In this document: in pieces, positions 1-64,000 of the stretch
How positions within the stretch are numbered: position 1 is the first letter of the stretch
Layout: each line of letters starts with the position of its first letter
Assembly: GCF_023101165.1 (NCBI RefSeq)
Contig: NZ_CP078076.1
Span: forward strand, 1,984,001-2,048,000
Length of the DNA: 64,000 bases
Source of the DNA: Microbacterium sufflavum
GTDB taxonomy: Bacteria; Actinomycetota; Actinomycetes; Actinomycetales; Microbacteriaceae
Direction of reading: 5' to 3'
Position numbers and translations under genes: made by a program
Notes under the pieces: model-generated
What the model was told of the DNA's origin: nothing
Databases searched by the model: none
What the model saw: only the letters and a program-made list of their open reading frames with translations

Positions 1-801
1 GGCGAGCGCGAGCAGGTCGAGAAGGACTACGTCGAGTCGACCGGCGTGCGGCTCATCACGGTCGACGCGGCCGAGACCTTCCTCGGACACCTGAAGGGTG
101 TGACCGACCCGGAGGAGAAGCGCAAGATCATCGGCCGCGAGTTCATCCGCGCGTTCGAGAAGGTGCAGCTCGACCTGGTCGAGGAGGCCAAGGCCGACGG
201 CGGCGCCCCGGTGAAGTTCCTCGTGCAGGGCACGCTCTACCCCGACGTGGTGGAGTCCGGCGGAGGCGCGGGCACCGCGAACATCAAGTCGCATCACAAC
301 GTGGGTGGTCTGCCCGACGACCTCGACTTCGAGCTGATCGAGCCGCTGCGGGCCCTGTTCAAAGACGAGGTGCGTGCGATCGGCCGTGAGCTGGGCATCC
401 CCGAGGCGATCGTCGGACGGCAGCCGTTTCCGGGGCCCGGCCTCGGCATCCGGATCATCGGTGAGGTCACCGCTGACCGTCTCGAGATTCTGCGTGAGGC
501 CGACGCCATCGCCCGCGAAGAGCTGACGAAGGCGGGTCTCGACCAGGAGATCTGGCAGTGCCCCGTGGTGCTGCTGGCCGACGTGCGCTCGGTGGGCGTG
601 CAGGGCGACGGCCGCACGTACGGCCACCCGATCGTGCTGCGTCCGGTGTCGAGCGAAGACGCCATGACCGCCGACTGGACGCGCCTGCCGTACGACGTGC
701 TGTCGAAGATCTCGAACCGCATCACGAACGGGGTGCGCGACGTGAACCGGGTCGTGCTCGATGTCACGTCGAAGCCCCCGGGGACGATCGAGTGGGAGTG
801 A
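1..801 (+). CDS. guaA: GMP synthase (glutamine-hydrolysing), C-terminal part
   Basis: The frame is open from the first base, so the 5' part lies outside the window; 266 residues are visible. They cover the end of the ATP-pyrophosphatase domain and the whole C-terminal dimerisation domain. Diagnostic stretches are HHNVGGLP, the [13 protein letters not shown] segment and the terminal PPGTIEWE, which is nearly invariant in GuaA. The enzyme converts XMP, ATP and glutamine to GMP in the cytoplasm, the last step of guanine nucleotide synthesis. A short G+C dyad just after the stop (about 804-824) could slow transcription but has no T-run. Confidence 0.97.
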
Positions 802-849
802 CGGGGGCCGAGTGATCGGCTCCCGCGTCCGCCGAGGAGGTGCGAGACA

Positions 850-2238
850 ATGACCGAGGAGTCCCCACCCGTGCTTCCGGACGCGGACTACCTGGTGCTG
901 TCCAGCCGCCTCATCCCGGGGCTCGACGGCGGATACACGATCGCGACCCTCGCCCGCGCCCGGATGCTGGCCGCGGCGGGCGTCGGCGACGGCGCCGGAC
1001 CGGAACTGCTGACGTTCGATCCGGGTACCGCCGCCGACCACGCGGAGCATCGACGGGTGTTCACGGAGCGCGGAGCGCTGTCCGACCCGGGGCGCATGCG
1101 CAACCTCTTCGATGAGGCCGTCGCACCGGAGGGCGGGGCGGCCGCGTGGCTGCGGGAGACCGCCGATGCCGCCGTCGTCGCCGACCCCGACGTCGAGTAC
1201 CGGGTGCTGCGCGACGTCGAGGGCCGCCCGTTCGCCGCGCTCCCGGTGATCCCGGGCAACCCGGACTGGCACCTGACCGACGAGCCGGTGCTGGTGTACG
1301 ACGCCGCGGGAGCAGTGGCCGGCGCCCTGCACGGCTTCCGCGGCCTGTACCGGGCGTGGCTCGACCACGTCGTGGCCGCCTCGGGCGACCGTCGCGTCGT
1401 CGTGATCTGCGAGTCGCGGCAGCTGGGCGAGCTCATCGCCGACTGGGACGACCCGCGCGTGCGCATCGTCCACACGATCCACACGATGCACGTGGAGGCG
1501 CCGTACACGCCGGACGCGACCATGAACACGCTGTGGACACGGTGGTTCCGCCTGGCCGACCGCTTCGACGCGGTGGTCTGGCCGACCGCGACGCAGCGTG
1601 ACGACGTGGTCGCGCGTTTCGGGGCGTCCGCGAATCACGTCGTGGTGCCCAACCCGATCGCGCCGGTCACGGCCCGCGCCGACCTGCGCGAAGACGGTCT
1701 CGTGGTGGTGCTGGGACGTCTCGCGCCCGGCAAGCGCATCGACCACGCGATCCGTGCGTTCCTCGCCGCCGACGTCGCCGGCACGCGACTGGAGATCTGG
1801 GGCACGGGGCCGGAGCAGGAGCAGCTGGCGGCGCTGATCGCCCAGCTCGACGCGGGCGACCGCGTGATGCTCGCCGGGTATGCCGACGACCCGGCCACGG
1901 TGCTCGACCGGGCGTCGCTGCTGCTCACGTCGACCGCGTTCGAGGGGCAGCCGCTCGGGGTCGTGGAGGCGCTGCTGCACGGCACACCGGTCGTGTCCTA
2001 CGACGTCCGCTACGGCATCCGCGATGTGCTGGGGGCGGGTGGCGGCGTGCTGGTGCCCGCGGGCGACGAGGTCGCACTGGCGACCGCGCTCCGCGATCTG
2101 CTGACCGACGCCGATCGTCTGGCCGTGCTGCGCGCCGAGGCGCCGTCGGTCGCGGCGGCCTGGAGCCCCGAGCGCTCCCTCGCCGCCCTCACGGGCGTGG
2201 TCGCCGAGGTCTCCGCCCGCCCCTCTCGACGCGCCTGA
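850..2238 (+). CDS. Glycosyltransferase, GT4-type, GT-B fold
   Basis: A 462-residue protein without signal peptide or membrane segment, so cytoplasmic. The C-terminal half is a typical GT4 domain: GRLAPGKRIDHAIRAF around residue 290, WGTGPEQEQL, and the EX7E motif (EGQPLGVVE, E365 and E373). The N-terminal half carries HTIHTMH near residue 208, resembling poly(glycerol-phosphate) alpha-glucosyltransferases of the TarM/GtfA kind. Acceptor and sugar cannot be read from sequence; wall polymer or protein glycosylation is plausible. The ATG is preceded by a strong GAGGAGG ribosome site. The gene stands alone between guaA and the sigma operon. Confidence 0.8.
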   Translation: MTEESPPVLPDADYLVLSSRLIPGLDGGYTIATLARARMLAAAGVGDGAGPELLTFDPGTAADHAEHRRVFTERGALSDPGRMRNLFDEAVAPEGGAAAWLRETADAAVVADPDVEYRVLRDVEGRPFAALPVIPGNPDWHLTDEPVLVYDAAGAVAGALHGFRGLYRAWLDHVVAASGDRRVVVICESRQLGELIADWDDPRVRIVHTIHTMHVEAPYTPDATMNTLWTRWFRLADRFDAVVWPTATQRDDVVARFGASANHVVVPNPIAPVTARADLREDGLVVVLGRLAPGKRIDHAIRAFLAADVAGTRLEIWGTGPEQEQLAALIAQLDAGDRVMLAGYADDPATVLDRASLLLTSTAFEGQPLGVVEALLHGTPVVSYDVRYGIRDVLGAGGGVLVPAGDEVALATALRDLLTDADRLAVLRAEAPSVAAAWSPERSLAALTGVVAEVSARPSRRA

Positions 2239-2279
2239 TCCGCGGCGGCGCGGACGTCGGAGGAAAAGTTCTCCGTCGA

Positions 2280-2309
2280 TGTCGATCCGGGCCGTTCCCG
2301 TTCGACGTC
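2280..2309 (+). promoter_or_regulatory. Probable ECF42-type sigma promoter
   Basis: TGTCGA at 2280-2285 is followed after exactly 17 bases by CGACGTC at 2303-2309. As I recall, the motif reported for ECF42-group sigma factors is TGTCGA at -35 and CGA/TC at -10. The site lies 48 bases before the YCII gene whose downstream neighbour encodes such a sigma factor, so positive autoregulation is the natural reading. No housekeeping TANNNT box is evident at this spacing. Confidence 0.65.
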
Positions 2310-2356
2310 TTCAGTGAGAGGGTCGAGAGACGGCCCCATCCGACAAGGAGAACATC

Positions 2357-2785
2357 ATGAAGTTCATGCTCATCATGCGCGCGACCGACGACGCGGTGGC
2401 GGCGTACCAGGAGATGCCCTTCGAGCAGGTCATCGAGGCCATGGGCCGATACAACGAGTCGATGATGAAGGCGGGCGTGCTGGTCGCCGGCGAGGGCCTG
2501 ACGGACGCCGCGGAGGGCTTCGTGGTGGACTTCAGCGCCGACAAGCCGCTGATCACCGATGGCCCCTACGGGGAGACGAAGGAGCTGTTCAACGGCTTCT
2601 GGATCCTGGAGGTGTCGTCGCGCGAGGAGGCTGCGGAGTGGGCGAGCCGTGCGCCGCTCGGACCCGGGTCGTACCTCGAGGTGCGCCGCGTGACCGGCCC
2701 GGAGGACTTCCCCGCCGACAACGAGTGGATCGAGAAGGAGGCGGGCTGGCGCGAGGAGCAGGCCCGCCGCGCCGAGCAGCAGTGA
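2357..2785 (+). CDS. YCII-related (DGPF family) protein
   Basis: A 142-residue cytoplasmic protein beginning MKFMLIMRAT, with the family signature DGPYGETKELFNGFWILE (residues about 67-85), the DGPF-type core of YCII-related proteins. These form small alpha/beta barrel dimers; their substrate is generally unknown. In many actinobacteria and proteobacteria the gene sits beside an ECF42 sigma factor, as here: the sigma gene starts 10 bases after this stop. The start has a clear AAGGAG site 6 bases upstream. Expression is probably driven by the adjacent sigma factor through the promoter at 2280-2309. Confidence 0.9.
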   Translation: MKFMLIMRATDDAVAAYQEMPFEQVIEAMGRYNESMMKAGVLVAGEGLTDAAEGFVVDFSADKPLITDGPYGETKELFNGFWILEVSSREEAAEWASRAPLGPGSYLEVRRVTGPEDFPADNEWIEKEAGWREEQARRAEQQ

Positions 2786-2795
2786 CCGCCGACCG

Positions 2796-4082
2796 ATGGA
2801 CGCGCACGACGTGACGGCGCGCTCCGCCCCCGCAGAGGGGTCGGCGGAGCGGGCCGTCGCCGCGGTGTGGCGCATCGAGTCCGCACGCATCGTGGGCACG
2901 CTCACCCGCATGGTCGGCGACTTCGGGCTCGCCGAGGATCTGGCGCAGGAGGCGCTGGTCGACGCACTGCGCCAGTGGCCGGTCGACGGGGTGCCGCGCA
3001 ATGCGGCCGCGTGGCTCACCGCGGTCGCCAAGCGCAAGGCGGTGGACGCGTGGCGGCGTCGGGAGCGGCTGGACGACCGTCTGGCCCTGATCGCGCACGA
3101 CCTGGAGCGCGAGCAGGCCGAGTTGCGGGATCCGTGGGACCCCGATGAGGTCGACGACGACGTGCTGCGGCTCATCTTCATCGCGTGCCACCCCGTGCTG
3201 TCGAGGGAGGCGCAGGTCGCGCTGACCCTCCGCGTGGTCGGCGGGTTGTCGAGCGAGGAGATCGCCCGGGCGTTCCTGGTGCCGACCGCGACCGTGCAGC
3301 AGCGCATCGTGCGGGCCAAGAAGACGCTCGCGGCGGCCCATGCGCCGTTCGAGGTGCCGCCGCGCGACGAGCATGCGCAGCGGCTCGGGGCGGTCCTGGG
3401 CGTGCTGTACCTGGTGTTCAACGAGGCGCACGCGGCGAGCAGCGGCCCGGAGTGGATGCGTCCGGAGCTGAGCGAGGAGGCGATCCGTCTCGTGCGCGTG
3501 CTGGCGGCGCTGATGCCGCGCGAGCCGGAGGTGCACGGTCTGCTCGCGCTGATGGAGCTCACCGCCGCCCGGTTCCCGGCCCGCCGCGACGCGAACGGCG
3601 AGCCGGTGCTGCTCGCGGATCAGGATCGTGGCCGCTGGGATCGCAGTCGCATCATCCGGGGTCGCGCCGCGCTGGCGACGGCGGACGGGCTGGGACGCGG
3701 TCGCGGGGTGTACGGCCTGCAGGCGGCGATCGCGGAGTGCCATGCCATCGCGGCCTCGGTCGACGACACCGACTGGGATCGGATCGTGCTGCTGTACGAG
3801 GCGCTCGGTCGCCTGGCCCCGTCCCCGGTCGTGGAGCTGAACCGCGCCGCGGCGGTGGCGATGGCCACGGGCCCCGCGTCGGCGCTGCGCATCGTCGACC
3901 AGCTCGCGGCGTCGGGCGCGCTGCGCGGCTATCACCTGCTCCCGGCGACGCGTGGCGAGCTGCTGCGGCGTCTCGGGCGGGAAGACGAGGCCCGCAGCGA
4001 GTTCGCGGTCGCCGCGGGCATCGCGGGCAACGACCGCGAGCGTGCGCTGCTGGAGCGCAAGGCCCGCGGGGCGGTGAGCTGA
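2796..4082 (+). CDS. RNA polymerase ECF sigma factor, ECF42 group with C-terminal extension
   Basis: 428 residues, more than twice the usual ECF length. Region sigma2 (about residues 25-95) contains FGLAEDLAQEALVDAL; region sigma4 (about 140-190) contains the helix-turn-helix LSSEEIARAFLVPTATVQQR. The remaining 240 residues are the TPR-like extension (DUF6596 type) seen in the ECF42 group, with YLVFNEAH and LLADQDRGRWD. This group has no cognate anti-sigma gene, and activity is thought to be controlled through the extension. No clear ribosome site precedes the ATG, so translation is probably coupled to the YCII gene. A bidirectional terminator follows. Confidence 0.92.
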   Translation: MDAHDVTARSAPAEGSAERAVAAVWRIESARIVGTLTRMVGDFGLAEDLAQEALVDALRQWPVDGVPRNAAAWLTAVAKRKAVDAWRRRERLDDRLALIAHDLEREQAELRDPWDPDEVDDDVLRLIFIACHPVLSREAQVALTLRVVGGLSSEEIARAFLVPTATVQQRIVRAKKTLAAAHAPFEVPPRDEHAQRLGAVLGVLYLVFNEAHAASSGPEWMRPELSEEAIRLVRVLAALMPREPEVHGLLALMELTAARFPARRDANGEPVLLADQDRGRWDRSRIIRGRAALATADGLGRGRGVYGLQAAIAECHAIAASVDDTDWDRIVLLYEALGRLAPSPVVELNRAAAVAMATGPASALRIVDQLAASGALRGYHLLPATRGELLRRLGREDEARSEFAVAAGIAGNDRERALLERKARGAVS

Positions 4083-4139
4083 GCCCGCCGTAGGGCCGGG
4101 CCATCCCCGCGAGGACGGGTCCGGGGGGATACGAAAAGA

Positions 4140-4179
4140 CCCGCCCCTCACGGATGCTGTCGCAGCCGTGAGGGACGGG
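4140..4179. terminator. Bidirectional hairpin between sigma gene and glsB-like gene
   Basis: CCCGCCCCTCACGG pairs with CCGTGAGGGACGGG (one G-T wobble) across a 12-base loop. It sits between two convergent genes, with an A-run on its left side that reads as a T-run on the minus strand. Confidence 0.7.
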
Positions 4180-4216
4180 CGTGATGACGCGGGGGCGCGT
4201 CGAGTGGGGTCGCGCG

Positions 4217-4489
4217 TCAGTCGTTGACCTTCTGGCCACGGCCGACGATGAGGCCGTAGATCAGCAGCACGATGATCGAGCCGCCGATGGCGAGGAGCCA
4301 GGTTCCGAGGTCCCAGAACTCCGTGAGAGGACGGTTGAGGATCAGGCTGCCGAGCCATCCTCCGAGCAGGGCGCCGACGACGCCGAGCAGCAGCGTGACG
4401 AACCACCCGCCTCCCTGCTTACCGGGCAGGATCAGCTTGGCGATGGCTCCGGCGATGAGGCCGAGGAGAAGAAAGCCGAGAAAGCTCAT
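4217..4489 (-). CDS. GlsB/YeaQ/YmgE family stress-response membrane protein
   Basis: A 90-residue protein with three hydrophobic, Gly-rich helices: LGFLLLGLIAGAIAKLI, the GGWFVTLLLGVVGALLGGWLG region, and LLAIGGSIIVLLIYGLIVG. This is the transglycosylase-associated / GlsB fold, an inner-membrane stress protein of unknown biochemical role. The frame is open for 18 codons further upstream, but I chose the ATG at 4489 because AAGGAG lies 6 bases before it and the family starts with this helix. A perfect 8-base-pair hairpin (4511-4530) lies in the leader. Confidence 0.88.
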   Translation of the reverse strand: MSFLGFLLLGLIAGAIAKLILPGKQGGGWFVTLLLGVVGALLGGWLGSLILNRPLTEFWDLGTWLLAIGGSIIVLLIYGLIVGRGQKVND

Positions 4490-4510
4490 GGTCAGCTCCT
4501 TGATGTCGGG

Positions 4511-4530
4511 AGCCCCGGGGTGCCGGGGCT
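4511..4530 (-). promoter_or_regulatory. Leader hairpin upstream of glsB-like gene
   Basis: AGCCCCGG and CCGGGGCT pair perfectly around GGTG, 21 bases before the start codon and just upstream of the ribosome site. It could stabilise the mRNA or modulate translation; no T-run follows, so it is not an obvious terminator. Confidence 0.4.
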
Positions 4531-4601
4531 TCGTGATATCCACAGTGCCGCGATCGGCAGCCGCGTGCCAACCCCTTGCGCCGCACTCCCCGGATATGGC
4601 A

Positions 4602-4635
4602 AGAGGCCCGCCTCCCCGAGGGGAGACGGGCCTCT
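4602..4635 (-). terminator. Rho-independent-like terminator after Bax-inhibitor gene
   Basis: AGAGGCCCG(C)CTCCCC on the left and GGGGAGACGGGCCTCT on the right form a stem of about 15 pairs with a small loop, 14 bases past the stop of the minus-strand gene. Confidence 0.7.
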
Positions 4636-4648
4636 GTCGCGACGGGCG

Positions 4649-5575
4649 TCAGTTGTTGCCGCGGGCGATCGCGATGATCCGCAGGATCTCCACGTACAGC
4701 CAGACGACGGTGACCATGATGCCGAAGGCGCCGAGCCAGCCGTACTTGCGGGGAGCGCCGTTGCGCACACCCTGCTGGATCTGGTCGAAGTCGAGCACCA
4801 GCGAGTACGCGGCCATGATGACCACGAGCACGCCGATGATCAGACCGAGCGGGATACCCATGATCTTCGCGCTGTACAGACCGAAGGCTTGCTCAGCGGG
4901 CAGGACGTTCGTCCACATCAGCACGAGGTTCAGCAGCGAGAAGACCAGATAGCCGATCATGGCTACGAGGAAGATCTTGGTGGCCTTCTTGGAGGCACGG
5001 ATCTTGCCGCTCGCGAACAGTGCCAGGGTGACGCCGACCACAGCGATCGTGGCGAGCGTCGCCTGCAACACGATGCCCGGCCAGCGGACCTCGAAGAACG
5101 CGGAGATGCCGCCGATGAACAGGCCCTCGAACGCCGCGTAGGCGAAGATCAGCGCGGGGCGGACCGTCTTGCGCGAGGTGAAGGTGATGACCATCGCGAG
5201 CACGAAGCCGCCGAGCGCACCGATGATCCACGGCAGCATGTTGACGGTGTTGCCGCCGTACGGGTCGAAGCGCGGGGCCGAGATGCCGCCGAGGGTCCAC
5301 ACCCAGCCGACCGCGGCGGTGACGAGGAGGATCGCGAACAGTCCGGCGGTCTTCCACACCGTGTCCTCGACCGACATGCGGTCGGTCTCGATGGCGCCGG
5401 CGGGCGGCGCCGCGTACATGCCCTCGAGCTGCGCGTTGGTGGCGGCGTCGACGGAGGCGTGCGTGAACGAGGCGTTCTGCGCACCCTGAGCAGCCTGCGG
5501 AGCGCCGGGATACGTCGCGACGTTGCGCGGGTCCTGCTGCTGGAACGCAGGATTGTTGAAAGCGAAGTTGCTCAT
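4649..5575 (-). CDS. Bax inhibitor-1 / YccA family membrane protein
   Basis: 308 residues. The first 85-90 are hydrophilic, rich in Gln, Ala, Asn and Pro (FNNPAFQQQDPRN), and look like a disordered cytoplasmic tail. Six to seven hydrophobic helices follow, with family features such as RPALIFAYAAFEGLFIGGIS and GLIIGVLVVIMAAYSLVLDFD. YccA-type proteins in bacteria have been tied to calcium leak or to inhibition of membrane protease FtsH; which applies here is not visible. The gene is divergent from the glycerophosphodiesterase gene. The start follows a weak Shine-Dalgarno region. Confidence 0.9.
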   Translation of the reverse strand: MSNFAFNNPAFQQQDPRNVATYPGAPQAAQGAQNASFTHASVDAATNAQLEGMYAAPPAGAIETDRMSVEDTVWKTAGLFAILLVTAAVGWVWTLGGISAPRFDPYGGNTVNMLPWIIGALGGFVLAMVITFTSRKTVRPALIFAYAAFEGLFIGGISAFFEVRWPGIVLQATLATIAVVGVTLALFASGKIRASKKATKIFLVAMIGYLVFSLLNLVLMWTNVLPAEQAFGLYSAKIMGIPLGLIIGVLVVIMAAYSLVLDFDQIQQGVRNGAPRKYGWLGAFGIMVTVVWLYVEILRIIAIARGNN

Positions 5576-5665
5576 TGGTGGGCCTCACTCCAAAGGGGGG
5601 TAGTAGGTCGCTTTCCTCCACGATACCCGGGCGGCGACACGCGCGGGGTGTTCTACGCTGTGAGC

Positions 5666-6652
5666 GTGCCCAGGAAAAACCCGCTCGTGATCGGGCATCG
5701 CGGAGCCCCCGGCTATCGCCCGGAGCACAGCCGCTCCTCCTATGAGCTCGCGCTGGCGATGGGCGTGGACGCTGTCGAGCCCGACGTGGTGGCCACGAAG
5801 GACGGGGTGCTGATCGTGCGCCACGAGAACGAGATCTCGGGCACGACCGACGTCGCGGAACACCCCGAGTTCGCCGATCGCCGGACGACCAAGCGCGTCG
5901 ACGGCGCGACGCTGACCGGCTGGTTCACCGAGGACTTCACGTGGGACGAGCTCGCCACGCTGCGCACCCGCGAGCGGCTGCCCGAGGTGCGGGTGTCGAG
6001 CGCGAGCTTCGACGGGGGCCAGGCGATCCTGCGGCTGCGTGAGGTGCTCGACCTCGTGCGCGAGGGATCGGTGGAGCACGGCAGGGAGATCGGCGTAGTG
6101 TTGGAGGTGAAGCACGCCACCTACTTCGCGAGTGTCGGTCTCGACCTGGCGCCGCTCATCGCCGCGGAGCTGCGCGAGGCCGGATGGCCGGACGGCGCGC
6201 TGCCGCTGGTGATCGAGAGCTTCGAGTCGACCGTGCTGCGGCAGCTGCGCGCCCTCGGGGTGCCGGCGTCGTACGTGTATCTGATCGAGGCGAAGGGGCG
6301 TCCGTACGACCTGGCCGTCGCGCAGGGGAAGCGGGCGCGCACGTACCGCGAGACGGTCACGCCCGCGGGGCTCGACGCGCTGGTGGGTGAGGTGGACGGC
6401 ATCAGCGTCGACAAGAAGATGCTGCTGGCCGAGGGGAACACGATCGTCGCGGATGCCCACGCCCGCGGCCTTTCGGTGTTCACGTGGACCTGCCGCCCCG
6501 AGAACGCGTTCCTCGCCCCGCGGTTCCGCGGCGACGGCGGGCGCGGGGCGTTCGGCGACTACGAGGCCGAGTGGGACGTGATCGCGCGGCAGGGCGTGGA
6601 CGGCGTGTTCGTCGACCACCCCGACCTGGGTGTCGCGTTCTTCCGGGGCTGA
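5666..6652 (+). CDS. Glycerophosphodiester phosphodiesterase
   Basis: 328 residues from the GTG at 5666. The catalytic signature is complete: IGHRGAPG (H11, R12), the metal-binding EPD (E38, D40) and the second histidine in IVRHENE (H53), plus the terminal DGVFVDHPD. The enzyme hydrolyses glycerophosphodiesters to glycerol-3-phosphate and an alcohol. No signal peptide is seen, so it is likely cytoplasmic. TACGCT at 5654-5659 ends 6 bases before GTG 5666, which argues for a leaderless transcript and against the GTG at 5660. The frame is open far upstream, but that stretch overlaps other genes and is a codon-bias shadow. Confidence 0.9.
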   Translation: MPRKNPLVIGHRGAPGYRPEHSRSSYELALAMGVDAVEPDVVATKDGVLIVRHENEISGTTDVAEHPEFADRRTTKRVDGATLTGWFTEDFTWDELATLRTRERLPEVRVSSASFDGGQAILRLREVLDLVREGSVEHGREIGVVLEVKHATYFASVGLDLAPLIAAELREAGWPDGALPLVIESFESTVLRQLRALGVPASYVYLIEAKGRPYDLAVAQGKRARTYRETVTPAGLDALVGEVDGISVDKKMLLAEGNTIVADAHARGLSVFTWTCRPENAFLAPRFRGDGGRGAFGDYEAEWDVIARQGVDGVFVDHPDLGVAFFRG

Positions 6653-6662
6653 CGTCCGCGGG

Positions 6663-7061
6663 TCAGAGCGTGCGGTCGAAGGCGCCGCGGCGGGTGGAGA
6701 CGATCTCCTTGCCGAGGGGCATGAGCGAGACCGGGATCATCTTGAAGTCGGCGATGCCCATCGGGATGCCGATGATGGTGACGCACAGGGCGAGGCCGGA
6801 GACGATGTGTCCGATCGCGAGCCACCAGCCCGCGAGGATGACCCAGAGCACGTTGCCGAGGAACGAGCCGACGCCGGCGGTCGGCTTGCTGACGACCTCG
6901 CGGCCGAAGGGCCAGATGGCGTAGCGGGCGATGCGGAACGAGGCGATCGCCCAGGGGATGGTGACGATCGGGATGCACAGCAGCACTCCGGCGAGCAGAT
7001 AGCCGAGGAAGAGGGCCCAGCCGGCGAGGATGACCCAGATGATGTTGAGGATCGTGCGCAT
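6663..7061 (-). CDS. YccF domain-containing membrane protein
   Basis: 132 residues with two copies of the YccF unit. The first begins NIIWVILAGWALFLGYLLAG and continues with CIPIVTIPWAIASFRIARYAIWPFGR; the second has GNVLWVILAGWWLAIGHI and CVTIIGIPMGIADFKMIPVSLMPLG. This gives four membrane helices and is the standard length for the family, whose function is not established. CACAAT followed by 6 bases precedes the ATG, compatible with leaderless expression. The stop is 11 bases from the convergent glycerophosphodiesterase stop. Confidence 0.92.
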   Translation of the reverse strand: MRTILNIIWVILAGWALFLGYLLAGVLLCIPIVTIPWAIASFRIARYAIWPFGREVVSKPTAGVGSFLGNVLWVILAGWWLAIGHIVSGLALCVTIIGIPMGIADFKMIPVSLMPLGKEIVSTRRGAFDRTL

Positions 7062-7150
7062 TCTGCGATTGTGTCATCCGGTCGCGGGCGCGGCTGGGGA
7101 TCCGCCCGGAGGTCCCGGGTGGGCGCGCGAACCGATGCCAGACTGACCGC

Positions 7151-8167
7151 ATGATCGGAATATTGGTGCAGGACGTCAGCAGGGCCTTCGGGACGGTGCA
7201 GGCCGTACGCTCGGCCACCCTCCGCGCGGAACCGGGCAAGGTGACCGGACTGGTCGGGCCCAACGGTGCGGGCAAGACCACGCTGCTGCTCATGCTCGCG
7301 TCGCTCCTGGCACCCGACACCGGCACGATCCGCATCGGCGGCGTCGACCCGGCCGAAGATCCGCTCGCGGCCCGGCGACTGCTCGGCTGGATGCCCGACG
7401 CCCTCGGCGCCTGGCCCTCGCTCACCGCCCGCGAGACCATCGTCACGACCGCCCGGCTCTACGGCATCACCGCCGCGGATGCCGCCGTCCGCGCCCAGCA
7501 GCTGCTCGCCCTCGTCGGCCTGGGCGAGCTCGCCGACTCGCCGGCCAAGGTGCTGTCGCGCGGACAGAAGCAGAAGCTCGGCCTCGCCCGCGCCCTCGTG
7601 CACGACCCCCAGGTGCTGCTCCTCGACGAGCCGGCCTCCGGGCTCGACCCCGAAGCGCGCGTGCAGCTGCGGGTGCTGCTGCGCCGGTTCGCGGCCGAGG
7701 GTCGCACGATCCTCATCTCCAGCCACATCCTGTCGGAGCTCGAGGAGGTCGTCGACGACGCCGTGTTCCTCGTCGCCGGATCGGTGGTCGACGCCGCCCC
7801 CGCGCAGAGCAGCGTGCGCGCGTGGCGCATCCGCCTGGCGGGCGTCACCCCGGAGCGTCTGAGCGCCGACACCCGGCAGGTCGCATCGCAGCTCGGCCTC
7901 GCGCCCGAGTCGCTCGCCGTCGACCGCGGCGCCGTGCTCGTGGGGTTCGCCGGGGAGGACGCGGCCGCCCAGTCGCTGCGGCGGCTCGTGGAGGCGGGAC
8001 TACCCGTGGCGGAGTTCGCGCCGGCGCAGAGCGACCTCGAGCACACGTTCCTGCACCTGCAGCACCCCGCGCCCGCACAGCCGGCGACCGCGCCGACCCC
8101 GCCACCGCCCGCCCCGCCCGCGGCCACATCGCCCGCGACCACCGAAGGAACGGAGGCCGGCGCATGA
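7151..8167 (+). CDS. ABC transporter ATP-binding protein
   Basis: 338 residues. Walker A is GPNGAGKTT (36-44), the signature is LSRGQ (about 135-139), Walker B is LLLLDEP followed by ASGLDPE, and the switch histidine lies in SSHILSELEE. It powers the adjacent ABC-2 type permease, whose ATG overlaps this stop by 4 bases. After the nucleotide-binding domain there is a regulatory-like segment and a Pro/Ala-rich tail of about 30 residues. CAGACT ends 6 bases before the ATG, so the mRNA is probably leaderless. The substrate is unknown; this class includes antibiotic and polysaccharide exporters. Confidence 0.92.
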   Translation: MIGILVQDVSRAFGTVQAVRSATLRAEPGKVTGLVGPNGAGKTTLLLMLASLLAPDTGTIRIGGVDPAEDPLAARRLLGWMPDALGAWPSLTARETIVTTARLYGITAADAAVRAQQLLALVGLGELADSPAKVLSRGQKQKLGLARALVHDPQVLLLDEPASGLDPEARVQLRVLLRRFAAEGRTILISSHILSELEEVVDDAVFLVAGSVVDAAPAQSSVRAWRIRLAGVTPERLSADTRQVASQLGLAPESLAVDRGAVLVGFAGEDAAAQSLRRLVEAGLPVAEFAPAQSDLEHTFLHLQHPAPAQPATAPTPPPPAPPAATSPATTEGTEAGA

Positions 8168-9183
8168 GTCTCGCGAACATCGGCATCATCGCCCGGCTCG
8201 AGCTCACGCAGCGGCTGCGGAGCGTCGGCTGGTACGTGCTCCTCGGCGTCTTCGCCCTCGTGCTGCTGGGCATCACCGGGCTCGCGTTCGCCGTGTACTC
8301 CTGGGGCGACGCGGTCGGCGCCGGGGTGTACTCCATCGTCGTCAACATCGTGCTGCTGCTCGTGGTGCTCGTCTCGCCGACGCTCAGCGGCAACGCGATC
8401 AACGGCGACCGCGATGCCGCCACCCTCGGCGCCATCCAGGTCACGGCCGCGTCGACCGGCGACATCATGCTGGGCAAGCTCCTCGCCGCCATCGCGACCG
8501 GTGGGGCGTTCCTGCTCGTCGCCGTGCCGTTCCTGGCGCTGTCGTTGCTCGGTGGCGGCGCCGATCCGCTCGTGCTCCTGGTGTCACTGCTCGTGCTCGC
8601 GGCCGAGATCGTGGTGGTCGCCGCGATCGGGGTCGGGCTCAGCGGGCTCATCGCGCGCCCGCTGTTCTCCGTCGCCGCCACCTACCTCGTCGTCTCGGGG
8701 CTCGTGGTCGGCACGCTGATCGTCTTCGCGCTGGGCGGCATGGCCATCCGCAGCGAGGCCACCAGCTACAGCCGTCCGTACGACGCGAACGGCAACGTCG
8801 AGTGCGACCGGTGGGAGGTGTCGACGACCTACGAGGCGCCGCGCTTCGACCTGGTGTGGTGGGCGCTCGCCGCGAACCCGTTCGTGGTGCTCGCGGACGC
8901 CACGCCCACCGAGTTCTCCTCGGACGGGTACCCCGTCGACCTGTTCGGCCAGATCAAGTACGGCCTGCGCAGCGCCCAGCAGTCGCCGCTGGAGCAGCGG
9001 TGGGACGAGTGCGACACGGACGGGAACTACCGCACGCCGCAGGAGGTCATCGAGTCGTCGGTGCCCAGCTGGTTCGTGGGGCTCGGGGTGCAGGTCGTGA
9101 TCGCCGGATCGCTGTTCGCCGGGGCCTGGGCGCGCACCCGCACGCCCGCGCGACGCCTGCCGCCCGGCACGCGGATCGCCTGA
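8164..9183 (+). CDS. ABC-2 type transporter permease
   Basis: 339 residues starting MSLANIGIIARLELTQRL, with the start inside the ATGA overlap with the ATPase gene. Six hydrophobic segments are visible, for example WYVLLGVFALVLLGITGLAF, YSIVVNIVLLLVVLVSP and YLVVSGLVVGTLIVFALGG. A hydrophilic insertion of about 110 residues with two cysteines (VECDRWEV and WDECDTDG) separates helices 5 and 6 and is probably extracytoplasmic. The pair forms an exporter of unknown substrate. An 18-base tandem repeat overlaps the stop codon. Confidence 0.88.
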   Translation: MSLANIGIIARLELTQRLRSVGWYVLLGVFALVLLGITGLAFAVYSWGDAVGAGVYSIVVNIVLLLVVLVSPTLSGNAINGDRDAATLGAIQVTAASTGDIMLGKLLAAIATGGAFLLVAVPFLALSLLGGGADPLVLLVSLLVLAAEIVVVAAIGVGLSGLIARPLFSVAATYLVVSGLVVGTLIVFALGGMAIRSEATSYSRPYDANGNVECDRWEVSTTYEAPRFDLVWWALAANPFVVLADATPTEFSSDGYPVDLFGQIKYGLRSAQQSPLEQRWDECDTDGNYRTPQEVIESSVPSWFVGLGVQVVIAGSLFAGAWARTRTPARRLPPGTRIA

Positions 9184-9216
9184 CGGTACGGGATCGCCTG
9201 ACGGTACGGGATCGCC
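9173..9216. repeat. 18-base tandem repeat across the permease stop codon
   Basis: GGATCGCCTGACGGTACG occurs twice in perfect tandem, followed by an 8-base partial third copy. The first copy carries the permease stop (TGA). It looks like recent slippage duplication. Confidence 0.85.
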
Positions 9217-9327
9217 ACCCGCCGTTCACCGTCCGTGCACCGGGCGGACCGACGGCGTCCACCGGGGGTCGGTGGTCTGGGCTCATACCCGTCTGAGCCC
9301 GTCCGGGCGATCCCTCCAGGAGACTCC

Positions 9328-12300
9328 ATGCCCCGCTTGCAGTCCGCAACGGCGGTCGCGGCGGTGTGCGCACTGAGCGCCGCCGCCCTGCTCGCCGCCC
9401 CCGCCGCGGTCGCCGCCACCGGCGTCCGTCCGACCGAAGAGACCGCGCCGGTCGCCGACCCGTCGGGGCTCGTGCTGAACGAGATCGTCTACGACGACGC
9501 GCCCACCGGGCTCGCCGACCAGGTCGAGCTGTACAACGCGGGCGACACCCCCGTGGACCTCGCGGGCTGGACCATCGCCGACGAGAAGCGCGACAGCGTC
9601 GGTCGAGCACCGGAGGGCACGGTGCTGGCGCCCGGCGAGTTCCTCGTGCTCGTGAAGGACGTGGACTTCCCGTTCGGGCTCGGCAAGGGCGACGAGGTCG
9701 TGCTCGTCGACCCCAGCGGCGTCGAGGTCGACTCCTACGCGTACGACAACACGGCCCCGCTGTCGGTATGGGCGCGCTGCCCCGACGGCACGGGGGCCTG
9801 GGCACCGGCGACCGCGGTGACCCCGGGAGCGCCCAACGACTGCAGCGTCGCGCCCGTCGACGGCTCGATCCGCATCAACGAGGTCGACTCGCAGCCCGCC
9901 GACTGGGTGGAGTTCCACAACCCGGGCACCGAGGCGCTCGACCTCTCCGGATACGAGATCCGCGACAACTCCGACGACCACCGCTGGACGTTCCTGCCGG
10001 GCACGCAGATCGCGGCGGGGCAGTTCCTCGTGGTGGAGGAGGGCACGATCGGCCTGGTCGACGGCGTTGAGACCGCGTTCCGCGACCCGATCGGCATCGG
10101 CAGTGCCGACCGCATCCGTCTCTTCGACGCGTCGGGAGCGATGATCGACGACACGCTGCCCTGGCAGGGTCATGCCGCGATCGACGGGGACGCCGCCGCG
10201 GCCACCCTGGCCCGCTGCCCCGACGGGGTCGGCGCGTTCGTGCTCGCCTACGCGACCCCGGGAGCGGCGAACTCCTGCGTCCTGCCGTCGGTCGCGATCA
10301 ACGAGATCGAGTCGAACGGCGACGCCACCGACTGGGTCGAGGTCATCAACACCGGCAGCACGCCGGTCGACCTGTCGGGGTGGACCGTGATGGACAACGA
10401 CCCGGTCGGGCACGCCGCCGAGACCACGCCGCTTGCCGCCGGCACCGTGCTGGCGCCCGGCGGCTACCTGGTGTTCGACCAGCCCGAGGACTTCGTCTTC
10501 GGGCTCGGCAACGGCGACACCGTGACGATCCGCGACGCGAACGGCACCGCGGTCGATCAGCACGTGTACCCCGCACACGCCGACGGTGTGTGGGCGCGCT
10601 GTGCCGACGGCACGGGCGAGTTCATCGATGCACCAGCCGCCACCAAGGGAGCGCGCAACGCCTGCGGCAACCCGGTGCGCATCAACGAGGTGGAGTCCGA
10701 CGGCGGCTCTCCCGACGACTGGGTCGAGCTCGTGAACCCGACGGCGGCGGCCCTCGACGTGTCGGGCATCGTCGTGAAGGACGACGACGACGCGCACGCC
10801 TACGCGATCCCCGCCGGCACCTCGATCGCCGCGGGCGGCTACCTCGTGATCGAGCGCGCGCAGCTCGGGTTCGGCCTCGGCGGCGGCGACGCGGTGCGGG
10901 TGTTCGACGGCGATCTGCTCGTCGACGAGACCAGCTGGGGTGAGGGGCACGCGGCCGTCACCTGGGGCCGCTGCCCCGATCTGACGGGTGCCTTCGCGGT
11001 GACCGCTGAGCCGACCAAGGGTGCAGCGAACGTGTGCGCCGGCGAGGTGCCGGTGGGCGTGTGGCCCGGCTCCGCGGAGGTGCGCGTGGTCGACGAGACC
11101 CCGACGTTCCTGGAGGACAGCTCCGGCCTCGACGTGCAGGAGACGGCCGACGGTGCGGTGCTGTGGGCCGTGGACAACGGCGAGGGGCGCATCTGGAAGC
11201 TCGACGCGCACGCCGACGGCTCGGTCGAGAAGGCCGACGGCTGGGACGAGGGCAAGCGCGTCCGCTTCCAGAAGGATGCGCAGGACCCCGGCGCCGCCGG
11301 CCCCGACACCGAGGGCATCACGGTCGACGGCGACGGCTTCGTCTACGTCGCCTCCGAGCGCGACAACAGCGCGAAGGGCGTGAACCGGAACGTCGTGCTG
11401 AAGGTCGACCCCGAGGCGAACGCCGGAGACCTGGTCGCCCTGCAGGAGTGGGATCTGACGGCACTGCTTCCCGCGGTCGGCGCGAACCTCGGCGTGGAGG
11501 CCGTGCAGTGGGTGCCGGACGCGGCGCTCGCCGGGAAGCTCTTCGACGACACCACGGGCGCCGCCTACGACCCCGCCGACCACGCCGGTCACGGCAGCGG
11601 CCTGTTCCTGGTCGCGGTGGAGGACAACGGGCACGTCTACGCTTTCGCGCTCGCCGCGGACGGCACCGCGACCCTGGTGTCGGAGCTCGCGCCGGGTCTC
11701 GCCGGCGTCATGGCCCTCGACTGGGACACGGTGCGGAACACGCTGTGGGCGGTCTGCGACGACGGCTGCCAGGGTCGTTCGGCCGAGATCACCCTCAACG
11801 GCACCGCACAGCCGGGCATCGCCCACTATGCGCGACCAGCGGGCATGCCCGACATCAACAACGAGGGCTTCGCGACCGCGCCGGCCTCGCTGTCTGTCGA
11901 CGGACAGCGCCCGGTGTGGTGGTTCGCCGACGGCTTCGCCGCGCAGGCGCTGCACACGGGCACGCTGCCAGGCGGCGTGGACGGCGAGAACCCGGGCGGC
12001 GAGAACCCGGGCACCGGCACTCCGCCGCTGCCGGGGACCGACCTCGTCGACGGCAACCGTCACGGCGTGACGGTCGACCCGGCGGTCGCGAGCCGGGGTC
12101 AGCGGGTCACGGTCACGGTCGGCTCCGCCGCCGCCGGCACCGCCGCCGAGGTGTGGCTGTACTCCGACCCGGTGCGCCTCGCCACGGGGACCCTCTCGGC
12201 GACGGGTGCCCTCACGGTCACGGTCCCGGCGGACGCGGCCCTCGGCGCCCACCGCATCGCGGTCTACGCGGCGGACGGAGCCCTGCTGGGCTGGGCTGAC

Positions 12301-12441
12301 CTGCGCATCGCGGAGGGCACGGGCGCCGCGGACGGCCTCGCTGCCACGGGCGCAGAGCTTCCGGTCGCGGCGGCGGTGCTGGCGCTCGTGCTGCTCACGT
12401 CCGGTGCGGTGGCGGTCGGACGCCGCCGTCGCGCGCACTGA
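9328..12441 (+). CDS. Secreted LTD-repeat / esterase-like phytase surface protein with LAXTG sorting signal
   Basis: 1037 residues from the ATG at 9328, which has CAGGAGA 5 bases upstream. A signal peptide (about residues 1-32, ending AAPAAVAATG) is followed by four lamin-tail domains beginning near residues 47, 180, 321 and 448, each with an LNEI/INEV-type start, an xDWVE(F/V/L) core and a CxDGTGAF-type end. Residues about 585-880 form a beta-propeller like the esterase-like phytase / SdiA-regulated group. After a Gly/Pro/Asn linker and an Ig-like region, the C-terminus is LAATG, a hydrophobic helix and RRRRAH: a class E sortase signal. LTD proteins of this kind often bind or degrade DNA or other polyanions; no nuclease residues are evident here. 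Confidence 0.85.
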   Translation: MPRLQSATAVAAVCALSAAALLAAPAAVAATGVRPTEETAPVADPSGLVLNEIVYDDAPTGLADQVELYNAGDTPVDLAGWTIADEKRDSVGRAPEGTVLAPGEFLVLVKDVDFPFGLGKGDEVVLVDPSGVEVDSYAYDNTAPLSVWARCPDGTGAWAPATAVTPGAPNDCSVAPVDGSIRINEVDSQPADWVEFHNPGTEALDLSGYEIRDNSDDHRWTFLPGTQIAAGQFLVVEEGTIGLVDGVETAFRDPIGIGSADRIRLFDASGAMIDDTLPWQGHAAIDGDAAAATLARCPDGVGAFVLAYATPGAANSCVLPSVAINEIESNGDATDWVEVINTGSTPVDLSGWTVMDNDPVGHAAETTPLAAGTVLAPGGYLVFDQPEDFVFGLGNGDTVTIRDANGTAVDQHVYPAHADGVWARCADGTGEFIDAPAATKGARNACGNPVRINEVESDGGSPDDWVELVNPTAAALDVSGIVVKDDDDAHAYAIPAGTSIAAGGYLVIERAQLGFGLGGGDAVRVFDGDLLVDETSWGEGHAAVTWGRCPDLTGAFAVTAEPTKGAANVCAGEVPVGVWPGSAEVRVVDETPTFLEDSSGLDVQETADGAVLWAVDNGEGRIWKLDAHADGSVEKADGWDEGKRVRFQKDAQDPGAAGPDTEGITVDGDGFVYVASERDNSAKGVNRNVVLKVDPEANAGDLVALQEWDLTALLPAVGANLGVEAVQWVPDAALAGKLFDDTTGAAYDPADHAGHGSGLFLVAVEDNGHVYAFALAADGTATLVSELAPGLAGVMALDWDTVRNTLWAVCDDGCQGRSAEITLNGTAQPGIAHYARPAGMPDINNEGFATAPASLSVDGQRPVWWFADGFAAQALHTGTLPGGVDGENPGGENPGTGTPPLPGTDLVDGNRHGVTVDPAVASRGQRVTVTVGSAAAGTAAEVWLYSDPVRLATGTLSATGALTVTVPADAALGAHRIAVYAADGALLGWADLRIAEGTGAADGLAATGAELPVAAAVLALVLLTSGAVAVGRRRRAH

Positions 12442-12448
12442 TCGGGCG

Positions 12449-12481
12449 GAGGGGCGCGCGGGCGAGGCTCGCGCGCCCCTC
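12449..12481 (+). terminator. Hairpin after the LTD surface-protein gene
   Basis: GAGGGGCGCGCG pairs with CGCGCGCCCCTC around a 9-base loop, starting 7 bases past the stop. The stem is strong but followed by only CTCGGC. Confidence 0.55.
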
Positions 12482-12542
12482 TCGGCGTACGTACGACTCC
12501 CGCGACCGCGATGTCGGTGCCGCCGCCTAGACTCGTAAGGTC

Positions 12543-15011
12543 ATGACCGAAGCCCCTCTCATCGTCCCCGGATCCGTCGGCCCCCAGTCCTCCGGCGCCC
12601 CCGCACAGGACGACCTCCTCGCCGGCCTGAACCCGCAGCAGCTCGAGGCCGTCACCTACCGCGGCCCCGCACTCCTGATCGTCGCGGGGGCGGGGTCGGG
12701 CAAGACCAGCGTGCTCACGCGCCGCATCGCCTCGCTGCTCCGCAACCGCGAGGCGTGGCCGAGCCAGATCCTCGCCATCACCTTCACGAACAAGGCCGCC
12801 GGCGAGATGCGCGAGCGTGTCGAGGGCATCATCGGCGACGCCGCGCGGGGCATGTGGATCTCTACCTTCCACTCGGCCTGCGTGCGCATCCTCCGCCGCG
12901 AGGCGCAGCAGTTCGGCTTCACGAAGAACTTCACGATCTACGACTCCGGCGACTCGCGCGCGCTCATCAAGCGCCTGGTGAAGGAGCACGAGGCCGACGC
13001 GTACGGCCTCACCCCCGCCTCGGTGCAGGGGCGCATCTCCAAGCTCAAGAACGAGCTGTCCGACGCCGAGTCCTACGCGCGCCAGGCGAACATGACCGAT
13101 CCGGCGGAGCGCGTGTTCGTCGAGGTGTTCGCCGACTACCAGCGGCAGCTGCAGCGCGCGAACGCGTTCGACTTCGACGACCTGATCGGGCAGACCGTGT
13201 ACCTGTTCCGGGCGTTCCCGCAGGTCGCGGACACGTATCGGCGGCGGTTCCGGCACATCCTGGTCGACGAGTACCAGGACACCAACCACGCCCAGTACGC
13301 GCTCATCCACGAGCTCACGCGTCCGGTGTCGGGTGTCGGATCGGCGCCCGATCCGTATGCCTCGAACGGCATGATGATCTTCGAGCCCGACCCCGAGCCC
13401 TCCGCGGGCGCGGGCGAACCGGGAGCCTCGCTCACGGTGGTCGGCGACTCCGACCAGTCGATCTACGCGTTCCGCGGTGCCGACATCCGCAACATCAGCG
13501 AGTTCGAGCGCGACTTCCCCGGCGCGAAGGTCGTGCTGCTGGAGCAGAACTACCGCTCCACGCAGAACATCCTCTCCGCGGCGAACGCCGTGATCGGCAA
13601 CAACTTCGACCGCAAGGACAAGAAGCTCTGGAGCGACCGGGGCGACGGCGACAAGATCATCGGGTTCACCGGCTACTCGCAGCACGACGAGGCGCAGTTC
13701 GTCGCCGACGAGGTCGAGGCGCTGCACCGCGCCGGCATGCCGTACTCCGAGATGGCCGTGTTCTATCGCACGAACTCGCAGTCGCGCGCGCTGGAGGAGA
13801 TCTTCATCCGCTCGGCCGTGCCCTACAAGATCATGGGCGGCACCAAGTTCTACGAGCGCGCCGAGATCAAGGACGCGCTGGCCTACCTGGTCGCCGTCGC
13901 GAACCCGGCCGATGAGATGGCGGTGCGCCGCATCCTCAACAAGCCGCGGCGCGGCATCGGCGATGTGACCGAGACCGCGATCGCCCGGTTCGCCGACGAG
14001 CACGGCATCACGTTCCGGGAGGCGCTGTCGATGCCCGGTCAGCTCGGTGTCGGCCCCAAGATCCAGGCCGCGATCGCGCAGCTCGACGCCGTGCTCGCGG
14101 AGGCGACCGCGATCATGCTGCCCGCCACGGGCGAGGTGCCGCCGCCCACGTCGGTCGCCGACGGTCTGAGCCTGCTGCTGTCCAAGAGCGGCTACCTCGA
14201 CGCGCTGCGCGCCAGCCGCGACCCGCAGGACGAGGCGCGCGTGGAGAACCTCGACGAGTTCGTCGCCGTGACCCGCGACTTCGCGCGCAACAACCCCGAG
14301 GGCACGATCACCGACTTCCTCACCGAGGTCGCCCTGGTGTCCGACGCCGACGACCTCGACGACGAGTCGGGGTCGGTGTCGCTCATGACGATGCACACCG
14401 CCAAGGGCCTGGAGTACGACGCGGTGTTCGTGACGGGTGTGGAGGAAGACCTCATCCCGCACCGCATCTCGGCGGGGGAGCCCGGGGGGCCGCAGGAGGA
14501 GCGTCGACTGTTCTACGTCGGCATCACCCGCGCCCGCAAGCGCCTGCACCTGTCGCTCGCGATGACGCGGGCTCAGTTCGGCGAGGTGTCGGTGGCGATG
14601 CCGAGCCGGTTCCTGCAGGAGATCCCCGCGGCGCTGATCGATTGGCGGCAGTCGCCCGGCGACGTGAACTCGCGCGGCGGCATGCAGTCGAGGGCCCTCA
14701 ACGCGCGGCGCTCTGGTGGCTTCGGCGGTTCGGGCTCCGGCGACCGGTTCGGCGTCAAGCCGCTGCCGCGGGAGTCGCTCAAGCCCCTGTCGACCGCGAT
14801 GGACAAGATCCCCAACCGGGTGACCGCCAAGATGCGCGACAACGGCGACCTGGAGCTCACGGCGGGCGACCGCATCCGGCACGTCGACTTCGGCGAGGGC
14901 CGCGTGGACGCGGTCACGGGCGAGGGGGCGAAGCGCATCGCCCACGTGCGGTTCGACACGGCGGGGCAGAAGAAGCTGCTCATCAAGGTCGCGCCGATCG
15001 AGAAGCTGTAG
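12543..15011 (+). CDS. pcrA: ATP-dependent DNA helicase PcrA/UvrD1
   Basis: 822 residues with the full UvrD/Rep motif set: Walker A AGAGSGKT (48-55), TFTNKAAGEMRER, DEYQDTN (motif II), VVGDSDQSIYAFRGAD (motif III) and the MTMHTAKGLEYDAVF region (motif V). The C-terminal 75 residues (AGDRIRHVDFGEGRVDAV onward) match the Tudor-like domain that contacts RNA polymerase. A roughly 25-residue Pro/Glu-rich insertion separates motif II from motif III. It is a 3'-5' helicase for repair and fork or transcription conflict resolution. TAGACT at 12528-12533 lies 9 bases before the ATG, so the leader is absent or a few bases long. Confidence 0.97.
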   Translation: MTEAPLIVPGSVGPQSSGAPAQDDLLAGLNPQQLEAVTYRGPALLIVAGAGSGKTSVLTRRIASLLRNREAWPSQILAITFTNKAAGEMRERVEGIIGDAARGMWISTFHSACVRILRREAQQFGFTKNFTIYDSGDSRALIKRLVKEHEADAYGLTPASVQGRISKLKNELSDAESYARQANMTDPAERVFVEVFADYQRQLQRANAFDFDDLIGQTVYLFRAFPQVADTYRRRFRHILVDEYQDTNHAQYALIHELTRPVSGVGSAPDPYASNGMMIFEPDPEPSAGAGEPGASLTVVGDSDQSIYAFRGADIRNISEFERDFPGAKVVLLEQNYRSTQNILSAANAVIGNNFDRKDKKLWSDRGDGDKIIGFTGYSQHDEAQFVADEVEALHRAGMPYSEMAVFYRTNSQSRALEEIFIRSAVPYKIMGGTKFYERAEIKDALAYLVAVANPADEMAVRRILNKPRRGIGDVTETAIARFADEHGITFREALSMPGQLGVGPKIQAAIAQLDAVLAEATAIMLPATGEVPPPTSVADGLSLLLSKSGYLDALRASRDPQDEARVENLDEFVAVTRDFARNNPEGTITDFLTEVALVSDADDLDDESGSVSLMTMHTAKGLEYDAVFVTGVEEDLIPHRISAGEPGGPQEERRLFYVGITRARKRLHLSLAMTRAQFGEVSVAMPSRFLQEIPAALIDWRQSPGDVNSRGGMQSRALNARRSGGFGGSGSGDRFGVKPLPRESLKPLSTAMDKIPNRVTAKMRDNGDLELTAGDRIRHVDFGEGRVDAVTGEGAKRIAHVRFDTAGQKKLLIKVAPIEKL

Positions 15012-15056
15012 CGCCGCGCGCGGGGCCGGAACACGCAGACGGTTAGGCTGGCTCAT

Positions 15057-16325
15057 ATGGCCCTCTTCTCCCGCCGCAAGAAGTCCGGCGACGACGCTGT
15101 CGCTTCCCCCGAGGTCGAGTCCACCCCGGTCGAGTCTCCTGAGACGACCGCACCCGAGACGACCGCGCCCGAGACGACCGCACCCGAGACGACCGCACCC
15201 GAGGGAACCGCGCCCGAGGGAACCGCCTCCGCGACCGGAGCGCCGGTGACCGAGGGTACGGATCCTGCGCCCGAGGCCGCCGCGACGCCGACCGTGGGCA
15301 TCTCCGTGCAGGCGTTCCGCGGCGTCGGCGCCGAGGCCGGCCCCGAGGTCGCGCCCCCCGCTGCCGAGCCGGACCCCAGCGCCCCCACGGTCACCTCTCC
15401 CGCCACCGCCACCGCCCCCGCTTCCGCACCCTCCGCGACCGCCCCCGCCGCGCGCCCGACCGGGCAGCCCGCGACGCCGCAGGAGCGGAAGCTGCCGCTG
15501 GCCCCGGCCCTCCCGCCGGAGCAGACGGAGAGCGTCCCCGGCATGAAGGACAACGTCCTGCTGCGCGAGGCCCTGGCCCAGATCGAGGCCGGCGCGTCGA
15601 ACGAGCAACTGCTCGGGGTGCTGCGGCAGGCGCTGCAGAGTCACCTGTTCATCCGCGTGAACGGCGACGCCAGGGAGCAGATCAGCGAGGGCAAGCCGCT
15701 CGCGGTCGCGGTCGTGCGCGACGGCGACCGTCAGTTCATGCTCGCGTTCAGCTCGGCGGCCGCGGTGCGCGACTCCGTGCAGCTCGAGGGTGACCCCTCC
15801 GCGACGTCGGCGGTCGCGCAGCCGTCCACCTCGGTCATGCAGCACGTGGTCGCGGGGGAGTTCGCCGGACTCATCATCGACAACGCCTCGGCGCCGCACC
15901 GCGTGGTGTTCCCCACGGAGCTGCTGGAGAAGACGCTGGAGCAGGCCGACACCGAGATGACGGTCAAGTCCCTGATCGCCGGCCCGCGCGCGCAGGACAC
16001 CCCCGCGAAGGTGGGGGAGGCCCTCGCGACGACGCGCATGTGGGTGGCCGTGAACGACGGATCCGGAACCGGTCAGGTCGGCATCGCCGAGGCCCAGACC
16101 GCCGACGGCCGCCGGTTCCTGCAGCTCTTCTCGCACCCGCTGGAGGTCATCGCCCTGGGGCGTGGCGACCGGCCGCTGCCGTTCGAGCCGGAGCAGCTGG
16201 CGAAGGTGCTCACGAGTCACGCCGAGATGGCGGGCGTGATCGTGGACTCCGCCGGTCCGTCGATCGTGGTGGAGCGCGACGCCCTCGCACCGGTCCTCGT
16301 CCGCGCCGTGCAGATCGACGACTGA
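15057..16325 (+). CDS. SseB family protein with repetitive N-terminus
   Basis: 422 residues. Residues 1-155 are low complexity (PETTA repeats, then Ala/Pro/Thr-rich), with a basic start MALFSRRKKSG. The folded part from about residue 160 has the SseB N-terminal domain features VPGMKDNVLLREAL, HLFIRVNG and FSSAAAVRD. A second, related segment follows (MTVKSLIAGPRA, RFLQLFSHPLEV). SseB-family function in actinobacteria is unknown. TAGGCT and 7 bases precede the ATG, consistent with leaderless expression. It stands alone downstream of pcrA. Confidence 0.75.
   Translation: MALFSRRKKSGDDAVASPEVESTPVESPETTAPETTAPETTAPETTAPEGTAPEGTASATGAPVTEGTDPAPEAAATPTVGISVQAFRGVGAEAGPEVAPPAAEPDPSAPTVTSPATATAPASAPSATAPAARPTGQPATPQERKLPLAPALPPEQTESVPGMKDNVLLREALAQIEAGASNEQLLGVLRQALQSHLFIRVNGDAREQISEGKPLAVAVVRDGDRQFMLAFSSAAAVRDSVQLEGDPSATSAVAQPSTSVMQHVVAGEFAGLIIDNASAPHRVVFPTELLEKTLEQADTEMTVKSLIAGPRAQDTPAKVGEALATTRMWVAVNDGSGTGQVGIAEAQTADGRRFLQLFSHPLEVIALGRGDRPLPFEPEQLAKVLTSHAEMAGVIVDSAGPSIVVERDALAPVLVRAVQIDD
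15141..15230 (+). repeat. Six 15-base in-frame tandem repeats (PETTA/PEGTA)
   Basis: Four copies of GAGACGACCGCRCCC are followed by two of GAGGGAACCGCSYCC, all in frame with the SseB-like gene, so copy-number change would lengthen or shorten the N-terminal tail by 5 residues per unit. Confidence 0.9.
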
Positions 16326-16337
16326 GCCGAGCGTGTT

Positions 16338-16354
16338 CCCCCGGTCGCCGGGGG
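16338..16354 (+). terminator. Short hairpin after the SseB-like gene
   Basis: CCCCCGG and CCGGGGG pair around TCG, 12 bases past the stop, followed by TTCC. Confidence 0.5.
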
Positions 16355-16389
16355 TTCCGCCCGTCGGGGGTGCGCCCTAGGGTCGGATC

Positions 16390-17460
16390 ATGGCCTCCGA
16401 ACGCGTGACCCTGACCGTCTCCGACCCCGACGGGGAGCGCGAGGTCTCCCTCTCCAGCCCGAACCGGGTGGTGTGGCCCGACCTCGGCATCACCAAGGCC
16501 GAGCTGGCGGAGTACGTGCAGCAGGTCGCGCAGCCGTTCCTGTCGGCCAACGGCCATCGCCCCGTGTCGCTCGAACGGTTCCGCGACGGCGTCGGCGCGA
16601 GCGGGGAGCCGAGGGCGGAGGGCTTCTTCTCGAAGAACCCGCCCAAGGGCACCCCCGACTTCGTCGATGCCGTGACCGTGACGTACAACAGCGGCCGCCG
16701 ACACCCGCAGATCGTGCTCACCCGGCCCAGCGCGATCGTGTGGGCGGTGCAGATGAACACCATCGTGTTCCACCCGTGGGCGTCGCTGGCGGAGAACTCC
16801 GACAACCCGGTGGAGTTGCGCATCGACCTCGACCCCCAGCCCGGCACCGGCTTCGCCGAGGCCGTGCCCGCGGCCCACGCGCTGCGGGAGGTGCTGCGCG
16901 AGGCCGGTCTGGAGGCGTTCGCGAAGACGAGCGGCAACCGCGGCCTGCACGTGTTCGCGCCGATCGAGCCGACGCACGAGTTCCTCGACGTGCGGCACGC
17001 GGTGATCGCGGCAGGGCGCGAGCTGGAACGACGCATGCCCGACCGGGTCACGACGAACTGGTGGAAGGAGGAGCGCGGCGAGCGGCTGTTCGTGGACTTC
17101 AACCAGGCCAACCGTGACCGCACCATGGCCGGCGCCTACAGCCCCCGTGCGCTCCCGGGAGCGACCGTCTCGACGCCGGTGCACTGGGACGAGCTCGACG
17201 ACGTCGATCCGCGCTCGTTCACGGTGCGCAGCATCCCGCAGCGACTCGACGACATCGGCGACCCGTGGGCCGACATGCAGGCGACGCCGGGACGCATCGA
17301 CACCCTCCTGGAGTGGTGGGAGCGAGACCTGGCGGCGGGGCTGGGCGAGCTGCCGTTCCCGCCCGAGTTCCCCAAGATGCCCGGCGAGCCGCCGCGCGTG
17401 CAGCCCAGCAAGAAGAACGCCGCGAACTGGGACGAGAACGGCAACCCCGTCGAGGACTGA
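16390..17460 (+). CDS. LigD-type primase-polymerase (NHEJ polymerase domain), stand-alone
   Basis: 356 residues: a complete archaeo-eukaryotic primase-polymerase domain of LigD with the catalytic DxD in LRIDLDPQPG (about D146/D148), TSGNRGLHVFAPI and VDFNQANRDRTMAGAYSPR. In Mycobacterium LigD this domain is fused to a nuclease and a ligase; here it is a separate gene, convergent with an ATP-dependent ligase. It extends or gap-fills broken ends with NTPs or dNTPs. No Ku gene is in the window. TAGGGT and 6 bases precede the ATG, so the mRNA is probably leaderless. Confidence 0.93.
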   Translation: MASERVTLTVSDPDGEREVSLSSPNRVVWPDLGITKAELAEYVQQVAQPFLSANGHRPVSLERFRDGVGASGEPRAEGFFSKNPPKGTPDFVDAVTVTYNSGRRHPQIVLTRPSAIVWAVQMNTIVFHPWASLAENSDNPVELRIDLDPQPGTGFAEAVPAAHALREVLREAGLEAFAKTSGNRGLHVFAPIEPTHEFLDVRHAVIAAGRELERRMPDRVTTNWWKEERGERLFVDFNQANRDRTMAGAYSPRALPGATVSTPVHWDELDDVDPRSFTVRSIPQRLDDIGDPWADMQATPGRIDTLLEWWERDLAAGLGELPFPPEFPKMPGEPPRVQPSKKNAANWDENGNPVED

Positions 17461-17466
17461 CCCGGC

Positions 17467-18510
17467 TCAGCTGAGCACGTCGGCGAGGTCGTAACCCGCG
17501 ACCGTGTCGAGCTGGTCGTACGTGCAGGAGCGCGCGTCCCGGTCGGGTCGCCACCGCTCGAACTGCACCGTGTGGCGGAAGCGCGCACCCTCCAGCTGGT
17601 CGTACCGCACCTCCAGCACGCGCTCGGGGCGGAGGCGCACGAACGACACGTCCTTCGACCCGCTGAACCGCGAACGCTCACCCTCGCCCGTCACGGCCGC
17701 TCCGGAGGCGTCGCGCTCCACGAGCGGCGCGAGCTCCTCCACCAGCTGCTGGCGCCGCGCGTCGCTCCAGGCCGCGACACCGCCGACCTGGCGCAGTGTC
17801 CCGTCGGCGTCGTACAGCCCGACCAGCAGCGAGCCCACCCCGGAGCCGGACTTGTGGATGCGGTAGCCGAGCGCGACCACGTCGGCGGTGCGGGCATGCT
17901 TGATCTTGAGCAGGGTGCGCTTGCCCGGCGCGTAGGGCTGGTCGAGCGGCTTCGCCACGACGCCGTCGAGCCCGGCACCCTCGAACTCCTCGAGCCAGCG
18001 GACGGCGGCGTCGCGGTCGCGCGTGGTGCGGGTGAGGTGCAGGGGATGCTCGACCGCCTCCATCACGCTCTCCAGCCGGGCGCGCCTCGTCTCGAAGCTC
18101 TGCGTCTGCAGGTCGTCCTCGCCGTACGCGAGCAGGTCGAAGGCCACGAACATGGCGGGGGTCTCCGCGGCGAGCTTCGCGACGCGCGAGGCGGCCGGGT
18201 GGATGCGCTGGCTGAGGGCTTCCCAGTCCAGCCGCTGCGCTCCCTGCGGCCCGGTCGCCACCACGATCTCCCCGTCGAGCAGACACGGGCCGGGGAGCAG
18301 CTCCGGGATCACGTCGACGAGCTCGGGGAAGTAGCGCGTGAGGGGCTTCGCGCCGCGGGAGCCGATCTCGACGGTCTCGCCGTCCCAGGCGATCAGCCCG
18401 CGGAAGCCGTCCCACTTCGGCTCGAAGAGCAGTCCGCCGGGATGCTTCACGGGGTCGGGCACCGTGGCGGTCGCCTTGGCGAGCATGGGGGCGGGGATCT
18501 CGTAGCGCAT
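17467..18510 (-). CDS. ATP-dependent DNA ligase (LigC/LigD ligase type)
   Basis: 347 residues. The adenylated lysine is K32 in FEPKWDGFRG (motif I); LLDGEIV (III), the FVAFDLLAYG segment (IIIa), DGVVAKPLDQPYAPGKR (IV) and LKIKHARTADVVALGY (V) follow, then an OB-fold ending FRHTVQFERWRPDRD. The length fits a ligase without extra domains. The gene faces the LigD-type polymerase, with stops only 6 bases apart, suggesting joint function in end joining or gap repair. CAGGAT plus 6 bases before the ATG suggests a leaderless start. Confidence 0.93.
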   Translation of the reverse strand: MRYEIPAPMLAKATATVPDPVKHPGGLLFEPKWDGFRGLIAWDGETVEIGSRGAKPLTRYFPELVDVIPELLPGPCLLDGEIVVATGPQGAQRLDWEALSQRIHPAASRVAKLAAETPAMFVAFDLLAYGEDDLQTQSFETRRARLESVMEAVEHPLHLTRTTRDRDAAVRWLEEFEGAGLDGVVAKPLDQPYAPGKRTLLKIKHARTADVVALGYRIHKSGSGVGSLLVGLYDADGTLRQVGGVAAWSDARRQQLVEELAPLVERDASGAAVTGEGERSRFSGSKDVSFVRLRPERVLEVRYDQLEGARFRHTVQFERWRPDRDARSCTYDQLDTVAGYDLADVLS

Positions 18511-18556
18511 GCACCCATCCTGGACCGCGGGCGTCGCGGGGAGGAAGGGGTTGCGG

Positions 18557-20011
18557 TCAGCCGAACAGGTCGCCCAGCTCCGCCGGCGTGCCCGCGTCGC
18601 GCAGCACGGTGTGCGCCGCGTGCCAGCCGGCCATGCCGTTGACCGCGGGGCCGGGCGGGGTCGAGGCCGAGGCGAGGTACACCCCGGGCATCGGGGTGCG
18701 CCAGGGCGCGGGGGAGAGCACCGGACGCCGCAGCGCCTGCCGCATGTCGAACACGCCCCCGGAGATGTCGCCGCCGATCTCGGCCGGGTTGAGGGCCTCG
18801 CGGGAGGACGCCGGCACCGCGTGGTGGGCGAGGATGCGGTCGCGGAACCCCGGAGCGAACCGCTCGACCTGTGCCGTGATGAGCTCGGTGGGGTCGAGGT
18901 CGCTGCCGCCGGGGACGTGGATGTAGGCCCACAGCACGGCCTTGCCCTCCGGAGCCCGCGTCGGGTCGAACACCGAGGGCTGCACCGCGAGCACGTAGGG
19001 CCGGTCGCTCACGCGCCCGATCGCCACCGCGTTCTCGCTGTTCCACACCTCGTCGCGGTCTCCGGCCACGTGCACGGTCGGGGCGTTCCGCACGTGCGGG
19101 TTGGCCCACGGCACGGGGCCGTCCAGGGCGAAGTCGACCTTGGCGGCGGCCGCACCGTAGCGGTAGGCACGCACGGCCCTGGCATAGCGGGCGGGGATGT
19201 CGGGGTGCGTGAGGGCGAGCCGCGGCGAGGTGTTCAGCAGCAGCACGTCGCCGCTCGCGGGGTCGCCCCCGTCGAGGCTGGCGAGGTCGCCGACGTGCAC
19301 CCCGGTCTCGACGGTGCCGCCGTGCGCCTCGAGATCGGCGATCAGGGCGTCCGCGATGGTCTGGGATCCCCCGCGCGGGTAGGGCCACCCTCCGGCGTGC
19401 GCGAGCGCGGCCAGCAGCAGCCCCGCCGCCGCGCCCGCGAGCGTCGGCTGCGGCGAGTTCGCGTGCGCCACGACCCCCGCCATCAGGGCGGCGGCCTCGT
19501 CGGTGCGGAAGGCGGCGCGGGCGAGGAGAGTGCCCTGATCCAGCATCCGCACCGCGTAGCGCGCCGCGGTGACGGGGTCGCGCGGGATGCGCAGGAGCTG
19601 GTTGCCGGTGAAGTCGGTCACGCCGTCGATGTGCGTGGTGAGCGGCCGCAGTCGTCGCAGCCAGGCGTCGCGGTCGGGCCCGAGGTCGGCCGCGGTGCGT
19701 TCCAGGTCGCGCCACGCGATGGCCGCTCGCCCGTCGTCGAGCGGGTGGGCGAAGGAGATGTCGGGCCGGATCCACGTGACGCGCTCGTCGAGGCCGAAGG
19801 CCCGGAAGAACGGCGAGGCGAGGGCGGCGGGGTGCACGGCGGAGCACACGTCGTGCCGGAACCCCGGGAGCGTGGTCCCCTCGGTCGTGCGCAGACCACC
19901 GCCCGCGGTCTCCGCCGCTTCGAGCACGCGTACCCGGTATCCGGCTCTGGCCAGCGCGACGCCCGCCGAGAGGCCGTTCGGTCCGGAGCCGATGATCGTC
20001 GCGAGGGGCAT
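18557..20011 (-). CDS. FAD-dependent phytoene-desaturase-like oxidoreductase
   Basis: 484 residues beginning MPLATIIGSGPNGLSAGVALARAG, an N-terminal dinucleotide-binding fold (GxGxxG, then VLEA near residue 30). GGGLRTTEGTTLPGFRHDVCS is the usual second FAD segment, and GVYLASASTPPGPAVNGMAGWHA is the C-terminal FAD contact of the CrtI/NAD(P)-FAD family. No carotenoid genes are nearby, so the substrate is unknown. The ATG at 20011 is supported by GAGACT six bases upstream and by the position of the Rossmann motif; the frame is open further upstream but without homology-like sequence. Confidence 0.85.
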   Translation of the reverse strand: MPLATIIGSGPNGLSAGVALARAGYRVRVLEAAETAGGGLRTTEGTTLPGFRHDVCSAVHPAALASPFFRAFGLDERVTWIRPDISFAHPLDDGRAAIAWRDLERTAADLGPDRDAWLRRLRPLTTHIDGVTDFTGNQLLRIPRDPVTAARYAVRMLDQGTLLARAAFRTDEAAALMAGVVAHANSPQPTLAGAAAGLLLAALAHAGGWPYPRGGSQTIADALIADLEAHGGTVETGVHVGDLASLDGGDPASGDVLLLNTSPRLALTHPDIPARYARAVRAYRYGAAAAKVDFALDGPVPWANPHVRNAPTVHVAGDRDEVWNSENAVAIGRVSDRPYVLAVQPSVFDPTRAPEGKAVLWAYIHVPGGSDLDPTELITAQVERFAPGFRDRILAHHAVPASSREALNPAEIGGDISGGVFDMRQALRRPVLSPAPWRTPMPGVYLASASTPPGPAVNGMAGWHAAHTVLRDAGTPAELGDLFG

Positions 20012-20075
20012 GGCGCCAGTCTCGCATGCGGCAGACGGTCGGCCGAGGGGGTTGCGCCGTGCGATCCTGGAAGGG

Positions 20076-20561
20076 ATGAATGAAGTCCAGGGCCCGACCC
20101 CCGCCGGCACCTCCCGTCCGTACCGCTCGCTGCCGGAGGCGCTCCGCGCCCACCGCATCGATCCGGTGAACCACGCCTTCATCGGCGAGATCGTGGACCA
20201 GATCGGGGTGACCTCCCTGATCGACCGCGGTCGCTACATCGAGGCCATCCGCCGGGGCGACGGCGCGGCGCTGCACATCGGCCGCACCTACACCAACGGA
20301 TTCACGGAGGACGAGGTGGTCACGGTGGGCTCGACCCGCCTGCGCCTGCAGCCGAGCGAGGGGCGCGCACCGTACTTCTACGTGACGCACCCGAGCGAGT
20401 TCGCGCCGCCGACCGCCGTGCGGGCCAAGCGCTCCTCCGCGCCGCGCACTCCCGCGGCCCCGCGCACGCCCGCGGCGCCCAAGCCCGTCGAGCGCGACTA
20501 CGGCGTGTGCGACGTGTGCTTCATGGTGAAGACGCCCGCGGGCGGCTGCGGCTGCGACTGA
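20076..20561 (+). CDS. Hypothetical protein with C-terminal cysteine cluster
   Basis: 161 residues that I do not recognise as a named family. The N-terminal 110 residues look globular (PEALRAHRIDPVNHAFIGEI, then GAALHIGRTYTNGFTEDE). A short Ala/Pro repeat (APRTPAAPRTPAAPKP) leads to VCDVCFMVKTPAGGCGC, a CxxC plus CxC cluster suited to one zinc ion. GATCCT ends 7 bases before the ATG, so the transcript may be leaderless. Its TGA shares one base with the ATG of the acetyltransferase gene (TGATG), so the two are co-translated. Confidence 0.7.
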   Translation: MNEVQGPTPAGTSRPYRSLPEALRAHRIDPVNHAFIGEIVDQIGVTSLIDRGRYIEAIRRGDGAALHIGRTYTNGFTEDEVVTVGSTRLRLQPSEGRAPYFYVTHPSEFAPPTAVRAKRSSAPRTPAAPRTPAAPKPVERDYGVCDVCFMVKTPAGGCGCD

Positions 20562-21112
20562 TGCCCGCCGCCTCCGCGTCGCGGCGCGGCGTCACCGTCC
20601 GTGAGGCGGAGTGGCCGGGTGACGGGGCCTTCGTCGGTGCCGCGGTGTCGACGTATCTCCGGCAGACCGAGCATGAGAAACACGACGTCCTGGGTGACCC
20701 CGCGGAGCCCGAGAGCGAACTCCCCGAGCGATACCTGCCGGAGGTGCGTGACCCCGCGAGCGCGTACGCCGGAGCACGGGTGCTCGTGGCGGAGCTCGAC
20801 GGGGCTCCGGTCGGCGTGGTGATCGCTCTTCCGCATGCCGGGTACACCGAGATCAAGCGACTCTGGGCGGATCCGGCGGTCCGCGGCTGCGGCGTCGGCT
20901 CCGCGCTGCTCGACGCCGTCCTGGCGGCGGCCGAGGGTGCGGTGCGGCTGTCGGTCTGGGACTGGCGCGGCGCCGCGATCCGGCTCTACACGTCCCGCGG
21001 CTTCCGTCCCGTCGACCCCTGGGACGACCGCGACCGCCTCCTCTGCTTCGAGTCGCTCACTTCGCTGCATCCGGCCGCCGAACGCCGCACCGTGAGCGAT
21101 TCGAAGGGCTAG
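20561..21112 (+). CDS. GNAT family N-acetyltransferase
   Basis: 183 residues. The acetyl-CoA binding motif A is IKRLWADPAVRGCGVGSALLDAVL (the R-x-x-G-x-G type loop is RGCGVG), followed by LYTSRGFRPVDPW, the usual beta-bulge end. The substrate is unknown. It is coupled to the upstream Cys-cluster gene by a TGATG junction. Its TAG stop overlaps the stop of the convergent acyl-CoA dehydrogenase gene in CTAG. Confidence 0.88.
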   Translation: MPAASASRRGVTVREAEWPGDGAFVGAAVSTYLRQTEHEKHDVLGDPAEPESELPERYLPEVRDPASAYAGARVLVAELDGAPVGVVIALPHAGYTEIKRLWADPAVRGCGVGSALLDAVLAAAEGAVRLSVWDWRGAAIRLYTSRGFRPVDPWDDRDRLLCFESLTSLHPAAERRTVSDSKG

Positions 21113-22344
21113 GCGAACGCGCTCATCCCCGTGATGTCGCGGCCGAGCAGCAGCGCCTGCACCGACTCCGTGCCCTCGTAGGTGTGGATGGCCTCGATGT
21201 CGGCGAGGTGCTGCATCACGCCGTTCTCCAGCAGGATGCCGTTGCCGCCGAGCAGGTCGCGGGCGGTCGCGGCGATGCGGCGGGCGGCGCGGGTGTTGTG
21301 GAACTTCGCGAGCGAGGCCTGGGTCGGCCGCAGCTGCCCCGCCTGCTCCAGGTCGGCCATCCGGCGGCAGTACAGCTGCATCGCCGTGAGGTCCTCCAGC
21401 ATGTGCGTCAGCCGCTCCTGCACCATCTGGAACTTGGCGAGCGGCTTGCCGAACTGCACGCGCTCCTTCGCGTAGGCCAGCGCGGCCTCGTAGCAGGCGG
21501 TCGCGTGGCCGAGGGCTGACCACGCGACACCCGAGCGCGTGGCGTACAGCACGGTCGACGCATCCTTGAAGCTCGTCGTCCCCGGGAGCACGGCGTCGAG
21601 GGGCACGCGCACGTCGTCGAGGCGGATGTGGGCCTGGTGGATCGCGCGCAGCGAGGCCTTGCCGCGGATCACGGTGCCGGTGTAGCCCGGGGTGTCTTGC
21701 TCGACGAGGAAGCAGCGCACGGCGCCGTGCTCCGCGGCCGACTCGTCGTCGACCCTGGCCCAGACGAACGTGATGCCGCCCGAGGCGCCGTTGCCGATCC
21801 ACTTCTTGGTGCCGCGGAGCACCCAGGAGTCGCCGTCGCGGCGCGCGGTGGTCTCCAGGGAGACGGAGTCGGACCCGTGGTCGGGCTCGGTCAGTGCGAA
21901 CGAGCCGAGCACGGAGCCGTCCGCCAGCGCGGTGAGCCACCGTTCCTGCTGGGCGGGGGAGCCGAACAGCGCGAGGGTGCGAAGGGCCAGGCCGCCCTGC
22001 ACCGCGAGGATCGTGCCGAGGGAGCCGTCGCCGCGGGAGATCTCCATGTTGACCAGCCCGGCGGCGAGGGGGGAGAGGCGCGTGAGCGAGGGGTGGTCGA
22101 TGCCGTCGACCACGAGGTCCAGCTCGCCCATGCGGCGGGCGGCGTCGAGGGGGTACTCGGCGCGGTCCCAGGCCTCGGCCATCTGCGGGGCGACCTCGTC
22201 GACGTACGCCTTGGCGCGGTCCCAGGCCTCGCGGTCGGCCGCGGGGATGTCGGTGAACACGGCGTAGTAGTCGCTGTCCTGCCGGCCGGTGACGTCGTAC
22301 GACGAGACGCGCTCGCCGGGGAACGGGGAGGCTTCGATGCTCAT
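21109..22344 (-). CDS. Acyl-CoA dehydrogenase, glutaryl-CoA-dehydrogenase-like
   Basis: 411 residues. FAD and substrate motifs are FALTEPDHGSDS, TKKWIGN and the RxQFGKPLAKFQ type segment; the catalytic glutamate is in IHTYEGTES (about E390), the position used by GCDH and short- or medium-chain enzymes. Closest pattern is the glutaryl-CoA dehydrogenase subgroup (RGDGSLGTILAVQGG, LLGGNGILLENGVMQHLADIEA), but substrate cannot be fixed. The ATG at 22344 has AAGGAG 6 bases upstream. A TetR gene lies directly upstream on the same strand, with a dyad operator between them. Confidence 0.9.
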   Translation of the reverse strand: MSIEASPFPGERVSSYDVTGRQDSDYYAVFTDIPAADREAWDRAKAYVDEVAPQMAEAWDRAEYPLDAARRMGELDLVVDGIDHPSLTRLSPLAAGLVNMEISRGDGSLGTILAVQGGLALRTLALFGSPAQQERWLTALADGSVLGSFALTEPDHGSDSVSLETTARRDGDSWVLRGTKKWIGNGASGGITFVWARVDDESAAEHGAVRCFLVEQDTPGYTGTVIRGKASLRAIHQAHIRLDDVRVPLDAVLPGTTSFKDASTVLYATRSGVAWSALGHATACYEAALAYAKERVQFGKPLAKFQMVQERLTHMLEDLTAMQLYCRRMADLEQAGQLRPTQASLAKFHNTRAARRIAATARDLLGGNGILLENGVMQHLADIEAIHTYEGTESVQALLLGRDITGMSAFA

Positions 22345-22364
22345 GGGTGCTCCTTCGTGGACCT

Positions 22365-22386
22365 GAGTATCGTACTCCTCGATACT
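22365..22386. promoter_or_regulatory. Candidate TetR operator before the acyl-CoA dehydrogenase gene
   Basis: Two overlapping dyads: GAGTA TCG TACTC (22365-22377) and AGTATCG / CGATACT separated by 7 bases (22366-22372 and 22380-22386). They lie 20 bases upstream of the acyl-CoA dehydrogenase start, in the 73-base gap after the TetR gene. Confidence 0.6.
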
Positions 22387-22417
22387 GGGTCCCACGAGCC
22401 CCGAGCTCGCCGCGGTA

Positions 22418-23080
22418 TCAGTCGAGCCGGGAGCGCAGCCGCCGTGTGACCTCGGCGACGGGCATCGCCCGCGGGAACACCGCCACCACCACGTCGTCCG
22501 GGGCATCCGCGGCGGACCCGTCCGCGACGCCGTAGCGGCGCCGCACATCCGCGAGCGCCGACTGCAGGGTCGACAGCGGCACCTTCCTGCGGCCACGCAG
22601 CAGCTGTCGCAGCACGTGATTGTGCACCGCGGTGACGAGCGCCGCGAACCCGACCGCGTCGAGCGGATCGACGCCGGGGAGGGCGCCGCGCAGGTACTCG
22701 TCGAACAGTCGCTCGTAGCGGAACACCGTGATGATCTCCCGCTCGCGCAGCACCGGCACCTGGCGCACGATCTGGTAGCGGCGACGTGCCATCTCCGGGT
22801 CGCTGGAGAAGTGCGCGAACACCGATTCCGACGCCGCGCATACCGCCGCCCACGGGTCGTCGTGCCCCTCGGCGAGGAACTCCCTGAGCTGATCCAGCAG
22901 GACCTCGTGGTCGGCGAAGACCACATCCTCCTTGCCGCCGAACTGTCGGAAGAAGGTCGAGCGGGACACCCCCGCGGCCTTCGCGATCTGCTCGACGGAG
23001 GTCTGGTCGAAGCCCTGGGTCCGGAAGAGCTCGAGGGCGGCGGCGACGACGGCGTCGCGCGATTCGGGGAAGTCTCGCAT
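22418..23080 (-). CDS. TetR family transcriptional regulator
   Basis: 220 residues. The N-terminal helix-turn-helix is TSVEQIAKAAGVSRSTFFRQFGGKEDVVF (about residues 26-54); the rest is a helical ligand domain. It probably represses the downstream acyl-CoA dehydrogenase by binding the dyads at 22365-22386, with an acyl-CoA as plausible inducer (inference). TAGGAT plus 6 bases precedes the ATG, so its own transcript is probably leaderless. Confidence 0.92.
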   Translation of the reverse strand: MRDFPESRDAVVAAALELFRTQGFDQTSVEQIAKAAGVSRSTFFRQFGGKEDVVFADHEVLLDQLREFLAEGHDDPWAAVCAASESVFAHFSSDPEMARRRYQIVRQVPVLREREIITVFRYERLFDEYLRGALPGVDPLDAVGFAALVTAVHNHVLRQLLRGRRKVPLSTLQSALADVRRRYGVADGSAADAPDDVVVAVFPRAMPVAEVTRRLRSRLD

Positions 23081-23161
23081 GACGAAATCCTAGGTCCTCG
23101 TCGACCGGCCGCCGCGGTCATCGCCGCCCGCCCCGCGCTCCGGAGCGGTCAGGCCGAGGTA

Positions 23162-23198
23162 GTAGGCTGGGGGACTGGTCGATGTCTCGACATCGAGA
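23162..23198 (+). promoter_or_regulatory. sucC promoter -10 box with a downstream palindromic operator
   Basis: TAGGCT at 23163-23168 is a good -10. Just downstream lies TCTCGA CA TCGAGA (23185-23198), nested in a longer dyad TCGATGTC TC GACATCGA (23179-23196). Being at or after the start site, it would suit a repressor. A related sequence occurs before the icd gene (43504-43521). Confidence 0.6.
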
Positions 23199-23237
23199 GA
23201 ATCACCAGACCAACAGCAGCCCAGTGAAGGAACCACA

Positions 23238-24404
23238 GTGGATCTGTACGAGTACCAGGCACGAGACGTTTTCGAGAAGTACGGAGTGCCGGTCCTCGCC
23301 GGCATCGTCGCCGACACCCCCGAGGAGGTGAAGGCGGCCGCCGAGAAGATCGGCGGTGTGGTGGTCGTCAAGGCCCAGGTCAAGACCGGTGGCCGCGGCA
23401 AGGCCGGCGGTGTCAAGGTCGCCAAGACCCCCGATGAGGCGTACGAGGCCGCGAAGGCGATCCTCGGCCTCGACATCAAGGGCCACGTCGTCAAGCGCGT
23501 CATGGTCGCGCAGGGCGCTCGCATCGCCGAGGAGTTCTACTTCTCCGTGCTGCTGGACCGCGCGAACCGCTCCTACCTGAGCCTCTGCTCGGTCGAGGGC
23601 GGCATGGAGATCGAGGAGCTCGCGGTCGAGCGCCCCGAGGCCCTCGCCCGCGTCGAGGTCAACCCGCTCACGGGCATCGACAAGGACAAGGCGGTCGAGA
23701 TCGCCCGCGCCGCGAACTTCCCGGAGGACCTCGTCGAGAAGGTCGCCGACGTGTTCGTGAAGCTCTACGACGTCTACAAGGGCGAGGACGCGACACTGGT
23801 CGAGGTCAACCCGCTCGTCCGCACCGAGGAGGGCGACATCATCGCCCTCGACGGCAAGGTCACGCTCGACGACAACGCGTCGGAGATCCGCCACCCCGAG
23901 CACGAGGCGCTCGAGGACAAGGACGCCGCCGACCCGCTCGAGGCCAAGGCCAAGCAGAGCGGCCTGAACTACGTCAAGCTCGACGGCGAGGTCGGCATCA
24001 TCGGCAACGGCGCGGGTCTGGTCATGTCCACGCTCGACGTCGTGGCCTACGCGGGTGAGAACCACAACGGCGTCAAGCCGGCCAACTTCCTCGACATCGG
24101 CGGCGGCGCCTCGGCCGAGGTCATGGCGGCGGGCCTCGACGTCATCCTCGGCGACCCGCAGGTCAAGAGCGTGTTCGTCAACGTGTTCGGTGGCATCACG
24201 GCGTGCGACGCCGTGGCCAACGGCATCAAGGGGGCACTGGAGACCCTCGGCGACACGGCCTCGAAGCCGCTCGTCGTCCGTCTCGACGGCAACCGCGTCG
24301 AGGAGGGCCGCGCGATCCTCGCGGAGTACGCGCACCCGCTCGTGACCCTGGCCGCAACCATGGACGAGGGCGCCGACAAGGCCGCCGAGCTCGCCAACGC
24401 CTGA
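23238..24404 (+). CDS. sucC: Succinate-CoA ligase (ADP-forming), beta subunit
   Basis: 388 residues from GTG 23238, which follows GAAGGAACCACA. The N-terminal ATP-grasp domain starts [19 protein letters not shown], the standard SucC opening, with [18 protein letters not shown] for nucleotide binding. The C-terminal CoA-ligase domain contains [12 protein letters not shown] and [17 protein letters not shown]. With SucD it makes succinate and ATP from succinyl-CoA in the TCA cycle. sucD follows after 18 bases. Likely controlled through the palindrome in its leader. Confidence 0.98.
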
Positions 24405-24410
24405 GACTGA

Positions 24411-25325
<915 letters not shown>

Positions 25326-25341
25326 GGCGTACACTGGTAGC

Positions 25342-25371
25342 GAAGGCCCCGGGCTCCACCCCGGGGCCTTC
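25342..25371 (+). terminator. sucCD terminator
   Basis: GAAGGCCCCGGG pairs with CCCGGGGCCTTC around a short loop, 17 bases past the sucD stop. Its right arm runs directly into the 17-base repeat array. Confidence 0.85.
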
Positions 25372-25488
25372 GTCGTGTCCGGGGCATCGTCGTGTCCGGG
25401 GCATCGTCGTGTCCGGGGCATCGTCGTGTCCGGGGCATCGTCGTGTCCGGGGCATCGTCGTGTCCGGGGCATCGTCGTGTCCGGGGCA
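25370..25488. repeat. Seven perfect 17-base tandem repeats
   Basis: The unit TCGTCGTGTCCGGGGCA occurs seven times without a mismatch, plus a degenerate eighth copy to about 25505. The length is not a multiple of 3, so every frame stays open and encodes repeated Cys/Arg/Pro or Pro/Asp/Thr peptides; none looks like a real protein. The array fills the gap between the sucD terminator and a convergent TetR gene. Confidence 0.95.
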
Positions 25489-25520
25489 TCGTCGTGCCCA
25501 GGTCCTCGTCGCGTACGGTC

Positions 25521-26099
25521 TCAGTGCGCCGACGTCACAGCGTCGAGCAGGCGGTCGAGTGCGCGGTGTGCCTGCCGTCGCGCCGCGGTGTCGTCGGGGC
25601 GGGCGGCCAGCCACAGGGCGAGCTCGTTCATGGCGCCGGACAGCGCGGCGGTGAGGGCGTCGAGCTGTGCGGACGGGACCCCGGCCTCGCGCAGTCCCGC
25701 ACGCAGCTCCTGCTCCGGCCCCTCGGCGTCGAGGCGACGCCACTGCTCCCAGCCGAGCACGGCGGGGCCGTCGACGAGCAGCACGCGCGCGGCGGTTCCC
25801 GCGGTGATGGCGTCGAGGAAGGCGTGACTGCCGTCGCGGAGCGCGGCGGGGCCGGGGGTGTCGCGCGTGGCGGTCGCGATGGCGGCGGCGACCCGCTCCT
25901 GCGCGGCGGCGGCGACGGCCGCGAACAGTCCGGGCTTCGAGTCGTAGTGGTGGTACACGGCGCCGCGCGTCACGCCCGCGGCCCGGGCGATGTCGTCGAC
26001 CGAAGCCGCCGCGTATCCGTGTGCGGCGAAGTGCGCGGTGGCGGTGTCGAGGATGCGGCGGGCCGTGGCGGCGGCGTCGGCGGCGGAGGCGCGGGGCAT
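25521..26099 (-). CDS. TetR family transcriptional regulator
   Basis: 192 residues. The helix-turn-helix is ASVDDIARAAGVTRGAVYHHYDSKPGLF (about residues 32-60). The ATG at 26099 follows AAGGAA with a 6-base spacing. It is divergent from the VOC gene at 26175, and the 75-base gap holds an extended inverted repeat that both genes could share. The ligand is unknown; the pairing with a VOC protein suggests response to a toxic small molecule (inference). Confidence 0.9.
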   Translation of the reverse strand: MPRASAADAAATARRILDTATAHFAAHGYAAASVDDIARAAGVTRGAVYHHYDSKPGLFAAVAAAAQERVAAAIATATRDTPGPAALRDGSHAFLDAITAGTAARVLLVDGPAVLGWEQWRRLDAEGPEQELRAGLREAGVPSAQLDALTAALSGAMNELALWLAARPDDTAARRQAHRALDRLLDAVTSAH

Positions 26100-26108
26100 G
26101 CGGGTTCC

Positions 26109-26166
26109 TTTACGTACGTGTTGTATGTATTCTAGCCGGACGAATACAAACATGCAGTATGTAAAG
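26109..26166. promoter_or_regulatory. Divergent TetR/VOC control region with large inverted repeat
   Basis: The 24 bases from TTTACGTACGTG (26109) through TGTATTC and the 24 bases from GAATACAAACATG through TATGTAAA (ending 26166) are inverted copies matching at 18 of 24 positions. Their flanks TACGTACG and GTATGT resemble AcrR/RamR-type operators. The region is noticeably A+T-rich compared with its surroundings. Confidence 0.6.
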
Positions 26167-26174
26167 GAGTGACG

Positions 26175-26576
26175 ATGGAGATCACCAGCTTCTACCCGGT
26201 GCTGATGGTGGACGACGTGTCCGCGGCCGCGCGGTTCTACCGCGAGGAGCTCGGATTCGACACGACGTTCGAGGCCGACTGGTACGTGAGCCTGCGCTTC
26301 GACGGGGGAGAGCTCGCGATCCTCGACCGCACGCACGAGACCATCCCGGAGGGCTTCCGCGCACCGGTCACCGGACTGCTGCTGAACGTCGAGGTGCCAG
26401 ACGCCGCCGCCGAGCACGCTCGGCTGGTGGGGGAGCGCGGACTGATCGAACGGCTGGCCCTGCGCGATGAGGACTTCGGTCAGCGGCACTTCATCGTCGA
26501 GGCTCCCGGCGGGGTGCTGATCGACGTGATCGAGCCGATCGAGCCGTCCGCCGAGTTCACCGCCGCCTACGCCTGA
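26175..26576 (+). CDS. VOC superfamily (glyoxalase / bleomycin-resistance type) protein
   Basis: 133 residues. The opening [26 protein letters not shown] and the closing [19 protein letters not shown] are the paired beta-alpha-beta units of the VOC fold. I chose ATG 26175 because AAAGGAG lies 5 bases before it; a GTG two codons earlier is inside that site. The protein could bind and sequester, or modify, a small compound; metal ligands are not clearly canonical. Its control by the divergent TetR is likely. Confidence 0.85.
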
Positions 26577-26588
26577 GGCCCAGGGAAA

Positions 26589-26628
26589 CCACGGAGGGGC
26601 GGGTGCCGCAGCACCCGCCCCTCCGTGG
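26589..26628. terminator. Bidirectional terminator between VOC and purine permease genes
   Basis: A perfect 18-pair stem: CCACGGAGGGGCGGGTGC and its complement around CGCA, between two convergent genes. Confidence 0.9.
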
Positions 26629-26637
26629 ATCCGCTCG

Positions 26638-28113
26638 TCAGATCCCGACGCCGAACAGCGCCTCGATGGGTCCGCGTGCGAAGAAGATCAGGAAGCCGGC
26701 ACCGACCACCCACAGCAGCGGGCTGATGGTCTTCGCCCGGCCGGAGAACGCGTGGATGAGCACCCAGCTCACGAAGCCCGCACCGATGCCGTTCGCGATC
26801 GAGTACGTCAGCGGCATCACGGAGACCGTGAGGAACACCGGCAGCAGCACGCGGAAGTCGCCGAAGTCGATGTGCCGGATCTGCGCCATCATCATGGCAC
26901 CGACGATGATCAGGGCCGCCGCGGCGATCTCGGTCGGGACGATCGAGGTGAGCGGGGTCAGGAACATCGCGATCAGGAACACCACGCCGGTCACGACGTT
27001 GGCCAGGCCCGTGCGGGCACCCTCGCCGATCCCCGCGCCCGACTCGATGAACACCGTGCTCGACGACGACGAGGTCGCGCCACCCGCGATCGCACCGACG
27101 CCCTCGACCACCAGCGCCGATTTGATGCGCGGGAAGTCGCCGTTGTCGTCGGCCAGGTTCGCCTCCTTCGCGAGGCCCGTCATGGTGCCCATCGCGTCGA
27201 AGAAGTTCGTGAAGAGCAGGGTGAAGACGATCATCACGAGCGCGACGAGGCTGACCTTGCCGAGGTCGAACGAGAAGTCCACCGCGCCGATCAGGCTCAG
27301 GTCGGGCACGCCCACGGGGGAGCCGTTCAGCGCGGGAACCGTCAGACCCCAGCCGCCCGGGTTGACCACGTTGCCCTCGTCGTCGAGGCCGCGGGCGCCG
27401 ATGTGCCAGACGGCCTCGACGATCACGGCGAGCACGGTGCCGCCGATCAGGCCGATCAGCATGCCGCCCTTGATGCGCAGCGCGACGAGGATGCCCGTCA
27501 GCAGCAGCGTGATCACGAACAGCAGGCTCGGCACGGTCGCGACGGAGCCGTTGACCCCGAGCCCGACGGGCGGCGAGGAGGCACCGGTCGCGGTGACGAA
27601 GCCGGAGTTGACGAAGCCGATGAACGCGATGAACAGGCCGATGCCGACCGTGATCGCGATCTTGAGCTGGAACGGCACCGCGTCGAAGATCGCCTTGCGC
27701 AGTCCGGTGGCGGCGAGCAGCACGATCACGACGCCGTTGATCATCACCAGCGCCATGGCCTCGGGCCACGTCACCTGGCCGACCACGGAGAACGCGACGA
27801 ACGCGTTGATGCCGAGTCCGGCGGCGAAGCCGAACGGCAGACGCGTGACGAGCCCGAACAGGATCGTCATGACGCCGGCGGTCAGGGCGGTCGCGGCACC
27901 GACCGCGTTGAAGTCCAGCATGTTCCCGGCGACGTCGGGTTTGCCGGACAGGATGATCGGGTTGAGGATCACGATGTAGGCCATCGTGACGAACGTCACC
28001 AGGCCCCCTCGGATCTCGGTGCCGATCGTCGATCCGCGCTTGCTGATCTCGAAGAAGCGGTCCAGGGCGCCGGTGGGCTCGGCGGTCGCCGGGGCGGGCG
28101 GGGCAGTTGTCAT
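26638..28113 (-). CDS. NCS2 family purine permease (AzgA-like)
   Basis: 491 residues with about 12 to 14 hydrophobic helices. The AzgA-subfamily signature is visible: GTEIRGGLVTFVTMAYIVILNP, FGFAAGLGINAFVAFSVV, FFDAMGTMTGLAKEA and AGATSSSSSTVFIESGAGIGEGART. These are proton symporters for adenine, guanine and hypoxanthine. GGAGG 7 bases before the ATG. The gene is divergent from the purine-adjacent perM-purN-purH group, so purine salvage and synthesis lie side by side. Confidence 0.95.
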   Translation of the reverse strand: MTTAPPAPATAEPTGALDRFFEISKRGSTIGTEIRGGLVTFVTMAYIVILNPIILSGKPDVAGNMLDFNAVGAATALTAGVMTILFGLVTRLPFGFAAGLGINAFVAFSVVGQVTWPEAMALVMINGVVIVLLAATGLRKAIFDAVPFQLKIAITVGIGLFIAFIGFVNSGFVTATGASSPPVGLGVNGSVATVPSLLFVITLLLTGILVALRIKGGMLIGLIGGTVLAVIVEAVWHIGARGLDDEGNVVNPGGWGLTVPALNGSPVGVPDLSLIGAVDFSFDLGKVSLVALVMIVFTLLFTNFFDAMGTMTGLAKEANLADDNGDFPRIKSALVVEGVGAIAGGATSSSSSTVFIESGAGIGEGARTGLANVVTGVVFLIAMFLTPLTSIVPTEIAAAALIIVGAMMMAQIRHIDFGDFRVLLPVFLTVSVMPLTYSIANGIGAGFVSWVLIHAFSGRAKTISPLLWVVGAGFLIFFARGPIEALFGVGI

Positions 28114-28203
28114 CGGGTAACCTCCGGAGAAACGCTACCGTGTCGCCCGCCCCGCGCGCGCCCCGAGGAGCCGCACGGCAACTCGTCGTAGTCTCGAATC
28201 GCT

Positions 28204-29583
28204 ATGCAACGCCTCCTCGTCGCGCTCCTCGCCGCCTTCGACGCCGCCATCGCGGCCGCGGTCGGACTGGCCGTGCTCCTGGCGCCGCTGACGCTGCTGT
28301 GGACGGTCGCGTTCGGCGTCACGGCCGACTGGGGTGCGCTCTGGCCCCTCACGGGCACGCTCTGGGAGTTCGGGCACGGCGTCCCGCTCGAGGTCACGAT
28401 CCCGGACGAGCTCCTCGTCACGCTGGGCATCCCCGCGCAGGCCGCATCGTTCGCGGTGTCGATCACGCCCCTGCTGCTGCTGTTCTTCACGCTCCTGTTC
28501 GCCGCGCGCTCCGGAGCGCGCGCCGCCCACGCGGGGGCGTGGCTGCTGGGTGCCCTGTCCGGCTCCGCCGTGTTCGCCGCGATCTCCACACTGGTCGCGC
28601 TGACGGCACGGCTCGATGCGGTGCGCACGCCGCTGCCGCTCGCGATCCTGCTGCCCGCCGCCGTCTATCTGGTGGGCGCCGTCTGCGGCGCCGTCCGGGT
28701 GGCCTGGGACGACGGCGACGGCGGCCTCCTCGACCGCCTGCACGACCGCCTCGACGCGCGGGAGGACTGGGCTCCCGTGCCCGCGGCGATCGTCCGGGGT
28801 GCGGCCTTCGTCCTGGTCGGCGTGACCGGAGCGGCGGCGCTCGCCGTGGCCCTGTCGGTGCTGACCCGCGGCGGTGACGTGGTCGCGCTGTTCCAGGGTG
28901 CGCGCGTCGACGCGCTCGGCGCCACCGTGCTCACGCTCGCGCAGCTGGCGTATCTGCCCACCCTGATCGTGTGGGCGGCGGCGTGGCTCGCCGGTCCCGG
29001 CTTTGCGGTCGGCGCCGGCACCGCGGTGTCGCCCGCCGGCACCCAGCTCGGCGTGGTCCCCGGCATCCCCGTGTTCGGGCTACTGCCGGAGAACACCTCC
29101 ATGTGGATGCTGATCGTGGTGCTCGTCCCCGTCGCGGCCGGCGCGTTCGCGGGCTGGGCCGTGCGCTCCCGGCTCGTCTGGGAGGCCACACCGCTCGGGC
29201 TGCTGCAGCGCGCCGTGATCGCCGTGGGCATCGCCGCGGTGACGGCGGGAGTCGCGGGGCTCGCGGCCGAGCTCGCGAACGGGTCGATGGGGCCGGGGCG
29301 CCTGGGCGTCGTCGGTCCCGCCGTGCTGCCCTTCGCCCTCGCGCTCGGCGCCGAGGTGCTGGTGGGCGCGGCGATCCTGCTGCTCGCACCGCGCAACCGT
29401 GAGGAACTCGCGGAGGAGCGCACCGACCGCTGGCTCGCCGAGATGACCGAGGCCGAGCGCGACCGCGGTCCGCTTCCCGCCGAGCCGACCGCGTGGCCGT
29501 CCCTCACCGACGACACCGCGCCGCTCGGCGACCTGCGCGTCCCGCCGCTGCCCGACGGCGACGACCGCGACCGGCGCGGCTGA
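28204..29583 (+). CDS. PerM-like multi-pass membrane protein (DUF6350)
   Basis: 459 residues with about 10 hydrophobic helices and a charged C-terminal tail of about 60 residues (NREELAEERTDRWLAEMTEAERD). It occupies the same place, directly upstream of purN-purH, as mycobacterial perM (Rv0955), which supports cell-division protein stability. The match is by topology and synteny rather than strong motifs. TAGTCT lies 9 bases before the ATG, so the leader is at most a few bases. purN follows after 61 bases with its own promoter. Confidence 0.75.
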   Translation: MQRLLVALLAAFDAAIAAAVGLAVLLAPLTLLWTVAFGVTADWGALWPLTGTLWEFGHGVPLEVTIPDELLVTLGIPAQAASFAVSITPLLLLFFTLLFAARSGARAAHAGAWLLGALSGSAVFAAISTLVALTARLDAVRTPLPLAILLPAAVYLVGAVCGAVRVAWDDGDGGLLDRLHDRLDAREDWAPVPAAIVRGAAFVLVGVTGAAALAVALSVLTRGGDVVALFQGARVDALGATVLTLAQLAYLPTLIVWAAAWLAGPGFAVGAGTAVSPAGTQLGVVPGIPVFGLLPENTSMWMLIVVLVPVAAGAFAGWAVRSRLVWEATPLGLLQRAVIAVGIAAVTAGVAGLAAELANGSMGPGRLGVVGPAVLPFALALGAEVLVGAAILLLAPRNREELAEERTDRWLAEMTEAERDRGPLPAEPTAWPSLTDDTAPLGDLRVPPLPDGDDRDRRG

Positions 29584-29644
29584 GTCCCGCCGCCCGCGCA
29601 GCCGCCCGCGCAGGGCGGTCCGCATGCGCCGGTAGACTGGGCGC

Positions 29645-30223
29645 GTGCTCACGGTCGCCGTTCTCATCTCGGGCGCCGGCTCGAACCTTCGCGCCCTCCT
29701 CGAGGCCGCTCGTCACCCCGATTTCCCGGCCAGGGTGGTCGTCGTCGGCGCGGATCGCGAAGCAGAGGGGCTGGCGCACGCCGAGGAGTTCGGCATCCCC
29801 AGCTTCACCGTCCCGTGGCACGAGCACGAGAGCCGCGAGGCCTGGGGCGAGGAGCTCGGCAGGCAGCTGGCGGTGTGGAACCCCGACCTGGTGGTCCTCA
29901 GCGGCCTCATGCGTCTGCTGCCCGCGTCGCTGGTCGCCGCGTACGCCCCGCGGATCATCAACACGCACCCCGCGTACCTCCCGGAGTTCCCCGGCGCACA
30001 CGGAGTGCGCGACGCCCTCGCGGCCGGGGTGCGCGAGACCGGGGCGAGCGTGATCGTGGTCGACGACGGCGTGGACACCGGGCCGATCCTGGCGCAGGAG
30101 CGCGTCCCGATCCGCGCCGACGACACCGAGCACACCCTGCACGAGCGCATCAAGCCCGTCGAGCGCCGCCTGCTCATCGACGTCGTCCGTCGCATCGCGA
30201 CCGGCGATCTCGTCCTGACCTGA
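29645..30223 (+). CDS. purN: Phosphoribosylglycinamide formyltransferase
   Basis: 192 residues from GTG 29645. [15 protein letters not shown] binds the phosphoribosyl group; the catalytic residues are in [16 protein letters not shown] (Asn, His) and [11 protein letters not shown] (Asp). It transfers formyl from 10-formyl-THF to GAR in purine synthesis. TAGACT at 29633-29638 ends 6 bases before GTG, so the transcript is leaderless. purH follows after 43 bases and is probably co-transcribed. Confidence 0.97.
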
Positions 30224-30266
30224 CCCCCCCCCGAACCCCCGCACGCCCCGCACGAAGGAGCCCATC

Positions 30267-31874
30267 ATGGCCGGCCCCCGCCACGACCCCACGCTCTACC
30301 GCGATCGCGACACCGTGCCGATCCGGCGCGCCCTCGTCTCGGTCAGTGACAAGACCGATCTGCTCGTGCTCGCCGCGGCCCTCGCCGACGCCGGGGTCGA
30401 GATCGTGTCGACCGGCTCGACCGCCTCGACCATCCGCGACGCCGGCTTCGAGGTCACCGACGTGGCCGCGGTCACGGGCGTGGCCGAGATGCTCGACGGC
30501 CGCGTGAAGACGCTGCACCCCAAGGTGCACGGCGGCCTGCTCGCCGACCTGCGCCTCGAGGACCACGAGCGCCAGCTCGCGGAGCTCGACATCGCCCCGT
30601 TCGAGCTGGTGGTGGTGAACCTGTACCCGTTCGTGGAGACCGTGGCCTCCGGCGCCGTGGGCGACGACGTGGTGGAGCAGATCGACATCGGCGGGCCCGC
30701 CATGGTCCGCGCTGCGGCGAAGAACCACGCGAACGTCGCGATCGTGGTCTCGCCCGAGTCCTACCCGGCGATCGTGTCGGCCGTCGCCGACGGCGGCACC
30801 ACGCTCGGCCAGCGCCGTGAGCTCGCCGCGCGCGCCTTCGCCCACACCGCCGCCTACGACACGGCCGTGGCGCAGTGGTTCGCCGAGGGCACGCTCACCG
30901 AGCCCGGCGATCTCCCCGCACACCTCACGATCCAGGCCGAGCGCCTCGCGACCCTCCGCTACGGCGAGAACTCGCACCAGCGCGGGGCCATCTACACCCG
31001 CGCCGGCGGCCACGGCATCGCCCAGGCCACGCAGCTGCAGGGCAAGGAGATGTCGTACAACAACTACGTCGACGCGGATGCCGCGCTGCGCGCCGCGTAC
31101 GACATGATCAAGCCCGCCGTCGCGATCATCAAGCACGCGAACCCGTGCGGGATCGCCACGACCGCGCCGAACGCGCTCGACCCGATCGCCAGCGCCCACC
31201 TGCGCGCACACGAGTGCGACCCGGTCTCGGCGTACGGCGGGGTCATCGCCGCGAACGGCACCGTCACGCTGAAGATGGCCGAGAACCTGAAGGACATCTT
31301 CACCGAGGTCATCGTCGCGCCGTCGTTCGAGCCCGCCGCGCTCGAGGTGTTCAAGGCCAAGAAGAACCTGCGTCTGCTGCAGCTGCCCGAGGACTGGCAG
31401 CAGGAGCGCATGGACGTGCGGCTGGTGTCGGGCGGGCTGCTGCTGCAGGACGCCGACCGCTTCCCCGACGACATCGTGTCGGTCGCGAAGGACTGGGAGC
31501 TGGTGTCGGGTGAGCGTCCGAGCGACGAGGAGATGGAGAACCTGATCTTCGCGTGGAAGGCCTGCCGCGCCGTGAAGTCGAACGCGATCGTGCTGGCGAA
31601 GGACAACGCCACGGTCGGCGTCGGCATGGGTCAGGTCAACCGCGTCGACTCGTGCCGCCTCGCGGTCGAGCGAGCGGGCGACAGGGCGGCCGGATCGGTC
31701 GCCGCCTCCGATGCCTTCTTCCCGTTCGCCGACGGTGCGCAGGTGCTCATCGACGCGGGTGTCACCGCGATCGTGCAGCCGGGTGGGTCGGTGCGCGACG
31801 AGGAGGTCGTCGACGCCGCGCGCAAGGCGGGCGTGACGATGTTCTTCACCGGGGAGCGTCACTTCTTCCACTGA
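30267..31874 (+). CDS. purH: Bifunctional AICAR transformylase / IMP cyclohydrolase
   Basis: 535 residues with GAAGGAG upstream of the ATG. The N-terminal IMP cyclohydrolase (MGS-like) domain covers about residues 1-200 ([27 protein letters not shown] type motif as [13 protein letters not shown]). The AICAR transformylase domain has [18 protein letters not shown] and the terminal FTGERHFFH. It catalyses the last two steps to IMP. It sits downstream of purN, matching mycobacterial order. A hairpin follows at 31897-31922. Confidence 0.98.
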
Positions 31875-31896
31875 CCTCCGCGCATCCGCGTCCGGG

Positions 31897-31922
31897 ACCC
31901 GCTCTCCTCGGGAGGGCGGGTT
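31897..31922 (+). terminator. purH terminator
   Basis: ACCCGCTCTCC pairs with GGAGGGCGGGT (one wobble), 22 bases past the purH stop, followed by TCCGTCGTCT. Confidence 0.65.
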
Positions 31923-31999
31923 CCGTCGTCTCCGGGGCCTTCACTGTCGTGTCCGATTTCCGCCAGCCGTGGTCGGTGGTCGGTGGCAGAGTGGAGGAC

Positions 32000-33514
32000 A
32001 TGAGCCTCCCCGTGATCGACTTCGACGAGCGGTACCGCGCCATCAGTGCGCGCGACACCCGCTTCGACGGGCAGTTCGTGACCGCGGTCCGCTCGACCGG
32101 GATCTACTGCCGGCCGAGCTGCCCTGCCCGCACCCCGAAGCCGCAGAACGTCACGTTCTATCCCACGAGTGCGGCCGCGCATGAGGCCGGCTACCGCGCC
32201 TGCAAGCGCTGCCTGCCCGAGGCCGCACCGGGGTCGCCCGCGTGGGACGTGCGCGGAGACACGGCGGCGCGCGCCATGCGGCTGATCGCGACCGGGGTCG
32301 TGGAGCGTGAGGGCGTGCCGGGCCTCGCCGCCCGCCTGGGTTACTCCAGCCGGCACCTCACGCGGCTGCTGACGACCGAGCTCGGCGCGGGCCCGCTCGC
32401 GCTCGCCAGGGCGCACCGCGCGCACACGGCCCGCATGCTGCTCGTGGGCACGGACATGCCGGTGGCGGATGTGGCGTTCGCCGCGGGGTTCCAGAGCATC
32501 CGCCAGTGCAACGACACGATCCGCGAGGTGTTCGGCCTCACGCCGGGCGAGCTGCGGGCGCGGCGACGCACTCCGGCGTCCGACGTGCCGGGGGCGATCG
32601 ACCTGGCCCTGCCGTACCGCGGCCCGTTCGACGCGGCCGGGGTGTTCGCATGGATGGCGGCCAGGGCGGTCGCGGGGGTCGAGGAGGCGCGGTCCGACGC
32701 GTTCGCGCGCCACCTGCGCATGCCGGGCGGCCCCGCGTGGTTCGAGGTGCGGCAGGACGGCGAGCGGCTGCGGCTGCGGGCTCGCGTCGCACGCCTGAGC
32801 GACCTGGCGCCGCTGGTGTCGACCGCGCGGCGCCTGTTCGACCTCGACGCCGACCCCCTCGCGATCGACGAGGCCCTGGCCGCGCATCCGTCGCTGGCGG
32901 CGCTGGTCGCACGCACGCCGGGGATCCGGGTGCCCGGGGCCGCGGATCCGCACGAGATGCTGATCCGGGCGATGATCGGGCAGCAGATCACCGTCGTCGC
33001 CGCCCGCACCGCGCTCACCGCACTCACCGAGGCGCTGGGGGAGAGGACACCCGAGGGGCTGCTGTTCCCCACCATGACCGCGATCGCGGAGCACGGGGCC
33101 GAGGTGCTGCGGGGCCCCGCGGCCCGGATCCGCGCGGTCACGGGGGCCGCCGCGGCCCTCGCCGACGGCAGCCTGACGCTGACCGTGGGCGATGACGGCG
33201 CGGAGCAGCGCGCGGCCCTGCTGGCCATGCCGGGGATCGGACCGTGGACGGCGGACTACGTGCGGATGCGTGTGCTCGGCGACCCCGACATCCTGCTCCC
33301 CGGCGATGTCGCGCTGCGCGCGGGCGCGGCGGCGGTGGGACTCCCCGGCGAGCCGAAGCCCCTGGTCGCCTGGGCCGAGCGCACGGCCCCCTGGCGGAGC
33401 TACCTCAGCGCGCACCTGTGGCGTGCGGCACCCCAGCGCCCCGCGGGACCGCGGTCGCCTGCCGCCCGCGCGGCCGCGACCGACGACGAGACCCAGATGA
33501 AGGAGACGCCATGA
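32000..33514 (+). CDS. Ada-AlkA fusion: methylphosphotriester sensor, AraC-type regulator and 3-methyladenine glycosylase
   Basis: 504 residues. The N-terminal Ada zinc domain has C37 and C41 in [11 protein letters not shown] and C68, C71 in [10 protein letters not shown]37 would accept the methyl group from phosphotriesters. An AraC helix-turn-helix follows ([35 protein letters not shown]). From about residue 200 comes AlkA, with the helix-hairpin-helix [21 protein letters not shown] and the catalytic aspartate in LPGDVALR. It removes alkylated bases and probably activates its own operon. GTGGAGG precedes the ATG. The ogt gene overlaps its stop by ATGA. Confidence 0.95.
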
Positions 33515-34008
33515 CCGCCCTGATCCAGACCATCGACACCCCGGACGGCCCGTTCACGATCCTGGCCGACGCCGAGCAGCGCGTCCTCGCCTCCGGGTGG
33601 ACCGACGACGTGGAGGCGATCCTCGGTCGCCTCTCCGCCGCCGCCCGTCCGGAGGAGCTGCGCGACGCCGAGACCGACGCGGCGGCTGCCGCCCTGGCCT
33701 ATTACGCCGGTGACGTGTCGGCGATCGACGCCGTCGCGGTGAAGCAGACCGGAACCGCTCTCCAGCGCGCGGGGTGGGATGCGCTGCGCGGCATCGAGCC
33801 GGGTCGGCCGCTCACCTACACGGGCTTCGCCGCGCGCCTCGGCAATCCGAACGCGGTGCGCGCGGCGGCGTCGATCTGCGCCCGCAACGCCCCGGCCCTG
33901 TACGTCCCGTGCCATCGGGTGCTGCGCACCGACGGCTCGCTGGGCGGCTTCGCGTGGGGTCTCGCCGTGAAGCAGAGCCTCCTGGCCCGTGAGAGCGCCG
34001 CGCGCTGA
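33511..34008 (+). CDS. ogt: Methylated-DNA--protein-cysteine methyltransferase
   Basis: 165 residues starting in the ATGA overlap with the Ada-AlkA gene. The methyl-accepting cysteine is in [15 protein letters not shown] (about C134), with [22 protein letters not shown] for DNA binding. It is a suicide repair protein for O6-methylguanine. A Shine-Dalgarno AAGGAG precedes the ATG. A terminator follows at 34024-34048. Confidence 0.95.
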
Positions 34009-34023
34009 GCCGTCCGAAGCCCC

Positions 34024-34053
34024 GCCCCGTCTCCACGCAGGACGGGGCTTTCG
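34024..34053 (+). terminator. Terminator of the alkylation-repair operon
   Basis: GCCCCGTC pairs with GACGGGGC around a 9-base loop and is followed by TTTCGG. Confidence 0.75.
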
Positions 34054-34072
34054 GCTGCCGCGGGAATTCCTC

Positions 34073-34102
34073 TTGCGCCCAGCTGGTTCACAGGAATAGG
34101 CT
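34073..34102 (+). promoter_or_regulatory. Promoter of the ABC exporter leader
   Basis: TTGCGC (34073-34078) and TAGGCT (34097-34102) with an 18-base spacer. The start site would be near 34109, giving a leader of about 210 bases before the first ABC gene, unusually long for this genome. Confidence 0.65.
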
Positions 34103-34155
34103 GATGGGCTGTCGCGCCAACCGGACGACCTCGCCGAGCCCATGAGGAGGACACC

Positions 34156-34221
34156 ATGACCACGATCGCCGCCGCGCAGATCGCCACTCTCGGCTCGACC
34201 CCGGTGCGCCCGCTCTCCTAG
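34156..34221 (+). CDS. Leader peptide of the ABC exporter operon (21 residues)
   Basis: A 21-codon frame with an excellent ribosome site (GAGGAGG, 5-base spacing). It begins MTTIAAAQIATLG and ends TPVRPLS before TAG. It is too short for a folded protein and is followed by a hairpin (34245-34278), the arrangement of ribosome-mediated attenuation. The last codons (34208-34217, GCCCGCTCTC) are repeated exactly in the 3' half of that hairpin (34263-34272), so a stalled ribosome would change which copy can pair. A comparable leader, BmrB, controls the heterodimeric exporter BmrCD in Bacillus. Confidence 0.7.
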   Translation: MTTIAAAQIATLGSTPVRPLS

Positions 34222-34244
34222 AGCCGCCGCCCCCGTTCTGCACC

Positions 34245-34278
34245 GGATGCCGGGCTCCAGGAGCCCGCTCTCGCATCC
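34245..34278 (+). terminator. Attenuator-like hairpin before the ABC exporter genes
   Basis: GGATGC and GCATCC form the base; CGGGCTCC and GGAGCCCG form the apical stem; CTCTC bulges out. A pyrimidine-rich run with many T residues follows (34279-34300). It lies between the leader peptide and the first ABC gene. Confidence 0.65.
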
Positions 34279-34320
34279 GTCCCTCTTCCTCTTCGTTTCG
34301 CCTCGACTCCTCTGAGAGAC

Positions 34321-36246
34321 ATGTCTTCCTCGTCTTCCGCGCACAATCCGTCGTCCACCCTGTCCACCCCCGCCGCGCTGTGGCGGCTCAAGCCCTTCGT
34401 GAGGCCGGTCGTCTGGCGTCTCGCCGGAGGGGCCGCGAGCGCTCTCGCCGCCGCTCTCATCGCGTTGATGATCCCGATCGTGCTCGAGCAGATCATCGGC
34501 GGACCGGTCCGCTCCGGTCACATCGATGCGATCGTGTGGGGCGCGGCCGCCGTGTTCGCCCTGGCCCTCGGCGAGGCGCTCATGGTGTGGCTCCGCCGTC
34601 AGTTCGTGCTGTTCCCCGCCACGCAGGTCGAGTACACGATGCGCACGGAGCTGTACTCGCGGCTGCAGACGCTGCCGGTCGCGTTCCATGACCGCTGGCA
34701 GTCGGGTCAGCTGCTGAGCCGCATGATGCAGGACATCGGTCTCATCCGCCGCTGGCTCGCGTTCGGCCTCGTGCTGCTCGTGGTCAACGTGCTCACGATC
34801 ATCATCGGCTCGGTGCTGCTGTTCCGCTGGCACTGGCTGCTGGGCACGATCTTCCTGGTGACCGCGATCCCGCTGTGGATCCGCGGCTACCTGTTCGAGA
34901 AGCGCTACGGCGCCCTCACCCGCCGCAGTCAGGACCAGGCGGGCGACCTCGCCACGAGCGTCGAGGAGAGCGTGCACGGCATCCGCGTGCTGAAGGCGTT
35001 CGGCCGCGGCAAGCACGCCCTGCGTCGCTTCAGCCGTCAGGCGGAGACGCTGCGCGAGACCGAGATGAGCAAGGCCGGCGCGATCGCGTCCATCTGGTTC
35101 TGGCTCGACCTGATGCCGCAGATCGCGTTCGGCCTGAGCCTGATGTCGGGCATCTGGCTGATCTCGCAGGGCGCGATCACCGAGGCCGAGCTGTTCGCCT
35201 TCTTCGCGATGGCCGTGGTGCTGCGCTGGCCCATCGAGTCGATCGGCTTCCTGTTCTCGTTCATGCTCGACGCCCGCACGGCGACCGACCGCGTGTTCGA
35301 GATCTTCTCCGAGACCAACACCATCACGGACCCGGAGCACCCGGTGCACATCGACGAGCCGCGGGGCGAGCTCGCGTTCGAGAGCGCGCACTTCCGCTAC
35401 CAGGACGCGGGTGCCGACGAGCGCGACCTGCTCGACGGCATCGACCTCGTGCTGCGGCCCGGCGAGACCATGGCGCTCGTCGGCCTGACCGGAAGCGGCA
35501 AGACCACGCTCACGACGCTCCCCACGCGGCTGTACGACGTGACGGGCGGACGGGTCACTCTCGACGGCGTCGATGTGCGCGACCTGCCGCTTGCGGAGCT
35601 GCGTCGGCACATCGCGATGGCGTTCGAGGACGCGACGCTGTTCTCGGCGTCGGTGCGGGAGAACGTGCTGCTCGGACGCGCCGACCTCGACATGCACAGC
35701 GACGAGGGGGAGCGCGTGCTGCGCGAGGCCCTCGACGTCGCCCAGGCGTCGTTCGTCGACACGCTGCCGGAGGGGGTCGAGACGGTGATCGGCGAGGAGG
35801 GCCTGAGCTTGTCCGGCGGGCAGCGGCAGCGTCTAGCGCTCGCGCGTGCCGTCGCCGCCGCGCCCAAGGTCCTCGTGCTCGACGACCCGCTGTCGGCGCT
35901 CGACGTCGACACCGAGGCCCTGGTGGAGGAGGCCCTGCGGCACGTGCTGGCCGACACCACGGCGCTGATCGTGGCGCACCGCCCGTCGACGGTCGCCCTG
36001 GCCGACCGGGTCGCGCTGCTGGAGGCCGGCAGGGTCACCGCGGTCGGCACGCACGCGGAGCTGCTGAAGACCAGCCGCCACTACCGTCACGTCATCTCGA
36101 GCCTGGAGGCCGAGGAGGCGGCGCGCACCGGCGCGATCCCGGTCATCCGCGACACCGAGGCGGAGATCCACGATGCGGTGCAGGACGGCCTCCGGGAGGA
36201 CGCCGCCGACGACGATCTGATGAGCGAGAAGGAGGTGCAGCGATGA
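34321..36246 (+). CDS. Heterodimeric ABC exporter, subunit with degenerate ATP site
   Basis: 641 residues: six membrane helices in the first 320, then a nucleotide-binding domain. Walker A is GLTGSGKTT (about 390-398) and the signature is LSGGQ (about 496). Walker B reads VLVLDDP: the catalytic glutamate is replaced by aspartate (about D521), the hallmark of the non-catalytic site in exporters such as TM287/288 and BmrCD. The second subunit overlaps by ATGA. The C-terminal 60 residues are acidic. The substrate is probably a drug or other hydrophobic compound. The ribosome site is weak, so expression may depend on the leader. Confidence 0.92.
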
Positions 36247-38057
36247 GCTCTACGCTCACCGGCACCCAGGACGAGGACCGTTCCCGCCTGACCCGCGAGG
36301 AGAGCAGGGCGATCCGCAAGCGGTCGCTGCGACTGCTCGGCTCGCTCGTGCGGCCGCTCAAGCCGCAGATCGTGCTCGCCGCGGTGGTGCTCGTGATCTC
36401 GACGGCGCTGCAGGTCGCCGGTCCGATCCTGATCAGCATCGGGCTCGACCGTGCACTGCCGGCCGTGATCGAGAACGCCGACTGGATGCCGACGTTCGTG
36501 GTGGGCGGGATCTACCTGCTGGCCGGTGCGCTCGCGGCCGCCCTGATCGCCTGGTACGTGATCATCGCGGCGAAGCTGACGCAGGCGATCCTGCTCGATC
36601 TGCGCAAGCGCATCTTCCTGCACACCCAGCGGCTGAGCCTGGAGTTCCACGAGTCGTACACCTCGGGGCGCATCATCTCGCGACAGACGAGCGACCTCGA
36701 CTCGATCAGGGAGCTGCTGGACGGCGGCCTGAATGAGCTCGTGTCGGGCGTGCTGTTCGGCCTGTTCACCTTCATCGCGCTGTGCGTGTGGGACTGGCAG
36801 TCCGGCCTCATCCTCGCGCTCGGCGGGGTGCCGCTGTTCTTCCTGATGCGCTGGTTCTACTCGCGCTCGCAGCTGGTGTACCGCGAGTCGCGCGTGATCA
36901 GCGCCAAGGTCATCGTGCAGTTCGTGGAGACCATGACCGGCATCCGCGCGGTGAAGGCGTTCCGCAAGGAGCCGCGCAACGACGAGGCGTTCCAGCAGGT
37001 CGCCGGCGACTACCGCGACGTGAACCGCCGCTCGATGCTGCTGTTCGGCACGTTCGAGCCGGGGCTCATGGGCGTCGCGGCTCTGGTGCTCGGGATCGTC
37101 GTGCTGTGGGGCGGCATCCGGGTGTCGACGGGGGCCCTCACGGTCGGCGTGCTGCTGTCCGCCGTGCTGTATGTGCGCAACTTCTTCGCGCCGATGCAGG
37201 AGATCGCGATGTTCCTGAACTCCTACCAGTCCGCGACCGCGGCGCTGGAGAAGGTGTCCGGCGTGCTCGAGGAGGTGCCGACGGTGCCCGACCCCGAGAA
37301 GCCGGTGGACCTGTGGGAGTCGCGCGGACACGTCGAGTTCGACGAGGTCACGTTCGGGTACAACGGCGAGAAGACGATCCTCCCGAACTTCTCGCTCGAC
37401 ATCCCGGCCGGGCAGACGATCGCCCTCGTGGGGACGACCGGTGCGGGCAAGTCGACGCTGGCCAAGCTCGTCTCGCGCTTCTACGACCCCTCGGAGGGTC
37501 GGGTGACCCTCGACGGCGTCGACCTGCGCTCGCTGCACCCGAAGGACCTCCGTCGTGCGATCGTGATGGTCACGCAGGAGGCGTACCTGTTCAGCGGGAC
37601 GGTCGCGGACAACATCGCCCTGGGCAAGCCGGACGCCTCGCTCGACGAGATCAAGGCCGCCGCCCGCGCGGTGGGCGCCGACGGCTTCATCTCGGCGCTG
37701 CCCGACGGCTACAACACCGACGTGAACAAGCGCGGTGGGCGCGTCTCGGCGGGGCAGCGACAGCTGATCTCGTTCTCGCGCGCCTTCCTCGCCGACCCGG
37801 CGGTGCTCATCCTCGACGAGGCCACCGCCTCGCTCGACATCCCGTCGGAGCGGCTGATCCAGGACGCGCTGCAGACGCTGCTCGCTGACCGGACGGCGAT
37901 CATCATCGCGCATCGGCTGTCGACGGTCGCGATCGCCGACCGGGTGCTCGTGATGGAGCACGGCCGCATCATCGAGGACGACACCCCGGAGGCGCTCATC
38001 GGCGGCTCCGGCAAGTTCGCGCAGCTGCACGCCGCGTGGCAGGAGACGCTCGTCTGA
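36243..38057 (+). CDS. Heterodimeric ABC exporter, subunit with canonical Walker B
   Basis: 604 residues starting in the ATGA overlap. Six helices are followed by a nucleotide-binding domain with GTTGAGKST (about 396-404), signature SAGQRQ and [12 protein letters not shown], with the catalytic glutamate at about E525. The signature VSAGQ departs from LSGGQ, which is common in the asymmetric partner. Together with the upstream subunit it forms one canonical and one degenerate ATP site. A terminator follows at 38075-38108. Confidence 0.93.
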
Positions 38058-38074
38058 CGGCGTCCGCGTGCGCG

Positions 38075-38108
38075 GAGGGCCCGGTCTCCCCGTGGAGGCC
38101 GGGCCCTC
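38075..38108 (+). terminator. ABC exporter operon terminator
   Basis: GAGGGCCCGG and CCGGGCCCTC pair perfectly, with inner pairing TCTCC/GGAG, 17 bases past the stop. Confidence 0.75.
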
Positions 38109-38149
38109 GGCGCATCGCCGCCGTCGGTACGGGTCGGTAGCATCGAGGT

Positions 38150-38962
38150 ATGGACCCCGTGCTGCTCCTCGCCGAGTGGTGGTGGATCGCGCCGACCGCC
38201 GCCGCCGGCGCGACCGCTGGTGCGATCGGGCTGCGCCGCCGCAGCACACGGAGCGGGCGGCGGCTCGAGTACGACGCGGCCCGACATGATCTGCGGATCG
38301 CGCAGCAGACGGCGGTCGCTCGGCGCACGACGCTGAAGATCGCGCGCGCCGATCTCGCGAGGGTCACGGCGGAGCGCGCCGCGCAGCGGGCCACGGCCGA
38401 GCAGGTCGCGGGGGCGCGACGGATGCTGCGGGAGCGGGAGCGCGACGCACGCGCGGCGTCGGCGGAGGTGCGGGCTCGGCGGGTGCGGGTGAACGCGGCC
38501 CGTGCGGCGATCCCGGCCGGCTCGGCGCCGCGGCCGCTGGAGCGGCTGTACGCCGAGCACGACGCGGTCACGGCCCGGTGGATGCGGTACGAGACCGACC
38601 CTGCGCTGCAGATCGCGTATCCGGCGATGACCGACGTCAAGCGCCCGGAGACCGCCGCCTACCTGCGTGCCGCGGGCACGGCGGTGGAGGCGCGCCGCGG
38701 CACCACGGGGCGGATCACGGCGGCGGAGTTCGCCGCCTACCGCGACGCGGTCGCGGAGCTGGAGCGCGCGTTCGAGGCGGCGGAGCATGCGGCCAGGGTG
38801 CACGCGGGGGAGGCGCCGACCACTCCCGCGTGGCAGGACGCCGCGCACGACATGGTGAACCGCTCGGTCGAGGCGATCGACCGAGCCGCGGGAGCCGCCG
38901 CCTCGGCACTGGCCGCGTGGAGCAGCCGCCGCAGCCGCCCCCGGTCGGACGACGACGCCTGA
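38150..38962 (+). CDS. Hypothetical membrane-anchored coiled-coil protein
   Basis: 270 residues, not a family I recognise. An N-terminal helix (LLAEWWWIAPTAAAGATAGAIGL) would anchor it in the membrane. Residues about 35-125 are almost entirely Ala, Arg, Glu and Gln with heptad spacing, a long coiled coil. The C-terminal half is also helical (TAAEFAAYRDAVAELERAFEAAEHA) and ends in a basic then acidic tail. TAGCAT plus 6 bases before the ATG indicates a leaderless transcript. Its stop TGA abuts the convergent racemase-like gene's stop with no gap (TGATCA). Confidence 0.7.
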   Translation: MDPVLLLAEWWWIAPTAAAGATAGAIGLRRRSTRSGRRLEYDAARHDLRIAQQTAVARRTTLKIARADLARVTAERAAQRATAEQVAGARRMLRERERDARAASAEVRARRVRVNAARAAIPAGSAPRPLERLYAEHDAVTARWMRYETDPALQIAYPAMTDVKRPETAAYLRAAGTAVEARRGTTGRITAAEFAAYRDAVAELERAFEAAEHAARVHAGEAPTTPAWQDAAHDMVNRSVEAIDRAAGAAASALAAWSSRRSRPRSDDDA

Positions 38963-40021
38963 TCAGCCCGCACCGGGTCGACGCCCGGCTCGGTACTCGC
39001 GCGTGATCAGCGGGGAGAGCCGCACCAGGAGCTCTTCACCGACCGTGCCGATGAGTTCGGCCAGGCTCGTCGCGTCGAGCTCCCCGCGGGCGCCCGGCCC
39101 CCACACGGCCACCTCCTCGCCGATCGCCGCCCGCGGCCAGGGGCGCACCACGCTCTCGGTCGGCCCGATCCGCAGCACGCGTCTGGCCCCGGCGGCCGTC
39201 CCGACCTCGAAGCAGCCGGCGAGGGTCGAGGGGAGGCCGTCGAGACTGCCGATCCCGATCGTGACGGCCTCGGCGTCCACGCGGATCACCGGGGCGAGCA
39301 GCGTGGAGGCGAGGGCGATGTCGTCCGGCGGCGGCGCCCCCACCGACCGGATCCCGTACGCGAAGGCCCCGAAGCGCACCAGGTCGAAGCGGAACTCGGA
39401 GCGGGCGGCCCCCGCGGCGCTGGCAGCCAGATGCCGCACGGTCGGCGTGAGGCCCAGCGCCTCCGCCCGCTGCACCGCGTCCCGGAACGCGGCTCGCGCC
39501 AGGTCGTCGTCGCGGTCGCTCACCTCGGCGATGTGGCTCCAGATGCCCTCGACCCTGATCGCTCCCGCGGCCTCCAGCTCCGCCGCCCGCCGGACCACCT
39601 CGGTCCACTGCTCGGGGCGGATCCCGCTGCGATGCAGACCCGTGTCGATCTTGAGGTGCACGGGCTGCGGGCGACGCTGATTCACCTCGACGATACGTTC
39701 CAGGTAGTCGGCGTCACCCACCCCGAGGGTGACGCCCGCGCGCACCGCCGCCGCGATCTCGCTCCGGGTCATGGTCACCCACGCGAAGACCCGCGCGTCG
39801 GGGCCGGCGGCGGCGCGCGCGCGCACCGCGGTGGCGCTGTCGAACGCCCCGAACCAGCGCACCCCTTCGGCGGCCGCAGCCGTGACGACCCGTTCGAGCC
39901 CGTGTCCGTACGCGTCGCACTTCACGATCATCATGACCTCGGCGGGCGCGCTCCGGCGCTGCAGTTCGCGGATGTTGGCGCGCAGTCGGCGCAGATCCAC
40001 GACCAGTCGGGGGAGGGTCAT
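38963..40021 (-). CDS. Alanine-racemase-like PLP protein keeping the lysine (fold type III)
   Basis: 352 residues. The barrel starts LPRLVVDLRRLRANIREL and has the PLP lysine K34 in IVKCDAYGHG; KIDTGLHRSGI and FGAFAYGIRSVG are typical barrel segments. The C-terminal domain diverges: where racemases have a catalytic tyrosine in GYADG or GYGDG, this protein has GSLDG (S259), and the MDQ-type motif reads TES. It may be a racemase, epimerase or other PLP enzyme for a non-alanine substrate, possibly paired with the next protein. The ATG at 40021 overlaps the upstream stop (ATGA). Confidence 0.8.
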   Translation of the reverse strand: MTLPRLVVDLRRLRANIRELQRRSAPAEVMMIVKCDAYGHGLERVVTAAAAEGVRWFGAFDSATAVRARAAAGPDARVFAWVTMTRSEIAAAVRAGVTLGVGDADYLERIVEVNQRRPQPVHLKIDTGLHRSGIRPEQWTEVVRRAAELEAAGAIRVEGIWSHIAEVSDRDDDLARAAFRDAVQRAEALGLTPTVRHLAASAAGAARSEFRFDLVRFGAFAYGIRSVGAPPPDDIALASTLLAPVIRVDAEAVTIGIGSLDGLPSTLAGCFEVGTAAGARRVLRIGPTESVVRPWPRAAIGEEVAVWGPGARGELDATSLAELIGTVGEELLVRLSPLITREYRAGRRPGAG

Positions 40022-40695
40022 GGTGTCTCCTCTCGCGCGGCGCGCAGCCCGAGCGCGCACACGAGCTCGGCGGCCGTCCAGCCGGTGATGCGGGTCCAGT
40101 CGGCCAGTATGTGCCGCGCGGGACCGGGCCCGCCGAAGTACACGACCTCCTCATCGTGCCGGATCGGCGCGTGACCGATGTCGACGACGCACACGTCCAT
40201 CGCCACCCGTCCGATGATCGGGAACAGCCGGCCGCGGATCTCGACGTCGGCCTCGTTCCCGAGCGCTCGGGGGATGCCGTGGCCGAACCCGCCGGTCACG
40301 AGCGCCACACGCGTGTCGGTGCCCGCATGGTGCGTGTGGTTGTACGACACCCCTTCGCCCGCCCGCAGCTCCTTGGTGGAGAGGACCCGCCCGGCGACGC
40401 GCATCACGGGCTCCGTGTCCGCACCGGGCCAGCCGAACAGGCGCGCGGGATCGATCGTCGCCGGCTCGTCGCACGGGGTCAGGCCCGACCGGGCCGCGCT
40501 GCGCCCGGCCGAGGCGTCGAAGATCGCGTGGCGGATACCGGCGTCGTGCGCGATCCCCGCGACCCAGGTCAGGCCGTGTCCCCACGCGTCCCGGCGCAGG
40601 TCGATCACCGGGACGCCGACGCTCGCCGCCGCCTGACGGTGCGCGTTCGAAGCGAGCGCGGCGCGGGAGAGGCGGGCACGGATCAGGGCGTTCAG
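40018..40695 (-). CDS. Truncated alanine-racemase-like protein lacking PLP lysine
   Basis: 225 residues if it starts at CTG 40695, which overlaps the ATP-grasp stop as CTGA; no ATG, GTG or TTG fits in frame. The N-terminus mirrors its neighbour (IRARLSRAALASN) but the lysine is arginine (R34 in LRRDAWGHG). Most of the barrel is missing. The C-terminal racemase domain is nearly complete: VSYNHTHHAG, GFGHGIPRALGN (F137 where tyrosine is expected) and IIGRVAMDVCVVDIG. It cannot be a racemase alone. A heteromeric partner of the next gene product is my best guess; a decaying gene is the alternative, though the frame is intact and tightly coupled. Confidence 0.7.
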   Translation of the reverse strand: MNALIRARLSRAALASNAHRQAAASVGVPVIDLRRDAWGHGLTWVAGIAHDAGIRHAIFDASAGRSAARSGLTPCDEPATIDPARLFGWPGADTEPVMRVAGRVLSTKELRAGEGVSYNHTHHAGTDTRVALVTGGFGHGIPRALGNEADVEIRGRLFPIIGRVAMDVCVVDIGHAPIRHDEEVVYFGGPGPARHILADWTRITGWTAAELVCALGLRAAREETP

Positions 40696-41717
40696 AATCC
40701 CATCGCCTTCTGGAACCGGGGCCGGTGGCCGGTGCGGATACCGAGCACGCTCGGCTTCACCTCGTACACGCCCGTGCCCCAGTTCCCCTCGATGATCACC
40801 GGACCCGTCGGGGTGACCGCCACGTCCCATCCGACGTACTGCACCTGCGGCACGCGGCGGGCAGCCCGGTCGATCAGCGCGATCACCTCGTCGTACAGCG
40901 GCAACTGGAAATCGGCGATCCGGTAGCCCGTGTCGGGATGGAATCGGTGGACGTTGCCGTGCGAGTCGTAGCCGTCGCCGAGGGCGCGCCCGGTGTCCGC
41001 GTCGAGCATGGTGTAGAAGCCGCCCCAGTCCATCTGGTCGGCGGCCTGGCCGCGACCGAACTTCTGGGCGATGGACAGGATATGCGTCCGATGGCCGTCG
41101 AAGAACGCCGTGATGCGCGTGGAGTTGACGGTCCCCGGGCACACCGCCGACAGCGCGTCGTGCTGCACGATGTTCTCCTCGACGAGCAGCTCGCCGTTCT
41201 CCATCAGCCGGTGGTGGAACGCGTCCCAGTCGGAGACGTCTGCGCCGTGGTACCGGTGGATCGCATGGCCGGAGCGCCCGAGCTGCTGCTTGGTGATCAG
41301 CGTCTGGTGCCGGTCCGCGAACGAGCGCAGAGCGTCCGCATTGTCGTTGTCCAGCAGCATCCACTCCCGCCCCAACAGGTCGGAGAACACGCGCACGAAC
41401 TCCCACTTGTCGTGGAAGATGTGCCGGTAGTCGGCGTGGTCGAACAGGTAGGACAGTCGATTCGACAGCGGATGCGTCATCATGGTGCGGCGCTCCGCCG
41501 CCGTGAGCATCGCGAAGTCGTAGTCGACGTAGTCCTGGAAGCCGACCTGGTGGAAGGCCGCCTCCCTGAGCATGTCGACGAGCACCGCAACCGTGCGCTG
41601 ATCATGGTGCGCCGCCACCGCACGCGCACGGCGCATCAACGAACCCACGTCGATGCGCCGTGCGCGACCCAGCAGATAGCGGAGGCGGATCACGCCGGCG
41701 TGAACGGTCGAGCTCAC
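40692..41717 (-). CDS. ATP-grasp protein, sugar-transfer-associated type
   Basis: 341 residues from GTG 41717 (GTGA overlap with the oxygenase gene). The pattern fits the ATPgrasp_ST family: LITKQQLGRSGHAIHRY, LLVEENIVQHDALSAVCPG, VNSTRITAFF, FGRGQAADQMDWGGFYTML, DSHGNVHRFHPDTG and YVGWDVAVTPTGPVIIEGN, the last giving the metal-binding Glu and Asn. Such enzymes activate a carboxylate with ATP and join it to an amine. The N-terminal 70 residues are helical and basic. In this operon it would ligate an amino acid supplied by the flanking enzymes; the acceptor is unknown. Confidence 0.85.
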   Translation of the reverse strand: MSSTVHAGVIRLRYLLGRARRIDVGSLMRRARAVAAHHDQRTVAVLVDMLREAAFHQVGFQDYVDYDFAMLTAAERRTMMTHPLSNRLSYLFDHADYRHIFHDKWEFVRVFSDLLGREWMLLDNDNADALRSFADRHQTLITKQQLGRSGHAIHRYHGADVSDWDAFHHRLMENGELLVEENIVQHDALSAVCPGTVNSTRITAFFDGHRTHILSIAQKFGRGQAADQMDWGGFYTMLDADTGRALGDGYDSHGNVHRFHPDTGYRIADFQLPLYDEVIALIDRAARRVPQVQYVGWDVAVTPTGPVIIEGNWGTGVYEVKPSVLGIRTGHRPRFQKAMGF

Positions 41718-42697
41718 TGCCCGGCGGGGTCGTTCTCGACGACGCGGGGGCGACGGGTGCGGCGTCCGGCCGACGCGCCGGGGTCACCCGTGATGATGAC
41801 GCGCTGGAGCCAGCGGTCGGTGCCGTCGTAGCGCGGCTCGAAGCTGGTCCGGGCGTGGAGCACGCGACGGTTGTCGAACAGCAGCAGGTCGCCCGCCTTC
41901 AGATTCACGGCGATACGGGCGGCGTCCGCCGCGTCGTGGAAGCGCCGCAGCGCGGCGGCCGCCTCCTCGTCGCCCTCGACGGCGGCCGCGCAGTCCATGT
42001 CCACGCGCACGAAGCGCTCGCCGTCCTCGCCGTACAGGACCGGTCCACGGACCCCGTCCTCGGGGCGTCCCGTGCCGCCCGATGCCTTGTCGATGCCGTG
42101 CAGGAATCGGGGCTCGCGCAGGATCCGCTCGTCTTCCGGGCTCAGGACCACGCGGTCGATCGGAGCGAGGGCCGTGTCGGCGTTCACATCGCCGCGCACG
42201 CACAGCAGGCCCACGTAGTGCGGGTGGGCGTCGTCGAACGCGTCCTCCGTGTGCCAGTCGAGCAAGCCGCGGCTGCCCGTGCCGACCGCGTCGTATTCGT
42301 GGCCCTTCACCGGCGCGACGTTCTGGATCTGGGCGCCGGCGTGCTGGCGCGCGAACGCGAAGATCTCCCCCGCGGTTCCGGCGAGCGCGAGCAGCGTGGC
42401 CTCCGTGACGGGGTCCCGGTCCTGATTCTGGAACTCGAGCTGCCACCCCTCCGGGGTGCGCCCCATCTGCTCCTGGTCCACGGTGAAGCCGGTGAAGAGG
42501 ACTGCGCCGTCGGGGACGTCGGCGGCCGCGAAGCGCCGGATGACCGCGACGGTGTCGGGGTCCTCCGCGGCGAGTGCGGCGGTCGCCGACGCCAGCAGGT
42601 CGTCGAAGGCCGCGTCGTCGCGGTAGATGCCGCGGCGCCCCACGGCGAGGGCGGAAAGGGCGTCGAGTGCCGCGGGAGCGAGGGCGTGCGTGATCAT
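41714..42697 (-). CDS. Fe(II)/2-oxoglutarate oxygenase, clavaminate-synthase / TauD-like
   Basis: 327 residues from ATG 42697 with GGGAG 7 bases upstream. The iron ligands are visible: H149 and E151 in LDWHTEDAF and H281 in NRRVLHARTSF; the arginine for 2-oxoglutarate is about 14 residues further (WLQR region). HxE rather than HxD is characteristic of the clavaminate synthase / AsnO / VioC branch, which hydroxylates free or carrier-bound amino acids such as Asn, Arg and Glu at the beta carbon. It heads a four-gene operon and ends in a GTGA overlap. The substrate is probably an amino acid (inference). Confidence 0.85.
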   Translation of the reverse strand: MITHALAPAALDALSALAVGRRGIYRDDAAFDDLLASATAALAAEDPDTVAVIRRFAAADVPDGAVLFTGFTVDQEQMGRTPEGWQLEFQNQDRDPVTEATLLALAGTAGEIFAFARQHAGAQIQNVAPVKGHEYDAVGTGSRGLLDWHTEDAFDDAHPHYVGLLCVRGDVNADTALAPIDRVVLSPEDERILREPRFLHGIDKASGGTGRPEDGVRGPVLYGEDGERFVRVDMDCAAAVEGDEEAAAALRRFHDAADAARIAVNLKAGDLLLFDNRRVLHARTSFEPRYDGTDRWLQRVIITGDPGASAGRRTRRPRVVENDPAGQ

Positions 42698-42753
42698 CGC
42701 GTCGCTCCCGTCGTCTCGATGGGCGCGCAGAGGCAGAGAGGCATGGTGAGCAT
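42694..42753 (-). CDS. Possible 19-residue upstream peptide of the oxygenase operon
   Basis: The frame encodes MLTMPLCLCAPIETTGATR and its TGA overlaps the oxygenase ATG (ATGA). The ribosome site (AAGAAAG) is weak. It could couple translation or act as a leader; without conservation data it is only a candidate. Confidence 0.35.
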   Translation of the reverse strand: MLTMPLCLCAPIETTGATR

Positions 42754-42776
42754 GGGTATCGCTTTCTTCGAGGGGG

Positions 42777-42825
42777 GCCGCAGCTGCGGCTCGACAACGA
42801 TACCAACTAAGGGGTAACACGTTAC
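42777..42825 (-). promoter_or_regulatory. Promoter and palindromes upstream of the oxygenase operon
   Basis: Reading on the minus strand, TATCGT (42802-42797) is a possible -10. GTAACGTGTTAC, a perfect 12-base palindrome (42825-42814), covers the -35 position at 17-base spacing, a LacI/GntR-like operator layout. A second perfect palindrome, GCCGCAGCTGCGGC (42777-42790), lies near or after the start site. GGTATCG and CGATACC also occur as an inverted pair (42754-42760 and 42798-42804). Confidence 0.5.
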
Positions 42826-42871
42826 TGAGGACGGGCTGAGTCGCTACGGGAGGTGGCTCAGCCGGGGGCGA

Positions 42872-42906
42872 CGGGGTCTCGATGGGGGAGGGGATTCGAG
42901 ACCCCG
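42872..42906 (-). terminator. Hairpin after the acetyltransferase gene
   Basis: CGGGGTCTCGA and TCGAGACCCCG form an 11-pair perfect stem with a 13-base loop, 10 bases past the minus-strand stop. It separates the acetyltransferase from the oxygenase operon. Confidence 0.65.
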
Positions 42907-42915
42907 CCGCCGGTC

Positions 42916-43374
42916 TCAGGGCTCGACGCGGATCTCGGCGATGACCTCGCCGTAGGCCGTCTCGCCGACCGGGGTGAAGCCGACGCGGCGGAAGAAGGCC
43001 TCCGGCCCCTCCTCGCCCGCCTCGTAGATGACGTTGACGTGGTCGACGCCGCGGCGGCGGGCCTCCTCGATGAGGCTCTCGACCGCGAAGCGACCGACCC
43101 CGCGGCCCTGGTCGTCGGCGTCGACGTTGATGCGCCACAGCACGGAGCGGAAGTGCTCCTCGGGGGCCTCGTCGTCGAAGTTCGCGCTGACGAAGCCGAC
43201 GACCTCGTTGCGGTCGAGGATGACGCGCTGCCACGACGTCTGCGGGTTGATCACGGTTGCCGCGATGCCGTACGACACCGGAGCGAGGAACTGCTCCTGT
43301 CCGGGCTTGAGCGACAGGTTGTTCACGGCGACGATCGTCGCAGCGGAGAGTTCGACCATGCGCAGTTCGGACAT
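42916..43374 (-). CDS. GNAT family N-acetyltransferase
   Basis: 152 residues. WRINVDADDQGRGVGRFAVESLIEEARRRG is acetyl-CoA motif A (QGRGVG), and EAFFRRVGFTPVGET is the C-terminal strand. The pattern resembles the diamine/spermidine acetyltransferase subgroup, but the substrate is unknown. TAGCCT and 6 bases precede the ATG, so it is probably leaderless. It is divergent from icd. Confidence 0.88.
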   Translation of the reverse strand: MSELRMVELSAATIVAVNNLSLKPGQEQFLAPVSYGIAATVINPQTSWQRVILDRNEVVGFVSANFDDEAPEEHFRSVLWRINVDADDQGRGVGRFAVESLIEEARRRGVDHVNVIYEAGEEGPEAFFRRVGFTPVGETAYGEVIAEIRVEP

Positions 43375-43503
43375 GCCCCCAGGCTAGCCCCTCCCGGCGG
43401 ACTCGACACGTCCCGGCTGAACATTTTCGGACCGGCGGAGGCGGGCGCACACCGTCGGCGGGAGGCGTCCAGCGGGCGGGCGGGGCGTCGAGCGCGCTCG
43501 GGG

Positions 43504-43521
43504 TATCTTGGTATCGAGACA
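43504..43521. promoter_or_regulatory. icd promoter region with sucC-like operator
   Basis: TATCTTGGTATCGAGACA: on the complementary strand this reads TGTCTCGATACCAAGATA, close to the sucC leader site (TGTCTCGACATCGAGAGA, 23183-23200). TATCTT is also a plausible -10 box, so a bound protein would block initiation. Confidence 0.5.
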
Positions 43522-43549
43522 AATCGCCCCGTGAACGGAGAACCTCCCG

Positions 43550-45769
<2,220 letters not shown>

Positions 45770-45817
45770 GATACGAGAAGGGGGCGGATGCTGCGGCATC
45801 CGCCCCCTTCTCGTATC
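45770..45817. terminator. Bidirectional terminator between icd and L,D-transpeptidase
   Basis: A 22-pair perfect stem from GATACGAGAAGGGGG to its complement around TGCG, starting at the base after the icd stop. Confidence 0.95.
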
Positions 45818-45834
45818 CGCCGGCCCGAGGTGCG

Positions 45835-47325
45835 TCAGTTGTGGACGGAGACCTCGAGGCCCACGGGCGACCAGTCGTAGACGTACTTCGCGAGGTCGAT
45901 CGGCAGGTTCACGCAGCCGTGGCTCATGCGGTTGCCGAAGTTGTTGTGCCAGTACGTGCCGTGGAAGCCGATGTTCGTGGTGAACCAGGTTATCCACGGG
46001 ACGTTCTCGGTGCAGTACGGGGCGCCGGGGTAGCAGCCCATGTCCTGCATGCGCGTGTGGGCGAAGACCTTGAAGTTGCCCGTCGGCGTCGGAGTGCCGG
46101 GCAGCCCGGTCGAGACGGCCCACGACTTCACGACCGCATTGTTCTCGTACAGCGTGGCCCGCTGCGAGCCCAGGTCGATGTCGATGCGACGGAACAGGTT
46201 GACCGTCTCGAACGGCGTCTCGGTGACGGTCAGCGCGAACACACCGTCGCCGGCGGCGAGCTGGGTCGCGAACTGCTCCGCGATCTGGGAGGTGTCACCC
46301 AGCGCGCGTCCGGTGACGCCCTCCTGCTCGGCGCGCAGCACGGTGCCGGCCGAGTCGACGATGACGGTCGCATTGACCGGGGCGCGGTCGACCGCGGCCG
46401 GAAGCGCGTCGACGGTCGCCTGGATCGCCTGCGGGTCGGCCTGGATGCGCAGCTGACCTTCGTCGTCCACGACGGTCAGCCAGGAGGCGGCCGTGGCGGG
46501 GTCGATCGGGACCGTGCGCTCCTCGCCGACGTAGAAGCCGATCGTGGCGAGCATGGTGTTGAGTTCGCTCGCCGTGGCGGTCGCGTCGGCGTCACTCACG
46601 GCGGGAAGGGCTTCGGCGGGGCCGCCCGGATACTCGAAGGAGGTGCGACCGTCGCCGACCGCGTCGACGAACGCCGTGCCGAGGTCGCCGAGGTCGATGC
46701 CGGTGCCGGCTTCCGAAGGCGTGATCGTGTACGCGCCGGTCGCGGCGTCGAACACGACTCCCGCATCGACCGGGTCGACGAAACTCGCGGGAACGGCGTC
46801 CCGCAGGGCGGCCGTGGCCTTCTCGGGGTCGAGGGTGATGTCGGCCGGTACCGGGTCTCCCATCCAGGACCCGAGGTTCCAGAGCGGGTGGGCGGCGAAG
46901 GCGGCATCGGCCAGGGCGGTGGCATCGGCCGTGGCGCCCAGGTCGGCGCCCGTGAGGACCGCGCCGTCGCCCTCACCCGTGAGCGTGACCTCCGTCTGCG
47001 CCAGGTGCGTGCTGATCGCGTCGGCGGCGGCGCCCGGCGTCATCCATCCGACGGGGATGCCCGCGACGGTCGTCCCGGGTGCGATGAGGATCGCGGAGGC
47101 CGCTCCCGCGCCGAGCAGGACGACTCCGACGCCGAGACCGATCCACAGGCCGAGGCGGCGCTTCTTGGGAGACGGTTCGATCGGAGCCCAGGCCAGGGGC
47201 TGCTCACCGGTGTGCGGCGGAACCGTCTCGGTGGGCGTATCCGCGGGCGCGAGCACGCTGGTGGGCGTGCCGTCGTCGGCAGGAGCTCCCGTCGCAGCGC
47301 CCGGTACGGAAATCACATCGGTCAC
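45835..47325 (-). CDS. L,D-transpeptidase (YkuD domain) with peptidoglycan-binding-like region
   Basis: 496 residues from GTG 47325. A cytoplasmic Pro/Thr-rich segment of about 55 residues is followed by one membrane helix (LGLWIGLGVGVVLLGAGAASAILIA, about 58-82). Residues about 90-360 resemble tandem PG_binding_4 (YoaR-like) domains. The YkuD domain at the C-terminus has FHGTYWHNNFGNRMSHGCVNLP with the catalytic cysteine about C471. It cross-links or modifies peptidoglycan outside the membrane. In organisms with B-type peptidoglycan its role is unclear. GGGGGG precedes the start. Confidence 0.93.
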   Translation of the reverse strand: MTDVISVPGAATGAPADDGTPTSVLAPADTPTETVPPHTGEQPLAWAPIEPSPKKRRLGLWIGLGVGVVLLGAGAASAILIAPGTTVAGIPVGWMTPGAAADAISTHLAQTEVTLTGEGDGAVLTGADLGATADATALADAAFAAHPLWNLGSWMGDPVPADITLDPEKATAALRDAVPASFVDPVDAGVVFDAATGAYTITPSEAGTGIDLGDLGTAFVDAVGDGRTSFEYPGGPAEALPAVSDADATATASELNTMLATIGFYVGEERTVPIDPATAASWLTVVDDEGQLRIQADPQAIQATVDALPAAVDRAPVNATVIVDSAGTVLRAEQEGVTGRALGDTSQIAEQFATQLAAGDGVFALTVTETPFETVNLFRRIDIDLGSQRATLYENNAVVKSWAVSTGLPGTPTPTGNFKVFAHTRMQDMGCYPGAPYCTENVPWITWFTTNIGFHGTYWHNNFGNRMSHGCVNLPIDLAKYVYDWSPVGLEVSVHN

Positions 47326-47384
47326 GAACTACACCCCCCGCGGTTCTGACGCATCCAGTCTCTCAATGGTACGGGATGGCAGGT

Positions 47385-47422
47385 AACGGGGAGGCAACGG
47401 TCTGCTACCCTGCCTCCCCGTT
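47385..47422 (-). terminator. ridA terminator
   Basis: AACGGGGAGGCA pairs with TGCCTCCCCGTT around a 14-base loop, 24 bases past the ridA stop on the minus strand. Confidence 0.7.
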
Positions 47423-47446
47423 CTCCGGACACGTCCGGCTGCGCGG

Positions 47447-47851
47447 TCAGTCGATGACGGCGAGACCGTCGATCTCGACGAGCATCTCCTCGCGCGGAAG
47501 GCCGGTGAAGACGGTGGTGCGCGAGGGCAGGACCCCGCTCGTCGTGTGCGCCTCGACGAACGCGCCGTAGGCCTCGTTCATGATGGGGAAGTCCTCGCGC
47601 TTGGTCAGGTAGACGCGGAGCATCACGACGTCGTCGAACGTGGCGCCGGACGCCTCGACGATCGCCTTGACGTTCTCGAGCGTGCGGGTGGTCTGTGCCG
47701 CGACATCGCCGGGGTGGAGGTACTCGTTCGTGACGGGGTCGACCGGGCCCTGGCCGGAGACCTGCACGATCGGGCCCTTGCGCACTCCCTGCGAGAAGGT
47801 GTGGGCGGGGGCGGGGGCGGCGTCGGTCGAAACTCGTGTCTTCGCGGTCAT
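47447..47851 (-). CDS. RidA family reactive-intermediate deaminase
   Basis: 134 residues. Family features are GPIVQVSGQGPVDP, VMLRVYLTKREDFPIMNEAYGAF with the catalytic arginine in PSRTTVFTGLP, and the final EIDGLAVID. RidA proteins hydrolyse the 2-aminoacrylate-type enamine/imine released by PLP dehydratases. The divergent neighbour is such an enzyme, and the start codons are only 25 bases apart. TAGGCT and 6 bases precede the ATG: leaderless. Confidence 0.93.
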   Translation of the reverse strand: MTAKTRVSTDAAPAPAHTFSQGVRKGPIVQVSGQGPVDPVTNEYLHPGDVAAQTTRTLENVKAIVEASGATFDDVVMLRVYLTKREDFPIMNEAYGAFVEAHTTSGVLPSRTTVFTGLPREEMLVEIDGLAVID

Positions 47852-47857
47852 GCCGCC

Positions 47858-47870
47858 AGCCTAGTAGCCT
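47858..47870. promoter_or_regulatory. Adjacent divergent -10 boxes for ridA and the deaminase gene
   Basis: TAGGCT on the minus strand (47863-47858) and TAGCCT on the plus strand (47865-47870) are one base apart, each 6 bases from its start codon. The -35 region of each promoter must lie inside the other gene's first codons, so polymerase can occupy only one at a time. Confidence 0.75.
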
Positions 47871-47876
47871 TGTTAG

Positions 47877-49094
47877 ATGCCTCTACAAATTCCGGATCCC
47901 GTTCTCGGCGCCTGGGCGAAGGGGTTCCCGGCGCGCGCCGCAGGGCTGCGGCTCTCCGAGGTCGGGCAGGCCGGACTGCACCTCTCCGACCTGGTCACGC
48001 CGGTGCTCACGGTGCACGCCGACGCGCTGACGCACAACGAGCAGACCGTGTTCGCGTGGGCCGCACAGCAGGGCGTGGGCCTGGCCCCGCACGGCAAGAC
48101 CACGATGGCCCCCGCGCTGTGGCAGCGGCTGCTCGACGCGGGCGCCTGGGGCATCTCCGTCGCGACGCCCTGGCAAGCGGAAGTGGCCGTGACCGCCGGA
48201 GTGCCGACCGTCCTGATCGCCAACGCGGTCACGGATGCCGCTGCCGCCCGTCGCCTCGGCGAACTGCTCGCCGCCGACCACGACCTGCGGATCCTGTGCT
48301 GGGCGGACGCGGTCGACGGCGTCCGCATCCTCGCCGATGCCCTCTCCGATGCTGCCCGCCCCCTCGACGTGCTCGTGGAGCTGGGCGGCGCGCACGGACG
48401 CACGGGTGCCCGCAGCGTGGAGGAGGGCGAGCGCATCGCCGCCGCGATCGCCGCCGCACCGGGCCTGCGCCTCGCCGGAGTGACCGGATACGAGGGGCCG
48501 TTCGGGCCGGATCGGTCCGCGGCGTCGGTCGCCGCGGTCGACGCCTACCTGGACACCCTGGTCGAGCTGCACCGCCGACTCGACTACCCGGAGGGGCCTC
48601 GTCCGGTCGTGAGCGCGGGCGGGAGCTCCTTCCCCGACCGGGCCGCCGCCGTGCTGTCGCCGCTCGCTCCCGAGGCCGACGTGGTGCTGCGCTCCGGAGC
48701 GTTCCAGATCCACGACGACGGGTTCTACGCCCGGATGTCGCCCTTCGGCCCGCTGACCGGTACGGCACCGCTGCGGTCGGCCATGCACGCCTGGTCGCGC
48801 GTGGTCTCCCAGCCCGAGGATGCCCTGGCGCTGCTCGACGCCGGACGCCGTGACGTGCCGTTCGACCTCGACCTGCCGGTGCCGCAGAGCGTCGAGGGCG
48901 AGATCACGGCGCTCAACGATCAACATGCTTTCCTGCGGCTCGCGGACGGCGCCGCGGCCGCGGTCGGCGAGGTCGTGCGGCTCGGGCTCTCGCACCCGTG
49001 CACCGCGTTCGACAAGTGGCGGGTGGTCGCGGTGATCGACGATCCCGACGCGGACGACCCTCGAGTGATCGGAGCGGTGGCGACGTGCTTCTGA
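47877..49094 (+). CDS. D-serine-dehydratase-like / amino acid deaminase, PLP fold type III
   Basis: 405 residues. The PLP lysine is K74 in LAPHGKTTMAP, the motif of D-threonine aldolase and eukaryotic-type D-serine dehydratase. The C-terminal domain has LSHPCTAFDKW, where H373 and C375 would bind the zinc ion essential for D-serine dehydratase. VTPVLTVHADALTHN and VELGGAHGRTGAR are barrel segments. It likely deaminates a D-hydroxyamino acid via an enamine, fitting the divergent RidA. The D-aminoacylase fusion gene starts inside its 3' end (10-base overlap), so it would use the D-amino acids released. Leaderless start. Confidence 0.9.
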   Translation: MPLQIPDPVLGAWAKGFPARAAGLRLSEVGQAGLHLSDLVTPVLTVHADALTHNEQTVFAWAAQQGVGLAPHGKTTMAPALWQRLLDAGAWGISVATPWQAEVAVTAGVPTVLIANAVTDAAAARRLGELLAADHDLRILCWADAVDGVRILADALSDAARPLDVLVELGGAHGRTGARSVEEGERIAAAIAAAPGLRLAGVTGYEGPFGPDRSAASVAAVDAYLDTLVELHRRLDYPEGPRPVVSAGGSSFPDRAAAVLSPLAPEADVVLRSGAFQIHDDGFYARMSPFGPLTGTAPLRSAMHAWSRVVSQPEDALALLDAGRRDVPFDLDLPVPQSVEGEITALNDQHAFLRLADGAAAAVGEVVRLGLSHPCTAFDKWRVVAVIDDPDADDPRVIGAVATCF

Positions 49095-52000
49095 GTGCGG
49101 AGAAGGCAGCGGCCGGGCTGGTCAGGGTCTACCGCTCGGCCACGGTCGTCGACGGCTCCGGTGCGCCGCGGTTCACAGCCGACGTGGCGGTGGAGGGCGC
49201 GCGGATCGTCGCGGTCGTGCCCGAAGGGGAGGACGCACAGCTCGAGCTGCCCGAGGGCGGCGTGGAGGTGGAGGCCTCCGGCCTCGTGCTCGCGCCCGGC
49301 TTCATCGACATGCATGCGCACAGCGACCTCGCGGTGCTGAGCGGTGCCGCGCACGACGCGAAGATCCGTCAGGGCGTGACCTGCGAGGTGCTCGGCCAGG
49401 ACGGCCTCGGGTACGCGCCGCTCGACGACGCGACAGCCGCGGTGATCCCCGCGCAGATCGCGGGGTGGAACGGCCTGCCCACCACGGTGCCGTGGCGGTC
49501 GATGAGCGATCTGCTGGCAGAGATCGACGCCGCCGCGGTCGCGAACGCCGCGGTGCTCGTTCCGCAGGGGAACCTCCGGATGATGGTGGTCGGGCACGAG
49601 AACCGCGCGGCGACCGCGGAGGAGATCGAGGCGATGGCCGCGCTGCTCGGCGAGGCTCTGGACGCAGGGGCGTTCGGCATGTCGAGCGGCCTGACCTATA
49701 CACCGGGCATGTACGCCGACACCGCGGAGCTCGAGGCCCTGTGCCGTGTGGTCGCCGAGCGCGGGGGATACTGGGCGCCGCACACCCGCAGTTACGGCGC
49801 GGCCGCGTTGGATGCGTACCGCGAGGCCGTCGAGATCGGCCGTCGCACGGGTTGCCCGGTGCACCTGACGCACGCCACGATGAACTTCGCCCCCAACCGC
49901 GGCCGGGCCGACGAGCTGCTCGAGATCGTCGACGCGGCGATCGCGGACGGCGTCGACGTGACGCTCGACACCTATCCGTATCTCCCCGGCGCGACCACGC
50001 TCTCTGCCCTGTTGCCCAGCCGGCTGGCGGCGTCGGGCGACCTGCTGGCCGCCATCGCCGGGCTGGATGCCGAGGGGCGCGAGGCCGTCCGCGTGGAGCT
50101 GGAGGAGCTCGGCTGCGACGGCTTCCACGGGGAGCGTGCCGACTGGTCGGCCATCCAGATCTCCGGCACCGCGAATCCGGCTCTCGCGGGCCTCGTCGGC
50201 CGCACGGTCGCCGAGATCGCGAACGACTCGGGGCGGCGGGCCGTCGACGTGGTGCTCGACACCATCCTCGAGGACGCCGGGGCGACCGGCGTGCTGATGC
50301 ACATCGGCGATGAGGACAACGTGCGCGCGATCATGCGGCACCCGCGGCATTCCGGCGGCAGTGACGGCATCCTGATCGGGGCTCGTCCGCACCCTCGCGG
50401 CCGCGGCACGTTCGCGCGCTACCTGGGGCATTACGTGCGCGAGCTCGGGGTGCTGACGCTGGAGGAGGCCGTGCGCCACCTCTCGGGCAACCCCGCGGCC
50501 CGTCTGGGACTCGACCGCGGCGATGCGCCTCGCGGGATCATCCGCGTCGGCGCCACCGCAGACCTGGTGCTGTTCGATCCGCTCACGGTCGCCGCGGGCG
50601 CCACGTTCGAGGAGCCGCATCGGCCGCCGATCGGCGTCCACGAGGTGCTGGTGGCGGGCGTGCCCGTGGTCCTGGACGGCGTCGTGACCGGTGCCGTCGC
50701 CGGACGGGCCCTGCGCCTGCCGCCGCCCGCGCACCGGGCGACCGTGCCGGCGATCGCGGCGCACGTCGATGCCGCGGCTGCTCGGTTCGCGTGGCGGCCG
50801 GACACCCCGATCGACGCGGTGCCCGAGCTGTCCGCGTCCGTCGACTGGCTGGGCGGGGGAGGCCAGGGGACCGGTCAGGGCATCCGTCTCACGCTGGATG
50901 ACGCCCTCGGGGCCGCGGCCGCCCGCGCCGGCCGCGTGGGGGACGAGGCGTTCCGCGTGACCGTGTCCGCCGACGGGGTCGAGATCCGCGGTGCGAGTCC
51001 GCTCGGGGTCTCCCGGGGCGCCACCGTGCTGCGGCAGCTGCGCGACCCCGACGCCCCTGCGCAGGCCGAGGTGCTGCTTCCGGCCGGTGTGTGGGAGGGG
51101 GCGCCGGCGTACGGCTGGCGCGGCGTCATGCTCGACGTGGCGCGGCACTTCCGCCCGGTCGACGACGTGCGGCGCCTGATCGACCTGCTGGCGCTGCACC
51201 ACCTGAACATCCTGCAGCTGCACCTCACCGACGATCAGGGCTGGCGGTTCGAAGTGCCCGGCTACCCGCGGTTGACGGAGGTCAGCGCGCGACGGGAGGC
51301 CACCCAGCGCGGGCACGGGCCCGAGGCCACGGTCGAGCCCGGCGTGCACGAGGGCTTCTACACGACGGACGAGCTGCGCGACCTCGTCCGTTATGCGGCG
51401 GAGCGCGGCGTGACCCTGGTGCCGGAGGTCGAGCTGCCCGGGCACATCCAGGCCGCGCTGGCCGCGTACCCCGAGCTCGGCAACACCGATGTGGGCGTGC
51501 CGGCGAGCGGCCCGTGGGAGCGGTTCGGCGTGAACGCACGCACGCTCGCCCCGACGGAGGCCTCGCTGGCGTTCGGCCGTGCGGCGATCGATGCCCTCTG
51601 CGACGTGTTCGACGCGGAGTGGATCGGGATCGGCGGCGACGAGGTGCCCGTGACGGAGTGGGCGCAGAGCGAGGCGGCGGCGGAGCGGATGCGCGCGCTG
51701 GGCCTGGCGACGCCGCACGACGTGCAGCCCTGGTTCACCGCGCACTTCGTGGCGCACGTGCGCTCGCGGGGGCGGACGGCGCTCGCGTGGGACGAGGTGC
51801 TGGAGGGCGAGGTGCCGGAGGGCGTGCGCATCCTCGCGTGGCGCGGACCCGTCGCGATGCGCGAGGCGCTGAGCCGCGGGATCCCCGTGGTGGCGTGCCC
51901 CGACCTGGAGGTCTACCTCGACTATCCGCAGTCGGAGTCGCCCGAGGAGCCGATCAGGGTGGGACCCCCGCTGCCGCTCGCCCGCGCGTACTCGCTCCGG

Positions 52001-52354
52001 ATCGAGGACGGTGCGGTGGGCGGTCAGGCGAACGTGTGGAGCGAGCACCTGCCCAGCCGGGACCGCGTGGACTTCGCGATGTTCCCGCGGCTCGCCGCGA
52101 TCGCCGAGCGGCTGTGGGAGGGCGGGGAACCGAGGCCGTTCGCGGACTTCATGCGGCGGCTTCCGACGCATCTGCGTCGCCTGGCGGCGGCGGGGGTGCG
52201 GTATCGTCCGCTGGATGGCCCGTCCCCGGATCAGCGCCGCCCCGGCGTTCCGGGAAAGCCGCTGACGGTGGAGGCGCGCGAGGCCATCGTCGCGGGGCTG
52301 GTGGAGCGGCTCCTGGACGGTTCTGCGGCACGGGCCCGCGCGGCTCGAAAGTAA
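49085..52354 (+). CDS. D-aminoacylase fused to GH20 beta-N-acetylhexosaminidase
   Basis: 1089 residues in one uninterrupted frame from GTG 49085. Residues about 10-540 are an N-acyl-D-amino acid deacylase (amidohydrolase fold): HxH metal site H77/H79 in GFIDMHAHSD, HLTHATMNFAP, GSDGILIGARPHPRGRGTFARYLG and LSGNPAARLGL. Residues about 550-1075 are GH20: domain 2, then YGWRGVMLDVARHF, LHLTDDQGWR and the catalytic D852-E853 in GIGGDEVP. No signal peptide, so cytoplasmic. The pairing implies a substrate bearing both a terminal N-acetylhexosamine and an N-acyl-D-amino acid, such as a muropeptide-derived compound (inference). Confidence 0.9.
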   Translation: MLLSAEKAAAGLVRVYRSATVVDGSGAPRFTADVAVEGARIVAVVPEGEDAQLELPEGGVEVEASGLVLAPGFIDMHAHSDLAVLSGAAHDAKIRQGVTCEVLGQDGLGYAPLDDATAAVIPAQIAGWNGLPTTVPWRSMSDLLAEIDAAAVANAAVLVPQGNLRMMVVGHENRAATAEEIEAMAALLGEALDAGAFGMSSGLTYTPGMYADTAELEALCRVVAERGGYWAPHTRSYGAAALDAYREAVEIGRRTGCPVHLTHATMNFAPNRGRADELLEIVDAAIADGVDVTLDTYPYLPGATTLSALLPSRLAASGDLLAAIAGLDAEGREAVRVELEELGCDGFHGERADWSAIQISGTANPALAGLVGRTVAEIANDSGRRAVDVVLDTILEDAGATGVLMHIGDEDNVRAIMRHPRHSGGSDGILIGARPHPRGRGTFARYLGHYVRELGVLTLEEAVRHLSGNPAARLGLDRGDAPRGIIRVGATADLVLFDPLTVAAGATFEEPHRPPIGVHEVLVAGVPVVLDGVVTGAVAGRALRLPPPAHRATVPAIAAHVDAAAARFAWRPDTPIDAVPELSASVDWLGGGGQGTGQGIRLTLDDALGAAAARAGRVGDEAFRVTVSADGVEIRGASPLGVSRGATVLRQLRDPDAPAQAEVLLPAGVWEGAPAYGWRGVMLDVARHFRPVDDVRRLIDLLALHHLNILQLHLTDDQGWRFEVPGYPRLTEVSARREATQRGHGPEATVEPGVHEGFYTTDELRDLVRYAAERGVTLVPEVELPGHIQAALAAYPELGNTDVGVPASGPWERFGVNARTLAPTEASLAFGRAAIDALCDVFDAEWIGIGGDEVPVTEWAQSEAAAERMRALGLATPHDVQPWFTAHFVAHVRSRGRTALAWDEVLEGEVPEGVRILAWRGPVAMREALSRGIPVVACPDLEVYLDYPQSESPEEPIRVGPPLPLARAYSLRIEDGAVGGQANVWSEHLPSRDRVDFAMFPRLAAIAERLWEGGEPRPFADFMRRLPTHLRRLAAAGVRYRPLDGPSPDQRRPGVPGKPLTVEAREAIVAGLVERLLDGSAARARAARK

Positions 52355-52397
52355 TGTAACGTTTCGGTAACCCTGGCCGCGGCCTCGCGGGCAGAGG

Positions 52398-52432
52398 TTG
52401 CGCAATTTTTGTTCGTAAGGTCTACTAACAAA
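52398..52432. promoter_or_regulatory. Promoter and operator of the ROK regulator gene
   Basis: TTTGTTCGTA (52408-52417) and TACTAACAAA (52423-52432) are inverted copies with 9 of 10 matches and a 5-base centre. TTGCGC (52399-52404) and TCTACT (52421-52426) form a promoter with 16-base spacing, so the dyad covers the -10 and start site. A run of T residues makes this the most A+T-rich spot nearby. Confidence 0.7.
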
Positions 52433-52433
52433 C

Positions 52434-53621
52434 ATGTCCGTTTCGGATGATCAGCGCCCCGCGGCGACGACAGACTTCGTCGCCGCGAACGCGCACGCCT
52501 TCGGGCCCGCGCGGCACCTGCGCTCGCGAACCAAGGTGCTCCCCGAGCACGCCCGCGGACACAACCGCGCCCTCGTGCTGCAGACGCTGTACCACTCCGG
52601 AGCGATGAGTCGCGCCGACCTCTCCCGGGAGACCGGACTGACCCGGGTCACGATCTCCGACCTCGTCGCGGAGTTCATCGCCGACGGCATCGTGATCGAG
52701 ATGGGCGTCCGCGAGGCGGTGGGTCCGGGGAAGCCGCCGATCCTCATCGACATCGACCGCGCCGGGCACCAGATCGTCGGCCTCGACCTGTCGGGTCCGA
52801 ACGCTTTCGAGGGAGCCGTGCTGAGCCTCGACGGCGACGTGCTGGAGCGCCGCCAGGTGCCTCGCCCGGAGCGCCCGGACGGGGAGGCCGCCTACGCCGC
52901 GCTCCGCGAGCTCGCACAGAGCCTCGTCGACGCCGCCACGCGCCCCGTGCTCGGCGTCGGCATCGGCACGCCGGGCGTCGTGCGACCGGACGGTCTGGTG
53001 CTGAGCTCGCCCAACCTCGGCTGGACCGACTTCCCGCTCGAGGCGAAGCTCGGCGCCGAGCTCGACCTGCCCGTCCTCGCGCGCAACGACGCGAACGCCG
53101 CTGTCCTCGCGGAATACACCTTCGGCGAGGCGAAGGCCGACTTCATGCTCATCAAGATCGGCCGAGGCGTGGGTGCCGGCCTCATCACGGGCAGCCAGCC
53201 GCTGCTGGGCAGTCGCTTCGCCGCGGGGGAGATCGGACACGTGGTCGTCGGCACCGATGGCGGCCCGCGCTGCGCCTGCGGCAAGATCGGCTGCCTGGAG
53301 GCCTGGCTCAGCGTCAGCCGGATGCGGGAGGCCCTCGACGCCGACCCCTCGGCGCGCGAGGACATCCTGCGCGACGCCGGCACGCGCATGGCCATCGCCA
53401 TCGCCCCGATCGTCGCCGCGCTCGACCTGTCCGAGGTCGTCCTCTCCGGCCCGGCGGAACTGCTCGACGGCACGCTGATCGACGCCGCGGTCGAGACCCT
53501 GCACGCGCGCACCTTGGAGGGCGTGTTCGAAGACGTGATGGTGCGGCTCACGCATCAGGACGACATCGTGCTCCGCGGAGCCGCGGTCATGGTGCTCTCC
53601 GGGCAGCTGGGGGTGTCGTGA
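52434..53621 (+). CDS. ROK family transcriptional regulator (NagC/Mlc type)
   Basis: 395 residues. An N-terminal winged helix-turn-helix (NRALVLQTLYHSGAMSRADLSRETGLTRVTISDLV, about residues 43-77) precedes a ROK domain with the zinc motif CACGKIGCLEAW and the sugar site LARNDANAAVLAE and GEIGHVVVG. It probably represses the amino-sugar genes here and itself, with an amino sugar or its phosphate as effector. The dyad at 52408-52432 is the likely site. TCTACT plus 7 bases suggests leaderless translation. The kinase and nagB genes follow. Confidence 0.92.
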   Translation: MSVSDDQRPAATTDFVAANAHAFGPARHLRSRTKVLPEHARGHNRALVLQTLYHSGAMSRADLSRETGLTRVTISDLVAEFIADGIVIEMGVREAVGPGKPPILIDIDRAGHQIVGLDLSGPNAFEGAVLSLDGDVLERRQVPRPERPDGEAAYAALRELAQSLVDAATRPVLGVGIGTPGVVRPDGLVLSSPNLGWTDFPLEAKLGAELDLPVLARNDANAAVLAEYTFGEAKADFMLIKIGRGVGAGLITGSQPLLGSRFAAGEIGHVVVGTDGGPRCACGKIGCLEAWLSVSRMREALDADPSAREDILRDAGTRMAIAIAPIVAALDLSEVVLSGPAELLDGTLIDAAVETLHARTLEGVFEDVMVRLTHQDDIVLRGAAVMVLSGQLGVS

Positions 53622-53652
53622 CCTCCGCGACCACGACCGAGACCGGCATCCG

Positions 53653-54618
53653 ATGACCGGAACCGCTGCCGCCGACCTGCCCGGTCGGCCGATTCGTGTT
53701 GGCCTGGATGTCGGCGGAACCAAGATCGACGCCGTCGCCGTCGACCCCGCCGGTGAGATCCTCGGACGCCTGCGCCGCGCCACGGGCTGGGGCGAGGACG
53801 CCGTCGTCGACAGCATCGTGTCGACCGTCGTCGCCCTCGCCGATGAGACCGGGGTCCCGCTGTCGGCCGTCGGGTCCGTCGGTGTGGGCATCCCCGGGCT
53901 GGTCGATGCGGACGCGGGGCGCGTCGTGCACGCCGTCAACCTCGGGGTCGAGTCGCTCGACCTGGCCGACCGGGCGGAGCGAGCGCTCGGCGTGCCGTTC
54001 CGCGTCGAGAACGACGTGAAGGCGGCGGCGCTCGGAGCTGCCGTGCTCAGCGGCGTGAGCGGTTCGATGGCGTACCTGAACCTCGGCACCGGTGTGGCCG
54101 CGGGCATCGTCGTGGACGGTAGCATCTGGCGAGGATCGCGCGGGACCGCCGGCGAGGTCGGCCACATCTCGGTCGACCCGCACGGACGCCTGTGCGGGTG
54201 CGGACAGCGCGGTTGCGTGGAGACGTTCTGCGGCGGCGGCGCACTCGCCAAGGCCTGGGGTCGACCCGGCGCGCTGCCGGTCAGGGACATCTTCGACGCC
54301 GCCGATGCCGGCGACCCGCTGGCGCTCGCGCTGCGTGACGACCTCTTCTTCGGCGCGGCCGCCGCGGTCCGCGTGCTGGTGCTGTCGGCCGACGTCGAGA
54401 CGGTGGTGATCGGGGGCGGCCTCACGGCCATGGGAAGCCGCCTCGACGAAGGCATCAGGGCCGCACTGCACGCCGGCGCCGAGGCGTCACCGTTCGCGAG
54501 GTCTCTGCGCCTGGATGAGAGAATCGAACTGCTCCCCGCGGGTTCCCCCGCCGCCGCACTCGGCGCCGCTCTGGTGGGCGCATCCATTTCTGAGAAGGAG
54601 ATCGTTCCGCATGGCTGA
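53653..54618 (+). CDS. ROK family sugar kinase (N-acetylglucosamine or glucose kinase)
   Basis: 321 residues. The ATP phosphate loop is VGLDVGGTKIDAV, the sugar site includes VENDVKAAALGA, with catalytic Asp in END, and GEVGHISVDPHGRLCGCGQRGCVE gives the ROK zinc cysteines. Position between a NagC-like regulator and nagB favours N-acetylglucosamine as substrate; glucose or N-acetylmannosamine cannot be excluded. It starts 31 bases after the regulator's stop and overlaps nagB by 8 bases. Confidence 0.88.
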   Translation: MTGTAAADLPGRPIRVGLDVGGTKIDAVAVDPAGEILGRLRRATGWGEDAVVDSIVSTVVALADETGVPLSAVGSVGVGIPGLVDADAGRVVHAVNLGVESLDLADRAERALGVPFRVENDVKAAALGAAVLSGVSGSMAYLNLGTGVAAGIVVDGSIWRGSRGTAGEVGHISVDPHGRLCGCGQRGCVETFCGGGALAKAWGRPGALPVRDIFDAADAGDPLALALRDDLFFGAAAAVRVLVLSADVETVVIGGGLTAMGSRLDEGIRAALHAGAEASPFARSLRLDERIELLPAGSPAAALGAALVGASISEKEIVPHG

Positions 54619-55390
54619 GGTCGTCATCGTCGAGAGTCCCGAGGCCGCCGGTGCGCTGGTCGCCACCGAGATCGTGGAGCTGATCGACCGTCGTCCGGAC
54701 GCCGTCCTCGGCCTGGCCACGGGCTCCACGCCGCTGCCGGTCTACCAGGCCCTGCGCGCGCAGCTCGCCGGGCGCGACGTCTCCCGGGTGCGCGGCTTCG
54801 CCCTCGACGAGTACGTCGGCATCGACCCCGCCCACCCCGAGAGCTACCGCTCCGTGATCACCCGTGAGGTCGTCGAGCCCCTGGGCCTCGACCCGCAGCG
54901 CATCCACGTGCCCAACGGCGCGGAGGCGACCATCCAGCACGCGGGTGAGGACTACGAGGCCGCCATCCAGGAGGCGGGCGGCGTCGACCTGCAGATCCTC
55001 GGCATCGGCACCGACGGGCACATCGGCTTCAACGAGCCCGGCTCCTCCTTCGCGTCGCGCACCCGGGTGAAGACCCTCACCGAGCAGACGCGCGAGGACA
55101 ACGCCCGCTTCTTCGACTCGATCGACGATGTCCCCATGCACTGCATCACGCAGGGTCTTGGCACGATCCTTCAGGCCAGGCACCTCGTGCTCCTCGCGTT
55201 CGGCGAGGGCAAGGCGGAGGCGGTCGCCGGAGCGGTCGAGGGTCCGCTGACGGCCCTGCTGCCCGGCTCGGCGATCCAGCTCCACCCGCATGCGACGATC
55301 GTGGTCGACGAGGCGGCGGCCTCCCGGCTGCAGCTCGCCGACTACTACCGGTACACGTTCGCGAACAAGCCGGCCTGGCAGGGGATCTGA
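54611..55390 (+). CDS. nagB: Glucosamine-6-phosphate deaminase
   Basis: 259 residues from ATG 54611, with AAGGAG 10 bases upstream inside the kinase gene. LGLATGSTPLPVYQAL, FALDEYVGI (catalytic Asp/Glu) and LGIGTDGHIGFNEPGSSF (catalytic His) define the family. It converts glucosamine-6-phosphate to fructose-6-phosphate and ammonia. It completes, with NagA elsewhere in the window and the kinase, a route from N-acetylglucosamine to glycolysis. Confidence 0.97.
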   Translation: MAEVVIVESPEAAGALVATEIVELIDRRPDAVLGLATGSTPLPVYQALRAQLAGRDVSRVRGFALDEYVGIDPAHPESYRSVITREVVEPLGLDPQRIHVPNGAEATIQHAGEDYEAAIQEAGGVDLQILGIGTDGHIGFNEPGSSFASRTRVKTLTEQTREDNARFFDSIDDVPMHCITQGLGTILQARHLVLLAFGEGKAEAVAGAVEGPLTALLPGSAIQLHPHATIVVDEAAASRLQLADYYRYTFANKPAWQGI

Positions 55391-55397
55391 CCCCGAC

Positions 55398-55805
55398 TCA
55401 CCGGGTCGCGGCCGGCCAGGCGAGGGGGAGCAGGTGCTCCACGCTCAGCGGCGCCAGCGGCAGCGTCTCCGCGTCTTCCGGGGTGATCCATCGCAGCTCC
55501 GCGAGCTCGGCCTGCACCCGCACCCCGGCCGGGTCGATCGCTGCGGTGAAAGCATCGGCGACGACCCGGTGACCCGGTTCGTTCGCGGCGGCGGACACGA
55601 ACCGTCCGAGCGGACGGAGGTCGCTCTCGCGCAGTGCCACGCCGAGTTCCTCGCGCAGTTCGCGGATGAGGGTCTGCGCGGCGCTCTCGCCGGGCTCCGG
55701 CTTGCCTCCAGGCTGCATGAACCTGGTCGTGCCGTGCTTGCGGACCACCAGCACGCGGCCCTGGTCGTCGACGATCACCGCCGCGCTCACGTGGATGTCA
55801 GGCAT
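55398..55805 (-). CDS. NUDIX hydrolase
   Basis: 135 residues. The Nudix box is intact (GGKPEPGESAAQTLIRELREELG, with REL-REELG ends). The start MPDIHVSAAVIVDDQG is the usual strand. The substrate is a nucleoside diphosphate-X compound not identifiable here. It overlaps the upstream FAD oxidase by 8 bases and is convergent with nagB, with stops 7 bases apart. Confidence 0.9.
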   Translation of the reverse strand: MPDIHVSAAVIVDDQGRVLVVRKHGTTRFMQPGGKPEPGESAAQTLIRELREELGVALRESDLRPLGRFVSAAANEPGHRVVADAFTAAIDPAGVRVQAELAELRWITPEDAETLPLAPLSVEHLLPLAWPAATR

Positions 55806-57162
55806 CGGGGACGAACACCTTCCCTGGGTTGAGGATCCCGAGCGGATCGAAGACGGCGGCGATCTCGCGCTGCAGCCGCCACTGGTCGTCGCCGAGCTCC
55901 TCCGCAAGCCAGCGCCGCTTGAGCACCCCGATGCCGTGCTCGCCCGTGAGCGTGCCGCCCAGGCGGATCGCCGCGCGGAACAGCTCGTCGGCGGCGGCCC
56001 AGACGTGTGCCGGGGTCTCGGGTCCCTCGAACACGAAGTTCGGGTGCAGATTGCCGTCCCCCGCGTGCGCGACCGTGGGGATCACGAGACCGTACTCGCG
56101 CTCGATGCGGGCGATCTCGTCGAACATCGCCGGCATGGCGCTCCGCGGCACGGAGACGTCTTCGATCAGGGTGGTGCCGAGGGAGGCCATCGCGGCGTGC
56201 ATGGACCGGCGGATCGCAAGCAGCCGCTCGCCCTCCGCGCGATCGTGCGACACCTCGGTGACGCCGTCGTTGGCGCGCAGGATGGCGTCGATCGCGTCGG
56301 CCTCGGCGGCCGCCGCAGGCCCGTCGGTCTGGATGGTCAGCTGCGCGGTGCCGGGCGTCGGCGCCGGCAGGCCGAGCAGAGCGTGCACGGCCGCGAGGCT
56401 CGGGGCGTCCATGAGCTCCATGATCGCGGGCTGCACCCCGGCGGCGGTCACGGCGGCTGAGGCGGCGGCCGCGGCGCGGACACCGGGGAACAGAGCCGTC
56501 ACAGTGCAGCTCTCGCCGGGGACGAGCCGCCGGAGCTTGAGCGTCGCGCCGACCACGACGCCGAGGATGCCCTCCGAACCCACGACGAGAGCCGTCAGGT
56601 CGAGGCCCGTGACGCCCTTGACGCTGCGATGCCCCAGGTGCAGAAGCCGCCCGTCGGCCAGTACGAGGTCGACGCCGAGGACGGCATCCCGCACGACGCC
56701 GTACTTCGCGCAGAGCAGTCCTCCCGCGCCCGTGGCGATGTTGCCACCGACCGTCGAGATGTCGCGGCTCGCGGGGTCGGGTGCCCACCACAGGCCGAAG
56801 GACGCGAGGTGGGCATTGAGCTCGGCGTTGAGGATGCCGGGCTCGACCACGGCCAGCAGATCGTCGGGGCGGACCTCGTGGATCGCCGCCATGCGTCGCA
56901 GCGACAGCACGATCTCACCCTCGCCCGCGTTGGCCGCCCCGGCGAGGCCCGTGCCGGCGCCGCGGACCACCACGGGCGTGCGCGTCGCCGAGGCGATGCG
57001 CAGGGTCTCCTGCACGTGCTCCACGCGCTCGGCGTGCACGATCGCCAGCGGGCGCCCCGCGGCGGCATGGCCGGAGCGGTCGGAGCGCGCCAGTTCGAGC
57101 GCGTCCTCGTCGGTGTCGACGAGGACGCCGAGCGCCTGCTGCAGCAGCGGGACGACGCTCAC
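55798..57162 (-). CDS. FAD-linked oxidase, D-lactate dehydrogenase / glycolate oxidase GlcD type
   Basis: 454 residues. The FAD-binding PCMH domain has PVVVRGAGTGLAGAANAGEGEIVLSL and DISTVGGNIATGAGGLLCAKYG; the C-terminal FAD-oxidase C domain has TVAHAGDGNLHPNFVF and a catalytic-type GEHGIGVLKRRWL. D-lactate, glycolate or D-2-hydroxyglutarate are possible substrates. Next to amino-sugar genes, D-lactate released from N-acetylmuramic acid is attractive, but this is inference. It is co-transcribed with the NUDIX gene. Confidence 0.9.
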   Translation of the reverse strand: MSVVPLLQQALGVLVDTDEDALELARSDRSGHAAAGRPLAIVHAERVEHVQETLRIASATRTPVVVRGAGTGLAGAANAGEGEIVLSLRRMAAIHEVRPDDLLAVVEPGILNAELNAHLASFGLWWAPDPASRDISTVGGNIATGAGGLLCAKYGVVRDAVLGVDLVLADGRLLHLGHRSVKGVTGLDLTALVVGSEGILGVVVGATLKLRRLVPGESCTVTALFPGVRAAAAASAAVTAAGVQPAIMELMDAPSLAAVHALLGLPAPTPGTAQLTIQTDGPAAAAEADAIDAILRANDGVTEVSHDRAEGERLLAIRRSMHAAMASLGTTLIEDVSVPRSAMPAMFDEIARIEREYGLVIPTVAHAGDGNLHPNFVFEGPETPAHVWAAADELFRAAIRLGGTLTGEHGIGVLKRRWLAEELGDDQWRLQREIAAVFDPLGILNPGKVFVPDA

Positions 57163-57186
57163 GACGGGATGCTCACGACGGCGAGT

Positions 57187-57558
57187 TCACGTCAGGGCGC
57201 GGCGACCGCTCAGAACACCGGCGACCACGGCGACGAGGGCGAAGGCGGTGCCGATCAGGGCCTGGCCCATGGACCACCACGCGATCGTCACGCCCACGTA
57301 GATGAGCAGTTCGACCAGCGCACGCAGGAACGGGTGCACGCGCAGCACGGGGCGGGGCGACAGGAACAGTGCCCACAGCAGCAGGGCCGTGACCGGCGCG
57401 CCGATGCCGATCACGATGTTCCACGGCAGGTCCCAGCTCGCGAAGCCCCACAGGGCGAGAGAGGCGATCGCCGCGATCAGGACGACGACGCGCACGAGGT
57501 CGAGCGCGGTCAGCGCCTGACGTTCGACGCCGGGGACGGGGGCGGGATCCGGAGTCAT
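57187..57558 (-). CDS. YrdB family membrane protein (DUF2568)
   Basis: 123 residues with four hydrophobic helices (VRVVVLIAAIASLALWGFAS, LPWNIVIGIGAPVTALLLWALF, LRALVELLIYVGVTIAWWSMG, LIGTAFALVAVVAGVLSG). Function unknown. TAGACT and 6 bases precede the ATG, a leaderless start. The start codon is at the centre of the perfect palindrome GGAGTCATGACTCC (57551-57564). The stop is 24 bases before the FAD oxidase start. Confidence 0.88.
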   Translation of the reverse strand: MTPDPAPVPGVERQALTALDLVRVVVLIAAIASLALWGFASWDLPWNIVIGIGAPVTALLLWALFLSPRPVLRVHPFLRALVELLIYVGVTIAWWSMGQALIGTAFALVAVVAGVLSGRRALT

Positions 57559-57564
57559 GACTCC
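57551..57564. promoter_or_regulatory. 14-base palindrome centred on the YrdB-family start codon
   Basis: GGAGTCATGACTCC is self-complementary and overlaps the start codon and the first bases of the predicted leaderless mRNA. It could be an operator or fold into a start-site hairpin; chance is not excluded. Confidence 0.35.
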
Positions 57565-57567
57565 AGT

Positions 57568-59619
57568 CTATTCGGCGATCGTCGAGCCCTCTGCCGCCGC
57601 AGCGACGGGCTCGGAGAGGGTCGCGACGGCCTCGACGGGAGCCGGTGCAGTCTCGGCCGGTGCAGCCTCGACCGGGGCCGGAACCGACGCGGGCTCGACG
57701 GGGGCCGACGCGGGCTCGACGGGGGCCGGTGCGGGCTCGACGGGGGCCGGAGCGGGCTCGGCCGGAGCGGGCTCCGCGTCAGCCGGTGCCGGAGAGGGCG
57801 CTGTCTCGTCGGGGACGACAGCCGCATCCGCCGCGGCCGTCGTGTCGCCGACGGGCGCGGTGTCCTCGGCGGGCTGCTCCGGGACGACGGGCGTCTCGAG
57901 CGCGAGGGACAGCAGCGTGGTGTCTGTCGAGGCCCCCGGTCCGTCCGGGAACACGTAGCGGAAGGTGACCGTGGTGGTGTCCGCGTTCCACAGCTGACGC
58001 GCGGTCGGGCGGAGATCGATGGTCCCCGTGCCGGCATCATCCAGCGTGATGCTGTCGCCGCCACCGGTGGCGCCGTCGATCAGCGCCTCCACCTGAAGAC
58101 CCGGGGCTCCGGAGACGGGCACCGTGTAGTGCAGCTGGATCCCGGTGAAGGAGATGGTCGCGGCGCTCCACTGCGGCCCCTCCGTCGGCTTCGCGGGCTC
58201 GACCGGGTCCGTGGGATCGGTCGGGTCCGTGGGGTCCGTGGGATCGGTCGGGTCCGTGGGGTCGGTCGGATCTGTCGGGTCGGTGGGGTCGGTCGGGTCC
58301 ACCTGCTCGGGCGGCGCGATCGGTGCGACGGGTTGCGCCGACGGGACGACGACGGTGCCGGACTGCTCGGTCGGCTGCGGTGTCGGCACCTCGGCGGCCG
58401 GAGGAGCGGGAGGTTCCTCCGCGGGCGCCTCGATCACGATGGGCTCGTCGAGCCCGAGCGACGTGTCGGGCGCGATGTCGGTCGTGATCGAGGAGTCGCC
58501 GTCCGCGGCGCTCGGGAGCGACGTCGCGGGGCTGGCGCCGGCGAGACCGGGAACGATCGCGGCAGCGGTGACGACCCCGGCGACCACCAGTGCGGCCGAC
58601 CCCGCGCCGACCAGCGCTCCCATGCCCGTGAACGCCCCTCCGGTGCTCGCGCTTCCACCGCCGGCGCTGCTGCCCCCCGCGGAGCCGGACCCACCGGACG
58701 CGCCGGAACCGGACGCGGCGACACCCGTTGCCGCGTGCCCCGCCCCGCCATCGCCGACCAGCACGCCGCCGGCGATGCTCGACGGCATGGCCGCCATCGC
58801 GACGATCGGAGCGCCACCGCCCTGCAGGGTCGCGAGGTAGCCACCGGCACCCGCGACGCCGAGCACCAGCGGCAGCATGACGAGCGCGAGGCGCATCGAG
58901 ACGTCCTTGGCCTCGGCGGCGACGATCATGCAGCGCGCGCACTCGTCGAGGTGGAGTTCGAGGCGCTTGTGGTCGCGCGTGCCGAGGTTGCCGCGGGAGT
59001 ACGCGCCGAGGTGCTCGATCGTCCACTGGCAGTCCGACCCGGGGGTCGCGCTGCGCAGGTGCGCCTGGATCCACGCCTCGCGCAGACCCTCGCGCGCGCG
59101 GAACGCGAGCTGGGAGACGGCGCCCGCCTTCATGCCGAGCAGCGGTGCGACCTCCTGCGGCTTCATCTGCTCGATCTCGGTGTACCAGAGCACTTCCTGC
59201 CAGCGCGAGGGAAGGCTGCGGAATGCCTGCGCCGTCAGGCTGCGGTCGAGCGCCTCGTTGGAGGCGTTCTCGGTGCTGCTCGGGTCGGCCACCGTGTCGA
59301 GCTCGTCGATCGCGGTCTCGCGGCGCGAGCGTCCCCACGCGGCGGCGGTGTTGCGGATGCTCGTGAACAGGTAGGCGCGGAACGACCCGTTGGGCCCACC
59401 GCCCTTGGCGATCGCCTGGTAGATGCGGGTGTACGCCTCCTGCACCAGATCGTCCGGGTCGATCGACGAGGTCACCGATCGTGCGACGGCGATGCCGGAC
59501 GGGTAGTGACGCTTCCAGAGTTCGCCGAACGCCGTCGTGTCGCCGGAGCGGGTGCGGAGGATCAGGTCGGCATCGCCGATGGGCTCGTCAGGTGTGGTGT
59601 TCTCTCGGTGCACAATCAT
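57568..59619 (-). CDS. Membrane-tethered ECF sigma factor fused to a zinc-finger anti-sigma-like and repeat-rich extension
   Basis: 683 residues. Sigma2 (DPDDLVQEAYTRIYQAI, about 53-70) and sigma4 (LPSRWQEVLWYTEIEQMKPQEVAPLLGM, about 135-162) come first. Residues about 195-235 hold HLDECARC, the HxxxCxxC of zinc-binding anti-sigma domains. A membrane helix follows (LALVMLPLVLGVAGAGGYLATL), then a Gly/Ser-rich stretch and a second hydrophobic helix (ALVGAGSAALVVAGVVTAAAIVPG). Next come ten DPT repeats, an Ig-like segment (GIQLHYTVPVSGAPGLQVEALI) and Pro/Ala/Glu repeats. Sigma, anti-sigma and sensor thus appear in one chain; release may need proteolysis (inference). Confidence 0.88.
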   Translation of the reverse strand: MIVHRENTTPDEPIGDADLILRTRSGDTTAFGELWKRHYPSGIAVARSVTSSIDPDDLVQEAYTRIYQAIAKGGGPNGSFRAYLFTSIRNTAAAWGRSRRETAIDELDTVADPSSTENASNEALDRSLTAQAFRSLPSRWQEVLWYTEIEQMKPQEVAPLLGMKAGAVSQLAFRAREGLREAWIQAHLRSATPGSDCQWTIEHLGAYSRGNLGTRDHKRLELHLDECARCMIVAAEAKDVSMRLALVMLPLVLGVAGAGGYLATLQGGGAPIVAMAAMPSSIAGGVLVGDGGAGHAATGVAASGSGASGGSGSAGGSSAGGGSASTGGAFTGMGALVGAGSAALVVAGVVTAAAIVPGLAGASPATSLPSAADGDSSITTDIAPDTSLGLDEPIVIEAPAEEPPAPPAAEVPTPQPTEQSGTVVVPSAQPVAPIAPPEQVDPTDPTDPTDPTDPTDPTDPTDPTDPTDPTDPVEPAKPTEGPQWSAATISFTGIQLHYTVPVSGAPGLQVEALIDGATGGGDSITLDDAGTGTIDLRPTARQLWNADTTTVTFRYVFPDGPGASTDTTLLSLALETPVVPEQPAEDTAPVGDTTAAADAAVVPDETAPSPAPADAEPAPAEPAPAPVEPAPAPVEPASAPVEPASVPAPVEAAPAETAPAPVEAVATLSEPVAAAAEGSTIAE
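58201..58302 (-). repeat. In-frame DPT tripeptide repeats in the sigma-factor fusion
   Basis: About ten tandem 9-base units encode Asp-Pro-Thr with synonymous variation in the third codon positions, so the peptide is conserved more than the DNA. It looks like a rigid extracytoplasmic or periplasmic-like spacer. Confidence 0.85.
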
Positions 59620-60212
59620 CCATCTGTCCCGGGGCGCGGATCGGCCCTCAGGGGAAGAGACGCGCGAGCGCGCGTCTTATTACGCGGTACGACGATTGTC
59701 CCGCGAAAGTCCTGATAAGGCCACCCCTTCGTGCTCTGTTCGAAGGAGATCCATCGGGTTCTGTCATTCGGCATCCAGCCCCGAAAACTTTTTCCGAAGT
59801 CGCGTAATGAACTGGAGATCGCTTCGTCTCATCCCGTAGAGACAGCCATGCGAACTCCACCGGGGGGCGGAGTTCAGGCTCTGATGCGGGGGGTTCTGCA
59901 TCAGGGGAAGGGTCGAGGTCCTCGGGGGAGGAGCCCTCGGCCCCGCCCGCTCGACACGGGAGGGAACGGGCCGCCGATCTGGGGAGAACGGCGGCCCACC
60001 ATCCCGCTCTACGGGAGAGACAGTCGCCGATCTGGGGAGTCCGGCGCCGGTCTTTCCCGCTCTATGGGAGAGGGGCCGCCGATCTGGGGAGAACGGCGGC
60101 CCACCATCCCGCTCTACGGGAGAGACAGTCGCCGATCTGGGGAGTCCGGCGGGTGTCACGACCTGTTCGATCGGAGGCCGCAGCGCTGCGCGTCGCGCGG
60201 AGTGCTGTCCTT
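59620..60212. other. 593-base intergenic region between the sigma-factor fusion and nagA
   Basis: The left third (59620-59870) is less G+C-rich than its surroundings and holds the sigma gene's leader. It contains the dyad AGACGCGC / GCGCGTCT (59658-59677) and A/T-rich stretches at about 59786-59800. CTGATGC / GCATCAG at 59881-59904 is a hairpin. The right part (59968-60155) is a tandem repeat array described separately. Short open frames exist in both strands, but none has a convincing start or a familiar product. Confidence 0.7.
59968..60151. repeat. Hairpin-forming tandem repeats, about 52-base period
   Basis: A 79-base block (59968-60046) is repeated identically at 60073-60151, and each block holds two related units. 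Every unit has CGCCG then ATCTGGGGAG then CGGCG (stem-loop) and most have TCCCGCTCTACGGGA or TCCCGCTCTATGGGA (second stem-loop). The loop GATCTGGGGAG occurs four times unchanged. The flanking stem bases vary between units while pairing is kept. Confidence 0.9.
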
Positions 60213-61385
60213 CTAGGCGGACAGTGCCTGGCCCGTCCAGACCCGCGCGACGCGCAGCCTCGCATCGAGCAGCACGGCGTCACCGAGCATGCCCGCGCGC
60301 AGCGCGCCGAGACGCGTGTGCCGTCCGACGGCCCTCGCCGGTGTCTCGGTGAGCGCGCGCACCGCCTCGGTCAGGGGCACCCCCGCGCGTACGGCGCGCT
60401 GCAGTGCCACATCCTGCGTGAGCGTCGACCCGGCGATCGAGCCCGTGTCGTCGGCGCGCGCCACCCCGTCGAGGACCGTCACGCGAACGGCGCCGAGGTC
60501 GTACTGCCCGTCGGCGCTGCCCGCGGCGGCCATGGCGTCGGTGATCAGCGCGACCCTGGTCGGCGCCGCGTCGAACACGAGCTTCACGACAGCGGGGTCG
60601 AGGTGGATGTCGTCCGCGATCGCCTCGAGGATCACCCGGTGATCGGCGGCCGCGGCGAGCACGGGGCCAGGGGCGCGGTGGTGGATGCCGTTCATCGCGT
60701 TGAACGCGTGGGTGAGGATCGACGCTCCCGCCTCGAACGCCGCGATCGCCATGTCGGCGTCGGCGTCGGTGTGCCCCACGGCGGCCGCTGCGCCGGAGGC
60801 GACGATCTGCCGCACGGCGTCCAGCCCACCCGGCAGCTCCGGCGCGATCGTCACCTGGCGCACGGTGCCGCGCCCCGCGTCCAGCAGCCGGGCGACGTCC
60901 CGCTCGGAGGGGTGGCGCAGCAGCGACGGCTCGTGCGCGCCGTGGTGGCCGGGGTCGAGGAACGGGCCCTCGAGGTGCGAGCCGAGCACGTCGACGTCGG
61001 TCTCGGTCAAGTCGGCGATGGTCGCGACGCTCTCCGCCAGTGCGTCGAGCGTTCCGGTCACCAGCGAGATGACGGCGCGGGTCGTGCCGTGCGCGCGGTG
61101 CAGGTCGCGCCCGGTCCGGATCGCGTCGATGCCGTCGTCGTACGCGGCACCGGCGCCGCCGTGGCCGTGGATGTCGATGAAGCCGGGGGTCAGCACGGCG
61201 CCGGGACCTGCGGCCTCCGCCGCGTCGACCACCTCGTCCGCGGACTCCCACTCCGACCCGGTGCCGCGCGAGACGACGACGCCGTTCTCGATGCGGACCC
61301 ATCCGTCGTCGGTGACCTCACCGCGGTCGACGATGCGGGCGGAGTGGACGACCAGCGAGCCGGTCGCGGAGGAGTGGGTGGTCAA
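60213..61385 (-). CDS. nagA: N-acetylglucosamine-6-phosphate deacetylase
   Basis: 390 residues if started at TTG 61385, which overlaps the GH20 stop as TTGA. Metal and active-site motifs are GFIDIHGHGG, LGSHLEGPFL, VGHTDAD, LTHAFNAMNGIHHR and LITDAMAAAG (catalytic Asp). It releases acetate from GlcNAc-6-phosphate to feed NagB. The gene is co-transcribed after the GH20 gene, forming a glycan-degrading pair. Confidence 0.95.
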   Translation of the reverse strand: MTTHSSATGSLVVHSARIVDRGEVTDDGWVRIENGVVVSRGTGSEWESADEVVDAAEAAGPGAVLTPGFIDIHGHGGAGAAYDDGIDAIRTGRDLHRAHGTTRAVISLVTGTLDALAESVATIADLTETDVDVLGSHLEGPFLDPGHHGAHEPSLLRHPSERDVARLLDAGRGTVRQVTIAPELPGGLDAVRQIVASGAAAAVGHTDADADMAIAAFEAGASILTHAFNAMNGIHHRAPGPVLAAAADHRVILEAIADDIHLDPAVVKLVFDAAPTRVALITDAMAAAGSADGQYDLGAVRVTVLDGVARADDTGSIAGSTLTQDVALQRAVRAGVPLTEAVRALTETPARAVGRHTRLGALRAGMLGDAVLLDARLRVARVWTGQALSA

Positions 61386-62893
61386 CGTTCGCTCCAGGGG
61401 ATGTCGGCGGCGGGGTGGAAATCGACCCCCTCAGCCTTCCACAGCGGCGCGAGTCGTCCGACCCGCGCCCGGAACGACTCCCAGCTCCGACCGGCACCCT
61501 CGCGCGGGGACCACGCGACCTCGGCCTGGGCCGCCGCGCGGGGGAACACCAGCTGCTCGACCTCGTCGAGCGTGCGGGTGGTCTCCGACCACAGGGGCGC
61601 CTCCACGCCGAGGATCGCGGACTCCGGCACGTCGAGCACCGCGGTCGGCTCCCACTCGTAGGCGGAGCGGACGTCGATGATCGCCGCCCACGTGAGCCCC
61701 AGCGGGAAGTCCTCGGTGTACTTCATGTCGAGGTAGGTCACGTTCGCGGCGGACATGATCAGCGCGCCACCGCGCTCGACGAAGTGCGCGGCCTCCGCCG
61801 CGTGCGTGCCCTCCGGCGTGGTCTTGCCCCAGTACTGTCCGACGGTCCCCTCGGCGATGTTCGCGGCGGAGCCCATCTCGTGCCAGGCGACGGGGGTCTT
61901 GCCCTCCGCGACCACGATCGCCGTCGCGCGCTCGGCGAACAGGTCGAAGTCGGCCTGCGGGGTGCCGAGCGACTCGTCGCCGCCGATGTGGATGTACGGA
62001 CCGGGCGTCATCTCGGCGAGCTCCCGGACGACGTCGCGCACGAAGTCGTAGGTGCGCTCCTCGTGGATGCGCACGCTGGAGTGGCCGACGCCCCATCCGA
62101 GATACGTCTCGCCGGCGACCGGGAGCGGCTGCCCGAGCCGCTCGGAGTCGGCGACGAGGGCGTCGTTCAGCACCGGCTCCTCGACGAGCTCCGGATAGGC
62201 GACGCCGATCGCGTGCGTGTGTCCCGGCAGGTCGATCTCGGGGATCACGATCATGTGCCGCGTCGCGGCGTAGGCGACGATCTCGCGGTAGTCGTCCTTC
62301 GTGTAGAAGCCGCCGGGGTGACCGTCGACCGAGGTCGTGGCCGCACGCTCGGTCAGCAGCGGCCAGGCGTCGATGTGCACCCGCCAGCCCTGGTCGTCGC
62401 TCAGGTGCAGGTGGAGGTGGTTGTACTTCAGGGCGCTCGTGCTGTCGATGAAGCGCTTCACGTCGTCGACGCCGAAGAAGTGGCGCGCCACGTCGAGCAT
62501 CACGCCCCGGCGCGCGAACCGCGGGGCGTCGGCGATCTCCACGTGCGGCAGCGCCCAGCCTCCGGCGTCCTCGCGCAGCAGCTGCAGCAGCGTCTGGACG
62601 CCGTAGAACAGTCCGGCCTCGTCGTCGCCGGTGACCACCGCGCGGTCGTCGATCCGCAGCGTGTACCCCTCGGCAGCCGCGACACCGCTGTCGAGGCGCA
62701 GCTCGATATCTGCCGGCCCTTCGGCGGCCGTTTCCAGCCGCAGGCCGGTGCGGCGCTCGACCGCGGCGGCGAGCTGCGCGGCGGCGGGGGAGGAGCCCTG
62801 GATGCGGGACGTGGAGGTGATCGCGAGGCGGCCGTCGCCGACGGTGGCGGAGGCGGGGGCGGGCACGAGGGGGAGCTCGAGAGGAAAGACCAT
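61382..62893 (-). CDS. GH20 beta-N-acetylhexosaminidase
   Basis: 503 residues from ATG 62893. The non-catalytic domain 2 (about residues 1-120) precedes the barrel: RRGVMLDVARHFFGVDDVK, HLHLSDDQGWRVHIDAWP, the YIHIGGDES segment with catalytic D306-E307, and TPVAWHEMG. No signal peptide is present, so it acts in the cytoplasm on imported oligosaccharides or muropeptides. TAGGTT and 6 bases precede the ATG, favouring it over an in-frame TTG two codons upstream. nagA follows with a TTGA junction. Confidence 0.95.
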   Translation of the reverse strand: MVFPLELPLVPAPASATVGDGRLAITSTSRIQGSSPAAAQLAAAVERRTGLRLETAAEGPADIELRLDSGVAAAEGYTLRIDDRAVVTGDDEAGLFYGVQTLLQLLREDAGGWALPHVEIADAPRFARRGVMLDVARHFFGVDDVKRFIDSTSALKYNHLHLHLSDDQGWRVHIDAWPLLTERAATTSVDGHPGGFYTKDDYREIVAYAATRHMIVIPEIDLPGHTHAIGVAYPELVEEPVLNDALVADSERLGQPLPVAGETYLGWGVGHSSVRIHEERTYDFVRDVVRELAEMTPGPYIHIGGDESLGTPQADFDLFAERATAIVVAEGKTPVAWHEMGSAANIAEGTVGQYWGKTTPEGTHAAEAAHFVERGGALIMSAANVTYLDMKYTEDFPLGLTWAAIIDVRSAYEWEPTAVLDVPESAILGVEAPLWSETTRTLDEVEQLVFPRAAAQAEVAWSPREGAGRSWESFRARVGRLAPLWKAEGVDFHPAADIPWSER

Positions 62894-63003
62894 GAACAAA
62901 ACCTATCGGCCGCGGACGCCCAGGGGAACAGCGGAATCGAAACGATTCTGCGTGGCCGGTCGGGCACCCGCCGGCAGCGCGCTGTCCCGCTCCGCCGATC
63001 CGC

Positions 63004-63009
63004 TATGCT
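63004..63009 (+). promoter_or_regulatory. glyA promoter -10 box
   Basis: TATGCT lies just upstream of the riboswitch aptamer; transcription would start near 63015. A -35 element is not obvious. Confidence 0.6.
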
Positions 63010-63013
63010 CGTA

Positions 63014-63098
63014 ACCGTCGCGACTGGCGTCTGGGTGGACTACCACCGGGGAGCGACTGACCACGGAATTCGACCGCGCGCCTGGGCCGATGCGAACA
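63014..63098 (+). ncRNA. ZTP riboswitch (pfl motif) upstream of glyA
   Basis: The conserved blocks appear in order: GCGACTGGCG (63020-63029), GTGGAC then CCACCGGGGAGCG (63043-63055), and after a variable linker CCGCGCGCCTGGGC (63074-63087), which can form the pseudoknot stem. These match the pfl RNA consensus that binds ZTP/ZMP, a signal of folate or one-carbon shortage. glyA is a classic target. No terminator stem is evident after it; the ribosome site at 63118-63123 may be the controlled element. Confidence 0.9.
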
Positions 63099-63129
63099 CC
63101 CCTCGAATCCGTCGTCAAAGGAGCACGTC

Positions 63130-64000
63130 ATGACCGACCGTTACTTCAACGCCCCGCTCGCCGAGGTCGACCCGGAGATCGCCCAGGTCCTCGACCGCGA
63201 GCTGAAGCGTCAGCAGACCTTCCTCGAGATGATCGCCTCGGAGAACTTCGTCCCCGTCTCGGTGCTGCAGTCGCAGGGCTCCGTGCTGACCAACAAGTAC
63301 GCCGAGGGCTACCCGGGCCGCCGCTACTACGGCGGGTGCGAAGAGGTCGACGTCGCCGAGTCGCTCGCGATCGAGCGGGCCAAGAGCCTCTTCGGTGCCG
63401 AGTTCGCCAACGTCCAGCCGCACTCCGGCGCGTCCGCCAACGCGGCCGTGCTGCACGCGATCGCCCGCCCCGGCGACACGCTCCTGGGCCTCTCGCTCGA
63501 CCAGGGCGGGCACCTCACGCACGGCATGAAGATCAACTTCTCCGGCCGCCTGTACGACATCGTCGCCTACGGCGTGAACCCCGAGACCTCGACCATCGAC
63601 ATGGACGAGGTGCGTCGCCTCGCGCTCGAGCACAAGCCGAAGGTGATCATCGCCGGCTGGTCGGCGTACCCGCGCACGATGGACTTCGCGGCCTTCCGCG
63701 CGATCGCCGACGAGGTCGGTGCGGTGCTGTGGGTCGACATGGCGCACTTCGCCGGCCTCGTCGCCGCGGGTCTGCACCCCAACCCGGTCCCGCACGCGCA
63801 CGTCGTCTCCTCGACCGTGCACAAGACGATCGGCGGCCCCCGCTCCGGCTTCATCCTGACGAACGACGCCGACATCGCCAAGAAGATCAACAGCGCGGTG
63901 TTCCCGGGCCAGCAGGGCGGTCCGCTCATGCACGTGATCGCCGCCAAGGCCACCGCGTTCAAGCTCGCCGGCACCCCCGAGTTCAAGGAGCGGCAGGAGC
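63130..64000 (+). CDS. glyA: Serine hydroxymethyltransferase, N-terminal part
   Basis: The first 290 residues are present; the window end truncates the gene. [38 protein letters not shown] is the signature opening, and the PLP lysine is about K232 in [11 protein letters not shown]. It converts serine and THF to glycine and 5,10-methylene-THF, feeding purine synthesis (purN and purH are in this window). AAGGAG precedes the ATG. It lies downstream of a ZTP riboswitch. Confidence 0.98.

Follow-up and report, generated by a model that had tools for sequence, protein, structure and literature searches.

Genes and features at the locus

The window, by which we mean the whole stretch of 64,000 nucleotides analysed here, is part of a Microbacterium chromosome: the host genome is a single contig of 3.57 Mb (G000) and its nearest named relatives are Microbacterium. 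Near the middle of the window lie the two genes of an ABC exporter, and ahead of them we read a short leader ORF with a ribosome site, a start motif, a covarying hairpin, a C-rich gap and threonine-rich codons. A preliminary description of this DNA had reported a promoter-like pair, a 21-codon frame, a strong ribosome site, a hairpin and the exporter genes, and each was found where it had been placed. The features are as follows.

34073 to 34102, + strand: promoter-like pair, TTGCGC (34073 to 34078, −35-like), an 18-nt spacer and TAGGCT (34097 to 34102, −10-like); below the threshold of the sigma-70 scan
34097 to 34111, + strand: −10/transcription-start motif TAnnCTGnWnGGCTG, from a genome scan and recurrence at orthologues
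34111 to 34129, + strand: P1, candidate hairpin at the transcript's 5′ end (GTCG..CGAC), with a longer stem in some clades; from a clade stem test
34135 to 34140, + strand: CGAGCC, first strand (a) of candidate helix P2, immediately 5′ of the leader ribosome site; from a clade stem test
34144 to 34150, + strand: leader Shine-Dalgarno sequence GAGGAGG, its AGGAGG columns invariant or nearly so in a 47-sequence alignment
34156 to 34221, + strand: leader ORF MTTIAAAQIATLGSTPVRPLS, 21 codons, ATG at 34156 and TAG at 34219 to 34221, with codons 2–8 in a Thr-rich zone found family-wide
34192 to 34197, + strand: GGCTCG, second strand (b) of candidate helix P2, leader nt 37–42 in codons 13–14; from a clade stem test and codon choice
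34222 to 34320, + strand: leader–exporter gap, C-rich, G-poor and rut-like by base composition (C minus G = 0.21)
34244 to 34279, + strand: conserved hairpin of 7+7 bp with a 5-nt bulge, a candidate weak terminator; stability z −3.5, covariation
34321 to 36246, + strand: ABC exporter subunit A, degenerate catalytic site VLVLDD (its partner has VLILDE)
36243 to 38057, + strand: ABC exporter subunit B, overlapping A as ATGA; VLILDE

In subunit A an Asp (VLVLDD) replaces the expected catalytic Glu, while subunit B keeps the usual VLILDE. Two half-transporters with one degenerate catalytic site are the arrangement of heterodimeric type-IV ABC exporters of the TM287/288 and BmrCD kind. Sequence matches in the PDB included TM_0288 and the YheI subunit of BmrCD, with eukaryotic ABCB proteins scoring highest, and the 25 NCBIfam families listed for each subunit were all general exporter families, every one below its cut-off. 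On its sequence the exporter is heterodimeric and of the drug type, a level of comparison that assigns it no substrate.

The gene upstream, from 33511 to 34008, is ogt-like by eye. Directly after it a hairpin ending in TTT (34017 to 34056) separates it from the exporter operon, and the exporter is therefore probably transcribed on its own. The gene 5′ of the leader varied by lineage, and leader and exporter remained together (by eye). Five Rfam matches fell within 33500–34800, all under their gathering scores, so no family was assigned; among the matches listed from the open-access literature on leader control of exporters in this group, none reported this locus.

A leader ORF accompanies the exporter in many genera

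We counted as a leader any ATG ORF of 15–45 codons with a Shine-Dalgarno sequence that lay at least 30 nt before the exporter and within 300 nt of it. The Microbacterium set comprised 80 named loci, almost every one carrying a Microbacterium label, and 30 others of the genus; two were too short and 108 were tested, near-duplicates included, with 88 distinct leader regions among them. A leader was present at 102 of these 108 loci, compared with 8 of 122 control upstream regions of G000, whose genes were called in that one genome by a simple composition rule. Among the six misses, one (L073) has a leader whose ribosome site is weaker and another (L076) was masked. Of 69 family loci, 42 had a leader within 300 nt and 54 within 420 nt. 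The larger count takes in at least L113, where the frame is the final part of the gene upstream; at both L113 and L143 all that is seen is the tail of a PurH-like frame. Of 20 orthologues in sister families of the order, 2 had an ATG ORF of leader size, which is the chance level. Six relatives (L067, L075, L097, L107, L137 and L143) have the promoter region yet no leader. As judged from these sequence comparisons, the leader ORF occurs more often than chance predicts and travels with the operon in many genera of the family.

The peptides themselves were almost wholly different between genera, and no peptide was shared. We compared 35 Microbacterium leaders, chosen by Ile4 and Gly13-Ser14, and among 93 single-base codon differences between nearest neighbours 25 were synonymous. 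Because this share is close to the neutral expectation of 0.31, no clear conservation at the amino-acid level was apparent within the genus. What appears to be conserved is the ORF with its ribosome site, and not the peptide. In all 35 distinct leaders, codons 4 and 9 (ATC after G, spanning 34165 to 34183) make two copies of GATC 15 nt apart that could pair as a small inner hairpin; Ile4 was a selection criterion and Ile9 was not.

For composition and pairing we used 52 representatives: 14 from the Microbacterium set (13 Microbacterium clades or labels plus L109, a Leucobacter) and 38 family loci, leaving aside 13 loci judged redundant or without a real leader and those without a usable ATG leader. 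Since these are not one per genus, the main counts were repeated on 31 loci, one from each genus. Two leaders of 11–12 codons (L139 and L169) are in the C-minus-G counts (n = 52) and out of the threonine, P1/P2 family and one-per-genus analyses.

The gap between leader and exporter is C-rich

The exporter ATG (34321) lies 99 nt past the leader stop, so leader and exporter do not overlap. RNA that is rich in C and poor in G attracts Rho. C minus G in the gap exceeded 0 in all 52 representatives, exceeded 0.1 in 47 and was at least 0.2 in 21, whereas among 122 control stretches it exceeded 0.1 in 19 and was at least 0.2 in two. With one locus per genus the three counts were 31, 28 and 10 of 31. 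When the first exporter codons were included, the maximal 78-nt window reached 0.2 in 48 of 52 representatives; 19 of 122 control regions reached it, as did 5 of 45 stretches lying upstream at these same loci (0.111). Ten of 20 sister-family orthologues also reached 0.2, at most two of those with a candidate leader, so part of the C-richness probably belongs to the start of the gene.

The gap together with the first exporter codons might thus load Rho, with a paused leader ribosome altering how accessible the gap, or the exporter's weak ribosome site, is. Two features keep Rho in play as an alternative: the tail of the hairpin has no U-tract, and all 52 representatives have a G-poor gap; a rho gene is present in the genome, and the excess over controls, both in the gap (47/52 against 19/122) and in the maximal window (48/52 against 19/122), points the same way. 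Precedents appear in excerpts on the actinobacterial cys leaders (PMC1262725), where a polyY gap following leader ORFs is put forward in what the authors call a weak prediction, and on the Escherichia coli topAI uORF (PMC12121999). The ten leader-poor sister-family orthologues that also reach 0.2 weigh against this reading, which we hold tentatively, at somewhat worse than even odds.

Early leader codons are enriched for threonine

Threonine made up 28.2% of codons 2–10 in 50 leaders compared with 10.3% in 87 control N-termini (P = 3 × 10−15), a signal noticed after viewing the peptides and set against controls from one genome. With one leader for each of 31 genera the shares were 31.2% and 10.3% (P = 1.4 × 10−14). 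At least two Thr fell within codons 2–10 in 39 of 50 leaders and 20 of 85 controls, or in 28 of 31 and 21 of 87 with one leader per genus. Codon by codon from 2 to 8 the share was 42, 40, 42, 32, 22, 22 and 28%, and it dropped to 10.3% at codons 9–14 and 4.0% at codons 15–20. The ACA codon occurred 32 times in leaders and 5 times in controls, and the bias was confined to the leader frame, being absent from the other two. Ile was raised 2.0-fold in the early codons (P = 0.002), and Arg, Leu and Asp were lowered. The window's own leader carries Thr at codons 2, 3 and 11.

Some of this signal could reflect A-rich codons that aid initiation: A formed 27% of bases in the early codons versus 18% in controls. 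Equally A-rich codons rose less than those for Thr (Lys 1.9-fold, P = 0.05; Asn 1.3-fold, P = 0.45). We also considered drug arrest at Ala, of the chloramphenicol and linezolid type, in which Ala is the strongest site and Ser and Thr are weaker according to passages of PMC8987054; Ala was up merely 1.25-fold (P = 0.15) and this candidate was rejected.

A ribosome slowed on the Thr-rich leader would probably switch the pump on. A stricter version is that the Thr codons near the start, with the rare ACA frequent among them, report on the charging of threonyl-tRNA, so that starvation or a synthetase inhibitor would induce the exporter. The size and frame-specificity of the Thr and ACA excess, its persistence with one leader per genus, and a Thr zone that stops close to the start of P2 strand b in the window all speak for it. 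As in thr-type attenuators, the leader is enriched for one amino acid across the family; the genes behind it are those of an ABC exporter and not genes that make or charge threonine. Against it, codons 2–10 lack Thr altogether in two of the 50 leaders, Ile is enriched as well, initiation also benefits from A-rich early codons, the controls come from one genome, and the exporter is drug-type and not a known Thr carrier. We consider control by threonyl-tRNA charging unlikely. Borrelidin and obafluorin are types of natural threonyl-tRNA synthetase inhibitor, and the further proposal, that a drug-type exporter of Microbacteriaceae stands under a leader sensing threonyl-tRNA shortage and is induced by such inhibitors, which it may expel, seems slightly less likely again.

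The hairpin covaries, but not with the leader

The conserved hairpin starts 22 nt past the leader stop and is followed by a pyrimidine-rich tail. With its tail it was 3.5 standard deviations more stable than shuffled sequences, while the leader region as a whole was ordinary (z = −0.83). Of the 29 distinct hairpins we aligned 24, omitting five whose length differed. In this alignment 98.5% of cells were paired; four pairs had changed on both sides compared with 1.5 in shuffles, and nine cells were doubly changed compared with 1.9. These comparisons argue that the hairpin is under selection. The preliminary description had drawn it with a pyrimidine- and T-rich tail. The tail is indeed rich in C and T, but it contains no U-tract, and the terminator scan found no intrinsic terminator between leader and exporter.

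The same description saw a leader-attenuator of the BmrB kind, in which a drug-stalled ribosome lets the final codons of the leader pair with the hairpin's 5′ arm, so that transcription reads through. The basis for this was a ten-base repeat, and GCCCGCTCTC does occur at 34208 to 34217 and again at 34263 to 34272, but these ten bases are present twice only in the window's own genome and one of the same species (L001 and L002). Leader and post-leader repeats of 10 nt, whatever their sequence, were found in 9 of 50 close loci, L001 and L002 included. The check that the description had proposed, covariation in orthologues, came out positive for the hairpin and negative for the leader and arm partner bases: the wobble base of codon 18 did not covary with the arm base (Fisher P = 1.0 for C/T, 0.73 for all). 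The repeat as a conserved antiterminator was rejected on these grounds.

Longer pairing between leader and arm fared no better. L001 allows a duplex of −24.1 kcal/mol, and leader:arm duplexes averaged −21.2 kcal/mol compared with −20.0 for synonymous recodings of the leader (mean z −0.40), with 1 of 41 loci at P ≤ 0.05 in a set that includes L087, whose hairpin is of another kind. In this GC-rich RNA any leader pairs with any arm. When a ribosome-sized mask was placed at each codon the window's hairpin stayed formed throughout (0.81–0.99), and in ten loci so masked it held in most, with L040 the exception and L021 falling to 0.58. In a cotranscriptional test with the 3′ arm unmade (21 loci), pairing of the arm to upstream RNA fell with a ribosome at the stop codon, by 0.133, hardly more than the 0.092 (s.d. 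0.162) of recoded leaders. These folding and pairing tests have limited power and were run with no known attenuator as a positive control; with the covariation analysis, they gave no sign of a mutually exclusive antiterminator involving the leader. The longer pairing, equal to that of recoded leaders and without a switch in the window's RNA under masks, was therefore rejected, and the claim that the leader end pairs with CGGGC of the 5′ arm as a switch is likewise unsupported. A BmrB-like intrinsic attenuator keeps the repeat and pairing in the window, the drawable duplex and a selected hairpin on its side; given the restricted repeat, the lack of covariation, the absence of any gain over recoding and of an equilibrium switch, we regard it as improbable. 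What stands of the original proposal is a leader, ribosome site and hairpin tied to the operon.

Equally improbable in our judgement is that the leader encodes a real small protein or is a mere translation enhancer and not a sensor: the strong ribosome site and, for an enhancer, the near-neutral substitution would suit this, against which stand the want of a peptide common to genera, the 99 nt between leader stop and exporter start, and the conserved hairpin between the two.

Candidate helices P1 and P2

In a per-clade stem test P1 reached a combined Fisher P of 0.0016 over 13 clades, 4 of which fell below 0.05. Its swap test gave P = 0.0008 with 50 representatives and P = 0.17 with one locus per genus, and because significance was lost in this way, P1 is a clade-level feature at best. 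The stem test for P2, in a window selected after reading the sequences, gave P = 6 × 10−5 over 14 clade representatives (3 of 14 below 0.05), compared with P = 0.93 in a control window; across the family P2 was not significant (P = 0.2 to 0.7). Codons 13–14, GGC and TCG, had no synonymous variants in the 35 distinct leaders, where only the choice of codon is informative because Gly13-Ser14 had been a selection criterion.

The swap test for P2 gave 1 of 5000. Relatedness inflates z in swap scans with both signs (−4.4 to +4.2 window by window), so these scans are not proof and the P2 swap result is weak; for P2 the shuffle-based clade test is the better one. RNAalifold returned only two pairs on the MAFFT alignment, because clades were misaligned in it. 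On these sequence tests we regard both P2 and P1 as moderately supported candidates.

A positional reading of leader translation

Our preferred reading, to which we give a probability of about 0.5, is that the locus is a ribosome-sensing attenuator that reads progress through about the first eight leader codons. The sequences point to a real regulatory leader, bound to this operon, in many Microbacteriaceae, and the general idea of the preliminary description is plausible. We infer that leader translation controls the exporter; which way it does so, by which terminator, through what refolding and under what stress are put forward below in the same spirit.

Transcription would start near 34108 and a ribosome would load at the strong leader site. 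If that ribosome reached the stop codon freely, or if none loaded, most transcripts would end or go unused between leader and exporter, with termination through the hairpin (in Microbacterium), through Rho acting on the C-rich gap, or both. A ribosome footprint usually extends about 15 nt ahead. A ribosome paused within approximately codons 1–8 would separate the strands of P2 and leave the second strand (leader nt 37–42) uncovered; the 5′ RNA would then refold and the exporter be expressed. Because a ribosome at codons 1–8 would part P2 with strand b free, early pausing seems the most natural ON signal. Arrest would be read by its position, through pausing at the start or early codons caused by a translation inhibitor or a tRNA shortage, and not through one arrest peptide; we propose this because the leader peptides share nothing beyond their early threonines. 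Start-codon stalling by several drugs induces uORF-controlled genes, as passages of PMC12121999 describe. Shortage of threonyl-tRNA as the inducing stress is the boldest possibility.

Comparison with known leader systems

Firmicutes supply the best-described cases of resistance genes under leader control, and the actinobacterial hub of translation stress is WhiB7. An AT-hook is the motif used to recognise WhiB7. The genome has two WhiB-family genes; by eye an AT-hook is absent from both, so nothing placed the operon in a WhiB7 regulon and a WhiB7 route here is unlikely. The whiB7 uORF of actinobacteria, as presented in excerpts of PMC12121999, senses several translation inhibitors and controls a transcription factor; no WhiB7 was seen in this genome.

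One close likeness is to bmrCD of Bacillus subtilis, where translation of the BmrB leader is needed for antibiotic induction and where, as here, a translatable leader ORF and stem-loops precede a heterodimeric ABC drug exporter (parts of PMC4191407). The same parts describe BmrB as a 53-residue ORF with the terminator within the coding region, whereas this leader has 21 codons and a hairpin without a U-tract 22 nt after its stop. Akin too is the toiL uORF of topAI-yjhQP in Escherichia coli, at which stalling is read at several positions with Rho acting downstream; in topAI, pairing across the ribosome site keeps the gene off, and here no such pairing stood out (sections of PMC12121999). The actinobacterial cys leader peptides combine, as our locus does, a leader ORF lacking an obvious terminator with a candidate Rho-binding gap, but have Cys runs near the stop and biosynthetic genes where ours has Thr near the start and an exporter (PMC1262725, in part).

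A further comparison is with an amino-acid attenuator. The thr operon leader of Escherichia coli has dense Thr and Ile codons before a biosynthetic operon. The present leaders are likewise rich in Thr and Ile, but have fewer such codons, at codons 2–8, and precede an exporter.

New in these sequences, as far as they can be read, are Thr-rich early codons despite near-total divergence of the peptides between genera, and a start motif that recurs upstream. A family that keeps the place of the leader, its ribosome site, a C-rich gap and early Thr, and not the leader sequence, would represent a separate solution to the problem that those systems answer. Both the Thr-rich early codons and the C-rich gap merit testing, and the Thr bias opens a direct test of which stress the pump answers. 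If the threonyl-tRNA reading were true, attenuation in the style of amino-acid operons would be in use for drug resistance.

The promoter region and start motif

Strict promoter and terminator scans gave no match for either. TTGCG and TAnnCT were nonetheless seen by eye upstream of many orthologues. The motif TAnnCTGnWnGGCTG matched twice in the 3.57-Mb genome, once at this locus, and its backward-read pattern matched once. In the form TAnnCTGnWnGGCT it was present upstream in 97 of 108 loci of the Microbacterium set, in 43 of 69 family loci and in 1 of 20 sister-family orthologues (L220).

Across 60 family genomes, the matches listed for the A-form of the motif included 53, in 38 genomes (26 of these with a single match), compared with 33 matches, counted by hand, for the backward-read A-form in the same genomes. 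Twenty-four of the 53 listed matches sat 41–521 nt from listed exporter starts. Thus, the motif often marks the operon, yet given these figures it is a weak signature alone and not specific.

The motif was also present at several loci that have no leader (L067, L097, L107, L137 and L143), and it includes what would be the first transcribed bases, GGCTG. L075, from Microbacterium commune, has no leader ORF and retains a variant start motif and the hairpin CGGATGCCACGGCATCCG; it is a natural leaderless counterpart of L073, which has a leader. Upstream of the leader in L115 we noticed, at this locus only, an operator-like dyad, CAGCCCTTCAG..CTGAAGGGCTG, across the −10/start region. The second match of the motif in the host genome (L183, G000:C1:3368595-3368609) lies, by eye, upstream of smpB, a gene of ribosome rescue.
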